Source of the DNA: Pseudomonadales bacterium
GTDB lineage: Bacteria; Pseudomonadota; Gammaproteobacteria; Pseudomonadales; Pseudohongiellaceae
Assembly: GCA_022822865.1 (NCBI GenBank)
Contig: JAJDYJ010000033.1
Coordinates: 1 to 56,976, forward strand
Reading direction: 5' to 3'
Length of the DNA stretch: 56,976 nucleotides
The notes under the pieces were generated by a model. That model was given only the letters and a program-made list of their open reading frames with translations. It was not told where the DNA came from and did no database searches. The position numbers and the translations under genes were made by a program. Positions 1 through 56,976 of the stretch are shown piece after piece (position 1 is the stretch's first letter; each line of letters starts with the position of its first letter).

Positions 1-405
1 GGCGCCAAATTTGTATTGGATAAAGTCGCTGACGAGCTGAAAGGATTCCGCGCATGGCGCGCAAAAGCCCTTATTGTCATGATCGATGCGGATAACCACG
101 ATGTTTCACAGAGAAAGGCGCAGTTGAACAAGGCATGTCAAACTAGAGGCATAACCACCAGGAGTGCGGAAGAGGCCGCTCTTTTTCTTGTTCCAATGAG
201 AAACATCGAATCCTGGTTGCGTTACTTGAACGACCAGGAATGGGACGAAACTGAAAACTTCAGACTTGCAACGAATGACGGTCTGGCAAAGGAAGCAGCG
301 AGAAATCTACACCGGATGTGTTTTGATGAGCAAAAGCTCAAGGAGCCAGCGCCCGCCTCGCTGGAAGATGCGTGTCTTGAGTGGGAGCGGTTCCAACATG
401 GATAA
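1..405 (+). CDS. partial hypothetical protein, C-terminal part, possibly TOPRIM-like
   Basis: The frame is open from the first base of the window, so the gene starts upstream; only about 134 C-terminal residues are visible. A hydrophobic strand runs into an acidic motif (IDADNHD), followed by a conserved-looking helix with NIESWLRYL. A D-x-D after a hydrophobic strand fits the TOPRIM-type accessory proteins often encoded beside AAA ATPases of mobile elements, but the key N-terminal part is missing and this is only a suggestion. Base composition looks less GC-rich than the rest of the window, in line with its place inside the tRNA-Leu-associated element. Function unknown. Confidence 0.55.
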   Translation, partial: GAKFVLDKVADELKGFRAWRAKALIVMIDADNHDVSQRKAQLNKACQTRGITTRSAEEAALFLVPMRNIESWLRYLNDQEWDETENFRLATNDGLAKEAARNLHRMCFDEQKLKEPAPASLEDACLEWERFQHG

Positions 406-530
406 CTCACGAATCAGGCCGTGAGTTATAATCTACATTTTCGTAGAAACCAGTATATGCCCCACTTCGGGTGTTGTTCAGAGGAGAGATTTCTCTAATG
501 GACGGTGGAGTCCAGCAAAGCGCCCGATTC

Positions 531-546
531 GGGGGGGGGGGGGGGG
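531..546. repeat. G16 homopolymer
   Basis: Sixteen consecutive G residues sit in the gene-less stretch 406-616 between the partial gene and the ABC exporter. The rest of this stretch shows no convincing gene or terminator. Such a tract could be a slippage-prone (phase-variable) site near the exporter's 3' side, or an assembly or sequencing artefact. Confidence 0.9.
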
Positions 547-616
547 TAAATTGGGTACTATCGTGGACGGGTGAGCGATCCCGGCCCATCCGCGAATTTT
601 CGATGCTACGCTATCT

Positions 617-2392
617 CTAGTCATGTCGTTCGAAACCAGCAAAAGATTCACGGGAGATTACAGCACATTGGCCCCCAGGTTGCAAATCCAGCACTTGGTC
701 GGGGTCTACTTCGCGGAGCAGGGAGTCACCATGGGTGACAACCACTATGGTGGTGTGCGCACGCAAGCGGCGCAGCGTTTCAATCACGCGACCTTCGTTG
801 CCGGAGTCCAGTTGGCCGGTAGGTTCGTCTAGCACGAGCAACGCAGGCTTGCGCAGCAGCGCGGCGGCCAGAGCGACCCGCTGCCGTTCACCACCGGAAA
901 GCCGGTTGCCGCGGTCTCCTACCACCGTGTCCAGCCCGCGGTCCAGCGTATCGATGAAATTGGCCGACGCGAGTTGCAAAGCCTCCCGCATTTCAGTCTC
1001 CGTCGCGCCAGGGGAAGCCCAGGCAAGGTTTGCGCGTACGCTTTCGTGGAGCAGGAACGGATCCTGGGGGACATAGGCGGTCGAGCGCCTCCAGCGGCGC
1101 AGAAACGATCCGCGCAGAGGAATGCCATCCACCAGGATACAGCCGCGGGTCGGCTCGAGCAGGCCGAGGATGAGGTCCGCCAATGTTGTCTTGCCGGAAC
1201 CGGAAGGGCCGGTGATGGCGAAGATTCCATTCGCCGGAATGCGGAAGGAAATACCGGACAGCGCACTTGCCGAGGAATCCGGATAGTCGAATCCGAGGCC
1301 GCGCGCCTCGATGTCCTTACCTGATGTCAGCACTGTTTCATCCGTGTCCATGGGTTCCGCCACCGCCTCCAGCTCCTCTCTCATGGCGGTGACCGCGGCA
1401 TGGGCGGGCAACGCGTTGACGAAGGTTTGCGCCCATTGCAACAAATTCAACGCGGTGGGGACGACCCTGGCGAAAACCAGGGCGAGCAGCGCCAACTCTG
1501 GCAACGTGAGACGGACGCTGGCAATTGAGTACCAGACCAATCCCGCCAACGCGGCGGCCGCGGCGAATTGCAGCGCGGCCCGCGTGGCCGCGCTGAGGGT
1601 GGCGAAAGCAATTTGCCGATCACGCACATCCGCGGTCTGTCTTTGAAAACGTTCGATGTGCGCCGCCTCGGCGTTCTGGCTTTTAGCGAGTTTCAGCCCA
1701 TCCAGGAAATCGGTCGAATAGCCGCGCAGGACGAGGCCGCCGCGGGTGAGTTGTTGCCCCAGCGAGTGTGACCGGCGCAGCAGGGGACGGCTTGCCGCCG
1801 CCAGGGCCAGGCCCGCCATGGCGGCAACCGCGGCCACCGCCGGCGAGACTGCGAGGGCGACCGCAAACTGAACCGACGCCATAGTGGCGCCTACCGCCAG
1901 TTGCAGCAGTTGAAAAGCCGCGTTGCCGACGCGTCCCACGCTGTCGGTCAGCAGGTGTTGAATATCGGATCTACGCCGTCCCAGTAATTGGCCCCAGGCG
2001 GCTTTGGCAACTGCCGCGTACAGGTCGCCGCGGATTTTGTCCACAAACTCCAGCCTCAGTCGGGTGGTCAGGGTACCGCGAGCCCAGGCGGCGACGGAAC
2101 GAACCGCCGCCAGCGCCAGAAACACCGCCAGCACGCCGGGCAGGTTGAGCGGAACTCCAAGCGACACCGCAATTTGAGTGACTGTTTCGACGATCGGGAT
2201 GGCGTCGCCACCGGTGCTGGTCAGCCCCGCCGCTTGCAGCAATGGGACGACCATAAGCAGACCGAATGCCTCGGTTACGCTGGAGGTCAACAACAGCAAC
2301 ATCACCAGGGCGCAGCGCCCAGGGGAGGCGGCAATCAGGTCGCGAAGGAGAGCCCAGGCCTCGCCACGCGTGGAAGACAATTTGACTGGCAT
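617..2392 (-). CDS. ABC exporter, fused permease and ATPase
   Basis: A 591-residue half-transporter of the type I exporter class (MsbA/CydC-like layout). The N-terminal part (about 20-320) carries several hydrophobic segments. The ATPase follows, with Walker A GPSGSGKTT at 395-403, a signature LSGGERQR near 500, Walker B ending LLVLDEPTG, and an H-loop VVVTHGDS. It probably works as a homodimer in the inner membrane, exporting a lipid, peptide or other small molecule; the substrate cannot be told. It lies alone inside the putative integrated element, on the same strand as the integrase, with no peptidase domain or biosynthetic partner visible. Only a weak ribosome binding site is seen before the ATG. 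Confidence 0.9.
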   Translation of the reverse strand: MPVKLSSTRGEAWALLRDLIAASPGRCALVMLLLLTSSVTEAFGLLMVVPLLQAAGLTSTGGDAIPIVETVTQIAVSLGVPLNLPGVLAVFLALAAVRSVAAWARGTLTTRLRLEFVDKIRGDLYAAVAKAAWGQLLGRRRSDIQHLLTDSVGRVGNAAFQLLQLAVGATMASVQFAVALAVSPAVAAVAAMAGLALAAASRPLLRRSHSLGQQLTRGGLVLRGYSTDFLDGLKLAKSQNAEAAHIERFQRQTADVRDRQIAFATLSAATRAALQFAAAAALAGLVWYSIASVRLTLPELALLALVFARVVPTALNLLQWAQTFVNALPAHAAVTAMREELEAVAEPMDTDETVLTSGKDIEARGLGFDYPDSSASALSGISFRIPANGIFAITGPSGSGKTTLADLILGLLEPTRGCILVDGIPLRGSFLRRWRRSTAYVPQDPFLLHESVRANLAWASPGATETEMREALQLASANFIDTLDRGLDTVVGDRGNRLSGGERQRVALAAALLRKPALLVLDEPTGQLDSGNEGRVIETLRRLRAHTTIVVVTHGDSLLREVDPDQVLDLQPGGQCAVISRESFAGFERHD

Positions 2393-2448
2393 AAAGGCAA
2401 GTGGAGTGGAAACGGCAAGTTAGCTGGTGCGGAATTGAACAACCGCAA

Positions 2449-2454
2449 AGTATA
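2449..2454 (-). promoter_or_regulatory. candidate -10 element for the ABC exporter
   Basis: The minus strand reads TATACT about 57 bases before the exporter ATG, but no good -35 hexamer lies at the expected distance. A small hairpin (CGACA/TGTCG, 2458-2473) lies immediately upstream of it. Confidence 0.3.
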
Positions 2455-2477
2455 ACTCGACAAGAAGGTGTCGCATG

Positions 2478-2505
2478 TGTGGGATATTTTCTGTGGGATA
2501 TTTTC
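2478..2505. repeat. 14-bp perfect tandem repeat
   Basis: TGTGGGATATTTTC occurs twice head-to-tail (2478-2491 and 2492-2505) in the 152-base gap between the integrase 3' end and the exporter promoter region. Two copies 14 bp apart would suit a regulator or an arm-type recombinase site. Confidence 0.75.
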
Positions 2506-2544
2506 ACATCCAACATACGAGGGCCCCTATACCTTCGTGCAGAG

Positions 2545-3717
2545 TTAAGGCAAACGACAAGTTCGTGGCGGGGCGAGATACTCCGCCCAGTCATCCATCA
2601 ATTCCAGTCGCCGCTCGAACAGGTCGGATCGGAAATACGCCCCCTCGACACCGCCCACCGTATGCGCGAGCGCGGCCTCGGCGAGTTCCCGCGGCTTGCC
2701 GGTATCGGCGCACCAGTCCCGGAACGTCGAGCGGAAGCCATGCACGGTGGCCTGGCCGGCAATGCCAGTGGACCGCAACAGCTTGCTCAAAGTGGCGTCC
2801 GAGATCGGACAGTCGCGGCGGATGGGGGATGGGAAGACGAGTTCGCCGCCTTTGTGGAGCTTTTTTGCGCGTTTGATGATTCTCATTGCCGGCGCGGATA
2901 ATGGCACGCGATGTTCGGCGCCCGCCTTCATCCGCTCGCCCGGGATTTTCCAGACGCGCTTGCCGGTGTCGATTTCGGGCCAGACCGCGCCGCGTACCTC
3001 TCCCGACCTAGCGGCGGTAAAGATCAGGAATTGCAGCGCAAGCCGGACAGTCGAGGATGCCCCCGATGCTTCCACCGCCTTCAGCACTTCCGAAACCTCC
3101 CCATACGGAAGCGCCTTGTAATGCGCCTTGACGGCAGCCATGCGGGGCAGGGCGCCGTTGATGGAGTCGCCCGCCACATTGGTTTCCACAAAGCCATGGG
3201 CCAGGCACCAGTCCAGCGTGGCGCGGATATAGCGGCGCACCCTTCTGGCGGTTTCCTGCTTCCTGCCCCAGATCGGGGTGAGGACAGCCAGAACATCTTC
3301 CCGGTCAATCTGGTTCACGGGAAGGTCCCCGAGCCGTTTCATCGCGTGGCGCTCCAGTTGCTGCAGCCAGTTGGCGGCAACCTTCGCGTTGCGCCAGCGG
3401 GGGCGCAGGGATTCCCAGGTGCTTTGGGCCGCTTCGCGGAACCGGGGCGCATTCGCCCGCCGCTTTTCGGCCAGCGGGTCCCCGCCGCGACGGGCAACGC
3501 GCCGGTTTTCCAGCGCCGCCTCGCGGGCCTCGGCGAGCGTCACATAACTCACGCCGCCCAGACCGATGCTGCGGCGTCTGCCGTGTACGGTGAGCCGCTG
3601 AACCCACTGCTTCGAGCCGCCCGGCGCCACCCGCAGGAACAGGGTGTTGCCGTCGCCGTAAAACCCGGGCTCGGTGATCGCGCGGACCAGTTTTTGGGTC
3701 AGTTTGCCTTGTACCAC
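2545..3717 (-). CDS. P4-type tyrosine integrase
   Basis: A 390-residue site-specific recombinase of the phage integrase family with the N-terminal DUF4102-like arm-binding domain (about 1-90), a core-binding domain (about 95-190) and a catalytic domain. Expected active-site residues are present: R237 (TAARSGE), H326 and R329 (HGFRSTF), H352 and the nucleophile Y361 (GAYFRS). Proteins of this class insert islands into tRNA 3' ends. It is read towards the left, and its start lies 142 bases from the tRNA-Leu 3' end, the normal geometry for an integrase beside its own attachment site. It looks intact, so the element may still be mobile if the other end is. Confidence 0.95.
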   Translation of the reverse strand: MVQGKLTQKLVRAITEPGFYGDGNTLFLRVAPGGSKQWVQRLTVHGRRRSIGLGGVSYVTLAEAREAALENRRVARRGGDPLAEKRRANAPRFREAAQSTWESLRPRWRNAKVAANWLQQLERHAMKRLGDLPVNQIDREDVLAVLTPIWGRKQETARRVRRYIRATLDWCLAHGFVETNVAGDSINGALPRMAAVKAHYKALPYGEVSEVLKAVEASGASSTVRLALQFLIFTAARSGEVRGAVWPEIDTGKRVWKIPGERMKAGAEHRVPLSAPAMRIIKRAKKLHKGGELVFPSPIRRDCPISDATLSKLLRSTGIAGQATVHGFRSTFRDWCADTGKPRELAEAALAHTVGGVEGAYFRSDLFERRLELMDDWAEYLAPPRTCRLP

Positions 3718-3859
3718 GTTTTTTGTGTCCTGTTTTGTGCAACGTATGGGAACGAAATCTAGCGTATTCCCGCGCAGGAGTCAACAGGAGAAATTCCTAT
3801 AAGATATTGTTATATATCGTATTTATGGCAGTTTGTGGTGGGTTGCGCGCAGGCGGGTC

Positions 3860-3880
3860 TGGTGCCCAGGAGAGGACTCG
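3860..3880 (-). other. predicted attachment site at the tRNA-Leu 3' end
   Basis: The T-arm/acceptor end of the tRNA, including CCA, faces the integrase gene. P4-type integrases use this part of tRNA genes as attB, and the element would extend leftward past the window start. I found no second copy of this segment within 1-3860, so the other junction is presumed to lie outside. The AT-rich stretch 3795-3835 between tRNA and integrase would be element DNA. Confidence 0.5.
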
Positions 3881-3946
3881 AACCTCCACGACCTTTCGAT
3901 CACTAGCACCTGAAGCTAGCGTGTCTACCAATTTCACCACCTGGGC
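3860..3946 (-). tRNA. tRNA-Leu (anticodon CAG)
   Basis: An 87-base type II tRNA with a genome-encoded CCA. Acceptor arms GCCCAGG and CCTGGGC pair, and the D loop has the TTGGTAGAC pattern. The anticodon stem-loop is CTAG-C-TTCAGGT-G-CTAG (CAG, Leu). There is a long variable arm and a GGTTCGAGTCC T-loop. It is transcribed divergently from the RNase R gene. Confidence 0.96.
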
Positions 3947-3996
3947 AAGCGGGGCGTGCTGATAGCGGCGCCGGGGATCGCCGGCGCGGGCAGGGA

Positions 3997-4025
3997 ACTC
4001 TACCCACCGCGCCTCTTGCTGTCAA
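3997..4025 (-). promoter_or_regulatory. sigma-70 promoter of tRNA-Leu
   Basis: The minus strand reads TTGACA (4020-4025), a 17-base spacer, then TAGAGT (3997-4002), followed by a GC-rich discriminator as is usual for stringently controlled stable-RNA promoters. Transcription should start near 3990, leaving a leader of about 44 bases. Confidence 0.8.
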
Positions 4026-4074
4026 TCGAACGCGCCTGGATATCACCGATAGGACGCCCATGCGAACCTGCATG

Positions 4075-4080
4075 TATAAT
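4075..4080 (+). promoter_or_regulatory. -10 element upstream of rnr
   Basis: A perfect TATAAT preceded by TG lies 14 bases before the first ATG of rnr, with no recognisable -35 hexamer. A start near 4087 would give an almost leaderless transcript for the first ATG. Confidence 0.45.
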
Positions 4081-4094
4081 CCGCGCGCATCCGC

Positions 4095-5915
4095 ATGAAA
4101 TCTCCCTCCACCCAGCGCGCCGCAAAGGCGGTCGGCAGGAACGTGTCCCAAGAGACCATGGACGAAGAAGCGTCAGCGCTTGACGACCTCCGCCCCGATC
4201 TCAAGGCCGCCATTGACGGCCATGGGCTGCCCCATGCCTGGCCGGAAGCGGCTCGCCGCGAGGCGCGGCGGCCCGGAGGCAAGGTCAAGCCTGCCGAAAC
4301 CTCGCAACGGCGCGATTTGCGCGATCTGCCGTTCGTCACCATCGACGGCGAAGATGCGAAGGATTTCGATGACGCGGTCTTTGCCCGTCGCGAGGATTCA
4401 GGCGACTGGACCCTGTTCGTGGCTATCGCGGATGTTTCCCATTATGTAGCCGTGGGTGGCGCATTGGACCTGGAGGCGCAAAATCGGGGCACTTCGGTGT
4501 ATTTTCCCGACTTTGTCATTCCCATGCTGCCGGAGGAACTTTCGAACGAATTGTGTTCGCTGAAGCCCCGGGTCGACCGCCTCGCCCTTGCCTGTGAAAT
4601 GCGCATCGCCGCCGATGGCGAGATGCTCGATTTCAGTTTTCATGAAGCGGTGATCCACTCCCACGCCCGACTCACCTACAACCAGGTCGCGGCGATGACG
4701 CAGCCGGCCACGGACAGTCGACTGAAACAGAAGGCATTGCGGCGCTATGAGGACTTGCGCGGGAATCTCGACGATCTGCACGAGTTGTTCAAGATCCTGA
4801 GGAAACATCGTGCCACTTCCGGCTCGATCGAATTCGAGACCGTGGAAACGCGCATCGCGCTGGATGCCGGCGGAGCCGTTCGCGAGATCGTTCCCGTGGA
4901 ACGCAACGACGCTCATCGCATGATCGAGGAATGCATGCTTTGCGCGAACGTGGCGGCGGCGCGCCTGTTACTGGAGTCCGGCATGCCTGCCCTGTATCGC
5001 GTCCACCAGGGGCCCGACGAAGAGAAACTCGCCGACCTGCGCGAGTATCTGCGCGGCCTCGGACTGACGCTCAAGGGAGGCGGCGAACCGCGGCCGGCGG
5101 ACTATCAGCGACTGCTCGCCCGGCTCGCCGGCCGACCCGACCGCGAGTTGCTGCAAACCCTGTTGATCCGCTCGCTTTCCCAGGCGGTCTACCAGCCGGA
5201 GAACATCGGTCATTTCGGCCTGAACTTTCCGCGGTACGCGCATTTCACGTCGCCGATTCGCCGCTACCCGGACCTGCTCGTACATCGCGCCATTCGATAC
5301 CTGATCCGCAACCGGGCGCATCCCGCCGCCCGCGCCGCCGACGGCGCGCCAAAGCTCTCCAGGGGAAAAATCTATCCCTATAACAGCTTTGCCATGGAAG
5401 AACTCGGCGAGTTCTGTTCCACCGCCGAGCGCCGGGCCGACGCCGCCGGCTACCAATCGGTAAACTGGCTCAAATGCGAATACATGCGAGATCACCTCGG
5501 CGACGAGTTCGACGGCATCGTCAGCGCCGTAACCGGGTTCGGCCTGTTCGTGCGATTGAAGGACATCTACATCGATGGGCTGGTGCACATCAGCACCCTT
5601 GGAGATGACTACTACCATCACGATCCGGTGCAGCATTTTCTCGAAGGCGAGCGCAAGGGAGTGATCTTTCGGCTTGGCGATCCGGTCAAGGTCCAGGTAA
5701 TCAGCGTTCTGCCGGAGGAACAGAAGATCGAGTTGCGCCTGGCGCAGGCCAACGAAAAAGCCGGCAATGGCGGTCCGGGCGCTGAACACAAGCGCCAGGG
5801 CAAGCGCGACGGCAAACGGGAAGCCCGGCGCAACAGGTTTCCAGGCCGCGCCGGAAAGCGGAATTCGGACGGCCGGGATCGCCGCGGCTCGGCAAAAGGC
5901 CGCGGACGAAGATGA
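4095..5915 (+). CDS. rnr: RNase R-type exoribonuclease lacking N-terminal cold-shock domains
   Basis: 3'-5' exoribonuclease of the RNB family. The motif TIDGEDAKDFDDAV (82-95) matches the metal-binding loop of E. coli RNase R, where the same aspartates are near 272-281, so about 188 residues are missing in front of it. The protein starts in the linker (GLPHAWPEA) that normally follows CSD2. The helix-turn-helix and both OB domains are absent, and a TAA at 4077 closes the frame upstream. The RNB domain (about 80-400), an S1 domain (about 470-555) and a Lys/Arg-rich tail are intact. A later ATG at 4158 is possible. The gene overlaps rlmB by 4 bases. Confidence 0.92.
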   Translation: MKSPSTQRAAKAVGRNVSQETMDEEASALDDLRPDLKAAIDGHGLPHAWPEAARREARRPGGKVKPAETSQRRDLRDLPFVTIDGEDAKDFDDAVFARREDSGDWTLFVAIADVSHYVAVGGALDLEAQNRGTSVYFPDFVIPMLPEELSNELCSLKPRVDRLALACEMRIAADGEMLDFSFHEAVIHSHARLTYNQVAAMTQPATDSRLKQKALRRYEDLRGNLDDLHELFKILRKHRATSGSIEFETVETRIALDAGGAVREIVPVERNDAHRMIEECMLCANVAAARLLLESGMPALYRVHQGPDEEKLADLREYLRGLGLTLKGGGEPRPADYQRLLARLAGRPDRELLQTLLIRSLSQAVYQPENIGHFGLNFPRYAHFTSPIRRYPDLLVHRAIRYLIRNRAHPAARAADGAPKLSRGKIYPYNSFAMEELGEFCSTAERRADAAGYQSVNWLKCEYMRDHLGDEFDGIVSAVTGFGLFVRLKDIYIDGLVHISTLGDDYYHHDPVQHFLEGERKGVIFRLGDPVKVQVISVLPEEQKIELRLAQANEKAGNGGPGAEHKRQGKRDGKREARRNRFPGRAGKRNSDGRDRRGSAKGRGRR

Positions 5916-6661
5916 ACGATTCCCTCCAGGTATACGGCCTGCATGCCGCGGGCGAGATGCTTGCGCGCAATCCGTCCGCGGTCAAGGAACTGTTGTTGCA
6001 GCGCGGCAGGACCGACCGGCGCCTCAATTCCCTGCGCGAAGCGGCGGCGCAAAACGGCGTTCCCTGCCGTGAACTGGACCGGCGCGAACTCGACGCCCTG
6101 GCCTCCGGAAGGCATCAGGGGGTGATCGCCGTCGTAAGCGATGACGCGCCCGCGCCTTCTCTCGACGAACGCGGCCTGCTTGAGTTACTGGCGTCGAGAG
6201 AAGCCGGAGCCTTCCTGCTCATACTCGACTCGATCACCGACCCGCACAATCTCGGCGCCTGTCTGCGCAGCGCCGACGCAGCCGGAGTCGACGCGGTCGT
6301 CATTCCCGCCAACAAGTCGGTACGGGTCAACGCCACCGTGCGCAAGATCGCCAGCGGCGCCGCCGAAACCGTTCCCGTGGTCACCGTCACCAATCTCGCG
6401 CGCTTCCTCGACCGGCTCAAACAGGCGGGGATCTGGATCGCCGGCGCCGCCGAAGACGCTCCAACGGCCGTCTTCGATCAGGATCTGACCGGGCCCATCG
6501 CCCTCGTGCTCGGCTCGGAAGGCAAGGGCATCCGCCGCCTGCTGCGGGAAAAATGCGACTATCTGGTCGCCATCCCCATGTCCGGCTCAATCAGCAGTCT
6601 AAACGTTTCCGTGGCGGCGGGCATCTGCCTGTTCGAAGTCGTGCGGCAGCGCCGTATATAG
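5912..6661 (+). CDS. rlmB: 23S rRNA 2'-O-ribose G2251 methyltransferase
   Basis: SPOUT-class methyltransferase, 249 residues, usual family length. An N-terminal substrate-binding domain (about 1-75, VYGLHAAGEML) is followed by the SpoU catalytic domain with its three signatures: DSITDPHNLGACLRSADA (motif 1), VLGSEGKGI (motif 2) and IPMSGSISSLNVSVAAGI (motif 3, trefoil knot and AdoMet site). It would methylate the peptidyl-transferase P loop of 23S rRNA. The ATG overlaps the rnr stop as ATGA, so the two are translationally coupled, a pairing conserved in many gammaproteobacteria. Confidence 0.95.
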   Translation: MNDSLQVYGLHAAGEMLARNPSAVKELLLQRGRTDRRLNSLREAAAQNGVPCRELDRRELDALASGRHQGVIAVVSDDAPAPSLDERGLLELLASREAGAFLLILDSITDPHNLGACLRSADAAGVDAVVIPANKSVRVNATVRKIASGAAETVPVVTVTNLARFLDRLKQAGIWIAGAAEDAPTAVFDQDLTGPIALVLGSEGKGIRRLLREKCDYLVAIPMSGSISSLNVSVAAGICLFEVVRQRRI

Positions 6662-6672
6662 TGTCGCCGCTC

Positions 6673-6701
6673 TTGCATCCGCAAGACGCTTTCACTAGAA
6701 T
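6673..6701 (+). promoter_or_regulatory. sigma-70 promoter of the rpsF operon
   Basis: TTGCAT (6673-6678), 17-base spacer, TAGAAT (6696-6701). Transcription would start near 6708 and give a leader of about 95 bases before rpsF. A small inverted repeat (CTTGC/GCAAG) overlaps the -35. Confidence 0.7.
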
Positions 6702-6749
6702 GCGCGGTCTTTGCGCGGAGCAGGGCTTCGCGCCGCAAACCAACTCCTT

Positions 6750-6783
6750 GCCTTACCGCCGCGGCGCCCGCTGGTCGGAAGGC
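6750..6783 (+). promoter_or_regulatory. candidate S6:S18-binding leader hairpin
   Basis: The rpsF leader folds into a long stem with single-base bulges: GCCTT, bulged A, CCG, CC, GCG, a 5-base loop, CGC, bulged T, GG, bulged T, CGG, AAGGC. rpsF mRNA leaders in many bacteria carry a CCG-containing stem bound by the S6:S18 complex for feedback control. Position and sequence fit, but the exact published motif was not matched base by base. Confidence 0.4.
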
Positions 6784-6803
6784 TGAAACCGAGAGGAGTC
6801 TTG

Positions 6804-7523
6804 ATGAGACACTACGAAGTCGTTTTCCTGGTGCATCCCGACCAGTCCGCGCAAGTGCCCGGCATGGTCGAGCGATACACACAACTGATCACTGACAGTG
6901 GCGGCACGGTCCATCGCACCGAGGACTGGGGCCGGCGTCAGCTTGCCTATCCGATCAGCAAGATCCACAAGGCGCATTACATCCTGATGAATATCGAATG
7001 CGGCCGTGAAGCGCTGACGGAACTGGGCACCCTGTTCCGTTACAACGACGCGGTCATTCGCGACCTGTTCATCAAGAAGCAGGAAGCCGAGTCCGGGGAA
7101 TCGCTGATCCTGAAGGGCGAACGCGAGTCGCGCGAACGCAAGGCGAGGGCCGAGCAGCGGCGCAAGTTGCGGGAGCAGGAAGTCGCCGAGCAGGAAGCCG
7201 CAAGCGCCGATGCGGAATCGGCCGACGCGCAGGAGCCCGAACGGGAGGAAGCAGCGGCGGAATCCGAACCGGAGGCGCAGGCGGCCGCTGAAGATGCGGC
7301 CGAAGAGGTCGAGGCTCCCGAAGAAGCGCAAGCTGCCGAGGCCTCGGAAGAGGCGCCGGCGGCCGAAGCCCCGGAAGAAGCGCAAGCGGCGGAGAACGAA
7401 GAGCCTGCCGCGGAGGCGTCCGCGGAAGCGGAAGAGAAGCCCGCGAAAAAGCCCGCCAGGAAAACAGCGAAGAAAACCACGAAGAAAGCCGCGGAAGAAT
7501 TCGCTGAGGAGACTGCAGAATGA
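6804..7523 (+). CDS. rpsF: ribosomal protein bS6 with long charged C-terminal extension
   Basis: Small-subunit protein S6. The core (about 1-95, beginning [14 protein letters not shown]) is typical. ATG 6804 is preceded by a good GAGAGGA site; an upstream in-frame start would add an unrelated 31-residue leader. The protein is 239 residues, versus about 130 in relatives. After a basic helix (105-123) comes an Ala/Glu-rich stretch (124-210) with near-repeats of PEEAQAAEA, then a Lys/Ala segment (212-230, [11 protein letters not shown]) and an acidic end. E. coli S6 receives a glutamate tail from RimK after translation; here an acidic tail is encoded. It overlaps rpsR by 4 bases. Confidence 0.95.
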
Positions 7524-7750
7524 GTCGATATTTCCGGCGGCGCAAGTTTTGCAAATTCACCGCCGAAGGCACGAAGGAGATCGATTACAAGGATCTGGAA
7601 ACCTTGAAAGCGTATATCTCCGAAACCGGGAAGATCATTCCCAGCCGCATTACCGGCACCAAGGCGCGTTATCAGCGCCAGTTGGCGACGGCGGTGAAGC
7701 GCGCGCGGTATCTGGCGCTGATTCCCTATACGGACAGCCACCAGGTATAG
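7520..7750 (+). CDS. rpsR: ribosomal protein bS18
   Basis: A 76-residue S18 with the usual [12 protein letters not shown] start, [18 protein letters not shown] and the RNA-binding [13 protein letters not shown] segment. It pairs with S6 on the 30S platform. Its ATG overlaps the rpsF stop (ATGA), ensuring matched synthesis of the two partners. Length is normal and, unlike S6, it has no extension. Confidence 0.97.
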
Positions 7751-7756
7751 AAAACC

Positions 7757-8587
7757 ATGTTGCGCGGCCTTGCCGAATTCGTAATGGCAGGACGCAGACA
7801 GGCCGTGCTGGCGATCGTCCTGCTCGGCCTGCCGCCGCTGGTGAATCTGCTGACGCCCGCGCTGGTTGCGATGGTGGGAATGCGCAAGGGCATGACGGCG
7901 GGGTCGGCCATGTTGCTCTGGGCGCTGTTGCCGACAGGCTTCTGGCTGCTCCTTGGGGAAGCGTTCCCGCTGCTGTTGCTGTTCGGCGTCTTCGTGCTGG
8001 CGGCCGTTTTGCGGTCCACGGAGTCCTGGCAGAACGTGCTGCTTGCGGGGATCGGCGTCGGCGCGATGTTCGAGTTTTACCTGCGCGTGCAGCCGGTCGT
8101 GCTCGATTTGATGTTCGAGCAACTGGAACTGTACGTCCGGGCAAACAATCTGGAGGGCGTGCAACTCGACGAACTGCGGGAAACGATGACTACCGTCATG
8201 TCCGCGTTCTACATGGCCTTGTCGGTCGCGTTGCTGATGCTGGGGCGGTCGATGCAGGCGAGCTTGTATAACCCGGGCGGGTTCAGGGAGGAATTTCATG
8301 CCCTGCGGATCAGTCAGACCACGACGCTGGCGCTGGTTGGCGCGATTCTGCTGGTCAATTTTGTGGAAAGCCTGCCGCAGGCGTGGATATTTTATCTGGC
8401 CGCGCCTTTTGCGTTTGCCGGGTTGGCCCTGGCTCATGCGCTGGTGGCCTGGAAGAACGCTTCGGTGTTCTGGCTGGTAGCCATGTACATGTTGCTGATC
8501 TTTCCGACCATGATGTATCTGCTCATCCTGGTGGCGATCGTCGACAGCTGGTATGACTTTCGCGGACGCTTGCCGAAAAGCAGTTGA
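7757..8587 (+). CDS. DUF2232-type integral membrane protein
   Basis: A 276-residue hydrophobic protein with about seven to eight predicted membrane segments and a short cytoplasmic end (FRGRLPKSS). A membrane protein of this kind occupies the same place between rpsR and rplI in Pseudomonas and relatives and is assigned to DUF2232; its role is unknown. It starts 6 bases after rpsR and is followed by rplI within about 45 bases, so it is part of the ribosomal protein operon. Confidence 0.75.
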   Translation: MLRGLAEFVMAGRRQAVLAIVLLGLPPLVNLLTPALVAMVGMRKGMTAGSAMLLWALLPTGFWLLLGEAFPLLLLFGVFVLAAVLRSTESWQNVLLAGIGVGAMFEFYLRVQPVVLDLMFEQLELYVRANNLEGVQLDELRETMTTVMSAFYMALSVALLMLGRSMQASLYNPGGFREEFHALRISQTTTLALVGAILLVNFVESLPQAWIFYLAAPFAFAGLALAHALVAWKNASVFWLVAMYMLLIFPTMMYLLILVAIVDSWYDFRGRLPKSS

Positions 8588-8631
8588 GCGGCGCGGAGCG
8601 GGACGGATCGGATCGAACTGAGGAATATGCA

Positions 8632-9291
8632 ATGAACATAATTCTGCTGGAAAAAATCGCCAAGCTCGGCGACATCGGCGAGGCCGTCAAGGTCAAGTCC
8701 GGCTATGCCCGTAACTTCCTGTTCCCCCAGGGCAAGGCCGTCCCCGCGACCAGGGCGAACCTGGAAGAATTCGAAGAGCGCCGCGCCGAACTGCTCGCCG
8801 CCCACAACGAGAAGATCGCCCATGCGCAAAGCCGGGCCGGGAAGCTGGCGGACCTTTCCATCGAGATCGAAGTCAACGCCAGCGACGAAGGCCGCCTGTT
8901 CGGTTCCGTCGCCGCCCGCGACGTTGCCGAGGCGGTCAACGAGAAGGCCGGCAGCGACCTCGCCAGGTCCGAAGTGATTCTGCCCGGCGGCTCGATTCGC
9001 CAATGCGGCGAATATGAAGTCATCGCCGACCTCGGTTTCGAAGTCACCGCCACCTTCGCGCTGAAAGTCTTCAGCCCCAACGCTCCGGAGCCGGCGCCGG
9101 ACGAAGCCGACAAGGCGGAATCCGGCAAGGCAGAAGCTGAATCAGGCGGCGCGGAACCCGAAGCGGCGCCTGCCGAGCCGGCGGCGGCAGCCTCCGAGGC
9201 TGAGGCCGGCGAAGTGGAAACGGGAGAGGCTGGGACGGTTGAGGCAACTGCGAGCAACTCCGATGACGCCGCCGGTGACGAGAAAGCTTGA
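8632..9291 (+). CDS. rplI: ribosomal protein bL9 with acidic C-terminal extension
   Basis: Large-subunit protein L9. The N-terminal domain (MNIILLEKIAKLGDIGEAV, GYARNFLFPQGKA), central helix and C-terminal domain end near residue 150, the normal full length. A further 68 or so residues follow, rich in Ala, Glu, Gly, Ser and Pro and strongly acidic. The start at 8632 follows a CTGAGGA site; an earlier in-frame start adds 16 unlikely residues. L9 is the second protein in this operon to carry such a tail (see rpsF). Confidence 0.95.
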   Translation: MNIILLEKIAKLGDIGEAVKVKSGYARNFLFPQGKAVPATRANLEEFEERRAELLAAHNEKIAHAQSRAGKLADLSIEIEVNASDEGRLFGSVAARDVAEAVNEKAGSDLARSEVILPGGSIRQCGEYEVIADLGFEVTATFALKVFSPNAPEPAPDEADKAESGKAEAESGGAEPEAAPAEPAAAASEAEAGEVETGEAGTVEATASNSDDAAGDEKA

Positions 9292-9345
9292 GGCCGTTCC
9301 GGCGCTGACGCGGTCGCGCCGTCTTTGCCACTAGCGGGGCCGCAC

Positions 9346-9720
9346 TCAAGGCTCTGATTGCTGATCTTCCTCGGGCGGGTGGAAAAAGCGCACCACGGTT
9401 TCCAGCGCTCCGATGCGCGCTTCCACTCCCGCCATGCGCTCGCGCAGTTGCGCGATGTGTTCGCCATTGGTTCTGATCAATTCTCCGTTGCGCTCGATAA
9501 GCTCCGCATTGCGCGTGATGAGTGCGCTATTGGCGTCAATCTTGGTTCCCAGTCTTGCTGTAACCAGTTCGATCGTAGTTTCCGCCGATTTGTCGATGTG
9601 GGCGATGGCGGACTGGTACAACATCCAGCCGCCGCCGGCGATGATCGCCAAAATTCCGAGTTGCGCTGTCATGAAAGAGGCGAAGGTTAGACTCGGCGGT
9701 TCGCTTGTTCGTGCATGCAT
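9346..9720 (-). CDS. membrane-anchored heptad-repeat protein, copy A
   Basis: A 124-residue protein of unknown family: a short cytoplasmic start, one membrane segment (about 18-36, GILAIIAGGGWMLYQSAI), then an asparagine-spaced heptad coiled coil (NSALITRNAELIERNGELI, about 60-90). An amphipathic part (LRERMAGVEARIGALE) and a conserved end VVRFFHPPE follow. It is a paralogue of the protein at 10584-11051, with the same anchor, ending and promoter but fewer heptads. It has a good AGGGAGA ribosome site. Likely a self-associating membrane protein; function unknown. It lies in the insertion that separates rplI from dnaB. Confidence 0.8.
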   Translation of the reverse strand: MHARTSEPPSLTFASFMTAQLGILAIIAGGGWMLYQSAIAHIDKSAETTIELVTARLGTKIDANSALITRNAELIERNGELIRTNGEHIAQLRERMAGVEARIGALETVVRFFHPPEEDQQSEP

Positions 9721-9759
9721 CCTGTATCTCCCTAAAGCGGTGTGCGTTCCGTGCCACTT

Positions 9760-9789
9760 TATTTAGTACACGCTTCACGAAAAAGGCAA
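9760..9789 (-). promoter_or_regulatory. promoter of heptad protein A
   Basis: The minus strand reads TTGCCT (9784-9789), an 18-base spacer, TAAATA (9760-9765). The surrounding 70 bases are nearly the same as those before copy B (11092-11121), including the downstream block TGGCACGGAACGCA, so promoter and leader were duplicated with the gene. Confidence 0.65.
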
Positions 9790-9883
9790 TTTTTCGGCGA
9801 AAATAATTCCGCGTTTACAGGGATTGGCTATTGTGCTGGTGACCAGGGTCCATTTGAATGAAAATAGCCGGTTCGAGAAGAGA

Positions 9884-10477
9884 ATGAGTAGTGCCGGCCC
9901 GCTCACGGAACTGTTGCGCAAGACTCCAATAGGCGCAACGTTGGATTCCACCCGGCGGCATCGATATTCCCTTACTCGCGAGGTGGCGGATGCGCCTCGC
10001 GGCGGTCGGCCGATTCTGTTCTGCGGCTACAATCCCTCGACCGCCGATGAAACCGCCGACGATCCAACGCTTCGGCGCGAGACCGGCTTCACCAGAGCCT
10101 TGAACGGGGAATATCTCATCAAGGTAAACCTCTTGACCTATCGGGCCGCCGATCCGAATGAAATCGATTTTATCGAGGCTGAGCGCACTTTTGAGGAGAA
10201 CGTTGCTCGCGTCGCCGACCTGGCCGCCCTGACGCTTCAGGCAGGCGGAACGATCATTGCCGCTTGGGGTGCCCCCAAAGGACCGAAGAACGTCCAGGCG
10301 CTGGCGGCAGAAGCGGCAAGAATGCTCATCGATGAGAACCAGGTTGGCGTGCGTTGGCGATCGTTCGGGCTCACCAAGGGCGGCCACCCGAAGCATCCAC
10401 TCTACCTTCCCAAGACCGCGTGGAAGGACTTGGCAGACTTGTCAGTGCTGCAAGTAGCTAAACGGGATGAGCGATAG
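9884..10477 (+). CDS. DUF1643 family protein
   Basis: A 197-residue cytoplasmic protein with the hallmark DUF1643 segment FCGYNPSTADETADDPTLRR (46-65), then a conserved middle (INLLTYRAADP-like; here KVNLLTYRAADP) and AAWGAPKG. DUF1643 proteins are small and scattered among bacteria and mobile elements; a nucleotide- or DNA-related role has been supposed but not shown. ATG 9884 follows GAGAAGAG; a TTG at 9824 would add 20 residues that do not look like part of the domain. It is divergent from copy A and convergent with copy B of the heptad proteins. Confidence 0.85.
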   Translation: MSSAGPLTELLRKTPIGATLDSTRRHRYSLTREVADAPRGGRPILFCGYNPSTADETADDPTLRRETGFTRALNGEYLIKVNLLTYRAADPNEIDFIEAERTFEENVARVADLAALTLQAGGTIIAAWGAPKGPKNVQALAAEAARMLIDENQVGVRWRSFGLTKGGHPKHPLYLPKTAWKDLADLSVLQVAKRDER

Positions 10478-10583
10478 CAAGATCTCCAGGAAATTGTGCC
10501 AGGTCGGTCAATTTCCAGGGCGAGCGACCGTGGCGTACGGGAGAATGCTTCCGTAACCGGAGTCCAGGGCTTCCTGACGATGT

Positions 10584-11051
10584 TCAGGGTTCCTGTTGTG
10601 ACGCACCTTCGGGCGGGTGAAAGAAGCGGACGATTTCTTCCAGTGCGCCGACGCGGATTTCCACCGCGGCCATGCGCTCCCGCAATTGAGCGAGTAATTC
10701 GCCATTGCGTTCAATGAGTATTGTGTTGCGGCCGATCAGCTCCGAGTTATGCGCGATTCGCTCGCCGTTTCGAATGATGAGACTGGAATTTTCCGCCACA
10801 CGCTCGTCCAGTGCGTCGATGCGCGCACCGTTTTGCTGAATCAGGACGCCGTTTGCGTCGATCTTGGTTTCCAGCGTTTCGAACCTGGCTTCGAATCGTT
10901 CGGTCATGATGTCCAGCGACCTGTCGACGTGGGCGATGGCGGACTGGTGCAGCAGCCAGCCCCCGCCGGCGATCAGCGCCATAAAACCGGTCTGCGTGAC
11001 CGTGTGCGCGGAGAAGAATCGGTTCGGCGTTTCGGCCGTTTTCGTTTGCAT
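10584..11051 (-). CDS. membrane-anchored heptad-repeat protein, copy B
   Basis: A 155-residue paralogue of the protein at 9346-9720. The membrane segment (about 22-40, GFMALIAGGGWLLHQSAI) and the ending IVRFFHPPE are nearly the same, but the coiled coil is longer by about four heptads (motifs of the form NxxLIxRN repeated through about 65-120). It has a strong AAGGAGA site before ATG 11051. The asparagine at one heptad core position suggests a registered parallel oligomer. Function unknown. Confidence 0.8.
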   Translation of the reverse strand: MQTKTAETPNRFFSAHTVTQTGFMALIAGGGWLLHQSAIAHVDRSLDIMTERFEARFETLETKIDANGVLIQQNGARIDALDERVAENSSLIIRNGERIAHNSELIGRNTILIERNGELLAQLRERMAAVEIRVGALEEIVRFFHPPEGASQQEP

Positions 11052-11091
11052 GGTATGTCTCCTTAGACGAGAGTTGCGTTCCGTGCCATTT

Positions 11092-11121
11092 CATTTAGTC
11101 CACAACCCGCGAAAAAGGCAA
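11092..11121 (-). promoter_or_regulatory. promoter of heptad protein B
   Basis: The minus strand reads TTGCCT (11116-11121), an 18-base spacer, TAAATG (11092-11097), the duplicated counterpart of the copy A promoter. Confidence 0.65.
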
Positions 11122-11161
11122 ATTTTCAGCGAAATTCGTTCCCGCGACCGTGTGCATGCAC

Positions 11162-11209
11162 GGCCGGGCATCTTGCCGGCCATTGTAGTACACTGCCTGT
11201 ACGGCAGTG
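11162..11209 (+). terminator. two tandem hairpins upstream of dnaB
   Basis: GGCCGG/CCGGCC (11162-11181, loop 8) is followed by CACTGCC/GGCAGTG (11191-11209, loop TGTAC). The second is followed by CTTTT and could act as a weak intrinsic terminator or attenuator on the plus strand before dnaB. No other feature is seen in 11122-11306. Confidence 0.4.
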
Positions 11210-11306
11210 CTTTTCCCCGTGCTGCAACTTGTTGATATGAAAGAGTAATTTCCGTGGCCAAGCGGGCTTTGCCAACTTGGACGCAACACCGCCGGACGTT
11301 CGTATC

Positions 11307-12731
11307 ATGGCCACAGCAGCGCAACCTTTCACGGATCACGACGAAGACTCCGAATTTCGGCAACTGAGCGTTCCTCCCCATTCCCGCGATGCCGAGCAGG
11401 CGGTGCTGGGTGGGCTGATGCTTGTTGGCGAGAGCTGGTTTGAAGTGTCGGATCTGCTGCTCGCCGAAGACTTCTATTTCCCCGAGCATCGGCAAATCTA
11501 TGAGGCGATGCTGGAGCAGGACCGGGACGGCAAACCCATCGACACGCTGACTCTGGCCGAAGTGCTGATTTCCCGCGGCAAACTGGATGCCGCCGGGGGC
11601 GCGGACTATCTCGGCGATCTTGCCGAAAACGCTCGCGGTACGGCAAATCTTCGGCACTACGCCGAAATCGTTCGCGACCGGTCTTTGCTGCGAAAGTTGA
11701 TCAGCGCGGGCAACAAGATCGTCGACAACTGTTTCAACACCGAAGGCGCTCCGGTCGCGGAAATTCTCGATCGGGCCGAACAGCGGATATTCGGCATCGC
11801 CAATGAGCGCCCCAAGGACAAGGGGCCGGAAGCGATCAATCCATTGCTCGGCGAAGCCATGGATCGAATCGAAGAGTTAAAAACCTCAGGATCCGATCTC
11901 ACCGGCATGGCCAGCGGATTTATCGATCTCGACCGCATTACCTCCGGCTGGCAGAAATCCGATCTGATCGTGGTGGCGGGCCGGCCGTCCATGGGCAAGA
12001 CGGCCTTCGCGATGAACGCCGTAGAACATGCAATTCTGCATCAGGACTTGCCCGTGCTCGTCTTCAGCCTGGAAATGCCGGCGCAGAGTCTGGTTTTTCG
12101 CATGCTGTCCTCGGTCGGACGCATCGATCACTCGAAAATCCGGGTTGGCAAACTTACCGACAACGAACTTTCAAAACTGGACGGAACCATGCGCCGCCTG
12201 AAGGACAAACCCCTGTACATCGACGACGCTTCGGGGCTTTCGCCGACCGACATGCGCGCCCGCGCGCGCCGCATCAGCCAGCGGCACGACGGCAAACTCG
12301 GGCTGATCGTGGTGGACTATCTGCAACTCATGCACCTGAATCGAACGACGGAAAACCGGGTCGGCGAAATCTCGGAGATTTCCAGGTCCATGAAACTGAT
12401 GGCGCGGGAATTCGAATGTCCGGTGATGGCGCTGTCGCAATTGAACCGCGGCCTGGAACAGCGGCCGAACAAGCGGCCGATCATGTCGGATCTGCGCGAA
12501 TCCGGCGCCATCGAACAGGACGCGGATCTGATCGTTTTTCTTTATCGCGAAGAGGTCTACAAGAAGGAAGACACCAAGGATGAGGACAAGGGCGTCGCGG
12601 AGGTAATTGTAGGCAAGCACCGAAACGGCGAGATCGGGACCGTGAAACTGAGTTTTCTGCATAATCTCACGAAGTTCGAAAACCTCGCGAGGCAGGACGA
12701 TTTTTCTCGCTATACAGGCCCGGAATCCTGA
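11307..12731 (+). CDS. dnaB: replicative DNA helicase DnaB
   Basis: Hexameric 5'-3' replicative helicase, 474 residues, close to the E. coli length. An N-terminal helical domain (PPHSRDAEQAVLGGLML) is followed by a linker and a RecA-type motor with Walker A GRPSMGKTA, then VDYLQLM (Walker B) and the DNA-loop/arginine-finger region SQLNRGLEQRPNKRPIMSDLRESG. No intein is present. The start is uncertain: ATG 11307 (MATAAQPF) is preferred, but TTG 11277 is open and neither has a strong ribosome site. Its loader may be the DnaT/lambda-P-like pair at 38451-40264. Confidence 0.95.
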   Translation: MATAAQPFTDHDEDSEFRQLSVPPHSRDAEQAVLGGLMLVGESWFEVSDLLLAEDFYFPEHRQIYEAMLEQDRDGKPIDTLTLAEVLISRGKLDAAGGADYLGDLAENARGTANLRHYAEIVRDRSLLRKLISAGNKIVDNCFNTEGAPVAEILDRAEQRIFGIANERPKDKGPEAINPLLGEAMDRIEELKTSGSDLTGMASGFIDLDRITSGWQKSDLIVVAGRPSMGKTAFAMNAVEHAILHQDLPVLVFSLEMPAQSLVFRMLSSVGRIDHSKIRVGKLTDNELSKLDGTMRRLKDKPLYIDDASGLSPTDMRARARRISQRHDGKLGLIVVDYLQLMHLNRTTENRVGEISEISRSMKLMAREFECPVMALSQLNRGLEQRPNKRPIMSDLRESGAIEQDADLIVFLYREEVYKKEDTKDEDKGVAEVIVGKHRNGEIGTVKLSFLHNLTKFENLARQDDFSRYTGPES

Positions 12732-12741
12732 TCCCGCAAGC

Positions 12742-13878
12742 ATGAATTCCCCCCAAAGAGCCTGGGCCACCATCGACCTCGCAGCCCTGCGGCACAATCT
12801 CGGCCGCGTGCGTGAACTGTGCCCGGATGCCGGCATCGTCGCCGTGGTCAAGGCCGACGCTTACGGCCATGGCATGGCCGAATGCGCGGCCGCCTTGCGC
12901 GAGGCCGAAGCCGGCATTTGCGGCTTCGCCGTGGCGACCATGGACGAAGCGCGCAAACTGCGGAGCCTGCAGCCGGACTTGCCGATCCTGTGCCTGAACG
13001 GATTCCGCGAAAGCGGCGAATTGCAAGACTGTGCGAAACTAGATTTCCAGCCCGTCCTGCATGAAGCAAACCAGTTGCGCCTGTTGCGCGAATTCCGCTT
13101 GGAAGGGGCGGGGCGCCTGACGATCTGGCTGAAACACAACTCCGGTATGAACCGGCTTGGCCTGTCCACGGAAGCCTGCCTGGCCGCGGGCGCGGAATTG
13201 GGCAAGCGCGAAGACCTGGAAATCCGGCTGATGTCGCATCTGGCCTGGGCCGACGATCTCGACGATCCGGGTTCGGCAGCCTTTACGCAGGAACAACTCC
13301 TCGCATTCGAACATCTGCATCGCGATCTCGCCGCCAAACCCGGCGCTCCGCCGCCGGGCAGCATGTCGGCTTCCTCGGGCATCCTGTGCCTGCCCGACGC
13401 CCATTACGATTTCGTGCGCCCGGGCATCATGCTATACGGCAGTTCGCCCCTGGCCGGCAGCAGCACCGCCGAACTCGGACTGCGGCCGGTCATGACGCTA
13501 CACGCGCGGCTGCTCGCCGTGCGCGAAGTCAAGGCCGGAGAAGCCGTCGGCTATGGCGCGACCTGGCGTTTCCCGCGCGATACGCGCATGGGCGTGGTTT
13601 CCATCGGCTATGCGGACGGATATCCGCGTTCGGCGATCAACGGCACGCCGGTGCTCGTGAAGAGCGGCAGCGGTTGGGAGCCTTGCAAGCTCGCGGGCCG
13701 CGTATCCATGGACATGATCACGGTGGACCTTGGCGAACTCGATGGCGTGGGACCAGGCAGCGAAGTCATTCTCTGGGGCGAGGGACTTGACGCCGACGAA
13801 GTCGCCGCGCGCGCGGGTACGATCGCCTACGAACTTTTCACCCGCGTCACCGCGCGGGTCCCGAAAATTTACTGCTGA
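12742..13878 (+). CDS. alr: alanine racemase
   Basis: PLP-dependent enzyme making D-alanine for peptidoglycan, 378 residues. The PLP lysine is K37 in VVKADAYGHG. The second catalytic tyrosine region (VGYGATWRF) and the substrate-site segment VSMDMITVDL are in the C-terminal beta domain. It starts 10 bases after dnaB and is followed within 11 bases by radA, the usual gammaproteobacterial order. Confidence 0.96.
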   Translation: MNSPQRAWATIDLAALRHNLGRVRELCPDAGIVAVVKADAYGHGMAECAAALREAEAGICGFAVATMDEARKLRSLQPDLPILCLNGFRESGELQDCAKLDFQPVLHEANQLRLLREFRLEGAGRLTIWLKHNSGMNRLGLSTEACLAAGAELGKREDLEIRLMSHLAWADDLDDPGSAAFTQEQLLAFEHLHRDLAAKPGAPPPGSMSASSGILCLPDAHYDFVRPGIMLYGSSPLAGSSTAELGLRPVMTLHARLLAVREVKAGEAVGYGATWRFPRDTRMGVVSIGYADGYPRSAINGTPVLVKSGSGWEPCKLAGRVSMDMITVDLGELDGVGPGSEVILWGEGLDADEVAARAGTIAYELFTRVTARVPKIYC

Positions 13879-13889
13879 AGGCGCCGCCC

Positions 13890-15290
13890 GTGGCCAAAGC
13901 GAAAATCGCCTTCGTATGCAGTGACTGCGGCGCCGACTACGCCAAGTGGCAGGGGCAATGCAGCGCCTGCAACGCATGGAATACCCTTGTGCAGTTCAAA
14001 CCCGGCCCGGCCGAGGGCGGCCGTGCGGCGCGCGGACAAGGCTATGCCGGCGCGCAAAGCGAAGTGACGCAACTGGCCGATATCGATCTCGCAGAACTGC
14101 CGCGCTTCGCCAGCGGCATCGCGGAACTCGACCGGGTGCTCGGCGGCGGCCTGGTGCCGGGTTCGGTGGTGCTGGTGGGCGGCAATCCCGGCGCCGGCAA
14201 GAGCACCTTGCTGTTGCAGGTCATGTGCCTGCTGGCCGGGCAGGGCAAGCACGCGCTCTACGTTACAGGCGAGGAGTCGCCGCAGCAGGTGGGCATGCGC
14301 GCGCATCGGCTGCAACTGCCCCAGGACAATCTCAAGTTGCTGGCGGAAACCGGTGTCGAGCAGATTCTGAAGGCCGCCGGTCAGCACGCGCCCGAATTGC
14401 TGGTCGTCGATTCGATCCAGGTAATGCATAGCGCCGAATTTCCTTCCGCGCCGGGCAGCGTCACGCAGGTGCGCGAATGCGCGGCGTACCTCATCCAGTA
14501 CGCCAAGCAGAACAATACGGTGCTGTTCCTGGTCGGCCACGTCACCAAGGAAGGCAATCTCGCCGGACCCAAGGTGCTCGAGCACATGATCGATTGTTTC
14601 GTAATGCTCGAAGGCGGCAACGAGTCGCGCTACCGCATCCTGCGCGCGCACAAGAACCGCTTCGGCGCCGTCAACGAACTCGGCGTCTTCGCCATGACCG
14701 AAACCGGCCTGAAGGAGGTGCGCAATCCTTCCGCGATCTTTCTCGCCCGGGCCGAAGAGGAAGCGCCGGGTTCGCTCGTGGTCGCCTTGTGGGAAGGCAC
14801 GAGGCCGCTGCTGGTCGAAATCCAGGCCCTGGTCGACGCCAGCCAACTCGGCAATCCGCGCCGCGTGGCGGTGGGACTGGAACACAACCGCCTCGCGATG
14901 CTGCTCGCCGTGCTGCATCGACATGGCGGCCTGTTCATGGCCGATCAGGATGTTTTCGTGAACGTGGTCGGCGGCGTCAAGGTATCCGAGACCAGCGCCG
15001 ACCTGGCGCTGCTGCTTGCAATCGTATCCAGCTTCCGCGACCGTCCTCTGCCCAGGGACCTGGTCGTATTCGGCGAAGTAGGGCTGGCCGGCGAAATCCG
15101 CCCGGTTCCCGGCGGCCAGGAACGCCTGCGCGAGGCCGCCAAACACGGCTTCCGCCACGCCATCGCCCCCGCCGCCAACAAGCCGCGCAATCCCATCGCG
15201 GGTCTACAGGTTTACCCCGTAACCAACGTATCGCAAGCCCTCGAAGCCGCGGAAAATCTCACGCGGGAGCGTTCTCGAAATCCTGCTTGA
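13890..15290 (+). CDS. radA: DNA repair protein RadA
   Basis: RecA-like branch-migration helicase, 466 residues. It has an N-terminal four-cysteine zinc finger (C10, C13, C24, C27), Walker A GGNPGAGKS (97-105), the RadA-specific HKNRFG motif (about 252) and a C-terminal Lon-protease-like domain. It uses a GTG start. Its 3' end overlaps the convergent MFS gene by 32 bases. Confidence 0.96.
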   Translation: MAKAKIAFVCSDCGADYAKWQGQCSACNAWNTLVQFKPGPAEGGRAARGQGYAGAQSEVTQLADIDLAELPRFASGIAELDRVLGGGLVPGSVVLVGGNPGAGKSTLLLQVMCLLAGQGKHALYVTGEESPQQVGMRAHRLQLPQDNLKLLAETGVEQILKAAGQHAPELLVVDSIQVMHSAEFPSAPGSVTQVRECAAYLIQYAKQNNTVLFLVGHVTKEGNLAGPKVLEHMIDCFVMLEGGNESRYRILRAHKNRFGAVNELGVFAMTETGLKEVRNPSAIFLARAEEEAPGSLVVALWEGTRPLLVEIQALVDASQLGNPRRVAVGLEHNRLAMLLAVLHRHGGLFMADQDVFVNVVGGVKVSETSADLALLLAIVSSFRDRPLPRDLVVFGEVGLAGEIRPVPGGQERLREAAKHGFRHAIAPAANKPRNPIAGLQVYPVTNVSQALEAAENLTRERSRNPA

Positions 15291-16599
15291 TGGTGCGGGC
15301 GCTCCAGTAGTAGTGGGCGGCGCACCAGACGTTGACCATGACGGTGATCGCCATGGCGTAGCGCAGGGCGTCGTTGCCGAACGAGGGCGTCAGCGCGTCG
15401 CTGACGAAGCCGGTGATCATCGGGCCGAGGCCGAGGCCGATCAGGTTGAGCACGAACAGCAGCACCGCGGTGCCCATGGCGCGCATGCGCAGGCCGACGA
15501 GGAATTGTGTCGAAGCCAGGCAGGGCGCGAGGTACCAGCCGCCGCAGAACACCGGCAGCAGGTACGAATAGGCGGCAATGTAGCCGTTCGGCATGAGGAG
15601 CAATGTGTTCAGCGCGAAGGGAATCGCGATGACGGTGGAGATGAAGGGAATCCAGACGTACCAGGTCCTGTCGCCGGTCCGCTTCGCCGTACGGTCGGAA
15701 ATCCAGCCGCCGAAATACGTGCCCGCGAGGCCGCCGATGCCCGCGACCAGGCCGTAGTACCAGCCGATGTCGATGATGGGCATACCATGCACGCGGCCGA
15801 GAAACAGCGGCATGAAATTGCCCATGCCGTAGGTTACGAAGGCGTGCAGGGCGCAGGCGAAGGACAGGTGGCGGAAGGACTTGCGCTGCCAGAGAAAGCC
15901 CAGCACCTGGAGGAATCCAGGGGGCGCCGCGTCACGGCGCGCCTCGGCCATGCCCCGCAGCGGTTCCTTGATGATCAGGCGCACGAGTACGGCGAGCAGC
16001 AGGCCGGGCAGGCCCACGATCACGAAGGCGGTGCGCCAGTCGAACATCTGCACGAGATAGGCGCCGCCGACGGTGCTGACGAGAATGCCGCCGTAGACGC
16101 CGAGCGAATAGATCGACAGCGCGGTGGCGCGCTGCTCGACGGGGAAAATGTCGGAAACGATCGAATGTGCCGGCGGCGAACCACCTGCTTCGCCGACCCC
16201 GACGCCGAATCGCGCCATGAACAACTGGAGGAAATTCTGCGCCGCGCCGCATAGCACCGTCATCGTGCTCCAGACGGTGACCGCGAGAGCGATGATGTTG
16301 CGCCGGTTGCCGAGATCGGCCCAGCGCGCGATGGGAATTCCCAGCGTGGTGTAGATGAAGGCGAAGGCGAGACCCGACAACATGCCGAACTGGCCGTCGC
16401 TGAGTTGCAGGTCTTCGATGATATAGGCCGCCAGCACGTTGATTACCTGGCGGTCGATGAAGTTGAAAACGTAGACTACGGTCAGCAGCCCCAATACCAG
16501 GTAGCGGTACGAGGGCTTGCGGTAGGCTTCGGCAATTGCCTGTTGCGCGTCGGTCAAAGTTGACCCGACATCGACCCTGTCCGTGATTCCGTTACTCAT
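15259..16599 (-). CDS. MFS transporter, spinster-like
   Basis: A 446-residue major facilitator with about 12 membrane segments. The first helix carries the NFIDRQVINVLA motif and loop 2-3 ARWADLGNRRNII, both typical of the bacterial spinster-like group; VGEAGGSPPAHSIVSDIFP marks helix 5. Substrates of such proteins are lipids or organic anions; here it is unknown. ATG 16599 was chosen because the 46 residues upstream are charged and unlike the family. The gene is divergent from the iron operon, and the Fur box at 16756 lies between them. Confidence 0.85.
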   Translation of the reverse strand: MSNGITDRVDVGSTLTDAQQAIAEAYRKPSYRYLVLGLLTVVYVFNFIDRQVINVLAAYIIEDLQLSDGQFGMLSGLAFAFIYTTLGIPIARWADLGNRRNIIALAVTVWSTMTVLCGAAQNFLQLFMARFGVGVGEAGGSPPAHSIVSDIFPVEQRATALSIYSLGVYGGILVSTVGGAYLVQMFDWRTAFVIVGLPGLLLAVLVRLIIKEPLRGMAEARRDAAPPGFLQVLGFLWQRKSFRHLSFACALHAFVTYGMGNFMPLFLGRVHGMPIIDIGWYYGLVAGIGGLAGTYFGGWISDRTAKRTGDRTWYVWIPFISTVIAIPFALNTLLLMPNGYIAAYSYLLPVFCGGWYLAPCLASTQFLVGLRMRAMGTAVLLFVLNLIGLGLGPMITGFVSDALTPSFGNDALRYAMAITVMVNVWCAAHYYWSARTIKQDFENAPA

Positions 16600-16755
16600 G
16601 TTGCCGGGCCTTGATGTTCTCTTTCGCGGGCCGCCTGCTGCGGTCTCGGCGGATGAAAGCATGTATTCCCGGGCAAGTCCACGAATCGATTTCGCTCCGG
16701 GGCGGAATTTCCGGGAATCGGTTAAAAGTGGCCGCATGGCGGTTTACGCGGTTAT

Positions 16756-16770
16756 TGATAATCGTTATCA
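16756..16770. promoter_or_regulatory. Fur box
   Basis: TGATAATCGTTATCA is an inverted repeat with arms TGATAA/TTATCA around TCG, close to the Fur consensus core. It overlaps a possible -10 (TATCAT, 16766-16771, with TTTACG 17 bases upstream) and lies 33 bases before the ATG of the exported helical protein. Iron repression of the downstream operon is therefore expected. Confidence 0.85.
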
Positions 16771-16802
16771 TTTGCGATTCGTTATACATACAGGACATTT
16801 CG

Positions 16803-17609
16803 ATGACACTTCAGAAGCTGAAATCAGGCAGTCTGATCCCGGCGCTGGGACTGGCGGCCCTGTTGGCGGGCGGCAATGCCGCCGCGAACGGTCCCATCGG
16901 CGATCATGTCAACGACCTGCAGGCGCACCTGCTGGAATACGGCGACGAGGTGGTCTGGCTGATCGAACAGATCGACGGCATCGTCGATTCCTACGAAAGC
17001 GGCGGCCTTGCGGCGTCGAACCCGGAAGCCGTGGTGGAACATTGGGAAGCGGTACTCTTCCACGCGGCGATCGAGACCAGTTACGTTCCGGTTTACGCAT
17101 CCATTTGGCAGGGGCTGTTCGGCGTTCGGCAGGCGATCGAGGTGGAAGCGCCGGTCGCCGACGTGCGCGTCCAGCAGGCGATGCTGGAACAGTCCTTGTG
17201 GCAGGCGCTCGGCGCGGTCAAGCTGGCCGCCCAGTTCCAGCAGCGCGGACTGACCGCGGCGATCGAGGTTACCGAGGCGACCACGCCGGCGGAAACGCTG
17301 GAAGAAATCAAGCAGCGGCTCGACCGGGTGGTGGCCAAATATGCCGAGCGATTGCCGGAAGAGGCGACCAGTATCGTATTCGACACTTACCTGACCCGTT
17401 TCGAGGGCGTGGAAGGCATGCTGATCGAACAGGACGCGGAGCTCGTGGTAGACCTCGAAGTGGACTTCAATGTGACCTTGCCCCAGGCGATGGAAAGCGG
17501 CGCCAGCCTCGACAATGTGCGCGGCGTGGTGCAGGCGATGCAAAGCAAGCTGGACCGGGCAAAGTCGCTGCTGGAAGAAGCCGAACAGGATCGGGCCAGC
17601 GTCTTCTGA
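16803..17609 (+). CDS. exported alpha-helical protein of the iron operon
   Basis: A 268-residue protein with a clear Sec signal peptide (cleavage after about residue 28, AAANG) and an almost wholly helical mature part. I do not recognise the family. The visible motif EHWEAVLFHAAIETSYV (about 80) and acidic helices could be ligand- or metal-binding, but there is no GxHxxE imelysin signature. It is first in a Fur-box-controlled operon, and its TGA is directly followed by the ATG of the ferric-binding protein. Context points to a periplasmic accessory of iron uptake. ATG 16803 is required for the signal peptide; longer frames are excluded because they would read through the Fur box. Confidence 0.8.
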   Translation: MTLQKLKSGSLIPALGLAALLAGGNAAANGPIGDHVNDLQAHLLEYGDEVVWLIEQIDGIVDSYESGGLAASNPEAVVEHWEAVLFHAAIETSYVPVYASIWQGLFGVRQAIEVEAPVADVRVQQAMLEQSLWQALGAVKLAAQFQQRGLTAAIEVTEATTPAETLEEIKQRLDRVVAKYAERLPEEATSIVFDTYLTRFEGVEGMLIEQDAELVVDLEVDFNVTLPQAMESGASLDNVRGVVQAMQSKLDRAKSLLEEAEQDRASVF

Positions 17610-18647
17610 ATGAGGCGTCGATCCTTCCTGCAAGGCCTGGCTGTGTCAGGCGCCATGGGTTCTTTGCCGCTGGCGCCGGGCATCGGTTTCGCCCAGTCTT
17701 CCAAAGCGGTGCCGGTTGACGAACTGCCCCCGCTGGAAGGCGAACTCACGCTGTATCTCGGCCGCGGCGAAGGCGGCCTGTACGAAAACGTGCTGGCGGC
17801 GGTAGAAGAACGCAATCCCGATTTCACGCTGAATATCCGCCGGGGTCCGACCGCGGCCCTGGCAAACGCCATTGTCGCCGAAGCGGAGGCCGGCGTTCGG
17901 CGCGCCGACGTGTTCTGGGCGGTCGACTCGGGCGCCATCGGCATGATCAATGCAGCCGGCCTGGCGCGCGACTTGCCCGACGACCTGACACACCAGCTCC
18001 AGCCAGGCTTTCGCTACCCGCAATGGGCGCCCGTCACCGGACGCATCCGAACGCTGCCTTTCAATACGGAACGGCTTTCGGCGGATAGCATTCCCGCCGC
18101 CGTCATGTCCCTGCCCGGCAGCGGGCTCGAAATCGGCTGGGCGCCCGCCTATGCCTCGTTTCAGTCGTTCGTTACCGCCATGCGCCTGCTCGAAGGCGAC
18201 CGGGCCACGGCCGACTGGCTGCGCGGCATCAACGAGACCGCGACGTCCTACGCGGGAGAACTCGGCGTCGTCATGGGCGTGGAACGCGGTGAAGTGCAAC
18301 TCGGATTCGCCAACCACTATTACACCTTGCGTCTGAAGTCGGGAATGCCCGACGCCCGCGTGGCAATGGCCTTTACCAACAACGACGCAGGCTGCCTGGT
18401 CAACGCTTCCGGCGTTCTCGCGCTCGCCGGAGGCGACCTGCCGATCGACTTCATTCGCTACCTGCTCACCAGGGAAGTACAGACCTACCTGGCCAACGAA
18501 GCTTTCGAGATTCCGCTGGTGGCTGGCGTCTCGACGCCGCAAGGATTGCCGGACCTGGACCGAATCGCGCCTCCCGAGATCGACCTGACCCTGCTTGCCG
18601 ACTTGCGCCCGACGCTGGATCTGATGCGCGAAGTCGGTGTCCTGTAA
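17610..18647 (+). CDS. fbpA: ferric iron ABC transporter, periplasmic binding protein
   Basis: A 345-residue solute-binding protein of the FbpA/FutA class. A twin-arginine signal (RRRSFLQG, 2-9) indicates export in the folded state by Tat, as for FutA. The paired tyrosines that coordinate Fe(III) are seen at 237-238 in NHYYTLRL, and the fold markers GRGEGGLYE and ADVFWAVDSG are present. It delivers ferric ion to the FbpB/FbpC complex encoded just downstream. It is directly coupled to the helical-protein gene upstream. Confidence 0.92.
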   Translation: MRRRSFLQGLAVSGAMGSLPLAPGIGFAQSSKAVPVDELPPLEGELTLYLGRGEGGLYENVLAAVEERNPDFTLNIRRGPTAALANAIVAEAEAGVRRADVFWAVDSGAIGMINAAGLARDLPDDLTHQLQPGFRYPQWAPVTGRIRTLPFNTERLSADSIPAAVMSLPGSGLEIGWAPAYASFQSFVTAMRLLEGDRATADWLRGINETATSYAGELGVVMGVERGEVQLGFANHYYTLRLKSGMPDARVAMAFTNNDAGCLVNASGVLALAGGDLPIDFIRYLLTREVQTYLANEAFEIPLVAGVSTPQGLPDLDRIAPPEIDLTLLADLRPTLDLMREVGVL

Positions 18648-18684
18648 CTCGCTCCATGACCCCGTTCATGACCCCCTCAATGCC

Positions 18685-20208
18685 ATGACCACTGCGTGGC
18701 CGAAGTCTTATCCATTCGCCATGGTGATTTCGCTGCTGGCGATGTTGCCGGTACTTGTGCTGTTCGGCCTGCTCGGCGACAGCCCCGAGTTTTTCGCGGC
18801 TCGCAATCTGGGCCTGCTGGCGAACACGCTTTCCCTGGTATTTCTGACCGTGTCCGGTTCATTGCTGCTGGGCGTCCCCCTGGCTTTGTTGACGGCTTAC
18901 GTGCGCCTGCCCTGGTCCCGGCTGTGGCTGGTTCTGCTGGCCGCCCCGCTCGCCATGCCGAGCTATATCGGCGCGTTCACCTTCTACGCCGCCTTCGGTC
19001 CCGGCGGCGAGATTGAAAACCTGTTCGGTCTGACGACGCCTTCGGCGCGTGGACTCCCCGGCGCGGCGCTGGTCATGACGCTGTATACCTATCCTTTCGT
19101 CCTGTTGACCACGCGGGCCGCGTTATTGAGCCAGGATGCCAGCCTGATCAATGCCGCGCGCACGCTCGGATTGAGTCTGCCGCTCAGCCTCTGGCGCGTG
19201 GCCCTGCCGCGGGCGGCGACCGGGATGGCCGCCGGCAGCCTGCTCGCGGCACTGTACGCCTTTTCGGATTTCGGCACGCCGGCGATCATGGGACTCGATA
19301 CTTTCACCCGGGCGATTTACGTGGAATACAACGCCTTCGGGCTCGAACAGGCAGCCATGCTGTCGCTGCAGTTGCTCGTCATCGTCGGTCTGGTGCTGTA
19401 CCTGGAATCGAGGATTTCCGCGACGCCGGAGCGCCCCGGCCGCGCCCTGGCGATATGGCCGGATACTTGGCAGAAAGCCTTGTGCCTGGCCGCCATGGCG
19501 CTGGCTGTTCTGCTCGCAACCGTGCTGCCGCTGGCGATTTTCAGTATCTGGCTGTTGCGCGACGGCAGCGGCGGCTTCGAATTCAGCCTCGCCTGGAATT
19601 CCACCCTGGCTTCCCTGCTGGCGGCGTGCGTGGCGGTGGCGCTGGCTTTGCCGGTCGCCTTCGCGGCGGTCGGCGGCAGGCTGGGACGGCTGCTGGAACG
19701 GGTGACTTATCTGGGATTCGGCGTGCCCGGCATCGTCATGGGCACGGCGCTGGTTTATATCGGATTGCAGGCGCCTTTCCTGTATCAGACCCTTGGTCTG
19801 CTGGTATTCGCCTATGTATTGCGATTCCTGCCTTTGGCCGTGGGCTCGATCCGGTCCGCGGTGGAACGGCTCGACACCAGCCTGATCAACGCCGCCAGAG
19901 TATTGGGCGCCGGACCGGGGGAGGTATTGCGGCGCGTGTCCCTGCCCCTTACCTTGCGCGGCATGGTGGCGGGCGCCGCCCTGGTCTTTCTCGAGGCGAT
20001 GCGCGAACTGCCGGCTACCCTGCTGTTGGCCCCGACCGGCTTCGAAACGCTGGCCACCTATTTGTGGCGGGTATATGAAGCGGGATACTTCGGCCGCGCG
20101 GCGGTTCCCGGCCTGATGCTGATTTTGATGTCGGGTCTGGGGCTCGCCCTGATGCTGTCGGGGGAGCGGCGGTCCGCATTGGCCCTGATCGAGGACAGGC
20201 GGGAATAA
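18685..20208 (+). CDS. fbpB: ferric iron ABC transporter, permease
   Basis: A 507-residue inner-membrane permease of the FbpB type, with two fused BPD_transp_1 units and about 12 membrane segments. The EAA-like cytoplasmic loops are at INAARTLGLSLPLSLWRVALP in the first half (about 150) and INAARVLGAGPGEVLRRVSLP in the second (about 410). ATG 18685 (MTTAWPKSY) is preferred; earlier in-frame starts fall within fbpA. Several ATGACC copies precede it, and no clear ribosome site is visible. It ends on the base where fbpC begins. Confidence 0.92.
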   Translation: MTTAWPKSYPFAMVISLLAMLPVLVLFGLLGDSPEFFAARNLGLLANTLSLVFLTVSGSLLLGVPLALLTAYVRLPWSRLWLVLLAAPLAMPSYIGAFTFYAAFGPGGEIENLFGLTTPSARGLPGAALVMTLYTYPFVLLTTRAALLSQDASLINAARTLGLSLPLSLWRVALPRAATGMAAGSLLAALYAFSDFGTPAIMGLDTFTRAIYVEYNAFGLEQAAMLSLQLLVIVGLVLYLESRISATPERPGRALAIWPDTWQKALCLAAMALAVLLATVLPLAIFSIWLLRDGSGGFEFSLAWNSTLASLLAACVAVALALPVAFAAVGGRLGRLLERVTYLGFGVPGIVMGTALVYIGLQAPFLYQTLGLLVFAYVLRFLPLAVGSIRSAVERLDTSLINAARVLGAGPGEVLRRVSLPLTLRGMVAGAALVFLEAMRELPATLLLAPTGFETLATYLWRVYEAGYFGRAAVPGLMLILMSGLGLALMLSGERRSALALIEDRRE

Positions 20209-21218
20209 TGCTCGAAGTCAGCAAGCTGTGTGTGGACTACGGAACCACCCGGGTAATCGATGACGTGAGTTTCGAACTGGCCCGGGACGAGATTCTTACC
20301 CTGGTCGGCCCCACCGCATGCGGCAAGACCACCATCTTGCACGCCATCGCCGGCCTCGTCCCCATCGCCGCGGGAGAAATTCGGCTGGGCCGGTGGCAGG
20401 CGTCCGCAAGCGCCGCCATTCCTCCCGAACAACGCAACACGGGCATGGTTTTCCAGGACTTCGCTCTTTTTCCGCATCTGACCGTACTCGAAAACGTCGG
20501 CTTCCGATTGAAGAACAACGCGCAGGCGGACCGTTGGCTGCAACTCCTGGGACTTGACGATCTGCGTCATGCCAGGCCCGCGACGCTTTCCGGCGGTCAG
20601 AAACAGCGGGTTGCCCTGGCGCGGACTCTGGCGCACGAACCCGCGCTGGTATTGCTCGACGAACCGCTTTCCAATCTCGACGCGGCGCTAAAAGACAGCT
20701 TGCGCCGGGAGATTCGCGAGGCGCTCAAGGCGGCGGGCACTCCGGCGGTCTGGGTGACCCACGATCAGGAAGAGGCCCTGTCGGTCGGCGACCGCCTCGG
20801 CGTTCTGCACCAGGGCCGGCTGGAACAACTGGCTGACCCCGAAAGTTGCTTTTCACGACCCGCCAGCCGATTCGTCGCTTCCTTTCTTGGCGAGGCCAAC
20901 TTTATTCCCGGCCGGGCAGACGGCGCGGCCGTGGCGACGGACCTTGGCGCGGTCACGGCGGCAGCGGCCGTAAACGGCGAAGTCGACGTCCTGTTGCGGC
21001 CCGGCGACCTGTCGCTGACGTTAGCGGCCGATGCCGGCAACGGCGTAATCGAGTCAGCGCAATACGAAGGCGAAACCTGGCTGTATCGCGTTGGACTCGA
21101 CGCGGGTATCGCCGTGCAGGTGCGCACCAGTCACGAGAACCGGCTCGAAGCCGGTTCCCGCGTAATCGTGGAGGTCAACTCCGGGCAGCCGCTGGCAACG
21201 TTCGAACGCGGCCGGTAA
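20208..21218 (+). CDS. fbpC: ferric iron ABC transporter, ATPase
   Basis: A 336-residue ABC ATPase. Walker A GPTACGKTT (34-42), Q-loop MVFQDFALFPH, signature LSGGQKQR, Walker B VLLDEPLSNLD and H-loop VWVTHDQEEA are followed by a TOBE domain (about 245-330, DVLLRPGDLSL) as in FbpC/PotA-like transporters. Its ATG overlaps the fbpB TAA by one base. It is the last gene of the Fur-controlled operon. Confidence 0.94.
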   Translation: MLEVSKLCVDYGTTRVIDDVSFELARDEILTLVGPTACGKTTILHAIAGLVPIAAGEIRLGRWQASASAAIPPEQRNTGMVFQDFALFPHLTVLENVGFRLKNNAQADRWLQLLGLDDLRHARPATLSGGQKQRVALARTLAHEPALVLLDEPLSNLDAALKDSLRREIREALKAAGTPAVWVTHDQEEALSVGDRLGVLHQGRLEQLADPESCFSRPASRFVASFLGEANFIPGRADGAAVATDLGAVTAAAAVNGEVDVLLRPGDLSLTLAADAGNGVIESAQYEGETWLYRVGLDAGIAVQVRTSHENRLEAGSRVIVEVNSGQPLATFERGR

Positions 21219-21233
21219 TCCCCGCCGCCCTGC

Positions 21234-22523
21234 TTATTCCCTGGTCAATCTGCGAATCAGTACGGCGCTGAGCGCGGCGCGTTCGGCCAGCGAACTGGCC
21301 CTGGCCTCTTCGCGGTTGGAATGGGCGCCGCTGCCGGCGATGCCGAGCGAATCGATGGTCGGCAGGCCGACTCCCTGCGTCAGCGAGCCGTCGGTGCCGC
21401 CGCCGGAATCGACGATGCCGATGTCCTGGCCGAGCAGGCGGCCGATGGCGATGGTCTTGTCGAGCAGGTAGTCGGATTCGGGAGTTGGAATCTTCGGCGG
21501 CCGATGCAGGTTGATGTAACTTTCGGTGGTGATTTCACCGCTGTCGACCGGGTAGCTGTAGACCCGTTCGAAAATCTCCCGCCAGAGCTCGACCGCCGCG
21601 ACGCCCTGTTCGGGTTGCGGATAGCGCAGGTCGATCAGCGCCTCGGCGCAGGGAGAGATGGTGTTGCGCGCCTCGCCGCCGTTGACCACGCCGACGTTTA
21701 CCGTCAGGCCAGTCTCGTAGTTGGTCATGTTTTCGATCTGAACGATCTTGTAGGCCAGTTCCTTGATCGCCGACAGTCCCTGCTCGTGCGCCCCGCCGGA
21801 ATGGGCGGCGCGGCCGGTGACCACCAGCCGGGCCTGGCCGATGCCCTTGCGCTGGCGCGTCATGGTGTCGATGCCCGAGGATTCGTACACCAGCCCCCAG
21901 TCGTGATTCAGGGCTTCTTCCTCAAGGTATTTGCGCGAGGAAAGCGAGCCCATTTCCTCGTCGCTGTTGAGCAGGACCGTAAAGGCGGCTTCATCGAGCG
22001 CGTCCGCGGCGGCCAGCGCCTTCAGCGCATACAACATCACTACGAGTCCGCCCTTCATGTCAGCCACACCCGGGCCGTAGATCGTGTCGCCTTCGCGGCG
22101 AAAGGTCTGGAACGGGCTGTCGGGCGGGAATACGGTGTCGATGTGACCCATCAGCAGCAAGCGGCTGCCGTTGCCGGGGCGTCGCGCGAGCAGATGATCG
22201 GCCAGGTCGACGGAATATTCGCTGCCCGGGCAACTCGGCATCTCGATCAGCTCTCCCGGCAACCGGCTCGTGCTGAAACCGAGTCCGCGCAATTCCTCGT
22301 CGAAAACGGCCGCCACGGCGTCGAGGCCGGCGCTGTTGAGGCTACCGGAATTCATGTTGGTAATGCGCTCCAGCAGGGCAAGCATTTCCTCTTCCCGCTC
22401 ATCGAGCCAGACAACCATTTCCTGTTCTTCGGCGTTGATCGCAGGCTCCACAGGTTCCTGCGCGAGCGCCGCCAAGCTCAGGTTCAATGCCAATACGGAA
22501 CAGGTCAAACGCAATGTATTCAT
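21234..22523 (-). CDS. exported M20 zinc peptidase, carboxypeptidase G2-like
   Basis: A 429-residue M20 metallopeptidase with a Sec signal peptide (about 1-20, cleaved near ALAQ). Zinc-ligand and catalytic segments: GHIDTVFP (first His and catalytic Asp), GPGVADMKGG (bridging Asp), NSDEEMGS (catalytic Glu and ligand), and a late histidine GSGAHSNREE. Dimerisation-lid residues lie between them. Relatives such as carboxypeptidase G2 remove C-terminal glutamate or hydrolyse N-acyl amino acids. The ATG overlaps the cupin stop (ATGA). The mature enzyme should act in the periplasm, releasing amino acids in line with the neighbouring exported enzymes. Confidence 0.88.
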   Translation of the reverse strand: MNTLRLTCSVLALNLSLAALAQEPVEPAINAEEQEMVVWLDEREEEMLALLERITNMNSGSLNSAGLDAVAAVFDEELRGLGFSTSRLPGELIEMPSCPGSEYSVDLADHLLARRPGNGSRLLLMGHIDTVFPPDSPFQTFRREGDTIYGPGVADMKGGLVVMLYALKALAAADALDEAAFTVLLNSDEEMGSLSSRKYLEEEALNHDWGLVYESSGIDTMTRQRKGIGQARLVVTGRAAHSGGAHEQGLSAIKELAYKIVQIENMTNYETGLTVNVGVVNGGEARNTISPCAEALIDLRYPQPEQGVAAVELWREIFERVYSYPVDSGEITTESYINLHRPPKIPTPESDYLLDKTIAIGRLLGQDIGIVDSGGGTDGSLTQGVGLPTIDSLGIAGSGAHSNREEARASSLAERAALSAVLIRRLTRE

Positions 22524-22855
22524 TTCGATCCGCCCGGTAATCGATTGTGAAACCAGAATTCGACTTCGGTTGTGTCTTCCAGGAACTCCGCCGCATGAAT
22601 CGTCCCGGCCGGCACATGATACCAGTCCCCCGGCCCGAGGCGCTCCGACTTGCCACCCATGGTGAGCAGGATCGCGCCTCTGGTCACCACGCCGACATTG
22701 TCGGTTTCGTGATCGTGGGGCGGAAGCACGGTTCCGGCCTGGTAGGTCGCGAACACGACGTCGCAACCCTCGGCGTCGAGTTTCAGTGCGCCCTCGTGGC
22801 CGGCAAGCGGCGGCAAGCGGCGAATCGGCTCGGGAAATTCGCTGTTTTTCGACAT
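22520..22855 (-). CDS. small cupin-domain protein
   Basis: A 111-residue single-domain cupin, cytoplasmic (no signal). Metal-site motif 1 is PPHDHETDNVGVVTRGAILL (about 45-64, two His and Glu) and motif 2 is GPGDWYHVPAGTIHAA with a further His. A good AGAGGA site precedes the ATG. It is coupled to the M20 peptidase gene downstream. It could be a small dioxygenase or isomerase, or a sensor; the sequence does not say which. Confidence 0.82.
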   Translation of the reverse strand: MSKNSEFPEPIRRLPPLAGHEGALKLDAEGCDVVFATYQAGTVLPPHDHETDNVGVVTRGAILLTMGGKSERLGPGDWYHVPAGTIHAAEFLEDTTEVEFWFHNRLPGGSK

Positions 22856-22965
22856 GGCTGTCCTCTGTTAGAATCATCCGGTCGGGAGACCGATTATCAC
22901 ATGGCAGAGTCGGCCGGGCTAACCGGGGCGAAGCCGTTCAGTGTGTTGCAATTCCTTGCAGTTCC

Positions 22966-22981
22966 ACCATTTCGTAATGGT
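22966..22981. promoter_or_regulatory. inverted repeat in the cupin/amine-oxidase divergent region
   Basis: ACCATT-TCGT-AATGGT is a perfect 6-bp inverted repeat 29 bases before the amine oxidase GTG. TTGCAG (22956) and TAGGAT (22981) flank it with a poor 19-base spacing. It may be an operator for the divergent pair. Confidence 0.35.
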
Positions 22982-23010
22982 AGGATTTTCATCGGCATCG
23001 GGGGGCTGAT

Positions 23011-24585
23011 GTGGTCAAACCAGTAAGCAGACGTGAATTTCTCAACTTGCTCGCGGCGGCCGGGGGCGCCGGGGCGGTTGTCAAGGCGGGTGCTGCGCTC
23101 GGAATCATGCCGGCCGAAGCGGCGGCCTCGACGCTGGATCTGGCCGCCGGCAACGGCCGCAGCGCGGTCATTCTCGGCGGCGGCATTTCGGGACTCGCAA
23201 CCGCCTACGAACTCGGCAAGGCGGGATGGGATTGCACCGTCCTAGAAGCCTCCCACCGTTGCGGCGGCCGCATCTTCACGGTGCGCCATGGCACATTGAT
23301 CGACGAACTCGGCAATCGGCAGTATTGCGAGTTCGACGACGAGCCGCATATGTATTTCAACGCCGGGGCCGCGCGAATTCCCAATACCCACCGCACCTTG
23401 CTCGGCTATTGCAAGAAACTCGGCGTCGAACTCGAAATCTTCATCAACGAGAACAAGACCTGCTGGGTGCAGGACGACGCCATGCTCGGCGGCAAGCCCG
23501 TGCGCAATATCGAATACACCACTCACTTGCGCGGTTTCGTCGCCGAAATGATGGCCAAGGCCATGCACGAAACCGACATGGACGAACCGTTTACCGAGGA
23601 AGAGGCCGGAACCCTGCTGGGCATGATCCGCAGCTTCGGCGACCTGTCCGAAGACGATGTCTACCGCGGCAGCCTCAATGCCGGCTTCGATTCCGGCGGC
23701 TTTCTCAACCAGGGCGCGCAGAAAGACATCATCGCCTTCCGCGACTTGCTCAAGACGCCGTTTGCGATGAGGCTGCTGAGCACCAACGAAGGCGAAACCG
23801 GCCCCATCCTCCTGCAGCCCCGGGGCGGCATGGACCAGATCACCGAAGGATTCCTGCGCCAGGTCGGCGACCGCGTCAGTTACCGCGCCATGGTCGCATC
23901 GATCCAGGTGCGCGACGACGGCGTTGAAGTCGCCTACGACCAGGACGGCGCGCGCCGCCAGATCCGGGCCGACTATTGCTTCAACTGTATTCCGACCCAC
24001 CTCGTCACGGGCCTCGATCACAATTTCCCCGCCGACTACGTGCGTGCGCTGAAACACGTGCTTCGTGGCGAAGCCTACAAGGCCGCCTTCCAGGCGAAGG
24101 AGCGCTTCTGGGAAAAGCAGGACATTTACGGCGGCATTTCCTGGATGAACAATCGCAGCCAGCAGATCTGGTATCCCGTGGCCGGCATCCACCGGCGGAA
24201 GGGTGTCATTCTTGCGGCTTACGATTACGGCGGCGGCATGTACCACACCCGCATGACGCAACAGGAACGTGTGGAAGCGCATCTCGCCGACGGCGAGAAA
24301 GTGCATGCCAACTATCGGGACCTGGTAGAGAAACCCGCCACCGTGGGCTGGCATCGCATGAATCACATGCTCGGCTGTTCCGCGCGCTGGCGACGCAGTT
24401 TCCGCGAAGGCTGGACCGGCGAGACCGAACAACACTACCGCACGCTGCAAGCGCCGGTAAACGGCCGGCATTACATGATCGGCGACCAGATCAGCATGCG
24501 TTCGGCCTGGATGGAAAGCGCGCTGCTTTCCGCGCATTGGGCCATGGCCGATCTCGACCGCCGATTGCGGAACGCGCCGGCATGA
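23011..24585 (+). CDS. Tat-exported flavin amine oxidase/dehydrogenase
   Basis: A 524-residue FAD-dependent amine oxidase. It has a twin-arginine signal (SRREFLN, 6-12, followed by a hydrophobic stretch to about 38). The dinucleotide fold VILGGGISGLATAYE (53-67) and the second FAD motif LEASHRCGGR are followed by the substrate domain, and the C-terminal flavin segment is near YMIGDQIS. GTG 23011 is the first start giving the Tat signal. Its stop overlaps the ATG of a diheme cytochrome c by 4 bases. That arrangement resembles NicA2/CycN of nicotine-degrading Pseudomonas, where the flavoenzyme passes electrons to cytochrome c rather than oxygen. The amine substrate here is unknown. Confidence 0.9.
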   Translation: MVKPVSRREFLNLLAAAGGAGAVVKAGAALGIMPAEAAASTLDLAAGNGRSAVILGGGISGLATAYELGKAGWDCTVLEASHRCGGRIFTVRHGTLIDELGNRQYCEFDDEPHMYFNAGAARIPNTHRTLLGYCKKLGVELEIFINENKTCWVQDDAMLGGKPVRNIEYTTHLRGFVAEMMAKAMHETDMDEPFTEEEAGTLLGMIRSFGDLSEDDVYRGSLNAGFDSGGFLNQGAQKDIIAFRDLLKTPFAMRLLSTNEGETGPILLQPRGGMDQITEGFLRQVGDRVSYRAMVASIQVRDDGVEVAYDQDGARRQIRADYCFNCIPTHLVTGLDHNFPADYVRALKHVLRGEAYKAAFQAKERFWEKQDIYGGISWMNNRSQQIWYPVAGIHRRKGVILAAYDYGGGMYHTRMTQQERVEAHLADGEKVHANYRDLVEKPATVGWHRMNHMLGCSARWRRSFREGWTGETEQHYRTLQAPVNGRHYMIGDQISMRSAWMESALLSAHWAMADLDRRLRNAPA

Positions 24586-25187
24586 TTCGCCTTGCGCTAA
24601 TCTGCCTTCTGTGCATCCCCTCCCTGGCGTCGGCGGCGGAACGCGAGCCCTTCGACGATCGTTATTGCACCACCTGCCACGGGACCGACGGGCGCGGCAA
24701 CGAAGGCGTGCAGGCGCCGCGGCTCGCGGGCATGGAGCCCTGGTACCTGAAACGGCAACTCGAGAACTATCGGGACGGCATTCGCGGCGCGCATCCCGAC
24801 GATATCGAAGGCCTCGCCATGCAACCCATGGCCTCCGGGCTGACGGACGAGTCCATACAGGATATTATCGAGTGGGTAGGCGGTTGGAATTACGTTCCCG
24901 CGGAACATACGATCAGCGGTGACCTCGATGCCGGCAGGACGCTATACCAGCCCTGCGCCACCTGTCACGGCGCTGACGCCGAAGGCAACGAGGCGCTGGG
25001 AGCGCCGGCCCTGGCGGGGCAGAACGACTGGTACATGGTCACCCAACTCAGGAATTTCCTGGCCGGATACCGCGGCGTACACCCGCAGGATGTCTATGGC
25101 GCGCAGATGCGCGCAATGACCACGGGGCTGAACGGCGAGAACGATATCAATAACGTGGTCGCTTACATAAACAGCTTGTCCGACTGA
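24582..25187 (+). CDS. diheme periplasmic cytochrome c
   Basis: A 201-residue exported cytochrome with a signal peptide (1-19) and two class I heme domains, CTTCH (C29, C32, H33) and CATCH (C125, C128, H129). Each is followed by a GNEG or GNEALGAPALAGQ-type segment as in c4 cytochromes. The likely role is to accept electrons from the coupled amine oxidase and pass them to the respiratory chain. The halves look like an internal duplication. Translation is coupled to the oxidase by an ATGA overlap. Confidence 0.93.
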   Translation: MIRLALICLLCIPSLASAAEREPFDDRYCTTCHGTDGRGNEGVQAPRLAGMEPWYLKRQLENYRDGIRGAHPDDIEGLAMQPMASGLTDESIQDIIEWVGGWNYVPAEHTISGDLDAGRTLYQPCATCHGADAEGNEALGAPALAGQNDWYMVTQLRNFLAGYRGVHPQDVYGAQMRAMTTGLNGENDINNVVAYINSLSD

Positions 25188-25194
25188 TTTATTC

Positions 25195-25363
25195 TGAACA
25201 ATTCCTTCCATGGAATTGTTCATTGACGCAAAACAAAAGCGTGGTTTTGTTTTGCTCCCGGATTCAATGGCTTGCGCCATCGAATCCGACGGCACATCCA
25301 TGTGCCGCGCGGAAGCTCCGATCAATCGGAGCTTCCTTGTCAGTGGCCGGCTCAGAAGCCGGC
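25195..25363. repeat. array of six consecutive stem-loops
   Basis: Between the cytochrome and symporter genes six hairpins with unrelated stems follow one another almost without spacers. (1) 25195-25222, 11 bp, loop TTCCAT. (2) 25228-25255, 11 bp, GCAAAACAAAA/TTTTGTTTTGC. (3) 25259-25288, 12 bp with one mismatch. (4) 25290-25307, 6 bp, loop ATCCAT. (5) 25311-25336, 10 bp, GGAAGCTCCG/CGGAGCTTCC. (6) 25346-25363, 7 bp. None has the T-run of an intrinsic terminator. An in-frame reading through the array exists only because it lacks stops. Function unknown; it may stabilise, process or separate expression of the flanking genes, or be a mobile repeat. Confidence 0.9.
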
Positions 25364-25376
25364 GGGGAGAATTCGC

Positions 25377-26750
25377 ATGTCCTCCATGGCCATTTTCAAT
25401 CTCGTCATTTTCGCCGCCCTGCTGGGCTTTCTTTATCAGTTGTGGCGCCGCGGCATGGGGCTGTCGCGCCGGGTGCTGATCGGCCTGGTGATCGGCACGA
25501 TCTACGGCTTCTATCTGCAGTTCGCTTTCGGCTCGGGCACGGAAGTCGCCGGGCAGACGATCGAATGGACCAACATCGTCGCCAACGGTTATGTCAATCT
25601 GTTGCGGCTGATCATCATGCCGCTGGTGCTGGTGATGATGATCGCGGCGGTGGTCAAGGTGCAGGAGATTCGCTCGCTCGGCAAGATCGGCGGCTCGATC
25701 GTCGGACTGCTGGTCGGGACGACCGTGATCGCCGCGCTGGTCGGCATCGCCATGGCTTCGATTTTCGGTCTCAATGCCGGCGAACTCGCCGCCGGACCGG
25801 CGGAACTGGCGCGGGCCGAGGCGCTCGAATCGCGCCAGGGCACGATCGCCGACCTGTCCTTTCCGCAACTGCTGGTCAGCTTCATTTCCAGCAATATCTT
25901 CCTTGACCTCACCGGCGCGCGCAGCACTTCCATCATTGCGGTAGTAGTTTTTGGCCTGCTGATCGGCGTCGCCGCGCTGCTCGTGTGCGAGGAGAATCCG
26001 GAACAGGGCCCGCGCATCCGCGGCTTCCTCGACTCGGCCCAGGCCGTCATCATGAAGCTCGTGCACATCGTCATGGCGCTGACGCCGTATGGCGTGCTGG
26101 CGCTGATGACCCGGGTCATAGCCACGTCCGACGGCAACGCCATCGTCACCCTGATCGGTTTCGTGGTCGCTTCCTATATCGCCATTGCCATCATGTTCGT
26201 CGTTCACGCCTTCCTGATCGGGCTGATCGGCGCCAGCCTGCCGGAATACTTCCGCAAGGTCTGGCCGGTGCTGACCTTCGCGTTCGTCACCCGCAGTTCG
26301 GCCGCGACGATTCCGCTGACGATCCGCGCCCAGGTCGAGGAACTGAACGTGGCGCCTCCGGTCGCCAACATTGCCGCTTCCTTCGGCGCCACTATCGGTC
26401 AGAACGGCTGTGCCGGCATCTACCCGGCGATGCTGGCAGTGATGGTCGCGCCGACCATGGGCGTCGATATCGATTTCGGCTTCATCGCCAGCCTGTTATT
26501 GATCATCGCCATCGGCTCCTTCGGCATCGCCGGGGTCGGCGGCGGCGCCACCGCCGCGGCGCTGGTGGTATTGCCGGCCATGGGCTTTCCGGTCACCGTG
26601 GCGGCCTTGCTGATCTCCATCGAGCCGCTGATCGACATGGCGCGCACGGCGCTGAACGTCAACGGCGCCATAACCAGCGGCATGATTACCCAGCGTTTCC
26701 TCGGCGCAGAAGCCGGGGGAGCGGAAGCCGCAGCACCAACCAATCAATGA
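25377..26750 (+). CDS. dicarboxylate/amino acid:cation symporter family protein
   Basis: A 457-residue inner-membrane carrier of the DAACS (glutamate/cystine transporter) family with about eight to ten membrane segments. Features include LRLIIMPLVLVMMIAAVVKVQ (first re-entrant region), the serine-rich hairpin TRSSAATIPLTIRAQ and the C-terminal hairpin GVGGGATAAALVVLP; overall it is closest in feel to the TcyP/YdjN cystine group. ATG 25377 follows GGGGAGA at good spacing; the longer frame runs through the hairpin array. It probably imports the product of the exported enzymes around it. It overlaps the upstream M-I-E-E reading of the RidA leader by 4 bases. Confidence 0.88.
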   Translation: MSSMAIFNLVIFAALLGFLYQLWRRGMGLSRRVLIGLVIGTIYGFYLQFAFGSGTEVAGQTIEWTNIVANGYVNLLRLIIMPLVLVMMIAAVVKVQEIRSLGKIGGSIVGLLVGTTVIAALVGIAMASIFGLNAGELAAGPAELARAEALESRQGTIADLSFPQLLVSFISSNIFLDLTGARSTSIIAVVVFGLLIGVAALLVCEENPEQGPRIRGFLDSAQAVIMKLVHIVMALTPYGVLALMTRVIATSDGNAIVTLIGFVVASYIAIAIMFVVHAFLIGLIGASLPEYFRKVWPVLTFAFVTRSSAATIPLTIRAQVEELNVAPPVANIAASFGATIGQNGCAGIYPAMLAVMVAPTMGVDIDFGFIASLLLIIAIGSFGIAGVGGGATAAALVVLPAMGFPVTVAALLISIEPLIDMARTALNVNGAITSGMITQRFLGAEAGGAEAAAPTNQ

Positions 26751-26764
26751 TTGAGGAAAATCCC

Positions 26765-27226
26765 ATGCAAGTATTCAAAACCGCTTTCGTCGTCCTGGCA
26801 CTCGCGTTTACGCCGCTGGCCGCCGCGCAGGAAATCACCCGGCATAACGAAGGCAACCTGTTCTATACCGCCATTACCATTCCGCCTGGCGCCGAAACCC
26901 TGTACCTGAGCGGCTCCGGCGCGCGGCAGCAGGAAGACGGCACCTGGGGCGACATTCGCCAGCAGGCGGTCGATACCTTCAGCCGCTTCAGGGACACGCT
27001 GGAAGGGCTGGGCTGGTCGATGAGCGATGTTGTGCAAGTGCGGGTATTCGCCGTGGCCGATGAGAACGGCGAAGTGGATTTCGCGGCGTTCAACGAAGGG
27101 TATCTCGAATTCTTCGGTACCGAGGAAAATCCCAACAAGCCCGTGCGATCGTTTCTGGAAATAGCCGACCTGGTGGTGGACGGCTGGCTGCTGGAAATCG
27201 AGATTCGGGCAGCGCGCATGCCCTGA
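26765..27226 (+). CDS. exported RidA-family enamine/imine deaminase
   Basis: A 153-residue protein with a Sec signal peptide (1-21, LAAAQ) followed by a full Rid domain. The arginine of PVRSFLEIADL matches the catalytic Arg of RidA, and the ending WLLEIEIRAA matches the family's IEIEAIA strand. Rid proteins hydrolyse reactive imines to ketones plus ammonia; most are cytosolic, so export is unusual and fits removal of imines made by the Tat-exported amine oxidase. ATG 26765 follows GAGGA; the ATG at 26747 would overlap the symporter stop and spoil the signal peptide. Confidence 0.85.
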   Translation: MQVFKTAFVVLALAFTPLAAAQEITRHNEGNLFYTAITIPPGAETLYLSGSGARQQEDGTWGDIRQQAVDTFSRFRDTLEGLGWSMSDVVQVRVFAVADENGEVDFAAFNEGYLEFFGTEENPNKPVRSFLEIADLVVDGWLLEIEIRAARMP

Positions 27227-27234
27227 GCGGGTGA

Positions 27235-27345
27235 GGGCCAGTCGGCGCAGCCGATCGAAAGCGCAGCTTTCGAAGGCCCGAACGACTCGCCATGGATGGC
27301 GAGGCTGGGGGTTGGAGAATACTCCGAACTCGCGCCAAGGATGGC
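27235..27345. repeat. second hairpin-rich intergenic segment
   Basis: Downstream of the RidA gene the arms GGGCC (27235) and GGCCC (27275) enclose two hairpins, TCGGC/GCCGA (27242-27254) and TCGAAAGC/GCTTTCGA (27255-27273), both with loop GCA, giving a three-way junction. Then come CTCGCC/GGCGAG with loop ATGGAT (27286-27303), GGAG/CTCC (27314-27325) and a weak GCCA/TGGC. The ATGGAT loop is the complement of the ATCCAT loop in the array at 25290. The remaining part of 27227-27442 holds no gene I can see. Confidence 0.7.
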
Positions 27346-27442
27346 ATGCACAGCTAAGTAGAATGTGCGGTCAATAGATTCTGGATACCGACTCGCTCTG
27401 CGTGGAACTTATCTTCATTGGAGATTTGAGTCTGATGGCCTG

Positions 27443-29305
27443 ATGATGAAGATCGGCAGGATCTTTCCGATTGCGTTCCTGTGCGCCTGTTTGCAGGCCT
27501 GCGGGCCCGAGGCGGGCGCACAGTCCGTACATGAAACTTCGATCGCCGACTTGCAGCGGATGCTCGCCGGCGGCGAAGTCACTTCCGTACAACTCGTCGA
27601 GCAATATCTGGCGCGGATCGAAGCCTATGACCGCGCCGGCCCGCGCCTGAACAGCATCGTGCGGGTCAATCCCGCCGCGCGCGAGACCGCCGCCGCCCTC
27701 GACCGCGAGCGCGCGGCGAGCGGCCCGCGGGGGCCCTTGCACGGCATTCCGGTGCTGGTGAAAGATAATTACAACACGACGGACATGCCGACCACCGGCA
27801 GTTCGGTTGCGCTGGCGGACTTCGTTCCCAACGCTGCCTCGACCCAGGTCGAGAAGTTGATTGCCGCGGGCGCCGTGGTGCTGGCGAAAACCAACTTGCA
27901 TGAGTACGCCTACGGCATCACCAGCGTCAGTTCGCTGACCGGCCAGACGCGCAATCCCTACGATTACCGGCGCGTGCCCGGCGGTTCCAGCGGCGGCACC
28001 GGCGCGGCGGTGGCGGCCAGCCTCGGCGCGGTCGGCATGGGTTCGGACACTTGCGGCTCGATCCGCATCCCATCCGCTTTCAACAATCTGGTAGGACTGC
28101 GTCCGAGCAAGGGACTGTCGAGCATTTACGGCGTGATGCCGCTGTCGCATACCCAGGACACCGCCGGGCCGCTTGCCCGCAACACCGACGATCTTGCCAT
28201 CGTGCTAGACGTCGTATCCGGCTACGACGCCAACGATCCCGCGACCGAGGCAGTGCGCGGCATGCCGCCGACGCGTTTTCGCGAAAGGCTCGGCGAAGTG
28301 AGTCTGGATGGCTTGCGTTTCGGCAAGCTCGACAGCTATCTGGAACGCGCCGACGGCGCCACCCGCGGCGTCATCGAAGACGCGCTCGAATGGCTGGAAG
28401 AACAAGGCGTGACTATCGTTTCCGTGGAAATCCCGGACGTAGCGGACCTGATCGGCGCCTCCGGCGTGATCGGACACGAATTCCGCGCCGACCTCGATCA
28501 ATATTTGGCGCAGTTCGGCAGCGAACGAATAACGGGACTGGCGGACGTCGTCGATCTCGGCCTCTATCACCAGGCCGTCGCCGGACAATTGAACCGTTCC
28601 CGCGATGCCGAGCGCGACGAAGAGGCTTACCAACTGGCCCTGGAGACGCGAAGCGAGTTGCGGACGGTGGTAGAGCGGGTATTCGAGGAAAACGAACTCG
28701 ACGCCATCGTCTATCCGACCATCGGCGAGGTTCCCGTCTTCATCGGCGAATCCCAGCCCGGCAACAATTGCAGCATCGCCGCCAACTCAGGCCTGCCGGC
28801 GCTTTCGCTTCCAGCCGGATTCAGCGATTCGGGTCTGCCCGTCGGAATGGAACTGCTCGCCGGATTCCTCGAAGACGAGCGCCTGCTGGCCATCGGCCAC
28901 GCCATCGAAGCGGGCTTCCCCCAACGGCAGGCGCCGCCGGTCACGCCCGCACTCGTCGGCAACTCGCCGCCGCCGATACGTTCCGGCATATTGCAAGTCG
29001 AGGGAGAAGGCTTTAGCTTGCAAGGTGAATTTCGTATCGATGCGGTGCTGAACCGGCTCGAATATGAGTTGCAACTGAGCGGCGAAGGCGCCGGAGACGT
29101 CAGCGCGGCAGTACTCGTGCTCGATGAAGGTTCCGCGCCGGCGGCGCTGAATCTGCTGGGCCCGGATGCCGGGGCCGCCGCCGGCAGCGAATTCATGACG
29201 CCGCAATTGCGGCAGGCGGCCGCGGATCGGTCGCTGCGCGTAAGAGTGTTCGGCCAGCGGCTGCCGCCGGAAGGCGTCTCGGCCCCGGTAGTTCCGGACA
29301 ACTGA
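27443..29305 (+). CDS. amidase-signature lipoprotein
   Basis: A 620-residue amidase-signature hydrolase. A lipoprotein signal with lipobox LQAC (C20) anchors it in the envelope. The Ser-cisSer-Lys triad is visible as K107 (PVLVKDN), S182/S183 in PGGSSGGTGAA, and nucleophile S206 (DTCGSIRIPS). The catalytic domain ends near residue 500. About 110 extra C-terminal residues follow, with an all-beta look (GEFRIDAVLNRLEYELQLSG...VRVFGQRLPPEG) reminiscent of CHRD domains. It would cleave amide bonds outside the cytoplasm. Two adjacent ATGs (27443, 27446) are possible starts. Confidence 0.88.
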   Translation: MMKIGRIFPIAFLCACLQACGPEAGAQSVHETSIADLQRMLAGGEVTSVQLVEQYLARIEAYDRAGPRLNSIVRVNPAARETAAALDRERAASGPRGPLHGIPVLVKDNYNTTDMPTTGSSVALADFVPNAASTQVEKLIAAGAVVLAKTNLHEYAYGITSVSSLTGQTRNPYDYRRVPGGSSGGTGAAVAASLGAVGMGSDTCGSIRIPSAFNNLVGLRPSKGLSSIYGVMPLSHTQDTAGPLARNTDDLAIVLDVVSGYDANDPATEAVRGMPPTRFRERLGEVSLDGLRFGKLDSYLERADGATRGVIEDALEWLEEQGVTIVSVEIPDVADLIGASGVIGHEFRADLDQYLAQFGSERITGLADVVDLGLYHQAVAGQLNRSRDAERDEEAYQLALETRSELRTVVERVFEENELDAIVYPTIGEVPVFIGESQPGNNCSIAANSGLPALSLPAGFSDSGLPVGMELLAGFLEDERLLAIGHAIEAGFPQRQAPPVTPALVGNSPPPIRSGILQVEGEGFSLQGEFRIDAVLNRLEYELQLSGEGAGDVSAAVLVLDEGSAPAALNLLGPDAGAAAGSEFMTPQLRQAAADRSLRVRVFGQRLPPEGVSAPVVPDN

Positions 29306-29337
29306 AAATGACCATACGCAAATCCCGGAGGATAACC

Positions 29338-30735
29338 ATGTTGACCAGAGTTTTCGCATTTGGCGCGGCCATGTTGGCCGGCGCCGCCTGTTTCGCTCAG
29401 TCCGGCGGCATCGTTCCCGATTTCGACTATTTCATGAATGAAGTGCAGCCCATTTTCCTGGCGAAGCGGGAAGGCAATGTGCGCTGCATTCAATGCCATT
29501 ACCGGTCGAGCAATTTTCGCTTGCAGACGTTGGAGGAAGGCGAGTTTTTCTGGACCGAGGAACAGTCGCGCATGAACTACGAATCGGCGCTGACGATGGT
29601 GATTCCCGGCGAGGATCCGCTCAACAGCAGGCTGTTGACCCATGTTCTGGCGCGGGACGCCGGGGGCGACTCCTTCCATGGCGGCGGCACGCATTTCCGG
29701 AGCCAGGACGATCCCGAATGGCGCATCATGGCCGACTGGGTGGCCGGGGCGACCGAGCGGCGCGAACCGGCGGAACTCGCCGTGCGCATCATCCAGACCA
29801 ATGCCGCCGGCGACGATTCCCATGTGATCGATCCCGAGACCAACGAGGTTATCGGCAGGATCACCGACATCGAGATTCCCCATGGCATCGTCGGCGCGCC
29901 CGACGGCAGCCAGCTTTACATCACCAACGAGGCCATGCACGCCCTCGACGTGGTCGATGCGCGCACCATGCGCGTCAAGCGCCGCATCCATCTCAGCGGC
30001 CGGCCCAACAACGTCGCCGTCATGGGCGACGGCAGCAAGGTCTATGTCGGCATCATGGAGATGCCTGGCTCGGTGGACATCATCGACGTGGCGAGCATGA
30101 AACTCGTCAAGACGCTGCCGGTGGAAGGGGCGATTCACAACATCTATGTCACGCCGGACAGCAAGCACGCCGTGGCCGGCTCGATCCAGCGCAGCATGAT
30201 CAATGTCATCGACACCGCCACCGACGAACTCGCCTGGACGCTGGAAATGAGTTCGGGCATCCGGCCCATGGCTTTCAACGCCAATCCCGACGGCTCGACG
30301 AAGAACATCTTCGTGCAATTGTCGGGCTTTCACGGCTTCGCCGTCGTCGATTTCGCCACCCGCCGGGAAGTGGCGCGAGTCGAACATCCGCCGGTCGAAG
30401 GCGAAGAAGCGCATTACGACGGCTTGCAGGGCGCTCCCGCCCACGGCCTCGGCGTCTCTCCCGACGGCAGCACGCTCTGGTCCACGAGCAAGGTCTACAG
30501 CCACGTCTACATCCACTCGCTGCCCGACCTGGAAGAAATCGGCCAGGTGTTCGTCGGCCAGCATCCCGAATGGGTCACTTTCACGCCTGACGGCAAGACC
30601 GCCTACATGGGCGCCGCGGGCGACCATGTCACCTATGCGGTAGACGTGGAGTCCATGGAAGTCGTCGCGGTGATTCCGGTCGGGCAGGTACCCAAACGCG
30701 TCGCCATGGTGCGAATGGCGGTGGACGGAGACTGA
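29338..30735 (+). CDS. exported cytochrome c/beta-propeller protein
   Basis: A 465-residue protein: signal peptide (1-20), an N-terminal c-type heme site CIQCH (C50, C53, H54) in a domain starting YFMNEVQPIF, then a YVTN-type propeller (about 165-460). The propeller repeats include DGSQLYITNEAMHALDVVDA, DGSKVYVGIM and DGKTAYMGAAGD. The build resembles cytochrome-D1-like propellers and methylamine-dehydrogenase-type chains, so a redox or electron-transfer role is likely, perhaps shared with the diheme cytochrome. ATG 29338 follows CGGAGGA, a strong site; an earlier ATG lacks one. It lies 32 bases after the amidase gene. Confidence 0.85.
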   Translation: MLTRVFAFGAAMLAGAACFAQSGGIVPDFDYFMNEVQPIFLAKREGNVRCIQCHYRSSNFRLQTLEEGEFFWTEEQSRMNYESALTMVIPGEDPLNSRLLTHVLARDAGGDSFHGGGTHFRSQDDPEWRIMADWVAGATERREPAELAVRIIQTNAAGDDSHVIDPETNEVIGRITDIEIPHGIVGAPDGSQLYITNEAMHALDVVDARTMRVKRRIHLSGRPNNVAVMGDGSKVYVGIMEMPGSVDIIDVASMKLVKTLPVEGAIHNIYVTPDSKHAVAGSIQRSMINVIDTATDELAWTLEMSSGIRPMAFNANPDGSTKNIFVQLSGFHGFAVVDFATRREVARVEHPPVEGEEAHYDGLQGAPAHGLGVSPDGSTLWSTSKVYSHVYIHSLPDLEEIGQVFVGQHPEWVTFTPDGKTAYMGAAGDHVTYAVDVESMEVVAVIPVGQVPKRVAMVRMAVDGD

Positions 30736-30738
30736 AGC

Positions 30739-32010
30739 ATGATAAGAACCAGAACCTTGCTTGCGGGCGCGTTGCTGTTTGGCGCCCAGGCCGCCGCCGC
30801 GCAAACCTTCATCTATTGTGCGCGAATGATCGACGGAGTCGAATTGGCGGTTCATGAAAACATGACCATCGAGGTCCGCGACAACCGGATCGCCGCGGTC
30901 CACGACGGCCGGCACGACGCCACCACGGTCGACCTGGGCGATTCGACCTGCATGCCCGGCCTGATCGATGCGCATGTGCACATCGTCTCGCAAACAAGCC
31001 CGACGTCGTTCGTCGACCGGTTCCGGCTCGACCCGGCGGATTACGCGCTGGGCGCGGTTCCCTACGCCGAACGGACCCTCATGGCCGGCTTCACCACGGT
31101 GAGAGACCTCGGCAGCGCCGATAACGTTTCGATCAACGTGCGCGACGCCATCGACCGGGGACATATCGTCGGTCCGCGAATCCTGACCGCGGGCAAATCC
31201 CTCGCCACCACCGGCGGCCATGCCGATCCCAGCAACGGCGTCAACGACGAGCTGACCGGCGATCCGGGGCCGAAGGAGGGCGTCGTCAACAGCCCCGAGG
31301 ACGCGGCCCAGGCCGTGCGGCAGCGCTACAAGGACCGGGCGGATCTCATCAAGATTACCGCCACCGGAGGCGTATTGAGTCAGGCTACCAGCGGACTGAA
31401 TCCCCAGTTCAACGACGCGGAGTTGCGCGCGGTGGTGGAAACCGCGAAAGATTACGGATTCAAGGTGGCGGCCCATGCCCACGGCGACGAGGGAATGAGG
31501 CGGGCGGTAATCGCCGGCGTGGATTCCATCGAACACGGAACCTACATGAGCCTGGAAACCATGCGCTTGATGCGCGAGACGGGAACGGCCTTCGTGCCGA
31601 CGATCATTGCCGGCAAGTTTGTCGCGGAAATGGCCGAAATCGACGGTTATTTCAGTGAAACCGTACGCCCGAAGGCGCGCGAGATCGGGCCGATCATCCA
31701 GGACACATTCGCCAGAGCCTACGCCGAGGGCGTACCGATCGTGTTCGGCACCGATTCGGGCGTTTCACCTCATGGCGACAACGCGAAGGAGTTCGGCTAC
31801 ATGGTCGAAGCGGGCATGCCCGAAATCGAAGCGCTGACCTCGGCGATGATGCCCGGCGCGATCCTGCTCGACCGCGCCGCCGATCTCGGTTCGATCGAAG
31901 CGGGCAAATTCGCGGACATCATCGCCGTGCCCGGAGACCCCACGAGCGACATCTCGCTGATGGAGCAGGTAGATTTCGTCATGAAGGACGGGCAAATCTA
32001 CAAGCAGTGA
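30739..32010 (+). CDS. exported metal-dependent amidohydrolase
   Basis: A 423-residue amidohydrolase-superfamily enzyme with a Sec signal peptide (1-21, AAAAQ). Metal ligands: H79 and H81 in DAHVHI, a lysine in LIKITATGG (bridging, probably carboxylated), His in AAHAHGDE and IEHGTYM, and Asp in FGTDSGV. This matches the imidazolonepropionase/Xaa-Pro dipeptidase-like subgroup often exported with substrates such as cyclic amides or dipeptides. It starts 3 bases after the propeller gene, so the two belong to one transcript with the amidase. Confidence 0.9.
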   Translation: MIRTRTLLAGALLFGAQAAAAQTFIYCARMIDGVELAVHENMTIEVRDNRIAAVHDGRHDATTVDLGDSTCMPGLIDAHVHIVSQTSPTSFVDRFRLDPADYALGAVPYAERTLMAGFTTVRDLGSADNVSINVRDAIDRGHIVGPRILTAGKSLATTGGHADPSNGVNDELTGDPGPKEGVVNSPEDAAQAVRQRYKDRADLIKITATGGVLSQATSGLNPQFNDAELRAVVETAKDYGFKVAAHAHGDEGMRRAVIAGVDSIEHGTYMSLETMRLMRETGTAFVPTIIAGKFVAEMAEIDGYFSETVRPKAREIGPIIQDTFARAYAEGVPIVFGTDSGVSPHGDNAKEFGYMVEAGMPEIEALTSAMMPGAILLDRAADLGSIEAGKFADIIAVPGDPTSDISLMEQVDFVMKDGQIYKQ

Positions 32011-32034
32011 TTCGGGCGGGTACGAGCGGGACGA

Positions 32035-32430
32035 TCAGAAACTCGGCGCCTCGACCGGCAGCAGTATGACCGGCACCATCTCGCTGTATTGAAACCAGTC
32101 GCCGTCGATGCGCTCGATCTGGCCGCCGCTTTCGTCCAACCGCAGACGGCCGGTGAATTCGAGATCGAGCCGCTGAATGGCGATCCGCAAGGCGTTTTCG
32201 TTAATGCTGACGCTGTCCGCCGGCATGCCGTAAATGCCCATTGCGGCGCTGAACAACTGCGCCCGCAATTCGCCGCCGTTCAGGCTGAAAGTGAACGCCA
32301 GCGTCATGCTGTCCCTGCCGATCACCAACGGCCCCTCGAAGGTGCCGAGCAGCGCTTCCGGCATCACATCCTGCGCCCGGACGCTGCCGGACAAGGCGAT
32401 CAGGAGCAAGAGAATTGCGATGCGTGTCAT
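32035..32430 (-). CDS. small exported protein of unknown function
   Basis: A 131-residue protein with a signal peptide (1-21, SVRAQ) and a mature part that looks like a small beta-barrel (DSMTLAFTFSLNGGELRAQLFS, LDLEFTGRLRLDESGGQIE). I do not recognise a named family, though such domains are found attached to exported hydrolases. ATG 32430 gives the signal peptide; the longer frame adds 12 basic residues. It is convergent with the amidohydrolase and divergent from the esterase gene. Confidence 0.65.
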   Translation of the reverse strand: MTRIAILLLLIALSGSVRAQDVMPEALLGTFEGPLVIGRDSMTLAFTFSLNGGELRAQLFSAAMGIYGMPADSVSINENALRIAIQRLDLEFTGRLRLDESGGQIERIDGDWFQYSEMVPVILLPVEAPSF

Positions 32431-32563
32431 GCGGCGAGTGTATGTCAGGGCTCGCATTCGCCGCAAATGCAGCCTGCCGGAATCAGCAGCCTGCTGGACG
32501 CAAGACGGTCGCGCCTATATGCTTCGACCCTCGAAAAAACGACGCTGAACCGCAGAATCCCCA

Positions 32564-33232
32564 ATGAGCGATCTACCCGTGATCGAGTTGCTCTCCAACG
32601 ACGCCGCCGAAGTCGACGCTTCCGTCATCTGGCTGCACGGTCTTGGCGCCGACGGCAACGATTTCGTGCCCGTAGTGCCACAACTGAAACTGCCGGCGGA
32701 TTACGCGATTCGATTCGTGTTTCCAACGGCGCCGTCGATTCCGGTGACGATCAACAACGGCTGGGTCATGCCCGCCTGGTACGACATTCTCCGGCTCGAT
32801 AATGTGCGCAGCATCGACGAAGCGGGATTGCGCGAATCGGCGGCGCAAACGCAGGCGTTGATTCGGCGCGAACTCGACCGCGGCATCGCCTGCGAGCGCG
32901 TCGTACTCGCGGGATTCTCCCAGGGTGGGGCGGTCTGCTTCGAAGCGGCGCTGTCATACGAGCAGCGGCTGGGCGGAGTCATCGCCTTGTCCACTTACTT
33001 TCCCACCGCGGACAGCCTGGCCATGCAACCGGCTCAACAGGGCCTCCCCGTACTCGTCTGTCACGGCCTGATGGATCCGATGGTGCCGGAATCACTTGGC
33101 CGGGCCGCCGTGGAAAGTCTGGGCGAGAAGGGGCTCACGCCCGAATACCACACCTATCCCATGGCCCACGAAGTCTACATGCCGGAAATCGAGCGGATCG
33201 GCCTCTGGCTCCGGTCCGTGCTGGGAAGCTGA
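32564..33232 (+). CDS. carboxylesterase/acyl-protein thioesterase-like hydrolase
   Basis: A 222-residue alpha/beta hydrolase of the phospholipase/carboxylesterase group. Features: oxyanion-loop start VIWLHGLGADGNDF, nucleophile elbow GFSQGG, acid in CHGLMDPMV and histidine in PMAHEV. It is cytoplasmic with no signal. Relatives hydrolyse short acyl esters. It ends one base before the convergent carbonic anhydrase gene. Confidence 0.92.
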   Translation: MSDLPVIELLSNDAAEVDASVIWLHGLGADGNDFVPVVPQLKLPADYAIRFVFPTAPSIPVTINNGWVMPAWYDILRLDNVRSIDEAGLRESAAQTQALIRRELDRGIACERVVLAGFSQGGAVCFEAALSYEQRLGGVIALSTYFPTADSLAMQPAQQGLPVLVCHGLMDPMVPESLGRAAVESLGEKGLTPEYHTYPMAHEVYMPEIERIGLWLRSVLGS

Positions 33233-33233
33233 C

Positions 33234-34001
33234 TTACGGCGCGTCGGATCGTGACAGCACGAAGCGCCGGTTGAGTTCCTGCACCGGGCGCGCATTCATC
33301 GGATACAAGTCCGCGAAGGCATCGACCTGGGCCTGGGACACGGCAATCGTTTCATCGAGCACGACCCAGCTCACGACTTCGGAGCATGGCGGCGTGGTCA
33401 GCGAGCCGGCGTAGCGCGAATGGTCGAGCCCGTCCGGCAGCAAGGAATTGGGATCGAAACTCCCGAGGCTTGCGGGCTCGCCGACCGCATCGGGTATCGC
33501 GTTCCAGATTTCGTCGATGGCGGCATGACCGGCGCCGGCTTCCATGAAGACGCCTATGACGGCGAGATCGCCCTCGGTGGCCTGGTGTACGAAATGGACT
33601 TCCATGGGAATGCTGCGGCCGTCGACCGTGTGTTCGCTGGGAAGATGGAAGTGGAACTGCAACAGCGAGAAATCCCGGCCTTCGAGGCGCATCGAACTGC
33701 CCGGGGCCATGTTGACCTGGATCGTGTGACCGTTGTCGACGACTTCGGCGCCGGTGGATTGCCAATCGACTGCAAGCGTCCCGCCTTGCGCGGGAATCGT
33801 CCGGGCCAGATTGATCGGCGACTGCTGGCCGCCATCGGCGCAGGCCGCGAACGAAGCGGCGAGTCCGCCCCATTGACCGGGGCCCGTGGCGCCTTCGTAA
33901 CTCCAGGAAACTTCTTCGGCGCCTTGTACGGACAAGGCCCCGATTCCGGCCAGCAGGATTACGCCGCCGGACAGTGCTGCTGGAAACAATCGTTTTTTCA
34001 T
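33234..34001 (-). CDS. alpha-type carbonic anhydrase, exported
   Basis: A 255-residue periplasmic carbonic anhydrase interconverting CO2 and bicarbonate. A signal peptide (1-28) is followed by the alpha-CA domain; zinc ligands are H117 and H119 (FHFHLPSEH) and H136 (MEVHFVHQ), and the threonine gate region TTPPCSEVVSW is present. ATG 34001 follows AGGAGA; the longer frame adds 24 unlikely residues. It is 65 bases downstream of the TonB receptor on the same strand and may be co-transcribed with it. Confidence 0.93.
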   Translation of the reverse strand: MKKRLFPAALSGGVILLAGIGALSVQGAEEVSWSYEGATGPGQWGGLAASFAACADGGQQSPINLARTIPAQGGTLAVDWQSTGAEVVDNGHTIQVNMAPGSSMRLEGRDFSLLQFHFHLPSEHTVDGRSIPMEVHFVHQATEGDLAVIGVFMEAGAGHAAIDEIWNAIPDAVGEPASLGSFDPNSLLPDGLDHSRYAGSLTTPPCSEVVSWVVLDETIAVSQAQVDAFADLYPMNARPVQELNRRFVLSRSDAP

Positions 34002-34066
34002 TGTCGGTCTCCTGTTTTGTTCAAGAATCGTAGTTACGGCGGACCAGGTCAAGCGAATCCGGCCCG

Positions 34067-36259
34067 TCACCATTCCAGGGCTGCGCGCAACCCGAATTCG
34101 CTGGCGTCGTTGCTCAATATGCGCAGGATGTAATCGCCGGTGTTCAAGGTGGCGTGGGCGTAGCGCTCGTCAAAGACGTTTCGGCCGTACAAGGCGAAAA
34201 GCCAGTTCGAATCCGCGGGCCGATAGCTGAAATCGAAGTTTAGCAATTTTCTCGCGGGCAGTTCGGACCAGGGTCTTTGATTGGCCGCCGGCTCGCCGTA
34301 CATCGAATCGCGCCAGGAATAGTCGGCGCGCAATACGAGAATGCCTTGCGATAGCGGCAGTATCCATTCAGGACTTGCCGAAACCGTCCAGCGGGGGCTC
34401 AGCAGCGGGACGATCCCCTCGGCTTCCGGAGCGGAGTCGAGATAGCCGATACGCGTATCGATGCCGAATCGGGAATGCAATTCCAGGCGGCTTTCCCATT
34501 CGATTCCCGCGCTGCGCTGGCCGACGATCACGTTGCGCGTGTCGAATCCCGCCCCCGACGTGTCGCTGGCTGCCAAGGGCAGATTGTCGTAGTTCGTCAG
34601 GAACAGCGCGGCGCTGACTCGCAGACGCTCCCCCAGGTTGCCCCTGAAGCCGATTTCATGATTTACGGCGGTGATATGGTCCCCGGCGGCGAAACAGTTC
34701 GGCGCGGAAACGTTGCCGGGCCGGGAGACGTCGACGAATCCGAACAGGCAATACGGCCGCGGCGGAAACTGACCCGCCTGGTAGCCGTTGGCGATACTGG
34801 CGAAAACGCTGGTCTGGCCGCGCAATTGCCAGGTGGCGGCCAGGTCCCAGTTCCATTCCCGCCAGTCGTGCCGGGCGCGGGCGTCGACGAAGTCGTTCAG
34901 TACGGCCCGGGCGTCCTTGAAGTCTTCGGTGTGGCGCAGCCCCGCGGAAATGCGTACGGCCGGGGCCGGACGATAGCCGACGCTGGCGTAGACCGCCTCG
35001 CTTTGGGTGTCCTGCAAGACGTGAAAGGTCGTCGGACCGCCGGCGAAAACCGCGTCGGGCTGCAGATTGAAACCGTCCTCCCGGAAAGCCCAGAGGCCGG
35101 CGACGAAATCCAGCGCGTCCCGCTCTCCCGAAACTTGCAATTCCAGCGAAGTCTGCTCGGCTTCGCCGATTTCGGGAAAGGACATGAAGTCGATAACAGT
35201 ACTGTCGTCGTCGAGACCGCCGCGATAGTCCGAACTTCGGCGGCTGGCGATACCCTTGACGGTCAGGCCGGGATTCGCTTCCCATTCGGTGGTGAGCGAC
35301 CAGCCGTGGGCCTGGTGCGACTTTTCTACGAGATCCGCTTCGCCGGAGAAGTTGTCGTATGGGTCCGGCGACACATCCGCGTTGCGCAGGCCGGCTTGAA
35401 AAAGCGAGCCTCCCGGAAGTTCGTCGATAAAGGTGGTGTACGGATTCATGCCATTGCGCCCGCTCGTGGCGTCCGCCGCCAGTAACAGGGAAAGCGAGTC
35501 GGCGGGACGCCAAAGCAGCGTCAGGCGTCCCGAGCGATCGCGCAATTCGCCGACGCCCCGGCCGGCGCCGGGCAGATTGACGAAATCGCCGATGCCGCCG
35601 CGCCGTTTGAGCGCGCCGCTGAAGGAGACCGCCGCGGTCTGTCCGAGCGGGATGTTTCCGAACAGGTCCAGATTGGCCCGCTCGCGCGTACCGGCCTCCA
35701 GCGCCAGCCGAGCCTCGGGCTCGATACCCGGTGCGCGGGTGACGATGTTGATCGCGCCGCCGATGGAATTGCGTCCCAGCAGCGTACCCTGGGGGCCGCG
35801 CAAGACTTCCACCCGTTCGATATTGGACAAGCTCCAGTGCTGTCCGATCTGCCTGCCCAGATAAACGCCGTCGACATACACGCCCACACCGGGGTCCGTG
35901 AGTATCAGGTGATCCTGAATGCCGATGCCCCGCAAGAAGGGATTGGCGCCGGCCGGAGTGCCCTGGGAAAACGTGCTGATATGCAGATTGGGCACGAACT
36001 TGCCCAGATCGACCATGTCGCGTATGCCTCGCTCCTCGACTTCGTCCGGGGAAAAGACGCTCAGCGAGGCAGGCACTTCATCGATGGTTTGAGCGCGCTT
36101 TCGGGCGGTGACGACAATGACTTCAACGCCGTTCCCGGTTTGGACTCCGCCGGCTTCCGCGCCGGCGGCCGGCATAACCGCCGCAAGGCACACGCCGAGG
36201 CAGGCAAGCGCGGCCAGTATCTTGTTCCTCTTCCTGTTTTTCCTGTCAGCCGCAGTCAT
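34067..36259 (-). CDS. TonB-dependent outer-membrane receptor
   Basis: A roughly 730-residue receptor: signal peptide, TonB-box-like VEVIVVTARKR, a plug domain (VPASLSVFSPDEVEERGI, LRGIGIQDHL, VEVLRGPQGTLLGRNSIGGAINI) and a beta-barrel ending in ALEW with a terminal aromatic residue. It imports a large or scarce ligand (siderophore, metal chelate, cobalamin or other) by the proton-motive force. Its ligand is unknown; the linked carbonic anhydrase and divergent Cu/Zn permease hint at a metal. Start uncertain: 36259 (MTAADRK) gives a normal signal peptide, while 36268 and 36325 are open. Confidence 0.9.
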   Translation of the reverse strand: MTAADRKNRKRNKILAALACLGVCLAAVMPAAGAEAGGVQTGNGVEVIVVTARKRAQTIDEVPASLSVFSPDEVEERGIRDMVDLGKFVPNLHISTFSQGTPAGANPFLRGIGIQDHLILTDPGVGVYVDGVYLGRQIGQHWSLSNIERVEVLRGPQGTLLGRNSIGGAINIVTRAPGIEPEARLALEAGTRERANLDLFGNIPLGQTAAVSFSGALKRRGGIGDFVNLPGAGRGVGELRDRSGRLTLLWRPADSLSLLLAADATSGRNGMNPYTTFIDELPGGSLFQAGLRNADVSPDPYDNFSGEADLVEKSHQAHGWSLTTEWEANPGLTVKGIASRRSSDYRGGLDDDSTVIDFMSFPEIGEAEQTSLELQVSGERDALDFVAGLWAFREDGFNLQPDAVFAGGPTTFHVLQDTQSEAVYASVGYRPAPAVRISAGLRHTEDFKDARAVLNDFVDARARHDWREWNWDLAATWQLRGQTSVFASIANGYQAGQFPPRPYCLFGFVDVSRPGNVSAPNCFAAGDHITAVNHEIGFRGNLGERLRVSAALFLTNYDNLPLAASDTSGAGFDTRNVIVGQRSAGIEWESRLELHSRFGIDTRIGYLDSAPEAEGIVPLLSPRWTVSASPEWILPLSQGILVLRADYSWRDSMYGEPAANQRPWSELPARKLLNFDFSYRPADSNWLFALYGRNVFDERYAHATLNTGDYILRILSNDASEFGLRAALEW

Positions 36260-36321
36260 GCCGTTCATGCGCTTGCGCAAGATCGATTCAGGGCCGGGGA
36301 TTTTATGCGATTCCGCCGCAT

Positions 36322-36370
36322 TCAAGCCACGCTCAAGCCGGAAAATCGCTATACTTACCCGAGGGCTTGA
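36322..36370. promoter_or_regulatory. TCAAGCC repeats around a -10 in the divergent region
   Basis: TCAAGCC occurs at 36322-36328 and 36333-36339 (11 bp apart, one helical turn), and its inverse GGCTTGA at 36364-36370. A TATACT hexamer (36350-36355) lies between the inverted copies. This looks like an operator for a dimeric regulator acting on the permease and perhaps the TonB receptor. Confidence 0.5.
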
Positions 36371-36389
36371 CCTTAACGGGTATTTCGTC

Positions 36390-37436
36390 GTGATTTTTCT
36401 GGCGTCTTTCTGGGATCTGGTGGTCGAAAGCGCCCCCTGGCTGTTGGCTGGCTATCTGCTGGCGGGCATCATCAAGCAGGTGTTGCCCGACCGCTGGATC
36501 AAGGGCCAACTGGCGCAGCCGGGCGCCGGCTCGGTAGTAAAGGCGGCCTTTATCGGTGCGCCGCTGCCGCTTTGTTCCTGCGGCGTGATTCCCGCCGCCC
36601 TCGGTATCCGCAAGGCCGGCGCTTCCAAGGGGGCAACATCGTCCTTTCTCGTGGCGACCCCGGAGACCGGCGTCGATTCGATTTCCTTCTCCTATGCCGT
36701 GCTGGGTCCGATTTTCGCCCTGTGCCGGCCGATAGGCGCAATTCTCAGCGCCATAGTCGCCGGCCTGCTGGTCAATACCATGGACCGCGAAGACGAGTCC
36801 GCCGAAGTCGAAACCGACACGGGACATTGCTGTTCTTCGACGCAACAGAATGAGGAAGAAATGCCGCCGCTTGGCGAGAGGTTCGTCAATGCAATCACCT
36901 ACGGCTATGGCAGCATGATTGCCGACACCGCCAAGTGGCTTGCCATCGGCCTTGGCGCGGCGGCGCTCATCACCGTGCTCGTGCCGCAATCCTTCTTCCT
37001 GCAATGGGGCGACGGCCTGATGGCGATGATCGTCATGGTGATCGTCGGGCTGCCGATGTATATCTGCGCCACCGCCTCGACTCCCGTGGCCGCCGGATTC
37101 CTGTTCGCCGGCATCTCTCCCGGCGCGGCCCTCGTGTTCATGCTCACCGGACCGGCGACCAATATCGCCACCATGGGAGTAATCAGGGAGCAAATGGGAA
37201 CACGTTCGCTGATCGCCTATCTGATTGGAGTGATCGGCGCCGCCATCGCTTGCGGGCTATTGCTGAACGAACTGTACGAGTGGTTTGGCTGGCCGCTGCA
37301 ACTTTCCGCCATGGTGCACGGCGAAAGCTGGCCATGGTGGCGGCATGGCCTGGCCGTATTGCTCTCGGTCCTGGTACTGCGAGTCTTTATCCAGCCGCTG
37401 TTCACTCAACGCGGGCGGCTTGCCGAAAGCGCCTGA
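36390..37436 (+). CDS. SO_0444-type Cu/Zn efflux permease
   Basis: A 348-residue permease of the DUF318/ArsP-like class with about ten membrane segments. The hallmark LCSCGVIP (C62, C64) lies in an early helix, and a matching MYICATASTPVAAGF segment lies in the second half. A loop GHCCSSTQQ could bind soft metals. SO_0444-type members are credited with copper/zinc efflux. GTG 36390 is chosen because the frame upstream offers only starts deep in unlikely sequence. Its 3' end overlaps the convergent kinase gene by 31 bases. Confidence 0.85.
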   Translation: MIFLASFWDLVVESAPWLLAGYLLAGIIKQVLPDRWIKGQLAQPGAGSVVKAAFIGAPLPLCSCGVIPAALGIRKAGASKGATSSFLVATPETGVDSISFSYAVLGPIFALCRPIGAILSAIVAGLLVNTMDREDESAEVETDTGHCCSSTQQNEEEMPPLGERFVNAITYGYGSMIADTAKWLAIGLGAAALITVLVPQSFFLQWGDGLMAMIVMVIVGLPMYICATASTPVAAGFLFAGISPGAALVFMLTGPATNIATMGVIREQMGTRSLIAYLIGVIGAAIACGLLLNELYEWFGWPLQLSAMVHGESWPWWRHGLAVLLSVLVLRVFIQPLFTQRGRLAESA

Positions 37437-38332
37437 TCGGGTACGCGGTCCACCCTGGCGACGATCTGCTGGGAATCGTCGAGCACGAACATCCAGTCGG
37501 CCGCATCGGGCAGCGCGGCAAGCGCATGGCGGGTCAGGCGTTCGTAATGCTCGATGAAGCGGCGCAGTTGCGCTTCGTTCATGATCGCCGAACCCGCCGC
37601 TCCCGCGCTTTCGCGCAATTTCGCCTCTTGCAGTCCGCGCCAGCGATAAACGCTGTCGAAGTCCGGCGCGCACAGGAAGATCAGGCGGTCGAGACGGGCG
37701 AACACGCGCTCGTGGTACTCGGCGAGTTGGTCGTTCACAAAGCGGCGCCAGACACCGTCCGGATCCTCCTCGGCTTCGAGCGCGTTGACCGGCTGTTCGA
37801 GCTCTTCCGGCGCTTGCGGCCCGAGCCCGACAAACCAGCCTTCGAGCAGAATCAGATCGGGCCGCCCGCCGGTCCATGCCACGGCTTCGATACGGTCGTC
37901 GACGGACTTGTCGAATACCGGCAATGAGACCGAATCTCCGTCGCCGGCCCGGGTCAACTCGTCCAGGGCCGAAACGAGCAAGTCCAGATCGTGGGTTCCC
38001 GGTACGCCGCGAGTCGCGAGCAAGGGATGCAGCGTATCGGCGACTTCCCGCCGCCGGGCCCGGCCCAGATAGAAATCGTCGACCGACAGCGAGGCCGTGC
38101 GCAATCCCCACTTTGCCAGCAAGCGCGGCAGCAGGGCGGCCAGCGTGGTCTTGCCGCTGCCCTGGGCGCCGCTGACCCCGATTCGCAACGGCCTGGAAGA
38201 ACCGGCGGCAAGGTCTCGCAGAATCCAGGCGAGCGGCAGGATTCCGTTCCTGCCCTGCTCCCGATAGCTTTCGGGCAGACCCTGTTCCGTGACAAAGCCG
38301 TCGATCACTTCAAGGGGAAATTCAGACTCCAT
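37406..38332 (-). CDS. P-loop kinase, glycerate kinase-like
   Basis: A 308-residue P-loop kinase. Walker A GVSGAQGSGKTT is followed by LSVDDFYLGRARR, the substrate loop RGVPGTHDLDLL, the Walker-B-like LILLEGWFVGL, and a C-terminal helical part ending RFIEHYERLTRHAL. This pattern is that of the phosphoribulokinase/pantothenate-kinase-related glycerate 3-kinases found in gammaproteobacteria and plants; phosphorylation of D-glycerate is the best guess. The start 38332 (MESEFPLEV) fits family length; a longer frame reaches 38452 across the divergent promoter region. Confidence 0.82.
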   Translation of the reverse strand: MESEFPLEVIDGFVTEQGLPESYREQGRNGILPLAWILRDLAAGSSRPLRIGVSGAQGSGKTTLAALLPRLLAKWGLRTASLSVDDFYLGRARRREVADTLHPLLATRGVPGTHDLDLLVSALDELTRAGDGDSVSLPVFDKSVDDRIEAVAWTGGRPDLILLEGWFVGLGPQAPEELEQPVNALEAEEDPDGVWRRFVNDQLAEYHERVFARLDRLIFLCAPDFDSVYRWRGLQEAKLRESAGAAGSAIMNEAQLRRFIEHYERLTRHALAALPDAADWMFVLDDSQQIVARVDRVPDQALSASRPR

Positions 38333-38450
38333 GCCGTCTTCCGGTTTCACGCAATTCCGCCCCCGAAAATATATTGCCCGGGCGTCGCGGACAACCGCTT
38401 TGATACATGCCCGTATGTGATAAGGTTGGATTCCTGAGCCTTCGTTGTCC

Positions 38451-39599
38451 ATGCCGTTTGAACAAGATTCGATGCTGGGATCCCTCTATTCCGATCGCCC
38501 GATCGCGGTTTCGCCCGCGCTGGCGGCGACCATCGGTCTGGAGGAAGCGGTCATGGTCCACGTGCTCGCCGAATTGCTGACCTTTCGCGCCGCCGAACGA
38601 CTTGAGTCGCATCCCAACCTCGATTTCGTGCTGTTGAGCGAGGCGGACACAGGTCGTTTCTTTCCTTTCTGGAAACCGGCGGATATCGACCGTATCCGGC
38701 TGCAGTTGATGCAACTCGACATGCTGGTTTACGAGCCGCATCCCACGGAGAAGGGCGCCGCCTGGTATGCCTTGCAGCGCATGGACAGCGCCCCGCGGCA
38801 GCAGAGCCGGGTGCGCAGGCGGCGCAGCGCGACCGGACCGATTCCACCGGACTGGCGGCCTGATGCGCAATGGATCATGCAATGCCGCCAGCAGAACATT
38901 CCGGAAGACTTCGTTCATGCCCAGGTTCCCCGATTCGTGCTGTATTGGCGCGAACGCGGCGAAGCGCGCTTTTCATGGGGCAACGAGTTCTACCGGCACG
39001 TGCTGAAACTCTGGCGCGAGGAACAAACCGCCGCCGGCGCGCGTGAGCGATTCGGAGAGATGAGTTGGCGGTGGCGGCCCGATGACGTCGCCATGGGGAT
39101 CCTCCTGCACGATGGCGTCAATCGCAACTTCATCGAAGACGCGATTCCCGAATTCGTCCTGTACTGGATGGAGCGCGGCGTGATGCGGGACGCGTGGAAT
39201 ACGAAATTCATCAAACACGTACAACAGCAATGGATTCGTTTTCAGGCGGCGGAAATGTACGGCCTGGAGCCGAAACCGATAGCCAGGGACTGGCAGCCTG
39301 ACGCGGCCTGCCTGGAAATCCTGCAATTGGCGCAGATCGACGAGGAATGGGCCCTGGGTCAAGTGCCGGAATTCGTGCTGTACTGGCGCGAAACCGGCGA
39401 AGCCAGGGCATCCTGGAGCATGATTTTCCTCCAGCGCATGAAACAGTTGTGGGCGAGGCGTCTGGACGGCAAGGCCGCCGGAGTGGTCGATCCGGGAAGT
39501 CGAATGCCCGGGAACGAAAACGAACAGGACGATCGGGATTGGGTAGAGTTTCACACCGACCGCTGGTGGGCTGTGCAATCCGGGGCGGGCAAACCGTGA
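38451..39599 (+). CDS. primosomal DnaT-like protein with three tandem DnaT domains
   Basis: A 382-residue protein. The N-terminal part (1-115) resembles a winged-helix/dimerisation domain (SLYSDRPIAVSPALAATIGLEEAV) and leads to a basic linker (VRRRRSA). Three DnaT ssDNA-binding domains follow, beginning at W135, W208 and W281, each about 54 residues with WxPD...FVLYWRERG...W...F..H..K.W. The spacing is exactly 73 residues each time, so the unit was tandemly duplicated; E. coli DnaT has one such domain. Its GTGA stop/start overlap couples it to the lambda-P-like gene. ATG 38451 is preferred over a TTG two codons earlier. Confidence 0.88.
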   Translation: MPFEQDSMLGSLYSDRPIAVSPALAATIGLEEAVMVHVLAELLTFRAAERLESHPNLDFVLLSEADTGRFFPFWKPADIDRIRLQLMQLDMLVYEPHPTEKGAAWYALQRMDSAPRQQSRVRRRRSATGPIPPDWRPDAQWIMQCRQQNIPEDFVHAQVPRFVLYWRERGEARFSWGNEFYRHVLKLWREEQTAAGARERFGEMSWRWRPDDVAMGILLHDGVNRNFIEDAIPEFVLYWMERGVMRDAWNTKFIKHVQQQWIRFQAAEMYGLEPKPIARDWQPDAACLEILQLAQIDEEWALGQVPEFVLYWRETGEARASWSMIFLQRMKQLWARRLDGKAAGVVDPGSRMPGNENEQDDRDWVEFHTDRWWAVQSGAGKP

Positions 39600-40264
39600 A
39601 CAAGCCTCTTGAACCGGCTGACCCGCGCAAGCTCGTGCGATTCGGCGTGGATGCAGAAGCCGCGGAAGCAGAGAAGAACCATCCGGCCGGGAGTACTGAA
39701 GCCGACGCGCTGCACATCGCTGTCGATGAAATGTTCGCCAAGTTCCAGCTCGCCTACCACAACCAGTTCAACAAGGCCTTTCCCACCAAAGCCCTGCTCA
39801 ACCGGGCCAAGATGTTCTGGCACGAAAATCTCAAGAGCTTCAGCCCGGCCCAGATTCAACGGGCCACGGCTGAATTGAGCAGCAGCTCCGAATTCATGCC
39901 GAATCTTGCCGATATCGTGAACGCCTGCCGCAAGGATATCGCCTTGTTCGGCCTGCCGCCGGTGCGGCGCGCCTACGAGGAAGCCTGCCTGGCGCCGGCG
40001 CCCAAGGCCGAATACGACTGGTCCCACGAGGCGGTCTATCTCGCCGGCCGCGCGGCGGGCTGGTCCTTGCTGGCGAGCGAACCCGAGTCGGTGAGTTTTC
40101 CGCAGTTCGAATACCATTATCGCGATCTCTGCCGGCAGGTGGTCGAAGGCGCCGAGCTGAAGATCGAACGTCCCGCCCCCTTGCCGGAACAGACCCGAAC
40201 CGAACTGGGCGCCGCCGAATTGCGCAAGCGCCTGCGAAAAATGCGTAAGGAACTCGGTCTGTAA
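39596..40264 (+). CDS. replication protein P-like (lambda P family) protein
   Basis: A 222-residue protein with features of phage lambda P-type replication proteins. It has an N-terminal acidic lead, the helical core DEMFAKFQLAYHNQFNKAFPTKALLNRAKMFW, then SPAQIQRATAEL, SSEFMPNLADIVNACR and a C-terminal RKRLRKMRKELGL. Lambda P loads the host DnaB helicase. Here the gene sits in a chromosomal setting between the DnaT-like gene and glyA, with no other phage gene nearby, so it is probably a host replication or restart factor. It starts with GTG, overlapping the previous stop by 4 bases. Confidence 0.8.
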   Translation: MNKPLEPADPRKLVRFGVDAEAAEAEKNHPAGSTEADALHIAVDEMFAKFQLAYHNQFNKAFPTKALLNRAKMFWHENLKSFSPAQIQRATAELSSSSEFMPNLADIVNACRKDIALFGLPPVRRAYEEACLAPAPKAEYDWSHEAVYLAGRAAGWSLLASEPESVSFPQFEYHYRDLCRQVVEGAELKIERPAPLPEQTRTELGAAELRKRLRKMRKELGL

Positions 40265-40291
40265 GCCGCGTCCGGGATTCTCCGCATCGGG

Positions 40292-40297
40292 TATAAT
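40292..40297 (+). promoter_or_regulatory. -10 element of glyA
   Basis: TATAAT lies 33 bases before the glyA ATG in the 66-base gap after the lambda-P-like gene. No clear -35 is seen. No glycine riboswitch fits in this short leader. Confidence 0.5.
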
Positions 40298-40330
40298 TCG
40301 CGTCCCCGCCCGACGCTCAAGGAGCAGCAG

Positions 40331-41605
40331 ATGTTCAACCCGGCCGACACCCTGGCCAAGTGCGACCCCGCCGTGGCCGAGGCCATCCGCGGTGAAGAGA
40401 CCCGGCAGGAAAACCATATCGAACTGATTGCCTCGGAAAACCACACCAGCCCCCGCGTACTTGAAGCCCAGGGCTCGGTGCTGACCAACAAGTACGCCGA
40501 AGGCTATCCGGGCAGGCGCTATTACGGGGGTTGCGAGCATGTCGACGTGATCGAGCAACTCGCCATCGACCGCGCCTGCGAACTGTTCGGCGCCGATTTC
40601 GCCAACGTGCAGCCGCATTCGGGCTCCCAGGCCAATGTGGCGGCCTATGCCGCCCTGATGCAGCCCGGAGACACCTTGCTCGGCATGTCCCTGGCCCATG
40701 GCGGCCATCTCACCCATGGCGCATCGGTCAGTTTTTCCGGACGCATCTACGAGTCGGTGCAATACGGCCTGAATGAGGATACGGGCGAGATCGACTACGA
40801 GCAGGTCGCAGCTCTTGCGCGGGAACATCGGCCGAAAGTGATCGTGGCGGGATTCTCGGCCTATTCGCGCGTCATCGACTGGCAGCGCTTCCGCGACATC
40901 GCCGACGAAGTCGGCGCGTATTTCGTCGTCGACATGGCCCATGTCGCCGGCCTCGTCGCCGCCGGTCTCTATCCGAGCCCGGTGCCTTTTGCCGACGTGA
41001 CTACGACCACGACCCACAAGACGTTGCGAGGGCCGCGCGGCGGCCTGATCCTGGCGAAGTCGAACCCGGAACTGGACCAGAATTTACAAAAGCGACTCAA
41101 TTTCAACGTCTTCCCCGTCGGGCAGGGCGGACCGTTGATGCACGTCATCGCCGCCAAGGCGGTCTGCTTCAGGGAAGCCATGAGCGATGAATTCAGGGCG
41201 TACCAGCAACAGGTGCTCAACAACGCACGAGCCATGGCGAACACTTTCCTGGCGCGCGGCTTCGACGTCGTTTCGGGCGGCACCGACGACCACCTGTTCC
41301 TGCTCAGCCTGATCCGCCAGCGGATCACGGGCAAGGACGCCGACGCCGCTCTCGGACGGGCGCATATCACGGTCAACAAGAACGCGGTGCCGAACGATCC
41401 CCATCCGCCTTTCGTCACGAGCGGCCTGCGCATCGGCAGCCCGGCGGTGACGACTCGCGGCTTCAGGGAATCCCACATGGAAGCGCTTGCGGGCTGGATG
41501 TGCGATATTCTCGAAGACCTCGATAACGAAACCCTGATCGGCGAGGTGCGGGAGAAAGTCCTGGCCCTGTGCCGGGAATTCCCGGTTTACCGGAATTCCG
41601 CCTGA
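40331..41605 (+). CDS. glyA: serine hydroxymethyltransferase
   Basis: PLP enzyme interconverting serine and glycine with tetrahydrofolate, 424 residues. It has the N-terminal [26 protein letters not shown], and the PLP lysine in [14 protein letters not shown] (about 230). The strong site AAGGAGCAGCAG precedes the ATG. It leads into nrdR and the riboflavin genes, the normal gammaproteobacterial order. Its 3' end holds two short palindromes (CCGGGAATTCCCGG and CGGAATTCCG) inside the last codons. Confidence 0.97.
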
Positions 41606-41634
41606 GCGGGGTTCCCGAACGGAACATAAGCAAT

Positions 41635-42090
41635 ATGCATTGTCCTTTTTGCGGTGCGGTGGACACCAAGGTAATCGATTCCCGGCTCGTGTCCGACGGC
41701 AATCATGTGCGCCGCCGCCGCGAGTGCATCACCTGCGAGGAACGCTTCACGACTTACGAATCCGCCGAACTCGTCATGCCTCGCCTCATCAAGAGCGACG
41801 GGTCGCGCGAGCCTTTCAACGACGAGAAGCTGCACGCCGGCTTGCAGAAAGCGCTGGAAAAGCGGCCGGTAAGCATCGAAAAAGTGGAAGCCGCGGTCAA
41901 TCGGATCAAGGCGAAACTGCGCGCCGGCGGCGAGCGCGAAATTCCCTCGCGCATGGTGGGCGAAGAGGTGATGCGGGAGTTGCGCGAGCTCGATGAAGTC
42001 GCTTTCGTGCGCTTCGCCTCGGTGTATCGCAGCTTCAGGGATCTGGAAGAGTTCCGCCAGGAAATCGAGCGCCTCTCGAAAGGCGGTTAG
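41635..42090 (+). CDS. nrdR: transcriptional repressor NrdR
   Basis: A 151-residue repressor of ribonucleotide reductase genes. An N-terminal zinc ribbon (CPFC...CITC) includes the basic RRRRE stretch, followed by an ATP-cone domain (about 49-139, [20 protein letters not shown]) that senses ATP/dATP. ATG 41635 is fixed by the family start MHCPFC. It is followed after 6 bases by ribD. Confidence 0.97.
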
Positions 42091-42096
42091 GTTCGG

Positions 42097-43251
42097 ATGC
42101 GAACCATTACCCAAGCGGATTGCACTGGCGCTACAGCGGAGTGGCCGGGGCACATGCGGCGCGCGTTCGAACTCGCGCGTTCGGTGCTTTCCTGCGCGCC
42201 GAATCCCCGGGTGGGTTGCGTGATCGTGCGGGACGGCCGCCGCGCGGGTGAAGGTTTTCATGCCGGCGCCGGCCGCGAGCACGCCGAAATCGCGGCGCTG
42301 GCCGCGGATCCCGACAGCGGCGCCGGGGCGACAGTGTTCGTAACCCTCGAACCCTGTTCCCACGAAGGCCGCACCGGGCCTTGCACCAGAGCGCTGATCG
42401 AAGCCGGTGTCAAGCAGTTGGTAATCGCCGGGCTCGACCCCAATCCGCAAGTCTCCGGAGTCGGGCAACTCGAAGCGGCAGGCATCGAGGTCTTCCGATT
42501 TGAGGATTTCGTCGCCGAGGCGGCAGAACTCAACAAGGGCTTTCTCCTGCGTATGAATCTCGGCAGGCCCTTCGTGCGCTGCAAACTCGCCATGAGCCTC
42601 GACGGCAGGACCGCGCTGGCCGACGGTCAAAGCAAATGGATCACCGGCCCGGAGGCGCGGGCCGACGCGCAACTGCTGCGCGCGGCAAGTTGCGCCATCG
42701 TCACCGGAGTCAACACCATACTTGCCGACGATCCTGCCTTGAACGTCCGGCCTGATGCGCTGAAAGGCGGCGACCGGGTACTGGCGGAAACGCGGCTGGC
42801 TGAAGCGGGTCAGCCATTGCGGGTAATTGTCGACAGCAAACTGCGTACTCCCAGGAAAGCGAAGACACTTTCCCTCCCGGGAGAAGTGAAGATTTTCAGC
42901 TTGTGGGGCCGGGACGCCGCACGCTTTCCGGATAGCGTCGAGTTGATCAGCGCTTCGGCGAGTCAGGAAAGGGTGGACCTGGAATTCGTGCTAAACTGCC
43001 TCGCCACGAGATTCGAGTGCAACGAAATCCTGGTCGAAGCCGGGCCGATTTTGGGCGGGGCGTTGCTGACTGCCGGCCTGATCGACGAACTGGTCATCTA
43101 TATGGGCGCCCGATTGCTGGGCAGCGACGCAAGACCCCTGCTGGAATTCGCCGGTCCCGATTCCCTGACGCAAAGCGAGGCGCTCGAGATAGTCGATGCC
43201 GGCGTCATCGGCGACGGGCTCAGGATCGTCGCCCGGCCGGCGGCCCGATGA
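42097..43251 (+). CDS. ribD: bifunctional riboflavin deaminase/reductase
   Basis: A 384-residue enzyme doing the second and third steps of riboflavin synthesis. The N-terminal cytidine-deaminase-like domain has the zinc site HAE and PCSHEGRTGPC. The C-terminal reductase domain (about 155-384) begins RPFVRCKLAMSLDGRTAL and shows GPEARADAQLLRA and VEAGPILGGALL. The N-terminus is about 15 residues longer than usual; an internal ATG (MRRAFELAR) is another possible start. Confidence 0.96.
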   Translation: MRTITQADCTGATAEWPGHMRRAFELARSVLSCAPNPRVGCVIVRDGRRAGEGFHAGAGREHAEIAALAADPDSGAGATVFVTLEPCSHEGRTGPCTRALIEAGVKQLVIAGLDPNPQVSGVGQLEAAGIEVFRFEDFVAEAAELNKGFLLRMNLGRPFVRCKLAMSLDGRTALADGQSKWITGPEARADAQLLRAASCAIVTGVNTILADDPALNVRPDALKGGDRVLAETRLAEAGQPLRVIVDSKLRTPRKAKTLSLPGEVKIFSLWGRDAARFPDSVELISASASQERVDLEFVLNCLATRFECNEILVEAGPILGGALLTAGLIDELVIYMGARLLGSDARPLLEFAGPDSLTQSEALEIVDAGVIGDGLRIVARPAAR

Positions 43252-43261
43252 GGAAAGGCGC

Positions 43262-43873
43262 ATGTTTACCGGAATCGTCGCCGCCATGGGAACCCTGCTC
43301 GAACGCAGCGTCCGCGGCAACGCCCGCGGTGATGAAGGTCGCTTGCGAATCGCCGTGGGAATGCTCGATCTGGGCGATGTGAGCATTGGCGACAGCATCG
43401 CCGTGAACGGCTGTTGCCTGACCGTGGTGGAGAAGGAGGCGGACAGCTTCAGCGCCGATGTTTCCAACGAGACCTTGCGTTGCACGACGCTGGGCTCGCT
43501 CGAGCCGGGGCGGCGGGTCAATCTGGAGAAATCCATGCGCCTCGGCGACCGGCTCGGCGGACATCTGGTCAGCGGGCATGTCGACGGCATCGGCGCCTTG
43601 CTGCGGCGGGAAAGCGACGGCGACAGCCTGCGGCTGGAATTGCGGGCGCCGGCCGAACTGGCGAGATACATCGCCCGCAAGGGCTGCATCTGCATCGACG
43701 GCGCCAGCCTGACGGTAAACGAAGTGGAAGGAACCGATTTCAGCGTGAACGTCATTCCCCATACCCGGGCGGAAACGATCATCGGCCAGTACCGGGAGGG
43801 ACAGCAGGTAAATCTGGAAGTGGACCTGCTCGCGCGCTATATCGAACGATTGCAACAGGGCGGCGCGGAGTAA
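43262..43873 (+). CDS. ribE: riboflavin synthase, alpha chain
   Basis: A 203-residue enzyme dismutating lumazine to riboflavin. It shows the duplicated barrel: first half from MFTGIV with NGCCLTVV, second half from GGHLVSGHVDG with CIDGASLTVNEV. ATG 43262 follows AGGAAAGG and gives the universal MFTGI start. No FMN riboswitch is present before this or the neighbouring rib genes. Confidence 0.97.
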   Translation: MFTGIVAAMGTLLERSVRGNARGDEGRLRIAVGMLDLGDVSIGDSIAVNGCCLTVVEKEADSFSADVSNETLRCTTLGSLEPGRRVNLEKSMRLGDRLGGHLVSGHVDGIGALLRRESDGDSLRLELRAPAELARYIARKGCICIDGASLTVNEVEGTDFSVNVIPHTRAETIIGQYREGQQVNLEVDLLARYIERLQQGGAE

Positions 43874-43905
43874 GGGGCCGGCCCGGACGAGAAACAGACA
43901 AGAAG

Positions 43906-45042
43906 ATGAAACTGAATACGACGGCGGAACTGATCGACGATATCCGCCAGGGCAAAATGGTCGTCATCATGGACGACGAGGAACGCGAGAACGAAGGCGA
44001 CCTCGTACTCGCGGCGGAGCGCGTGCGCCCGGAAGACATCAATTTCATGGCTAAAAATGCCTGCGGCCTGATCTGCCTGACCTTGACCCGGGAGCGCTGC
44101 GAGTTCCTCAAGCTGCCGTTGATGGTCAATGACAACCGCACCCGGCACAAGACCAGTTTCACTGTTTCCATCGAAGCCGCGAGCGGCGTTTCCACAGGCA
44201 TTTCCGCCGCCGACCGGGCGCGCACGATCCAGGTAGCGGTAAGCGTCGAATCGCGCCCGGAAGACATCGTCCAGCCGGGCCATATCTTTCCGATCATTTC
44301 CCAGCCCGGCGGCGTCCTGCGGCGGGCGGGACATACCGAAGCCGGCTGCGACCTGGCGCGGCTGGCGGGCTATACGCCGGCGGCGGTCATCGTCGAAGTC
44401 ATGAACGAAGACGGCAGCATGGCGCGCCGCGGCGATCTCGAAGAGTTCGCCCGTGCGCACAAGCTCAAGATCGGCACCATCGCCGACCTCATCCATTACC
44501 GGCTGGCGAACGAACATACCGTGACCCGCACGGCGACCAACCGCCTCAAGACCCGCCACGGCGAATTCGAAGTGCATACCTATCTCGATTCGATCAGCGG
44601 CAGCACGCATCTGGCCTTCAGCCTGGGCAAGATTTCCCCGGACGAGTCGACCCTGGTGCGCGTGCATATTCCCAATACCTTGCGTGATGTCTGTGAAGTA
44701 CTCAGCGGCGAGCGCACAAGCTGGTCCTTCGGCAGCGCGCTCGAGCGGATCAGCGAAGAAGGCAAGGGCGTCGCGGTCCTGCTGTCCGGCGACGACTACG
44801 GGCAGGGCGTCGACCAGGCCATGGCCGCTGTGCTTGCCGCGGGCCGCCGCCGCAACGCAGGCGCGGAATTGCGCAGCGATCTCACCATCGGCACGGGATC
44901 GCAGATTCTGCGCGATCTCGGAGTCGGCAAAATGCGGCTGCTCAGTTTCCCGGCGCGTTTCAACGCCATTTCGGGCTTCGATCTGGAAGTCGAGGAATTC
45001 GTGCGCTTCAAGAAGCCGCGCAATGGGGGCAACGGCAAGTGA
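43906..45042 (+). CDS. ribBA: DHBP synthase with degenerate GTP cyclohydrolase II-like domain
   Basis: A 378-residue protein. The N-terminal domain (about 1-205) is an intact 3,4-dihydroxy-2-butanone-4-phosphate synthase with MDDEERENEGDL and RAGHTEAGCDL. The C-terminal domain (about 206-370) follows the cyclohydrolase II fold but lacks the zinc cysteines: the expected SECLTGD...LRCDCG segment is replaced by VRVHIPNTLRDVCEVLSGE. It is thus probably inactive for GTP ring opening, which is left to the separate ribA at 47477. Such extended RibB proteins are common in Pseudomonas relatives. It overlaps ribH by 4 bases. Confidence 0.93.
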   Translation: MKLNTTAELIDDIRQGKMVVIMDDEERENEGDLVLAAERVRPEDINFMAKNACGLICLTLTRERCEFLKLPLMVNDNRTRHKTSFTVSIEAASGVSTGISAADRARTIQVAVSVESRPEDIVQPGHIFPIISQPGGVLRRAGHTEAGCDLARLAGYTPAAVIVEVMNEDGSMARRGDLEEFARAHKLKIGTIADLIHYRLANEHTVTRTATNRLKTRHGEFEVHTYLDSISGSTHLAFSLGKISPDESTLVRVHIPNTLRDVCEVLSGERTSWSFGSALERISEEGKGVAVLLSGDDYGQGVDQAMAAVLAAGRRRNAGAELRSDLTIGTGSQILRDLGVGKMRLLSFPARFNAISGFDLEVEEFVRFKKPRNGGNGK

Positions 45043-45515
45043 ACGCCGGTTCCATACTCAAGGGAGATCTGCAGCCGGGCAATGCGCGTTACGCCATCGC
45101 CATGAGCCGGTTCAACAGTTTCATCGTCGAAAGGCTGCTCGACGGCGCCCTGGAAGCCCTGACCGCGCAAGGCGTGGAACGCGACCGCATCAGAATCGTC
45201 CAGGTTCCGGGCGCCTGGGAACTGCCTCTGGCGGTTAGAACTCTCGCGCAGCGGTGCGACATCGACGCGGTTATCGCCCTGGGTACGGTAATCCGCGGCG
45301 AAACGGCGCATTTCGACTACGTCGCCGGAGAATGCGTGCGCGGCCTGAACCGCGTCATGCTGGAATCCGCCAAGCCCGTGACCCTGGGAGTGCTCACGGT
45401 GGAAACGGTGGAGCAGGCCGAAGCCCGTTCGTGTCCCAGCGACAACAAGGGGGCGGAAGCGGCGCTCGCTGCCATGGAGATGGTCAGCCTGATCGCGCGC
45501 CTGGAATCCCGGTGA
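45039..45515 (+). CDS. ribH: 6,7-dimethyl-8-ribityllumazine synthase
   Basis: A 158-residue subunit of the icosahedral lumazine synthase. It shows the substrate segments SRFNSFIVERLLDGAL, VPGAWELPLAV, LGTVIRGETAHFDYV (catalytic His) and GVLTVETVEQAEAR. GTG start overlaps the ribBA stop, and its own TGA overlaps the nusB GTG, so three genes are chained by GTGA junctions. Confidence 0.96.
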   Translation: MNAGSILKGDLQPGNARYAIAMSRFNSFIVERLLDGALEALTAQGVERDRIRIVQVPGAWELPLAVRTLAQRCDIDAVIALGTVIRGETAHFDYVAGECVRGLNRVMLESAKPVTLGVLTVETVEQAEARSCPSDNKGAEAALAAMEMVSLIARLESR

Positions 45516-45952
45516 ACGCCGGCAGCGGCAAGCGCATGGCTTCGCCCCGGAGCGGAGCGCGCCGCCTCGCCTTGCAAGCTCTATACCAATGGATCATGGC
45601 GGAAAACGACCCTCATGAGATCGCGGACCAGTTGCGCGAAGACGCGAAAGGCCGCATCGATTGGGATTACTTCCAGCAATTGTTTCCTGCGACAGCGGAA
45701 GGCAGCGGCGAGCTGCAACGGCATCTGGAGCCGGTGCTGGACGACAGGCGACTCGATCCGGTGGAACAGGCCGTCATCTGGCTGGGAACTTTCGAACTCG
45801 CCAGCCAGCCGGACGTTCCTCCGCGCGTGGTTATCGACGAAGCCGTGGAACTGGCGAAGGTATTCGGCGCCACGGACAGTTACAAGTACGTCAACGCGGT
45901 GCTCGACAAGTTGGTGCCGCGGCTGCGCGGCGACAAGGCCGCCGCCGGCTGA
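45512..45952 (+). CDS. nusB: transcription antitermination factor NusB
   Basis: A 146-residue all-helical factor for rRNA antitermination, with SGARRLALQALYQW near the start and the conserved end region VPPRVVIDEAVELAKVFGATDSYKYVNAVLDKL. GTG 45512 overlaps the ribH stop; ATG 45536 is an alternative with little change. The ribH-nusB link is widespread in proteobacteria. Confidence 0.96.
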   Translation: MNAGSGKRMASPRSGARRLALQALYQWIMAENDPHEIADQLREDAKGRIDWDYFQQLFPATAEGSGELQRHLEPVLDDRRLDPVEQAVIWLGTFELASQPDVPPRVVIDEAVELAKVFGATDSYKYVNAVLDKLVPRLRGDKAAAG

Positions 45953-45954
45953 AA

Positions 45955-46951
45955 ATGAGCCTTACCGAGCGCGACATCATCGGCCGGTATTTCAATGTGC
46001 CGGAACTGGCCTTCCCAAGGCCGGAAATCGAACTCGGCCCCGGCGACGACGCCGCCATCCTGCATGTTCCCGAAGACAAACGCCTGGTCGTTTCCACCGA
46101 CGTACTCGCCGCGGGAGTGCATTTCCCGGAAGACGCCGCGGCGGAATCGGTCGCATACCGATCACTCGCGGTCAATCTCAGCGATCTGGCCGCTATGGCG
46201 GCCGAACCCCTGTGCTTCACTCTGGCCTTGACCTTGCCGCAGGCGAATTCGCAGTGGCTGGGAGCTTTCGGCGGCGGTCTGGCGGAACTCGCGCAGGAGT
46301 TTCGCTGCTCCCTGATCGGCGGCGACATCAGCCGGGGACCCTTGCAGATAGCGATACAGGTTCATGGTTTGTGCCTGGCTGGCCGCGAACTTCGCCGCGA
46401 GGGAGCCCGGCCCGGACAGAATGTGTATGTCACCGGCTGGGTCGGAGACGGCGCTCTGGGCCTCGCCGGTCTTGGCGTCGCGACGCCGGGCATCGCGTTC
46501 AACGCGCCGCTGGGGGAACTGCCGGAAGCGTGCCGGGCGCATTTCCATGCCGCGTATTTTCGTCCCCGGCCTCGCGTCGGATTCGCCATTGCCGCCGCGC
46601 CGCTGATTGCCTGCGCCATCGACTTATCAGACGGACTGCTCGGAGACGCCGGGCATCTGGCCAAGGCAGGCGGCGTGGGCATCGTGCTGGATCCCGAGCG
46701 GTTTCCGTTCTCTCCCTCGGCCCGCTGTTGTGCAAACGAGGAATCCCGCATTCGCGCAGCGCTCGCCGGGGGCGACGATTACGAATTGTGCTTCACCGCC
46801 GACCCTGGCAATGATGAGGAACTCATGGCGATCGCGGCGGGTATGGATCTGCCCCTGACCTGCGTCGGCGAGGTGACGGCGGGCGAGGGCGTACGTTGCG
46901 ATGGCATGGAGCCGGACTTTGCGTCATTCGATCACTTCGAAAGATTGCGGC

Positions 46952-46959
<8 letters not shown>
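45955..46959 (+). CDS. thiL: thiamine-monophosphate kinase
   Basis: A 334-residue PurM-like ATPase phosphorylating thiamine monophosphate. Conserved segments are GPGDDAAIL, VSTDVL, RSLAVNLSDLAAMAA, GGDISRG, AIDLSDGLLGDAGHL and GGDDYELCF. It starts 2 bases after nusB and overlaps pgpA by 8 bases. Confidence 0.96.
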
Positions 46960-47440
<481 letters not shown>

Positions 47441-47476
47441 TTGCCGGTCAGGAACAAAACCGGGGGTTTTCGAATT

Positions 47477-48076
47477 GTGACCATTGAATTCGTCGCTCAA
47501 GCTAAGTTGCCGACCCGCTGGGGCGATTTCAGGATTTACGGCTTCAAGGACCTGCAAGCGGAAAAGGAACATGTCGCGCTGGCGTTGGGGAATCTGAACC
47601 TCGAAGAGCCCTTGCTATGCCGGATTCACTCCGAATGCCTGACCGGCGACAGCATGTTCAGCCTGCGCTGCGATTGCGGCCCGCAACTCGAATTCGCCAT
47701 GCAGCGGGTTTCCGAGGCGGGCCGCGGCCTGATCCTGTACCTGCGCCAGGAAGGCCGCGGCATCGGCCTGCTCAACAAGTTGAAAGCGTACGCCTTGCAG
47801 GACTCCGGCGCGGACACCGTCGAAGCCAACGTCCAGCTCGGCTTCGAGCCCGACAGCCGGGAATACCAGATCTGCAAGCCCATGCTCGACTTTTTCGATA
47901 TCCGCAACGTGAAACTGATGACCAACAATCCGGCAAAGGTGAAGGCCTTGCAGGACATGGGCATCGAAGTCAGCGAGATCATCCCGATCCACACCGGCGC
48001 CAACCCGCACAACGAAACCTATCTCGCCGTGAAGATCAACAAACTCGGCCACATGAGCAAGTCCCGCGGTCGATGA
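47477..48076 (+). CDS. ribA: GTP cyclohydrolase II
   Basis: A 199-residue enzyme starting riboflavin synthesis from GTP. All key motifs are intact: [20 protein letters not shown] with the three zinc cysteines, [19 protein letters not shown] with catalytic Arg, and [14 protein letters not shown] 47477 gives the family start; the longer frame adds 12 unlikely residues. This copy supplies the activity missing from the ribBA C-terminal domain. It overlaps the next gene by 4 bases. Confidence 0.95.
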
Positions 48077-48705
48077 GCAACAAGGACTCCGGCAAGCTGA
48101 TTACCGTCGACTTGCTGCGCCATGGGGAGCCGGGAGGCGGGGATATCCTGCGGGGGCGGGTTGACCCGGAACTGACGGACCGCGGCTGGCGTCAGATGGA
48201 GGCCGCCGCCGAGTGCGCCGGCGCGAACTGGACCCACATTATCGCCTCGCCCTTGCAGCGTTGCCGCGATTTCGCCCAACGTCTGGCGCAAGGCCGGCAG
48301 CTCGAACCGCGCATAGAGGATCACTGGCAGGAGATCGATTACGGCGACTGGGATGGCATGCCCATTGCGGAATGGCGCGCCAGATCAGCGTCGCAGTTCA
48401 GGAGTTTCCGGGAAGACATTACCGCGCTGGCGCCGCCCAACGGCGAGACCTTTGTCGAGTTCCGCGACCGCGTATTGGGCGCGTGGAGTAGCTTGGCCGG
48501 ACTGCCCGGCGGCAGCCATGTGCTGGTGGTGACCCATGGCGGCGTGATGCGGGTGATATTGCCGACGGTGCTGGGCATGCCATTGAATCAAAGCAATCCG
48601 CTGCATATCCCCTTTGCCTGCCTCAGCCGGGTGTTGCTCAATGTGAACGGCAGGAACCGCCGGGCCAGCCTGCTGTTTCACAATGCCGGGCAACCGGTTC
48701 AGTAA
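48073..48705 (+). CDS. histidine phosphatase, possible alpha-ribazole phosphatase
   Basis: A 210-residue phosphoglycerate-mutase-like phosphatase. The catalytic RHG is in [16 protein letters not shown], the second histidine is in VVTHGGVMR, and the proton donor region is EIDYGDWDG. The GEPxxGxxxRG pattern is that of CobC-type alpha-ribazole phosphatases of cobalamin assembly; a broader sugar-phosphatase role cannot be excluded. It meets the cobO-like gene end-to-end with a 7-base overlap, which supports a cobamide link. Confidence 0.75.
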
Positions 48706-49304
48706 TCGAGGCCTTTCTGCGCCTTGACGCCGTGATTGAAGGCGTGGCGCACTTCCTTTATCTCGCTCACGGTGTCGGCCATTTCAAGCAGTTCGCGGCC
48801 GGCGTTGCGGCCGGTGACGACAACATGCTGATGCGCGGGGCGCCCGCGCAAGGCTTCGAGCACCCTGGCCTTGTCGAGATAGCCGTAGGTCAGCATATAG
48901 GTCAGTTCATCGAGAATGACGAGGCCGGTGGCTCCGTCGGCGAGTAGCGCTTCGGCCTTGCTCCAGGCCTGTTCGGCGGCGGCGATGTCGGTCTGGCGAT
49001 CCTGGGTTTCCCAGGTGAAGCCCGTGCCCATGACGTGAAATTCAACGAGCGGATTTTCGGCGAAAAGCATTTGCTCGCCGCATTCCCAGGTACCCTTGAT
49101 GAATTGCACCACGGCGCAGCGCAGACCGTGGCCGACGCTGCGGGCGAGCATGCCGAAAGCCGAGGAACTCTTGCCCTTGCCGTTGCCGGTGAGGACGAGC
49201 AGCAGCCCGCGGTCCTCGGTGGCGGCGGCTATGCGGCTGTCGACATACTCCTTCTTGCGCTGCATGGCGCGCTTGTGGCGTGCGCTGCGGTCGGTTTCCG
49301 CCAT
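48699..49304 (-). CDS. cobO: corrinoid adenosyltransferase
   Basis: A 201-residue CobA/CobO-type ATP:cob(I)alamin adenosyltransferase. P-loop TGNGKGKSSSAFG (about 39-51), QFIKGTWECGEQ, ILDELTYMLTYGYLD and VVVTGRNAGRELLEMAD match the family. It begins 9 bases after the dxs stop and looks like the last gene of the xseB-ispA-dxs operon. With the neighbouring phosphatase it points to cobamide salvage. Confidence 0.94.
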   Translation of the reverse strand: MAETDRSARHKRAMQRKKEYVDSRIAAATEDRGLLLVLTGNGKGKSSSAFGMLARSVGHGLRCAVVQFIKGTWECGEQMLFAENPLVEFHVMGTGFTWETQDRQTDIAAAEQAWSKAEALLADGATGLVILDELTYMLTYGYLDKARVLEALRGRPAHQHVVVTGRNAGRELLEMADTVSEIKEVRHAFNHGVKAQKGLDY

Positions 49305-49313
49305 CGTGAAAAG

Positions 49314-51224
49314 TCAGATCGCGCGGCAGCGAATCTTGTCCGCGGCGAGCTTTTCATGGATTGCGCGGGCGATGCCGGCGGCGTCGAGTCCGGCCTTTTG
49401 CAGCATGTCCGGCGGCTTGCCGTGTTCGAGGAACTCGTCGGGCAGGCCGAGATTGAGCACGGGCATGCGATAGCCGTCGCGCAACAGCACTTCGTTCACC
49501 GCCGAGCCCGCGCCGCCCATGACGGCGTGTTCCTCGATGGTAACCACCAGTTCATGGCCGCCCGCCGCCTTGCGGATGACGTTCTCGTCGATGGGTTTGA
49601 CGAAACGCATGTCGTACACCGTGGCGTTGAATTCCTCAGCCGCCGCGAGCGCCGGAGCGAGCATGCTGCCGAAGGCAAGGACCGCCACGTCGCGGCCTTC
49701 GCGCCGCAACACGGCTTCGCCGATGGGAACGGTCTTCCAGTCGTCGCCGATGGCGGCGCCGGGACCCTTGCCGCGGGGATAGCGCACCGCGGCCGGTCCA
49801 TGGTGGTCGTAACCGGTGCATAACAGCAGCCGGGTTTCCTCTTCGTCGCTCGGCGTCATGACCACGATGTTGGGCACGCAACGCAGATAGGCCAGATCGA
49901 AGCTGCCGGCATGGGTCGGGCCGTCTTCCCCTACCAGGCCGGCCCGGTCGATGGCGAACAGCACGTCGAGATTCTGCAAGGCCGTGTCGTGGATGAACTG
50001 GTCGTATGCGCGTTGCAGGAAAGTCGAATAAATCGCGACCACCGGTTTCAGTCCCTCGCAGGCGAGGCCCGCGCCGAAGGTGACCGCGTGTTGTTCGGCG
50101 ATCGCCACGTCGTGGAAGCGGTCCGGGAATTCCTTCGAGAATTCGACCATGCCCGAGCCTTCGCCCATGGCGGGAGTGATGGCGACGAGTTTTTCGTCGC
50201 GCCGGGCCGCCGCGCACAGCCATTTGCCGAACACCTGGGAATAGGTCGGCGGACTCGCGGCCTTGCTCTTCCCGCGCTGGCTCGCGTCGGCGAGCGGCGC
50301 CACCTTGCCGATGGCGTGCATGCCGAACGGATCGCTTTCCGATTCGCTGTAGCCCTTGCCCTTGTGGGTGACGACATGCAGCAATTGCGGACCTTCCAGG
50401 TTCTTGATGTTGCCGAGGGCTTCGAGCAGATGGGCGATATTGTGGCCGTTGATGATGCCCATGTAGTTGAAACCGAGCTGGTCGAACAGGGTGCCGGGAG
50501 ACAGCATGCCTTTCATGTATTTTTCGGTCTGTTCGGCCGCGCGCAGCATCTTCGGCGCCTTGGCCAGCACTTTTCTGCCGCCTGCGCGAAAGAAGTTGTA
50601 GGACTTGCTGGCCCACAGCCGGCCGAAATAGTTCGACAACCCGCCGACGTTATGCGAAATCGACATGTTGTTGTCGTTGAGGATGATGAGGATGTTCTCA
50701 TTCAGATGGGTGCAATGATTCATCGCCTCGAAGACCATGCCCGCGGTCATCGCGCCATCGCCCACGATGGCGACGATATTGCGGTCGTCGCCGTTCATGC
50801 GGCGGCCCACCGTCATGCCGAGGGCGGCGCTGATCGCGGTGCTGGAATGGCCGACGCCGAAAGTGTCGTACTCGCTTTCGAAGCGGGTCGGAAAAGCGGC
50901 CAGGCCGCCGGCCTGGCGCATGGTGTCCATGCGGTCGCGGCGGCCGGTGAGTATCTTGTGCGGATACGCCTGGTGGCCGACGTCCCAGACGAGCCGGTCG
51001 GTGGGCGTGTCGAAAATGTAATGCAGGGCGATGGTCAGTTCGACCACGCCGAGGCCGGCGCCGAGATGGCCGCCGGTCTTGCCCACGCAATAGAGCAGAT
51101 AAGCGCGCAACTCGTCCGCCAGCGCCGACAACTGATCCGTTTCAAGCCGGCGGAGGTCTTCCGGCGTATCGATCGTGTCGAGCAATGGCGTTTGAGGCCT
51201 TTTTGTTGGTATTTCCTTCAGCAT
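49314..51224 (-). CDS. dxs: 1-deoxy-D-xylulose-5-phosphate synthase
   Basis: Thiamine-diphosphate enzyme for the first step of the MEP isoprenoid pathway, 636 residues. It has [14 protein letters not shown], the ThDP motif GDGAMTAG to LNDNNMSIS (about 150-190), [12 protein letters not shown], and [15 protein letters not shown] in the transketolase domain. ATG 51224 ([10 protein letters not shown]) is preferred over 51257 as it gives the usual N-terminus. It lies downstream of ispA, the standard xseB-ispA-dxs order. Confidence 0.96.
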
Positions 51225-51307
51225 GCCGTTTGGAACCCCACCTGGATATTCGAGCATACTCTATCGTTCGAGGCGAATGTGCCTGCGGGCGAAGTCGCTC
51301 ATGAAAT

Positions 51308-52195
51308 CTAGTTTATTCTTTCAACTATATATGCGGCAAGATGGCGCAACGGATCAGCGTCGGCGCCGAATTCATCGAGCGCCCTGGCGGCGCCCGCGGT
51401 CAGTTCTCCGGCGCGTTTTCGGGCCGGCTCCAGGCCGAGCAGGGCTACATAGGTCGCCTTGTCGCCGTCGCGGTCGGAGCCCTGGGGTTTGCCCAGGGTT
51501 CCGGTATCGGAAACTTCGTCGAGAATGTCGTCCTGGATCTGGAACGCAAGTCCGATATGGTCCGCGTACCTGCCCAGGCCTTCGAGTTGTGCGGCAGTCG
51601 CATTTCCGCTGCTCAGGGCGCCGAGCAGTACGCTGGCGCGAATGAGTGCGCCGGTCTTGAGCCGGTGGGTGGTTTCCAGCTCGTCGAGCGAAACTTCCTG
51701 CCCGTCCGCCGCCAGGTCCCTCACCTGCCCCCCCACCATGCCGGCCGGTCCCGCGGCCTGGGCGAGTTCGTGCGCCATCCGCAGGCGGTCGCCCTTGCCG
51801 GCATCCGGCCGGCAGAGGATTTCAAAGGCCATCGACTGCAAGGCGTCTCCGGCCAGAATTGCGGTCGCTTCGTCGAAAGCCTTGTGCAGACTGGCACGGC
51901 CGCGGCGCAGATCGTCGTCGTCGAGGGCCGGCAGATCGTCGTGTATCAGCGAATAGACATGGATGAACTCGACCGCGCACGCGGCCGCGTCGGCGTCATC
52001 GAAGTCTCCGCCGAGGGCCTGGCAGCCGGCATAGACGAGTAATGGCCGCACGCGTTTGCCGCCGCCGAGCAGGACGTAGCGGATCGCTTCCTCGAGGCCG
52101 GGGCAGGGAAAGTCGGCCTGGTCGAGGCAGCGTTTCATCGATCGGTCGACGCGTTTTTTGCAAGCCGCCCGAAATTCTTCGAATGTGCCGGTCAT
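51308..52195 (-). CDS. ispA: polyprenyl (farnesyl) diphosphate synthase
   Basis: A 295-residue trans-prenyltransferase making farnesyl diphosphate. It has GGGKRVRPLL, the first Asp-rich motif HDDLPALDDDDLRRGR, and the second motif FQIQDDILDEVSDT. ATG 52195 (MTGTFEEF) is preferred, since the longer frame overlaps xseB with a low-complexity leader. It lies 17 bases after xseB. Confidence 0.95.
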   Translation of the reverse strand: MTGTFEEFRAACKKRVDRSMKRCLDQADFPCPGLEEAIRYVLLGGGKRVRPLLVYAGCQALGGDFDDADAAACAVEFIHVYSLIHDDLPALDDDDLRRGRASLHKAFDEATAILAGDALQSMAFEILCRPDAGKGDRLRMAHELAQAAGPAGMVGGQVRDLAADGQEVSLDELETTHRLKTGALIRASVLLGALSSGNATAAQLEGLGRYADHIGLAFQIQDDILDEVSDTGTLGKPQGSDRDGDKATYVALLGLEPARKRAGELTAGAARALDEFGADADPLRHLAAYIVERIN

Positions 52196-52212
52196 GACCG
52201 CAGGCGGGCTTG

Positions 52213-52467
52213 TCAGTCCGCGGCCGGATCGAGCTTGAGGTCTTCGGTGTCGCCTTCGGCCGAAGTGAGCACCTTGACCTTCTGCTCCGCCGCCTCCAGC
52301 GCCTGCTGGCAATCCCTGACCAGTTTCACGCCGTTCTCGAAAGCTTCGAGAGATTCTTCCAGGCCGAGATTGCCGTCTTCCATGCGGGTCACGAGTTGCT
52401 CGAGTTCCCGCAGCTTCTCCTCGAAATTGAAATCGTTCCTGCTGTCTTGTTTCTCGTCTTTACCCAT
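52213..52467 (-). CDS. xseB: exodeoxyribonuclease VII small subunit
   Basis: An 84-residue helical-hairpin protein with NFEEKLRELEQLVTRMEDGN and LEESLEAFENGVKLVRDCQQ, the XseB signature. It pairs with XseA (not in this window). ATG 52467 (MGKDEKQ) is preferred. It follows the CBS gene by 28 bases, so the DUF1538 cluster may drive this housekeeping operon. Confidence 0.95.
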   Translation of the reverse strand: MGKDEKQDSRNDFNFEEKLRELEQLVTRMEDGNLGLEESLEAFENGVKLVRDCQQALEAAEQKVKVLTSAEGDTEDLKLDPAAD

Positions 52468-52495
52468 ATTGTTTTCCCGTGCTTCCCTGAGTCGG

Positions 52496-52903
52496 TTACG
52501 CAAGCAACTGACCTAACCCTAGTGTGGCTATATCCAGATCGGTCACGATGCCGATAATCTCGCCCGCTTCCACCACCGGCGCCACCCGGATGCGGAAACG
52601 TTCGAACAGACGTGAAGCGTAACGTATATTCATGCCCGGATGCACGGACAGCACCGGCTTGCTCATGATTTCGTAGATGCGCACGCGATCCGGCGAGCGG
52701 TCCGGGCCGATCACCTTGCGCACGATATCGGTGTGCAGCACGAGGCCGTATTCGTCGTTTTCGTCGCGCCGTTCGACGATCATGCAACGCGCGTCGGCTT
52801 CGCGCATTTGCAGAAACGCTTCCGCCACGGCGTCCATTCCGCTGACGCGGACATAGCGCTGGTTCATGACCTCGCGGACTGTTACCATGTTCTTCTCGCT
52901 CAT
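52496..52903 (-). CDS. two-CBS-domain protein
   Basis: A 135-residue protein that is essentially a Bateman pair: CBS1 (VREVMNQRYVRVSGMDAVAEAF, about 8-70) and CBS2 (YEIMSKPVLSVHPGMNIRYASRLF to VTDLDIATLGLG, about 72-130). Such pairs bind adenine nucleotides or AdoMet and gate transporters or enzymes. GGAGAC precedes ATG 52903; the longer frame reads through the PII-like gene's 3' end. It sits 25 bases after the PII-like gene, suggesting a nucleotide-sensing role for the DUF1538 pair. Confidence 0.88.
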   Translation of the reverse strand: MSEKNMVTVREVMNQRYVRVSGMDAVAEAFLQMREADARCMIVERRDENDEYGLVLHTDIVRKVIGPDRSPDRVRIYEIMSKPVLSVHPGMNIRYASRLFERFRIRVAPVVEAGEIIGIVTDLDIATLGLGQLLA

Positions 52904-52928
52904 TTGCCTGTCTCCAGAATTTTCTCGT

Positions 52929-53279
52929 TCATATTCTCTTGCCCAGTTCCCGCGCGAGCCTGTCGACCTGCGCCGACACGCCGACGACGTCCTCGACGTC
53001 GAGTTGAATGGCAATCCCGGCGCCGGACTTTTCCTCGAATTCGCCTGCCTTGCAGATCTCTTCAAGTATATGACGGCTCATATGCTGTTCCACCGTGAAC
53101 AGCACGACATCCCGGCGCGAGTCCAGCGACAGTCCGAATATGCCTTTCGGCGCGTCCAGACCTTCGCCCCGGGCGGTGGGGATGATGGTGGCGCCGGTCG
53201 CTCCGTGGTCGCGCGCGGCCCTGACGACCTTGTCGGTCAGCCGGTCGTCGACGAAGGCCACGATCAGTTTGAACTTCAT
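52929..53279 (-). CDS. PII-like signalling protein
   Basis: A 116-residue ferredoxin-like protein of the PII/GlnB-like superfamily: KLIVAFVDDRLTDKVVRAARDHGATGATIIPTARG (beta-alpha-beta with a T-loop region), then DVVLFTVEQHMSRHILEEICKAGEF and the C-terminal GIAIQLDVEDVVGV. The classical T-loop tyrosine and GlnB PROSITE patterns are not seen, so it is a PII-like rather than a true PII protein. Such proteins bind nucleotides as trimers and control a neighbouring membrane protein (compare SbtB/SbtA). Its ATG overlaps the preceding DUF1538 stop by 4 bases. Confidence 0.8.
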   Translation of the reverse strand: MKFKLIVAFVDDRLTDKVVRAARDHGATGATIIPTARGEGLDAPKGIFGLSLDSRRDVVLFTVEQHMSRHILEEICKAGEFEEKSGAGIAIQLDVEDVVGVSAQVDRLARELGKRI

Positions 53280-54046
53280 TTGCGAGATCCTCCCGTTCGG
53301 CCCTTCCGGGCCATGTATGCCGAAAGCTGTGCGTACGCCAGCACGCTGATGATGGCGAACGGGGCCGCGAAGGCGATCAGCCCGAAACCGTCGATCAGCG
53401 GATTGCGCCCCGGCACCGCGCCGGCCAGTCCCAGGCCGAGCGCGGCAACGAGGGGCACCGTCACCGTGGATGTGGTAACGCCGCCGGAATCGTACGCCAG
53501 CGGGACCATCTTTCGCGGCGCCGTGGCGGTCTGTATCACCACTACAATGTAACCCGCAATGATGAACCAGTGAATCGGCAGCCCGTAAATGATCCGGTAG
53601 ACGCCCAGGGTTATGCCGGTCGCGACGCCGAGGGCCACCGCCATGCGCAGGCCCAGAACGCCCACCGAGCCGCCGGAAATTTCGCCGGCCTTGCCCGCCA
53701 CCGCGATCAGCGAAGGTTCGGCCATGGTGGTGCTGAAGCCGATGGCGAAGGCGAACAGGTAGATCCATCCGTACCTGAGCCAGCCTTGACCGTCAACGCC
53801 TGCGATGGCTTGGGCGATTAGTTGTTCCGCCATGCCGCGGCCAAGGGGAAAGATAGCCGTTTCCAGGCCGATCAGGAACAGCACGATGCCGAGCACAACG
53901 AATACGAATCCGGTCAGCACACGGGCCGGATTGGCCAGGCTCCGGCGCAGCACGAGAAACTGGAACACGATGACGACGAGCACGATGGGCAGGACGTCGC
54001 GCAAGGTGCCGAACAAGGTAGAGAATGTGAGTTCGGCCCAGTCCAT
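53276..54046 (-). CDS. DUF1538 membrane protein, second copy
   Basis: A 256-residue membrane protein with about seven hydrophobic segments. Conserved stretches shared with its upstream paralogue are LPIVLVVIVFQFLVL, GLETAIFPLGRGMA, AFAIGFSTTMAEPSLIAVA, YDSGGVTTSTVTVP and [15 protein letters not shown]. The polar YDSG-TTST motif in a hydrophobic region looks like a pore or substrate site. DUF1538 function is not established. Start and stop overlap both neighbours, implying a stoichiometric heteromer. Confidence 0.85.
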   Translation of the reverse strand: MDWAELTFSTLFGTLRDVLPIVLVVIVFQFLVLRRSLANPARVLTGFVFVVLGIVLFLIGLETAIFPLGRGMAEQLIAQAIAGVDGQGWLRYGWIYLFAFAIGFSTTMAEPSLIAVAGKAGEISGGSVGVLGLRMAVALGVATGITLGVYRIIYGLPIHWFIIAGYIVVVIQTATAPRKMVPLAYDSGGVTTSTVTVPLVAALGLGLAGAVPGRNPLIDGFGLIAFAAPFAIISVLAYAQLSAYMARKGRTGGSRK

Positions 54047-54855
54047 CAGTTCGCGACCATGCCATAGCCCATGACGAAGATCATTGGCGTCAGCGATGCG
54101 AAAGCGATCAGGCCGAAGCCATCGAGCATCGGATTGCGGCCGCGGATCGAACTCGCGAGACCGACGCCGAGCGCGGTGACCATGGGCACGGTAATCGTCG
54201 AAGTGGTGACGGCGCCGGAGTCATAGGCGATGCTGACGATCTCGCGGGGAGCGAAAACGGTCATGACGACGACGAGGGCGTAACCGCCGATAATCAGCCA
54301 ATGGATCGGCCAGCCCATGAGAATGCGGATCACGCCGATGACGATGGCGGTGCCGACGGCAAAGGCGACGACATAGCGCAGTTCCAGCGCGTAGCGGGCG
54401 ATCGCGGCCGGATCGCCGGCGATGACGCCTGCTTCGGCAGCCGCCTGTGCCGCCTCGGCGCAGACCGCGATCAGCGCGGGTTCGGCGACCGTGGTACCGA
54501 AGCCGAGAGCGAAAGCGAACGCCAGCAAGGCGGTCGGGCTGCCCTTGCGCACGAACCCGTTCGCCATGCTTTCGCCGAGAGGAAACAGCGCCATTTCGAG
54601 CCCGGCCACGAACAGGGTCAATCCCGCCGCGACGCATAACAGCCCGGCCAGAATCGTCAGGAAATCGTCGGGCGCCTGGCCGAGCACCAGGATCTGAAAG
54701 AAAGCGATTACCGTAATGATCGGCGCGAGGTCGCGGATGCTGTCGCCGAGTGCGCGCACGAGGTTGCGCAATACCGGCGGCATGCGGAACCCGGAAGGCA
54801 TTCGCAATCGGGGCCGGGGCGGCAAGCCCGGCAACAATTGAAAGTTGAAGGCCAT
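54046..54855 (-). CDS. DUF1538 membrane protein, first copy
   Basis: A 269-residue paralogue of the next gene with the same motifs: [75 protein letters not shown]. It differs by a proline/arginine-rich N-terminus (about 1-30). It is first gene of the operon; its TGATG junction overlaps the second copy by one base. ATG 54855 is preferred, with 54876 possible. In some genomes two DUF1538 units are fused in one protein, which supports the two acting together. Confidence 0.85.
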
Positions 54856-54900
54856 TGACCGTCCAGTGGGGCGCATGGCGGGCGGCGAGAAACGATGAGC

Positions 54901-54929
54901 AATATATGCGAATTGATTCAGAGCTTCAA
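54901..54929 (-). promoter_or_regulatory. promoter of the DUF1538 operon
   Basis: The minus strand reads TTGAAG (54924-54929), a 17-base spacer, TATATT (54901-54906), about 46 bases before the first DUF1538 ATG. The rest of the 207-base divergent region holds no other clear element. Confidence 0.6.
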
Positions 54930-55062
54930 CCGCCGTCCAAATTGCCTGACCGCTTCCGGGGCGCACAAGTTGCCGACGGCAAAAGGACTCATGTTTCCGA
55001 AAAATCTGCCGTGAAGAAAATTTGTAAATGTCACTGACCTGAAGTTCTGAAAGGGATTTCTC

Positions 55063-56976
55063 ATGCATTGCCTTGATTTCAAGCTCGTTTCGCGCTTTTC
55101 CCTGATCGGCATCCGCCGCTTCCGCTTGGCGTTGCCGTTGTTGTTTCTGACTCCCCTGGCCGCTCACGCCCAGAGCGGACAAGGCAATCCCAACGGCGGC
55201 TCGAACAATCCCGAACAATCGGCGCCGGTGGTTCTCACCGTTTCGGTCGCGCCGGACCGCGTGCCGATAACCTCCGGCACCGCGACCCTGACCTGGAGCG
55301 GTCAAAACGCCAGGTACTGCTCGGTGGACGGAGTCTCCCGCGCCGCGTCCGGCAGCGCTACCGTCGGCCCCTGGACCTCGGCGGGGGCCAAATCCATACT
55401 CGTGGAGTGCTGGAACAACGGCAAGGCCGGGTATGCCGCGAATACCGTGACCGTCACGGTCTACAACGTCGCGAAGCCGGTCGTCACGACGACACTTTCC
55501 AAATCGCTTCTGGAAGCCGGCAAGGACACTTTCGTCGTGACCTATTCCGCGACGAACGCCAAGTCCTGCATGTTGGCGGGGACGAAGTACCCCACGAGCG
55601 GTTCGGCGACTCTGGGTCCGTATCCCGCCGGAAAGCACAGTCTGACCTTCTCCTGTTCCGGAGACGGCGGTTCGACCTCCCACACGATCAACTGGGAGGC
55701 CATCAATGCCGTTACCTTGAGCGCGAGCGTTTCCCCGGCTACGGTAAAGGCCAATGGATCGGACAAGGCGCGGGTAGCCTGGACCGGCGCCAATGCGGAT
55801 TCCTGCACCCTCGACGGCGCGACCGCCGTCAAGTCGGGTTCGAAGGATTTCGGCCCCTATTCCTACAGCGAAGCCGGTTCAAAATCCGCGACCGTCGCCT
55901 GCAAGAACCGCCTCGGCTCCAAAACGAGCACGGTGAACTGGACCGTGAACGCGCTTGCACCTTCGGTTTCCGCTACACTGTCCCAAAACCCGGTCATCGC
56001 AGGCGAAGACAAGGTGGATCTTTCCTGGACCAGCAGCAACGCCGATAACTGCCGTTACGGCGGCAGGGCTCGCCCTGTGAGCGGCAAGATTACCGGTCTG
56101 GGTCCATTTGAAGCGGGAGAGGAAGAATTCACGGTAAGCTGTACCGGCACCGGAGGCACCACCAGCGACACGGTTACACTCACCGTGAATCCGCCACCGG
56201 AAGCACCGACGGTGACCGTGAGCCTGAATCCGACCCGAATTCCGATCGACACCGGCACTTCGACCTTGAGTTGGTCCAGCGTCAACGCAACTTCCTGCAC
56301 CTACGACAACGCGACCGTCGCGATCAAAGGGAGCAGTACGCTGGGCCCATACGATACGGCCGGAGACTACGTCATTGAAGTAACTTGCATGGGAGACGGC
56401 GGACCGGGCAGCGACTCCGCCACCTTGACCGTGGAACCCGCCCCGGAACCGCCGGTCGTCAGGGCAAGCCTGGACCCGACCACGATCAGGGCGGGCACCG
56501 GCACTTCCACTCTGTCCTGGTCCAGCGTCCGGGCCACATCCTGCGAGGTGGACGGAACCAGGGCCGCGACCTCGGGCAACAAGAAGGTTGGACCGTTCAC
56601 AAAAGGCGCCTACACCTTCACGGTAAGCTGCACCGGCGACGGGGGAACGGACAGCGACACGGAAACTCTCACCGTTGTCGCGCTCCCCACGGTTTCGGTC
56701 AGTGTTTCCAAATCGACCGTTACTGCGGGCAAGGACAAGGTTGACCTGACCTGGTCGAGCACGGACGCGACCTCCTGCAAGTACGGAAGCGCCACCCTGT
56801 CCACCAGCGGAACCCGGACGGTGGGACCGTTCTCTGCGGGAACGCACGATCTGACAGTCAGTTGTACAGGCGCCGGCGGCACGGGCAGCGGCACCGCGAG
56901 TCTGACCGCGGTCAAGGCGGTCGCCGGAACCGACACGGACGGCGACGGGATTGTTGATTCCGAAGACCCGGACGAC
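55063..56976 (+). CDS. large exported Ig-like repeat protein, 5' part
   Basis: The frame is open to the last base (638 residues seen), so the gene continues beyond the window. A signal peptide (cleaved near A36, AAHA-QS) and a short Gly/Asn/Ser linker precede seven Ig-like repeats of about 80-85 residues. Each has a Trp or Tyr strand, an SC or YC cysteine, a GP[YFW] turn and a second cysteine (VSCTGDGG type), so one disulfide per repeat is likely. The visible end enters a calcium-binding [15 protein letters not shown] stretch as in thrombospondin type 3 repeats. AAAGGGA precedes the ATG. It is probably a surface or secreted adhesin-like protein. Confidence 0.88.

Follow-up and report, generated by a model that had tools for sequence, protein, structure and literature searches.

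We analysed a window of 56,976 nucleotides (i.e., the whole stretch of DNA under study) from the genome of a Pseudomonadales bacterium, here called G000; other genomes are given as G numbers and individual loci as L numbers. The interval of interest lies between a cytochrome gene and a symporter gene, and contains the following features:

24582–25187, forward strand: di-haem cytochrome c gene (PF00034, E 4e-24; PF13442)
25187–25336, forward strand: very probably an old MITE copy of ~150 bp with a degenerate left tip and hairpins A–E (placed by BLAST to the copies of relatives and by alignment)
25195–25205/25212–25222, forward strand: hairpin A, 11 bp, 6-nt loop
25228–25238/25245–25255, forward strand: hairpin B, 11 bp, 6-nt loop
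25259–25271/25276–25288, forward strand: hairpin C, 12 of 13 positions paired (7 + 5 bp around a 1x1 mismatch), 4-nt loop
25290–25297/25300–25307, forward strand: hairpin D
25311–25322/25325–25336, forward strand: hairpin E, in which the right terminal repeat forms a palindrome (GGAAGCTCYGA / TCRGAGCTTCC)
25346–25352/25357–25363, forward strand: hairpin F, 4-nt loop, outside the element and part of the native leader of the symporter gene
25377–26750, forward strand: sodium:dicarboxylate symporter family gene (PF00375, E 6e-95), downstream of the array

All six stems that an earlier, sequence-only reading had placed at 25195–25363 are present, and the spacers between them (5, 3, 1, 3 and 9 nt, from stem A through F in order) agree with its range of 1–9 bases. 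The 6-base loops that it had counted in four stems hold for A and B as listed, and for D and E only if their innermost pairs are left uncounted. The hairpins are real: the fold of 25150–25400 had an energy of −113.1 kcal/mol, compared with −72.0 (sd 5.2) for 200 shuffles (z = −7.9), and none of the 200 shuffles was as low, which argues against a chance run of inverted repeats. We found no intrinsic-terminator or sigma-70 pattern in 25000–25500, in line with the earlier report that a T-run terminator is absent, and a search of 24900–25700 against 4227 Rfam models gave 0 matches at E ≤ 1. Reading frames that cross the array (e.g., one from TTG at 25272) are most simply explained as extensions of the symporter frame together with chance frames.

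While the six stems exist as described, they do not form a single array. Specifically, A–E make up one unit, whose conserved part starts immediately ahead of hairpin A and stops where hairpin E ends, whereas F is missing from the other copies of this unit, and the element-free relatives G077 and G036 have a GCCGGC-containing leader in its position. The element starts at the stop codon of the cytochrome gene, and the outer stem of hairpin A is the inner part (TGAAAAA type) of its left terminal repeat. The ends of the window copy were set by alignment to copies carrying a target duplication; in the window copy itself no recognisable duplication is left (flanks CTGA / TTGT).

Searching the genome for the array, as had been proposed from the sequence alone, yielded six further places in G000 (BLAST), all of them partial copies. 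Relics with a subset of the hairpins (A; A+B; A+B+E; A+E; E) were seen in L002–L007 of G000 and in L023 of G018, a pattern that looks as if whole hairpins were lost via deletion between neighbours. A search of 58 relatives produced eight matching genomes at E ≤ 0.01, G000 itself included. Five relatives had 14 to 19 matches each (14 candidates were scored per genome), mostly about 110–157 bp long and 78–94% identical; the others were either shorter or were palindromes matching themselves. Two further relatives had one weak match each (27–39 bases). With a young copy as the query, 10 of the 84 genomes of the genus matched at E ≤ 1e-6, and copies in other genomes have these five hairpins in unchanged order. 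G018 yielded 250 first-look candidates, and each of the 40 that were scored matched at 96–100% identity across 140 or more of the 157 bases, giving a copy number of 40 or more places, with the reservation that two candidates could be halves of one copy because several sit at contig ends; G094 gave 158 first-look candidates. A sample of the order comprised 293 genomes, with two candidates scored in each; G000 was the only one to match, and the element was seen in no other genus of this sample. The exact-pattern matches listed include at least Pseudomonadales or Gammaproteobacteria MAGs and uncultured Pseudohongiella, while the exact hairpin-B pattern was absent from viral contigs, and no similar DNA was found at E ≤ 0.001 in phages or in 72,556 plasmid records.

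A–E recur in 10 of 84 congeneric genomes. Together with the target duplications and empty sites described below, this bears out one suggestion of the sequence-only reading, namely that the array is a structured repeat that moves and has further copies in the genome. It had also named an assembly artefact as the finding that would undo it. Many of the copies in draft genomes do lie at contig ends, but the element is also present in the single-contig genomes G077 (3,425,201 bases) and G104 (3,537,599 bases) and at the orthologous site in G021; the closed genomes contradict an artefact, and we give next to no credence to either misassembly or a chance run of inverted repeats as the source of the array.

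To compare the same gene pair between relatives, we searched 61 genomes, of which 58 matched, and took the symporter loci of the best 30. The cytochrome gene lay upstream of the symporter gene in 23 of these 30 loci and was not found in the fetched flank in the other seven. The full array occurred at this gene pair in the window and in G021, while in G018 it ends inside hairpin B and is followed by unrelated sequence. The remaining 20 of the 23 loci lacked it, among them the nearest ones, G077 and G036, where the two genes are separated by 34 and 33 bp, respectively. The array was thus probably inserted in an ancestor of G000, G018 and G021, at the cytochrome stop codon or beside it, and was later damaged in one of the three. 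The orthologous G021 copy shows 3 stem and 6 non-stem differences and keeps its pairing, with two of the three stem differences forming one compensated pair.

One alternative is that the array is a structured RNA (e.g., an mRNA stabiliser, a processing site or an attenuator) that selection has kept in the interval between the cytochrome gene and the symporter gene. The very stable fold (z = −7.9) and the paired stems of the G021 copy are what such an RNA would show, but the same gene pair does without the array in G077 and G036, and in G018 the array is cut off. The sequence-only reading had entertained an element for RNA stability or processing that divides the operon, with the gene pair in related genomes as the check; the pair turned out to be array-free in G077 and G036, and the array cut within hairpin B in G018, the outcome that it had named as refuting. 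Such a role is not supported as the origin of the array. There is thus no support for an array dedicated to regulation at this gene pair, although a secondary effect of individual insertions on mRNA is possible.

The ends of the element point instead to transposition. They are imperfect terminal inverted repeats (GTATTCTCTGA.. / GGAAGCTCTGA..), with GTATTCTCTGAAAAA(C/T)TCC on one side and, read inwards, GGAAGCTCTGATTAAGTC on the other. By hand count on the alignment the repeats are alike at 12 of 18 positions (G.A..CTCTGA..AA.TC), the left tip GTATTC being unlike the right tip GGAAGC. In a deletion variant in G094 (L348, 1501–1600; hairpin A plus parts of D and E) the left tip is GGAAGCTC rather than GTATTCTC, and both ends are alike.

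We assessed target duplication in 77 copies for which the alignment reached both tips and 45 bases lay on each side (duplicates removed, other copies dropped). Identical 4-mers were found outside both ends in 36 of them, compared with a mean of 10.1 and a maximum of 19 in 5000 shuffled pairings, while lengths of 3 and 5 bases gave 1 duplication each. Exact duplication was found in 26 of 47 copies at ≥95% identity and in 10 of 30 below, and an earlier copy set had given 13 of 27 (shuffle mean 3.4, max 9). In the closed genomes alone, where the copies are mostly older, the count of 3 out of 14 (shuffle mean 1.2, max 5) was not significant. Some mismatched flank pairs in the drafts may reflect assembly across identical copies. 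Of the 77 copies, 40 had a YTAR 4-mer on the left and 47 had one on the right, CTAA and CTAG being the commonest 4-mers. A preference for palindromic targets was not seen, as the flanks of 27 copies showed no excess over shuffled flank pairs (7.07 vs 6.84, max 7.41). Three insertions in G018 (L044, L046, L049) lie in the middle of a palindrome, GCAGGCTCC^TAGGAGCCTGC or a near form of it, which may itself be a dispersed repeat.

YTAR is the published target of IS5 (PMC10359306), and similar ends and targets are on record for MITEPsy1 of Pseudomonas syringae pv. phaseolicola, an IS5-type element with ISPsy2-like ends that has been seen to transpose; its ends are given as GGAAGGTCTGAAAAAGCC / GTATCCTCTGAAAAAGCC and its target as CTAG or YTAA (PMC3189936). 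Compared with GTATTCTCTGAAAAA(C/T) and GGAAGCTCTGATTAAG of the present element, MITEPsy1 has GTATCCTCTGAAAAAG and GGAAGGTCTGAAAAAG, and the tips are alike at 14 of 16 and 13 of 16 positions (a hand count of the tips and not of the inner sequences). Both elements have the same tip asymmetry (GGAAG.TCTGA and GTAT.CTCTGA; PMC3189936, Table 3), and the 4-bp MITEPsy1 duplication, CTAG or YTAA, is similar to the CTAA/CTAG found here. By contrast, MITEPsy1 is 100 nt long, has six copies in its genome and, in passages of that paper on it, is described without a hairpin array. A second likeness is to an IS5 in G000 itself, whose terminal repeat GGAAGGTCTGAACAAG agrees with the right end of the element at 13 of 16 positions and abuts YTAR at 8 of 9 ends, although, unlike the MITE, it is a complete IS, encoding a transposase and with symmetrical ends.

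The element is dispersed and bounded, its 4-bp YTAR-like target is duplicated, sites empty of it exist, and its ends resemble those of MITEPsy1 and of the IS5 in G000. We are highly confident that the array in the window is an old, non-autonomous MITE copy of IS5 type, ~150 bp in length and built of imperfect terminal repeats and five tandem hairpins. An IS5-type transposase acting in trans would recognise the TCTGA-AAA core of the ends and move the element into YTAR. The MITE family is real and well-bounded, and it is of an ordinary kind but unusual inside, as it consists almost wholly of five different hairpins. Among the papers listed in our literature searches we saw none on this element or on tandem-hairpin MITEs, although one may exist in print.

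REP and BIME repeats contain one repeated stem and are not known to make a target duplication. The present element shares with them short palindromes, an intergenic location and a high copy number, but it differs in combining a 4-bp target duplication with terminal inverted repeats and in having five unrelated stems per 150-bp unit, arranged in a fixed order; moreover, no Rfam family matches it. To our knowledge, REP elements make neither target duplications with terminal inverted repeats nor units of five unrelated stems. The sequence-only reading was right to set the array apart from REP/BIME, and a repeat of this type moved by a RAYT (TnpA-REP) transposase is scarcely credible. BOX elements of Streptococcus pneumoniae are modular repeats with several parts, and the IS5-type MITE can be likened to them in its modularity, going by description and not by sequence comparison; BOX is named in PMC10969869. 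Correia/NEMIS, ERIC, RUP and similar small bacterial repeats are, like the MITE, non-autonomous, shorter than 200 bp and folded in their transcripts, and for NEMIS and ERIC an effect on mRNA cleavage is reported; according to the same article they are long stem-loops with TA termini, whereas the present element has five ordered stems and YTAR (PMC2229807).

We then looked for an autonomous partner. The sequence GGAAGGTCTGAACAAG was found at 18 places in G000, mostly 120–140 bases from a contig end. Nine such ends, of two kinds, were present among 40 contig starts taken (of 105 contigs); the two kinds look like both ends of one IS, and the 4-mer outside was CTAA, CTAG or TTAG in eight of the nine and CAAG in the ninth. 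One kind occurred 10 times, was identical over 134–137 bases and leads into a frame beginning MEQLTFAELEHDAK (read by hand). At least ten ends of this IS5 were seen in G000 (e.g., at the contig starts L368, L398 and L350), and it breaks many contigs. A PF01609 profile search of the G000 assembly found no transposase of this IS5, presumably because the repeated body of the IS was left unassembled. G094 carries a truncated relative that is 96% identical, and the first 32 residues of its frame are 58–69% (up to 68.8%) identical to annotated IS5 family transposases in plasmid records; against Pfam and NCBIfam this 32-residue start, being too short, had no match. Partial matches to the G000-type IS5 occurred in G029, G032, G036 and G089, but none was found in G018, which is rich in young copies of the MITE, nor was an intact autonomous element with exactly the two ends of the MITE found in the genomes searched.

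G021, G029 and G032 have another type of IS5 (NF033581; E 1e-76 for L081), with ends CAGGCTGC(T/G)GAAAAACC and, at three different sites, the outside 4-mers CTAG/CTAG, CTAG/TTAG and CTAG/CTAG. It carries CTGAAAAAC at the same distance from CTAG as the MITE does, but its tips differ, so we regard it as a cousin and not as the partner. The NF033581 cut-off was passed by 4 of 84 genomes, all of which carry the element, a co-occurrence that shared ancestry or close kinship may explain. Searching seven genomes for the DDE domain PF01609 returned other IS types, namely IS1380, an element of G077 with a 7–8-bp duplication, and an IS4-like protein (L070); near the PF01609 loci considered (24 of 24 and 7 of 10), the ends of the MITE were never found as the locus's own ends. 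Relics of hairpin E lie beside two PF01609 loci, L070 and L268. The G077 element, which we take to be of ISAs1 type, has eight copies (L267–L273 and L275) with a frame of ~616 residues, and the 7–8-bp duplication was seen in four of the copies examined.

To describe where copies insert, we predicted genes with a crude codon-usage gene finder. Predicted genes contained 17 of 87 copies, as against 682 of 870 random positions and, within the same loci, 101 of 299 YTAR sites (Fisher p = 0.012 for copies vs YTAR sites); under looser settings the counts were 22 of 88 for copies and 363 of 440 for random positions. Among the 70 copies outside genes, 31 lay within 8 bases of a stop codon, compared with 57 of 198 YTAR sites outside genes (p = 0.026). 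This closeness is mostly explained by the fact that TAA and TAG are part of YTAR, although a small excess remains. The many copies at stop codons, such as the one after the cytochrome gene, would thus reflect the presence of TAA/TAG within targets together with the loss of hits in genes. An intergenic position, often just past a stop codon, would also suit the structured RNA considered above; however, copies in tandem-gene intervals were equally divided between the strands, with 18 on one and 18 on the other (of 88). As the IS5-type target YTAR steers insertions to stop codons, hairpins become appended to the 3' ends of genes, where they may matter for gene expression in these bacteria.

To quantify how the hairpins evolve, we reduced 135 full copies in the fetched loci to 93 distinct cores and aligned 58 representatives at least 4 edits apart. 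Standard pairs occupied 96.9% of cells, and 17 of 53 pairs had changed on both sides, compared with a mean of 5.1 in shuffles (0 of 500 as high) and 3 to 7 in slid controls. All five stems contributed to this covariation: three pairs had changed on both sides in hairpin A (97.8% of cells paired), five in C, two in D (90.9% of cells paired) and six in E, while hairpin B was the most conserved (99.1% of cells paired), with the loop GCGTGG in 86 of 93 distinct copies.

We then followed the mode of change along a minimum spanning tree over the 93 cores, taking links with at most 4 differences as short (n = 59). These short links contained 58 stem substitutions, and in six cases a pair had changed on both sides with pairing kept (0.08 expected at random; max 2 in 2000 trials), while no double change lost its pairing. 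At most five of the six are independent, since the same exchange in hairpin C appears twice in copies 3 differences apart and is probably one event. Over links of up to 12 differences there were 19 paired double changes, compared with 0.46 expected, and two unpaired ones. Three of the six double changes (A-T to T-A, C-G to A-T) cannot be reached via a single G-U step. Single transitions in short links produced a G-U pair 16 times and a broken pair 17 times, the ratio expected if RNA pairing is not selected copy by copy. Covarying stems (17 of 53 pairs) would also suit a structured RNA, but this ratio in young copies speaks against one, and taking all of the above into account we consider an RNA held by selection between the two genes very unlikely.

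The preferred reading, an IS5-type MITE, leaves the persistence of its hairpins to be explained. Replication template switching is described as making and mending hairpins (PMC8794818), and it would account for the double changes together with the neutral single changes; we take this combination as a hint of template switching over RNA selection. Replication might slip from one arm to the other and copy changes across, so that the arms would change together and the hairpins persist. It is thus possible, and we propose it tentatively, that the arms evolve in concert by template switching, a change in one arm reaching the other in one or few events, with perfect stems that persist and covary without selection on RNA. 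Against this, loop inversion, a mark of template switching, was not present in the loop tallies (which cover the most frequent loop forms), and intermediates may have gone unsampled, as only part of the copies were examined.

Alternatively, the hairpins of the MITE may be kept by selection for transposition (e.g., through single-stranded or cruciform recognition, or through binding of a host protein), which departs from the preferred reading only in why the hairpins persist. Selection on the mobility of source copies could leave the same mark of double changes. Conservation of the A–E order and of the B loop across 93 distinct copies is consistent with this, as are the terminal-repeat core and its inverted copy held in hairpins A and E, and the lower variability of stems (58 changes in 106 columns) than of loops and spacers (61 in 39). 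On the other hand, young copies often have single stem changes (46 in 59 comparisons), and MITEPsy1, with its similar ends, moves at a length of 100 nt, no hairpin array being mentioned in passages of PMC3189936 that describe it. Selection for transposition as the keeper of the hairpins seems to us possible but less likely than not.

A structured, covarying intergenic sequence is often read as a functional RNA; that it is here a transposon warns against this inference. With the many young copies of the IS5-type MITE, the origin of compensatory changes can be tested directly. If template switching is indeed responsible, the family would be a natural experiment in which covariation, taken by itself, fails as proof of a functional RNA.

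A different palindrome, ~50 bases long and with IS5-type ends (GGAAGCTCTGAATAAG), was seen in G093 (L346, starting at 1516 on the minus strand), where the five-hairpin element was not found, and is perhaps a still smaller MITE.
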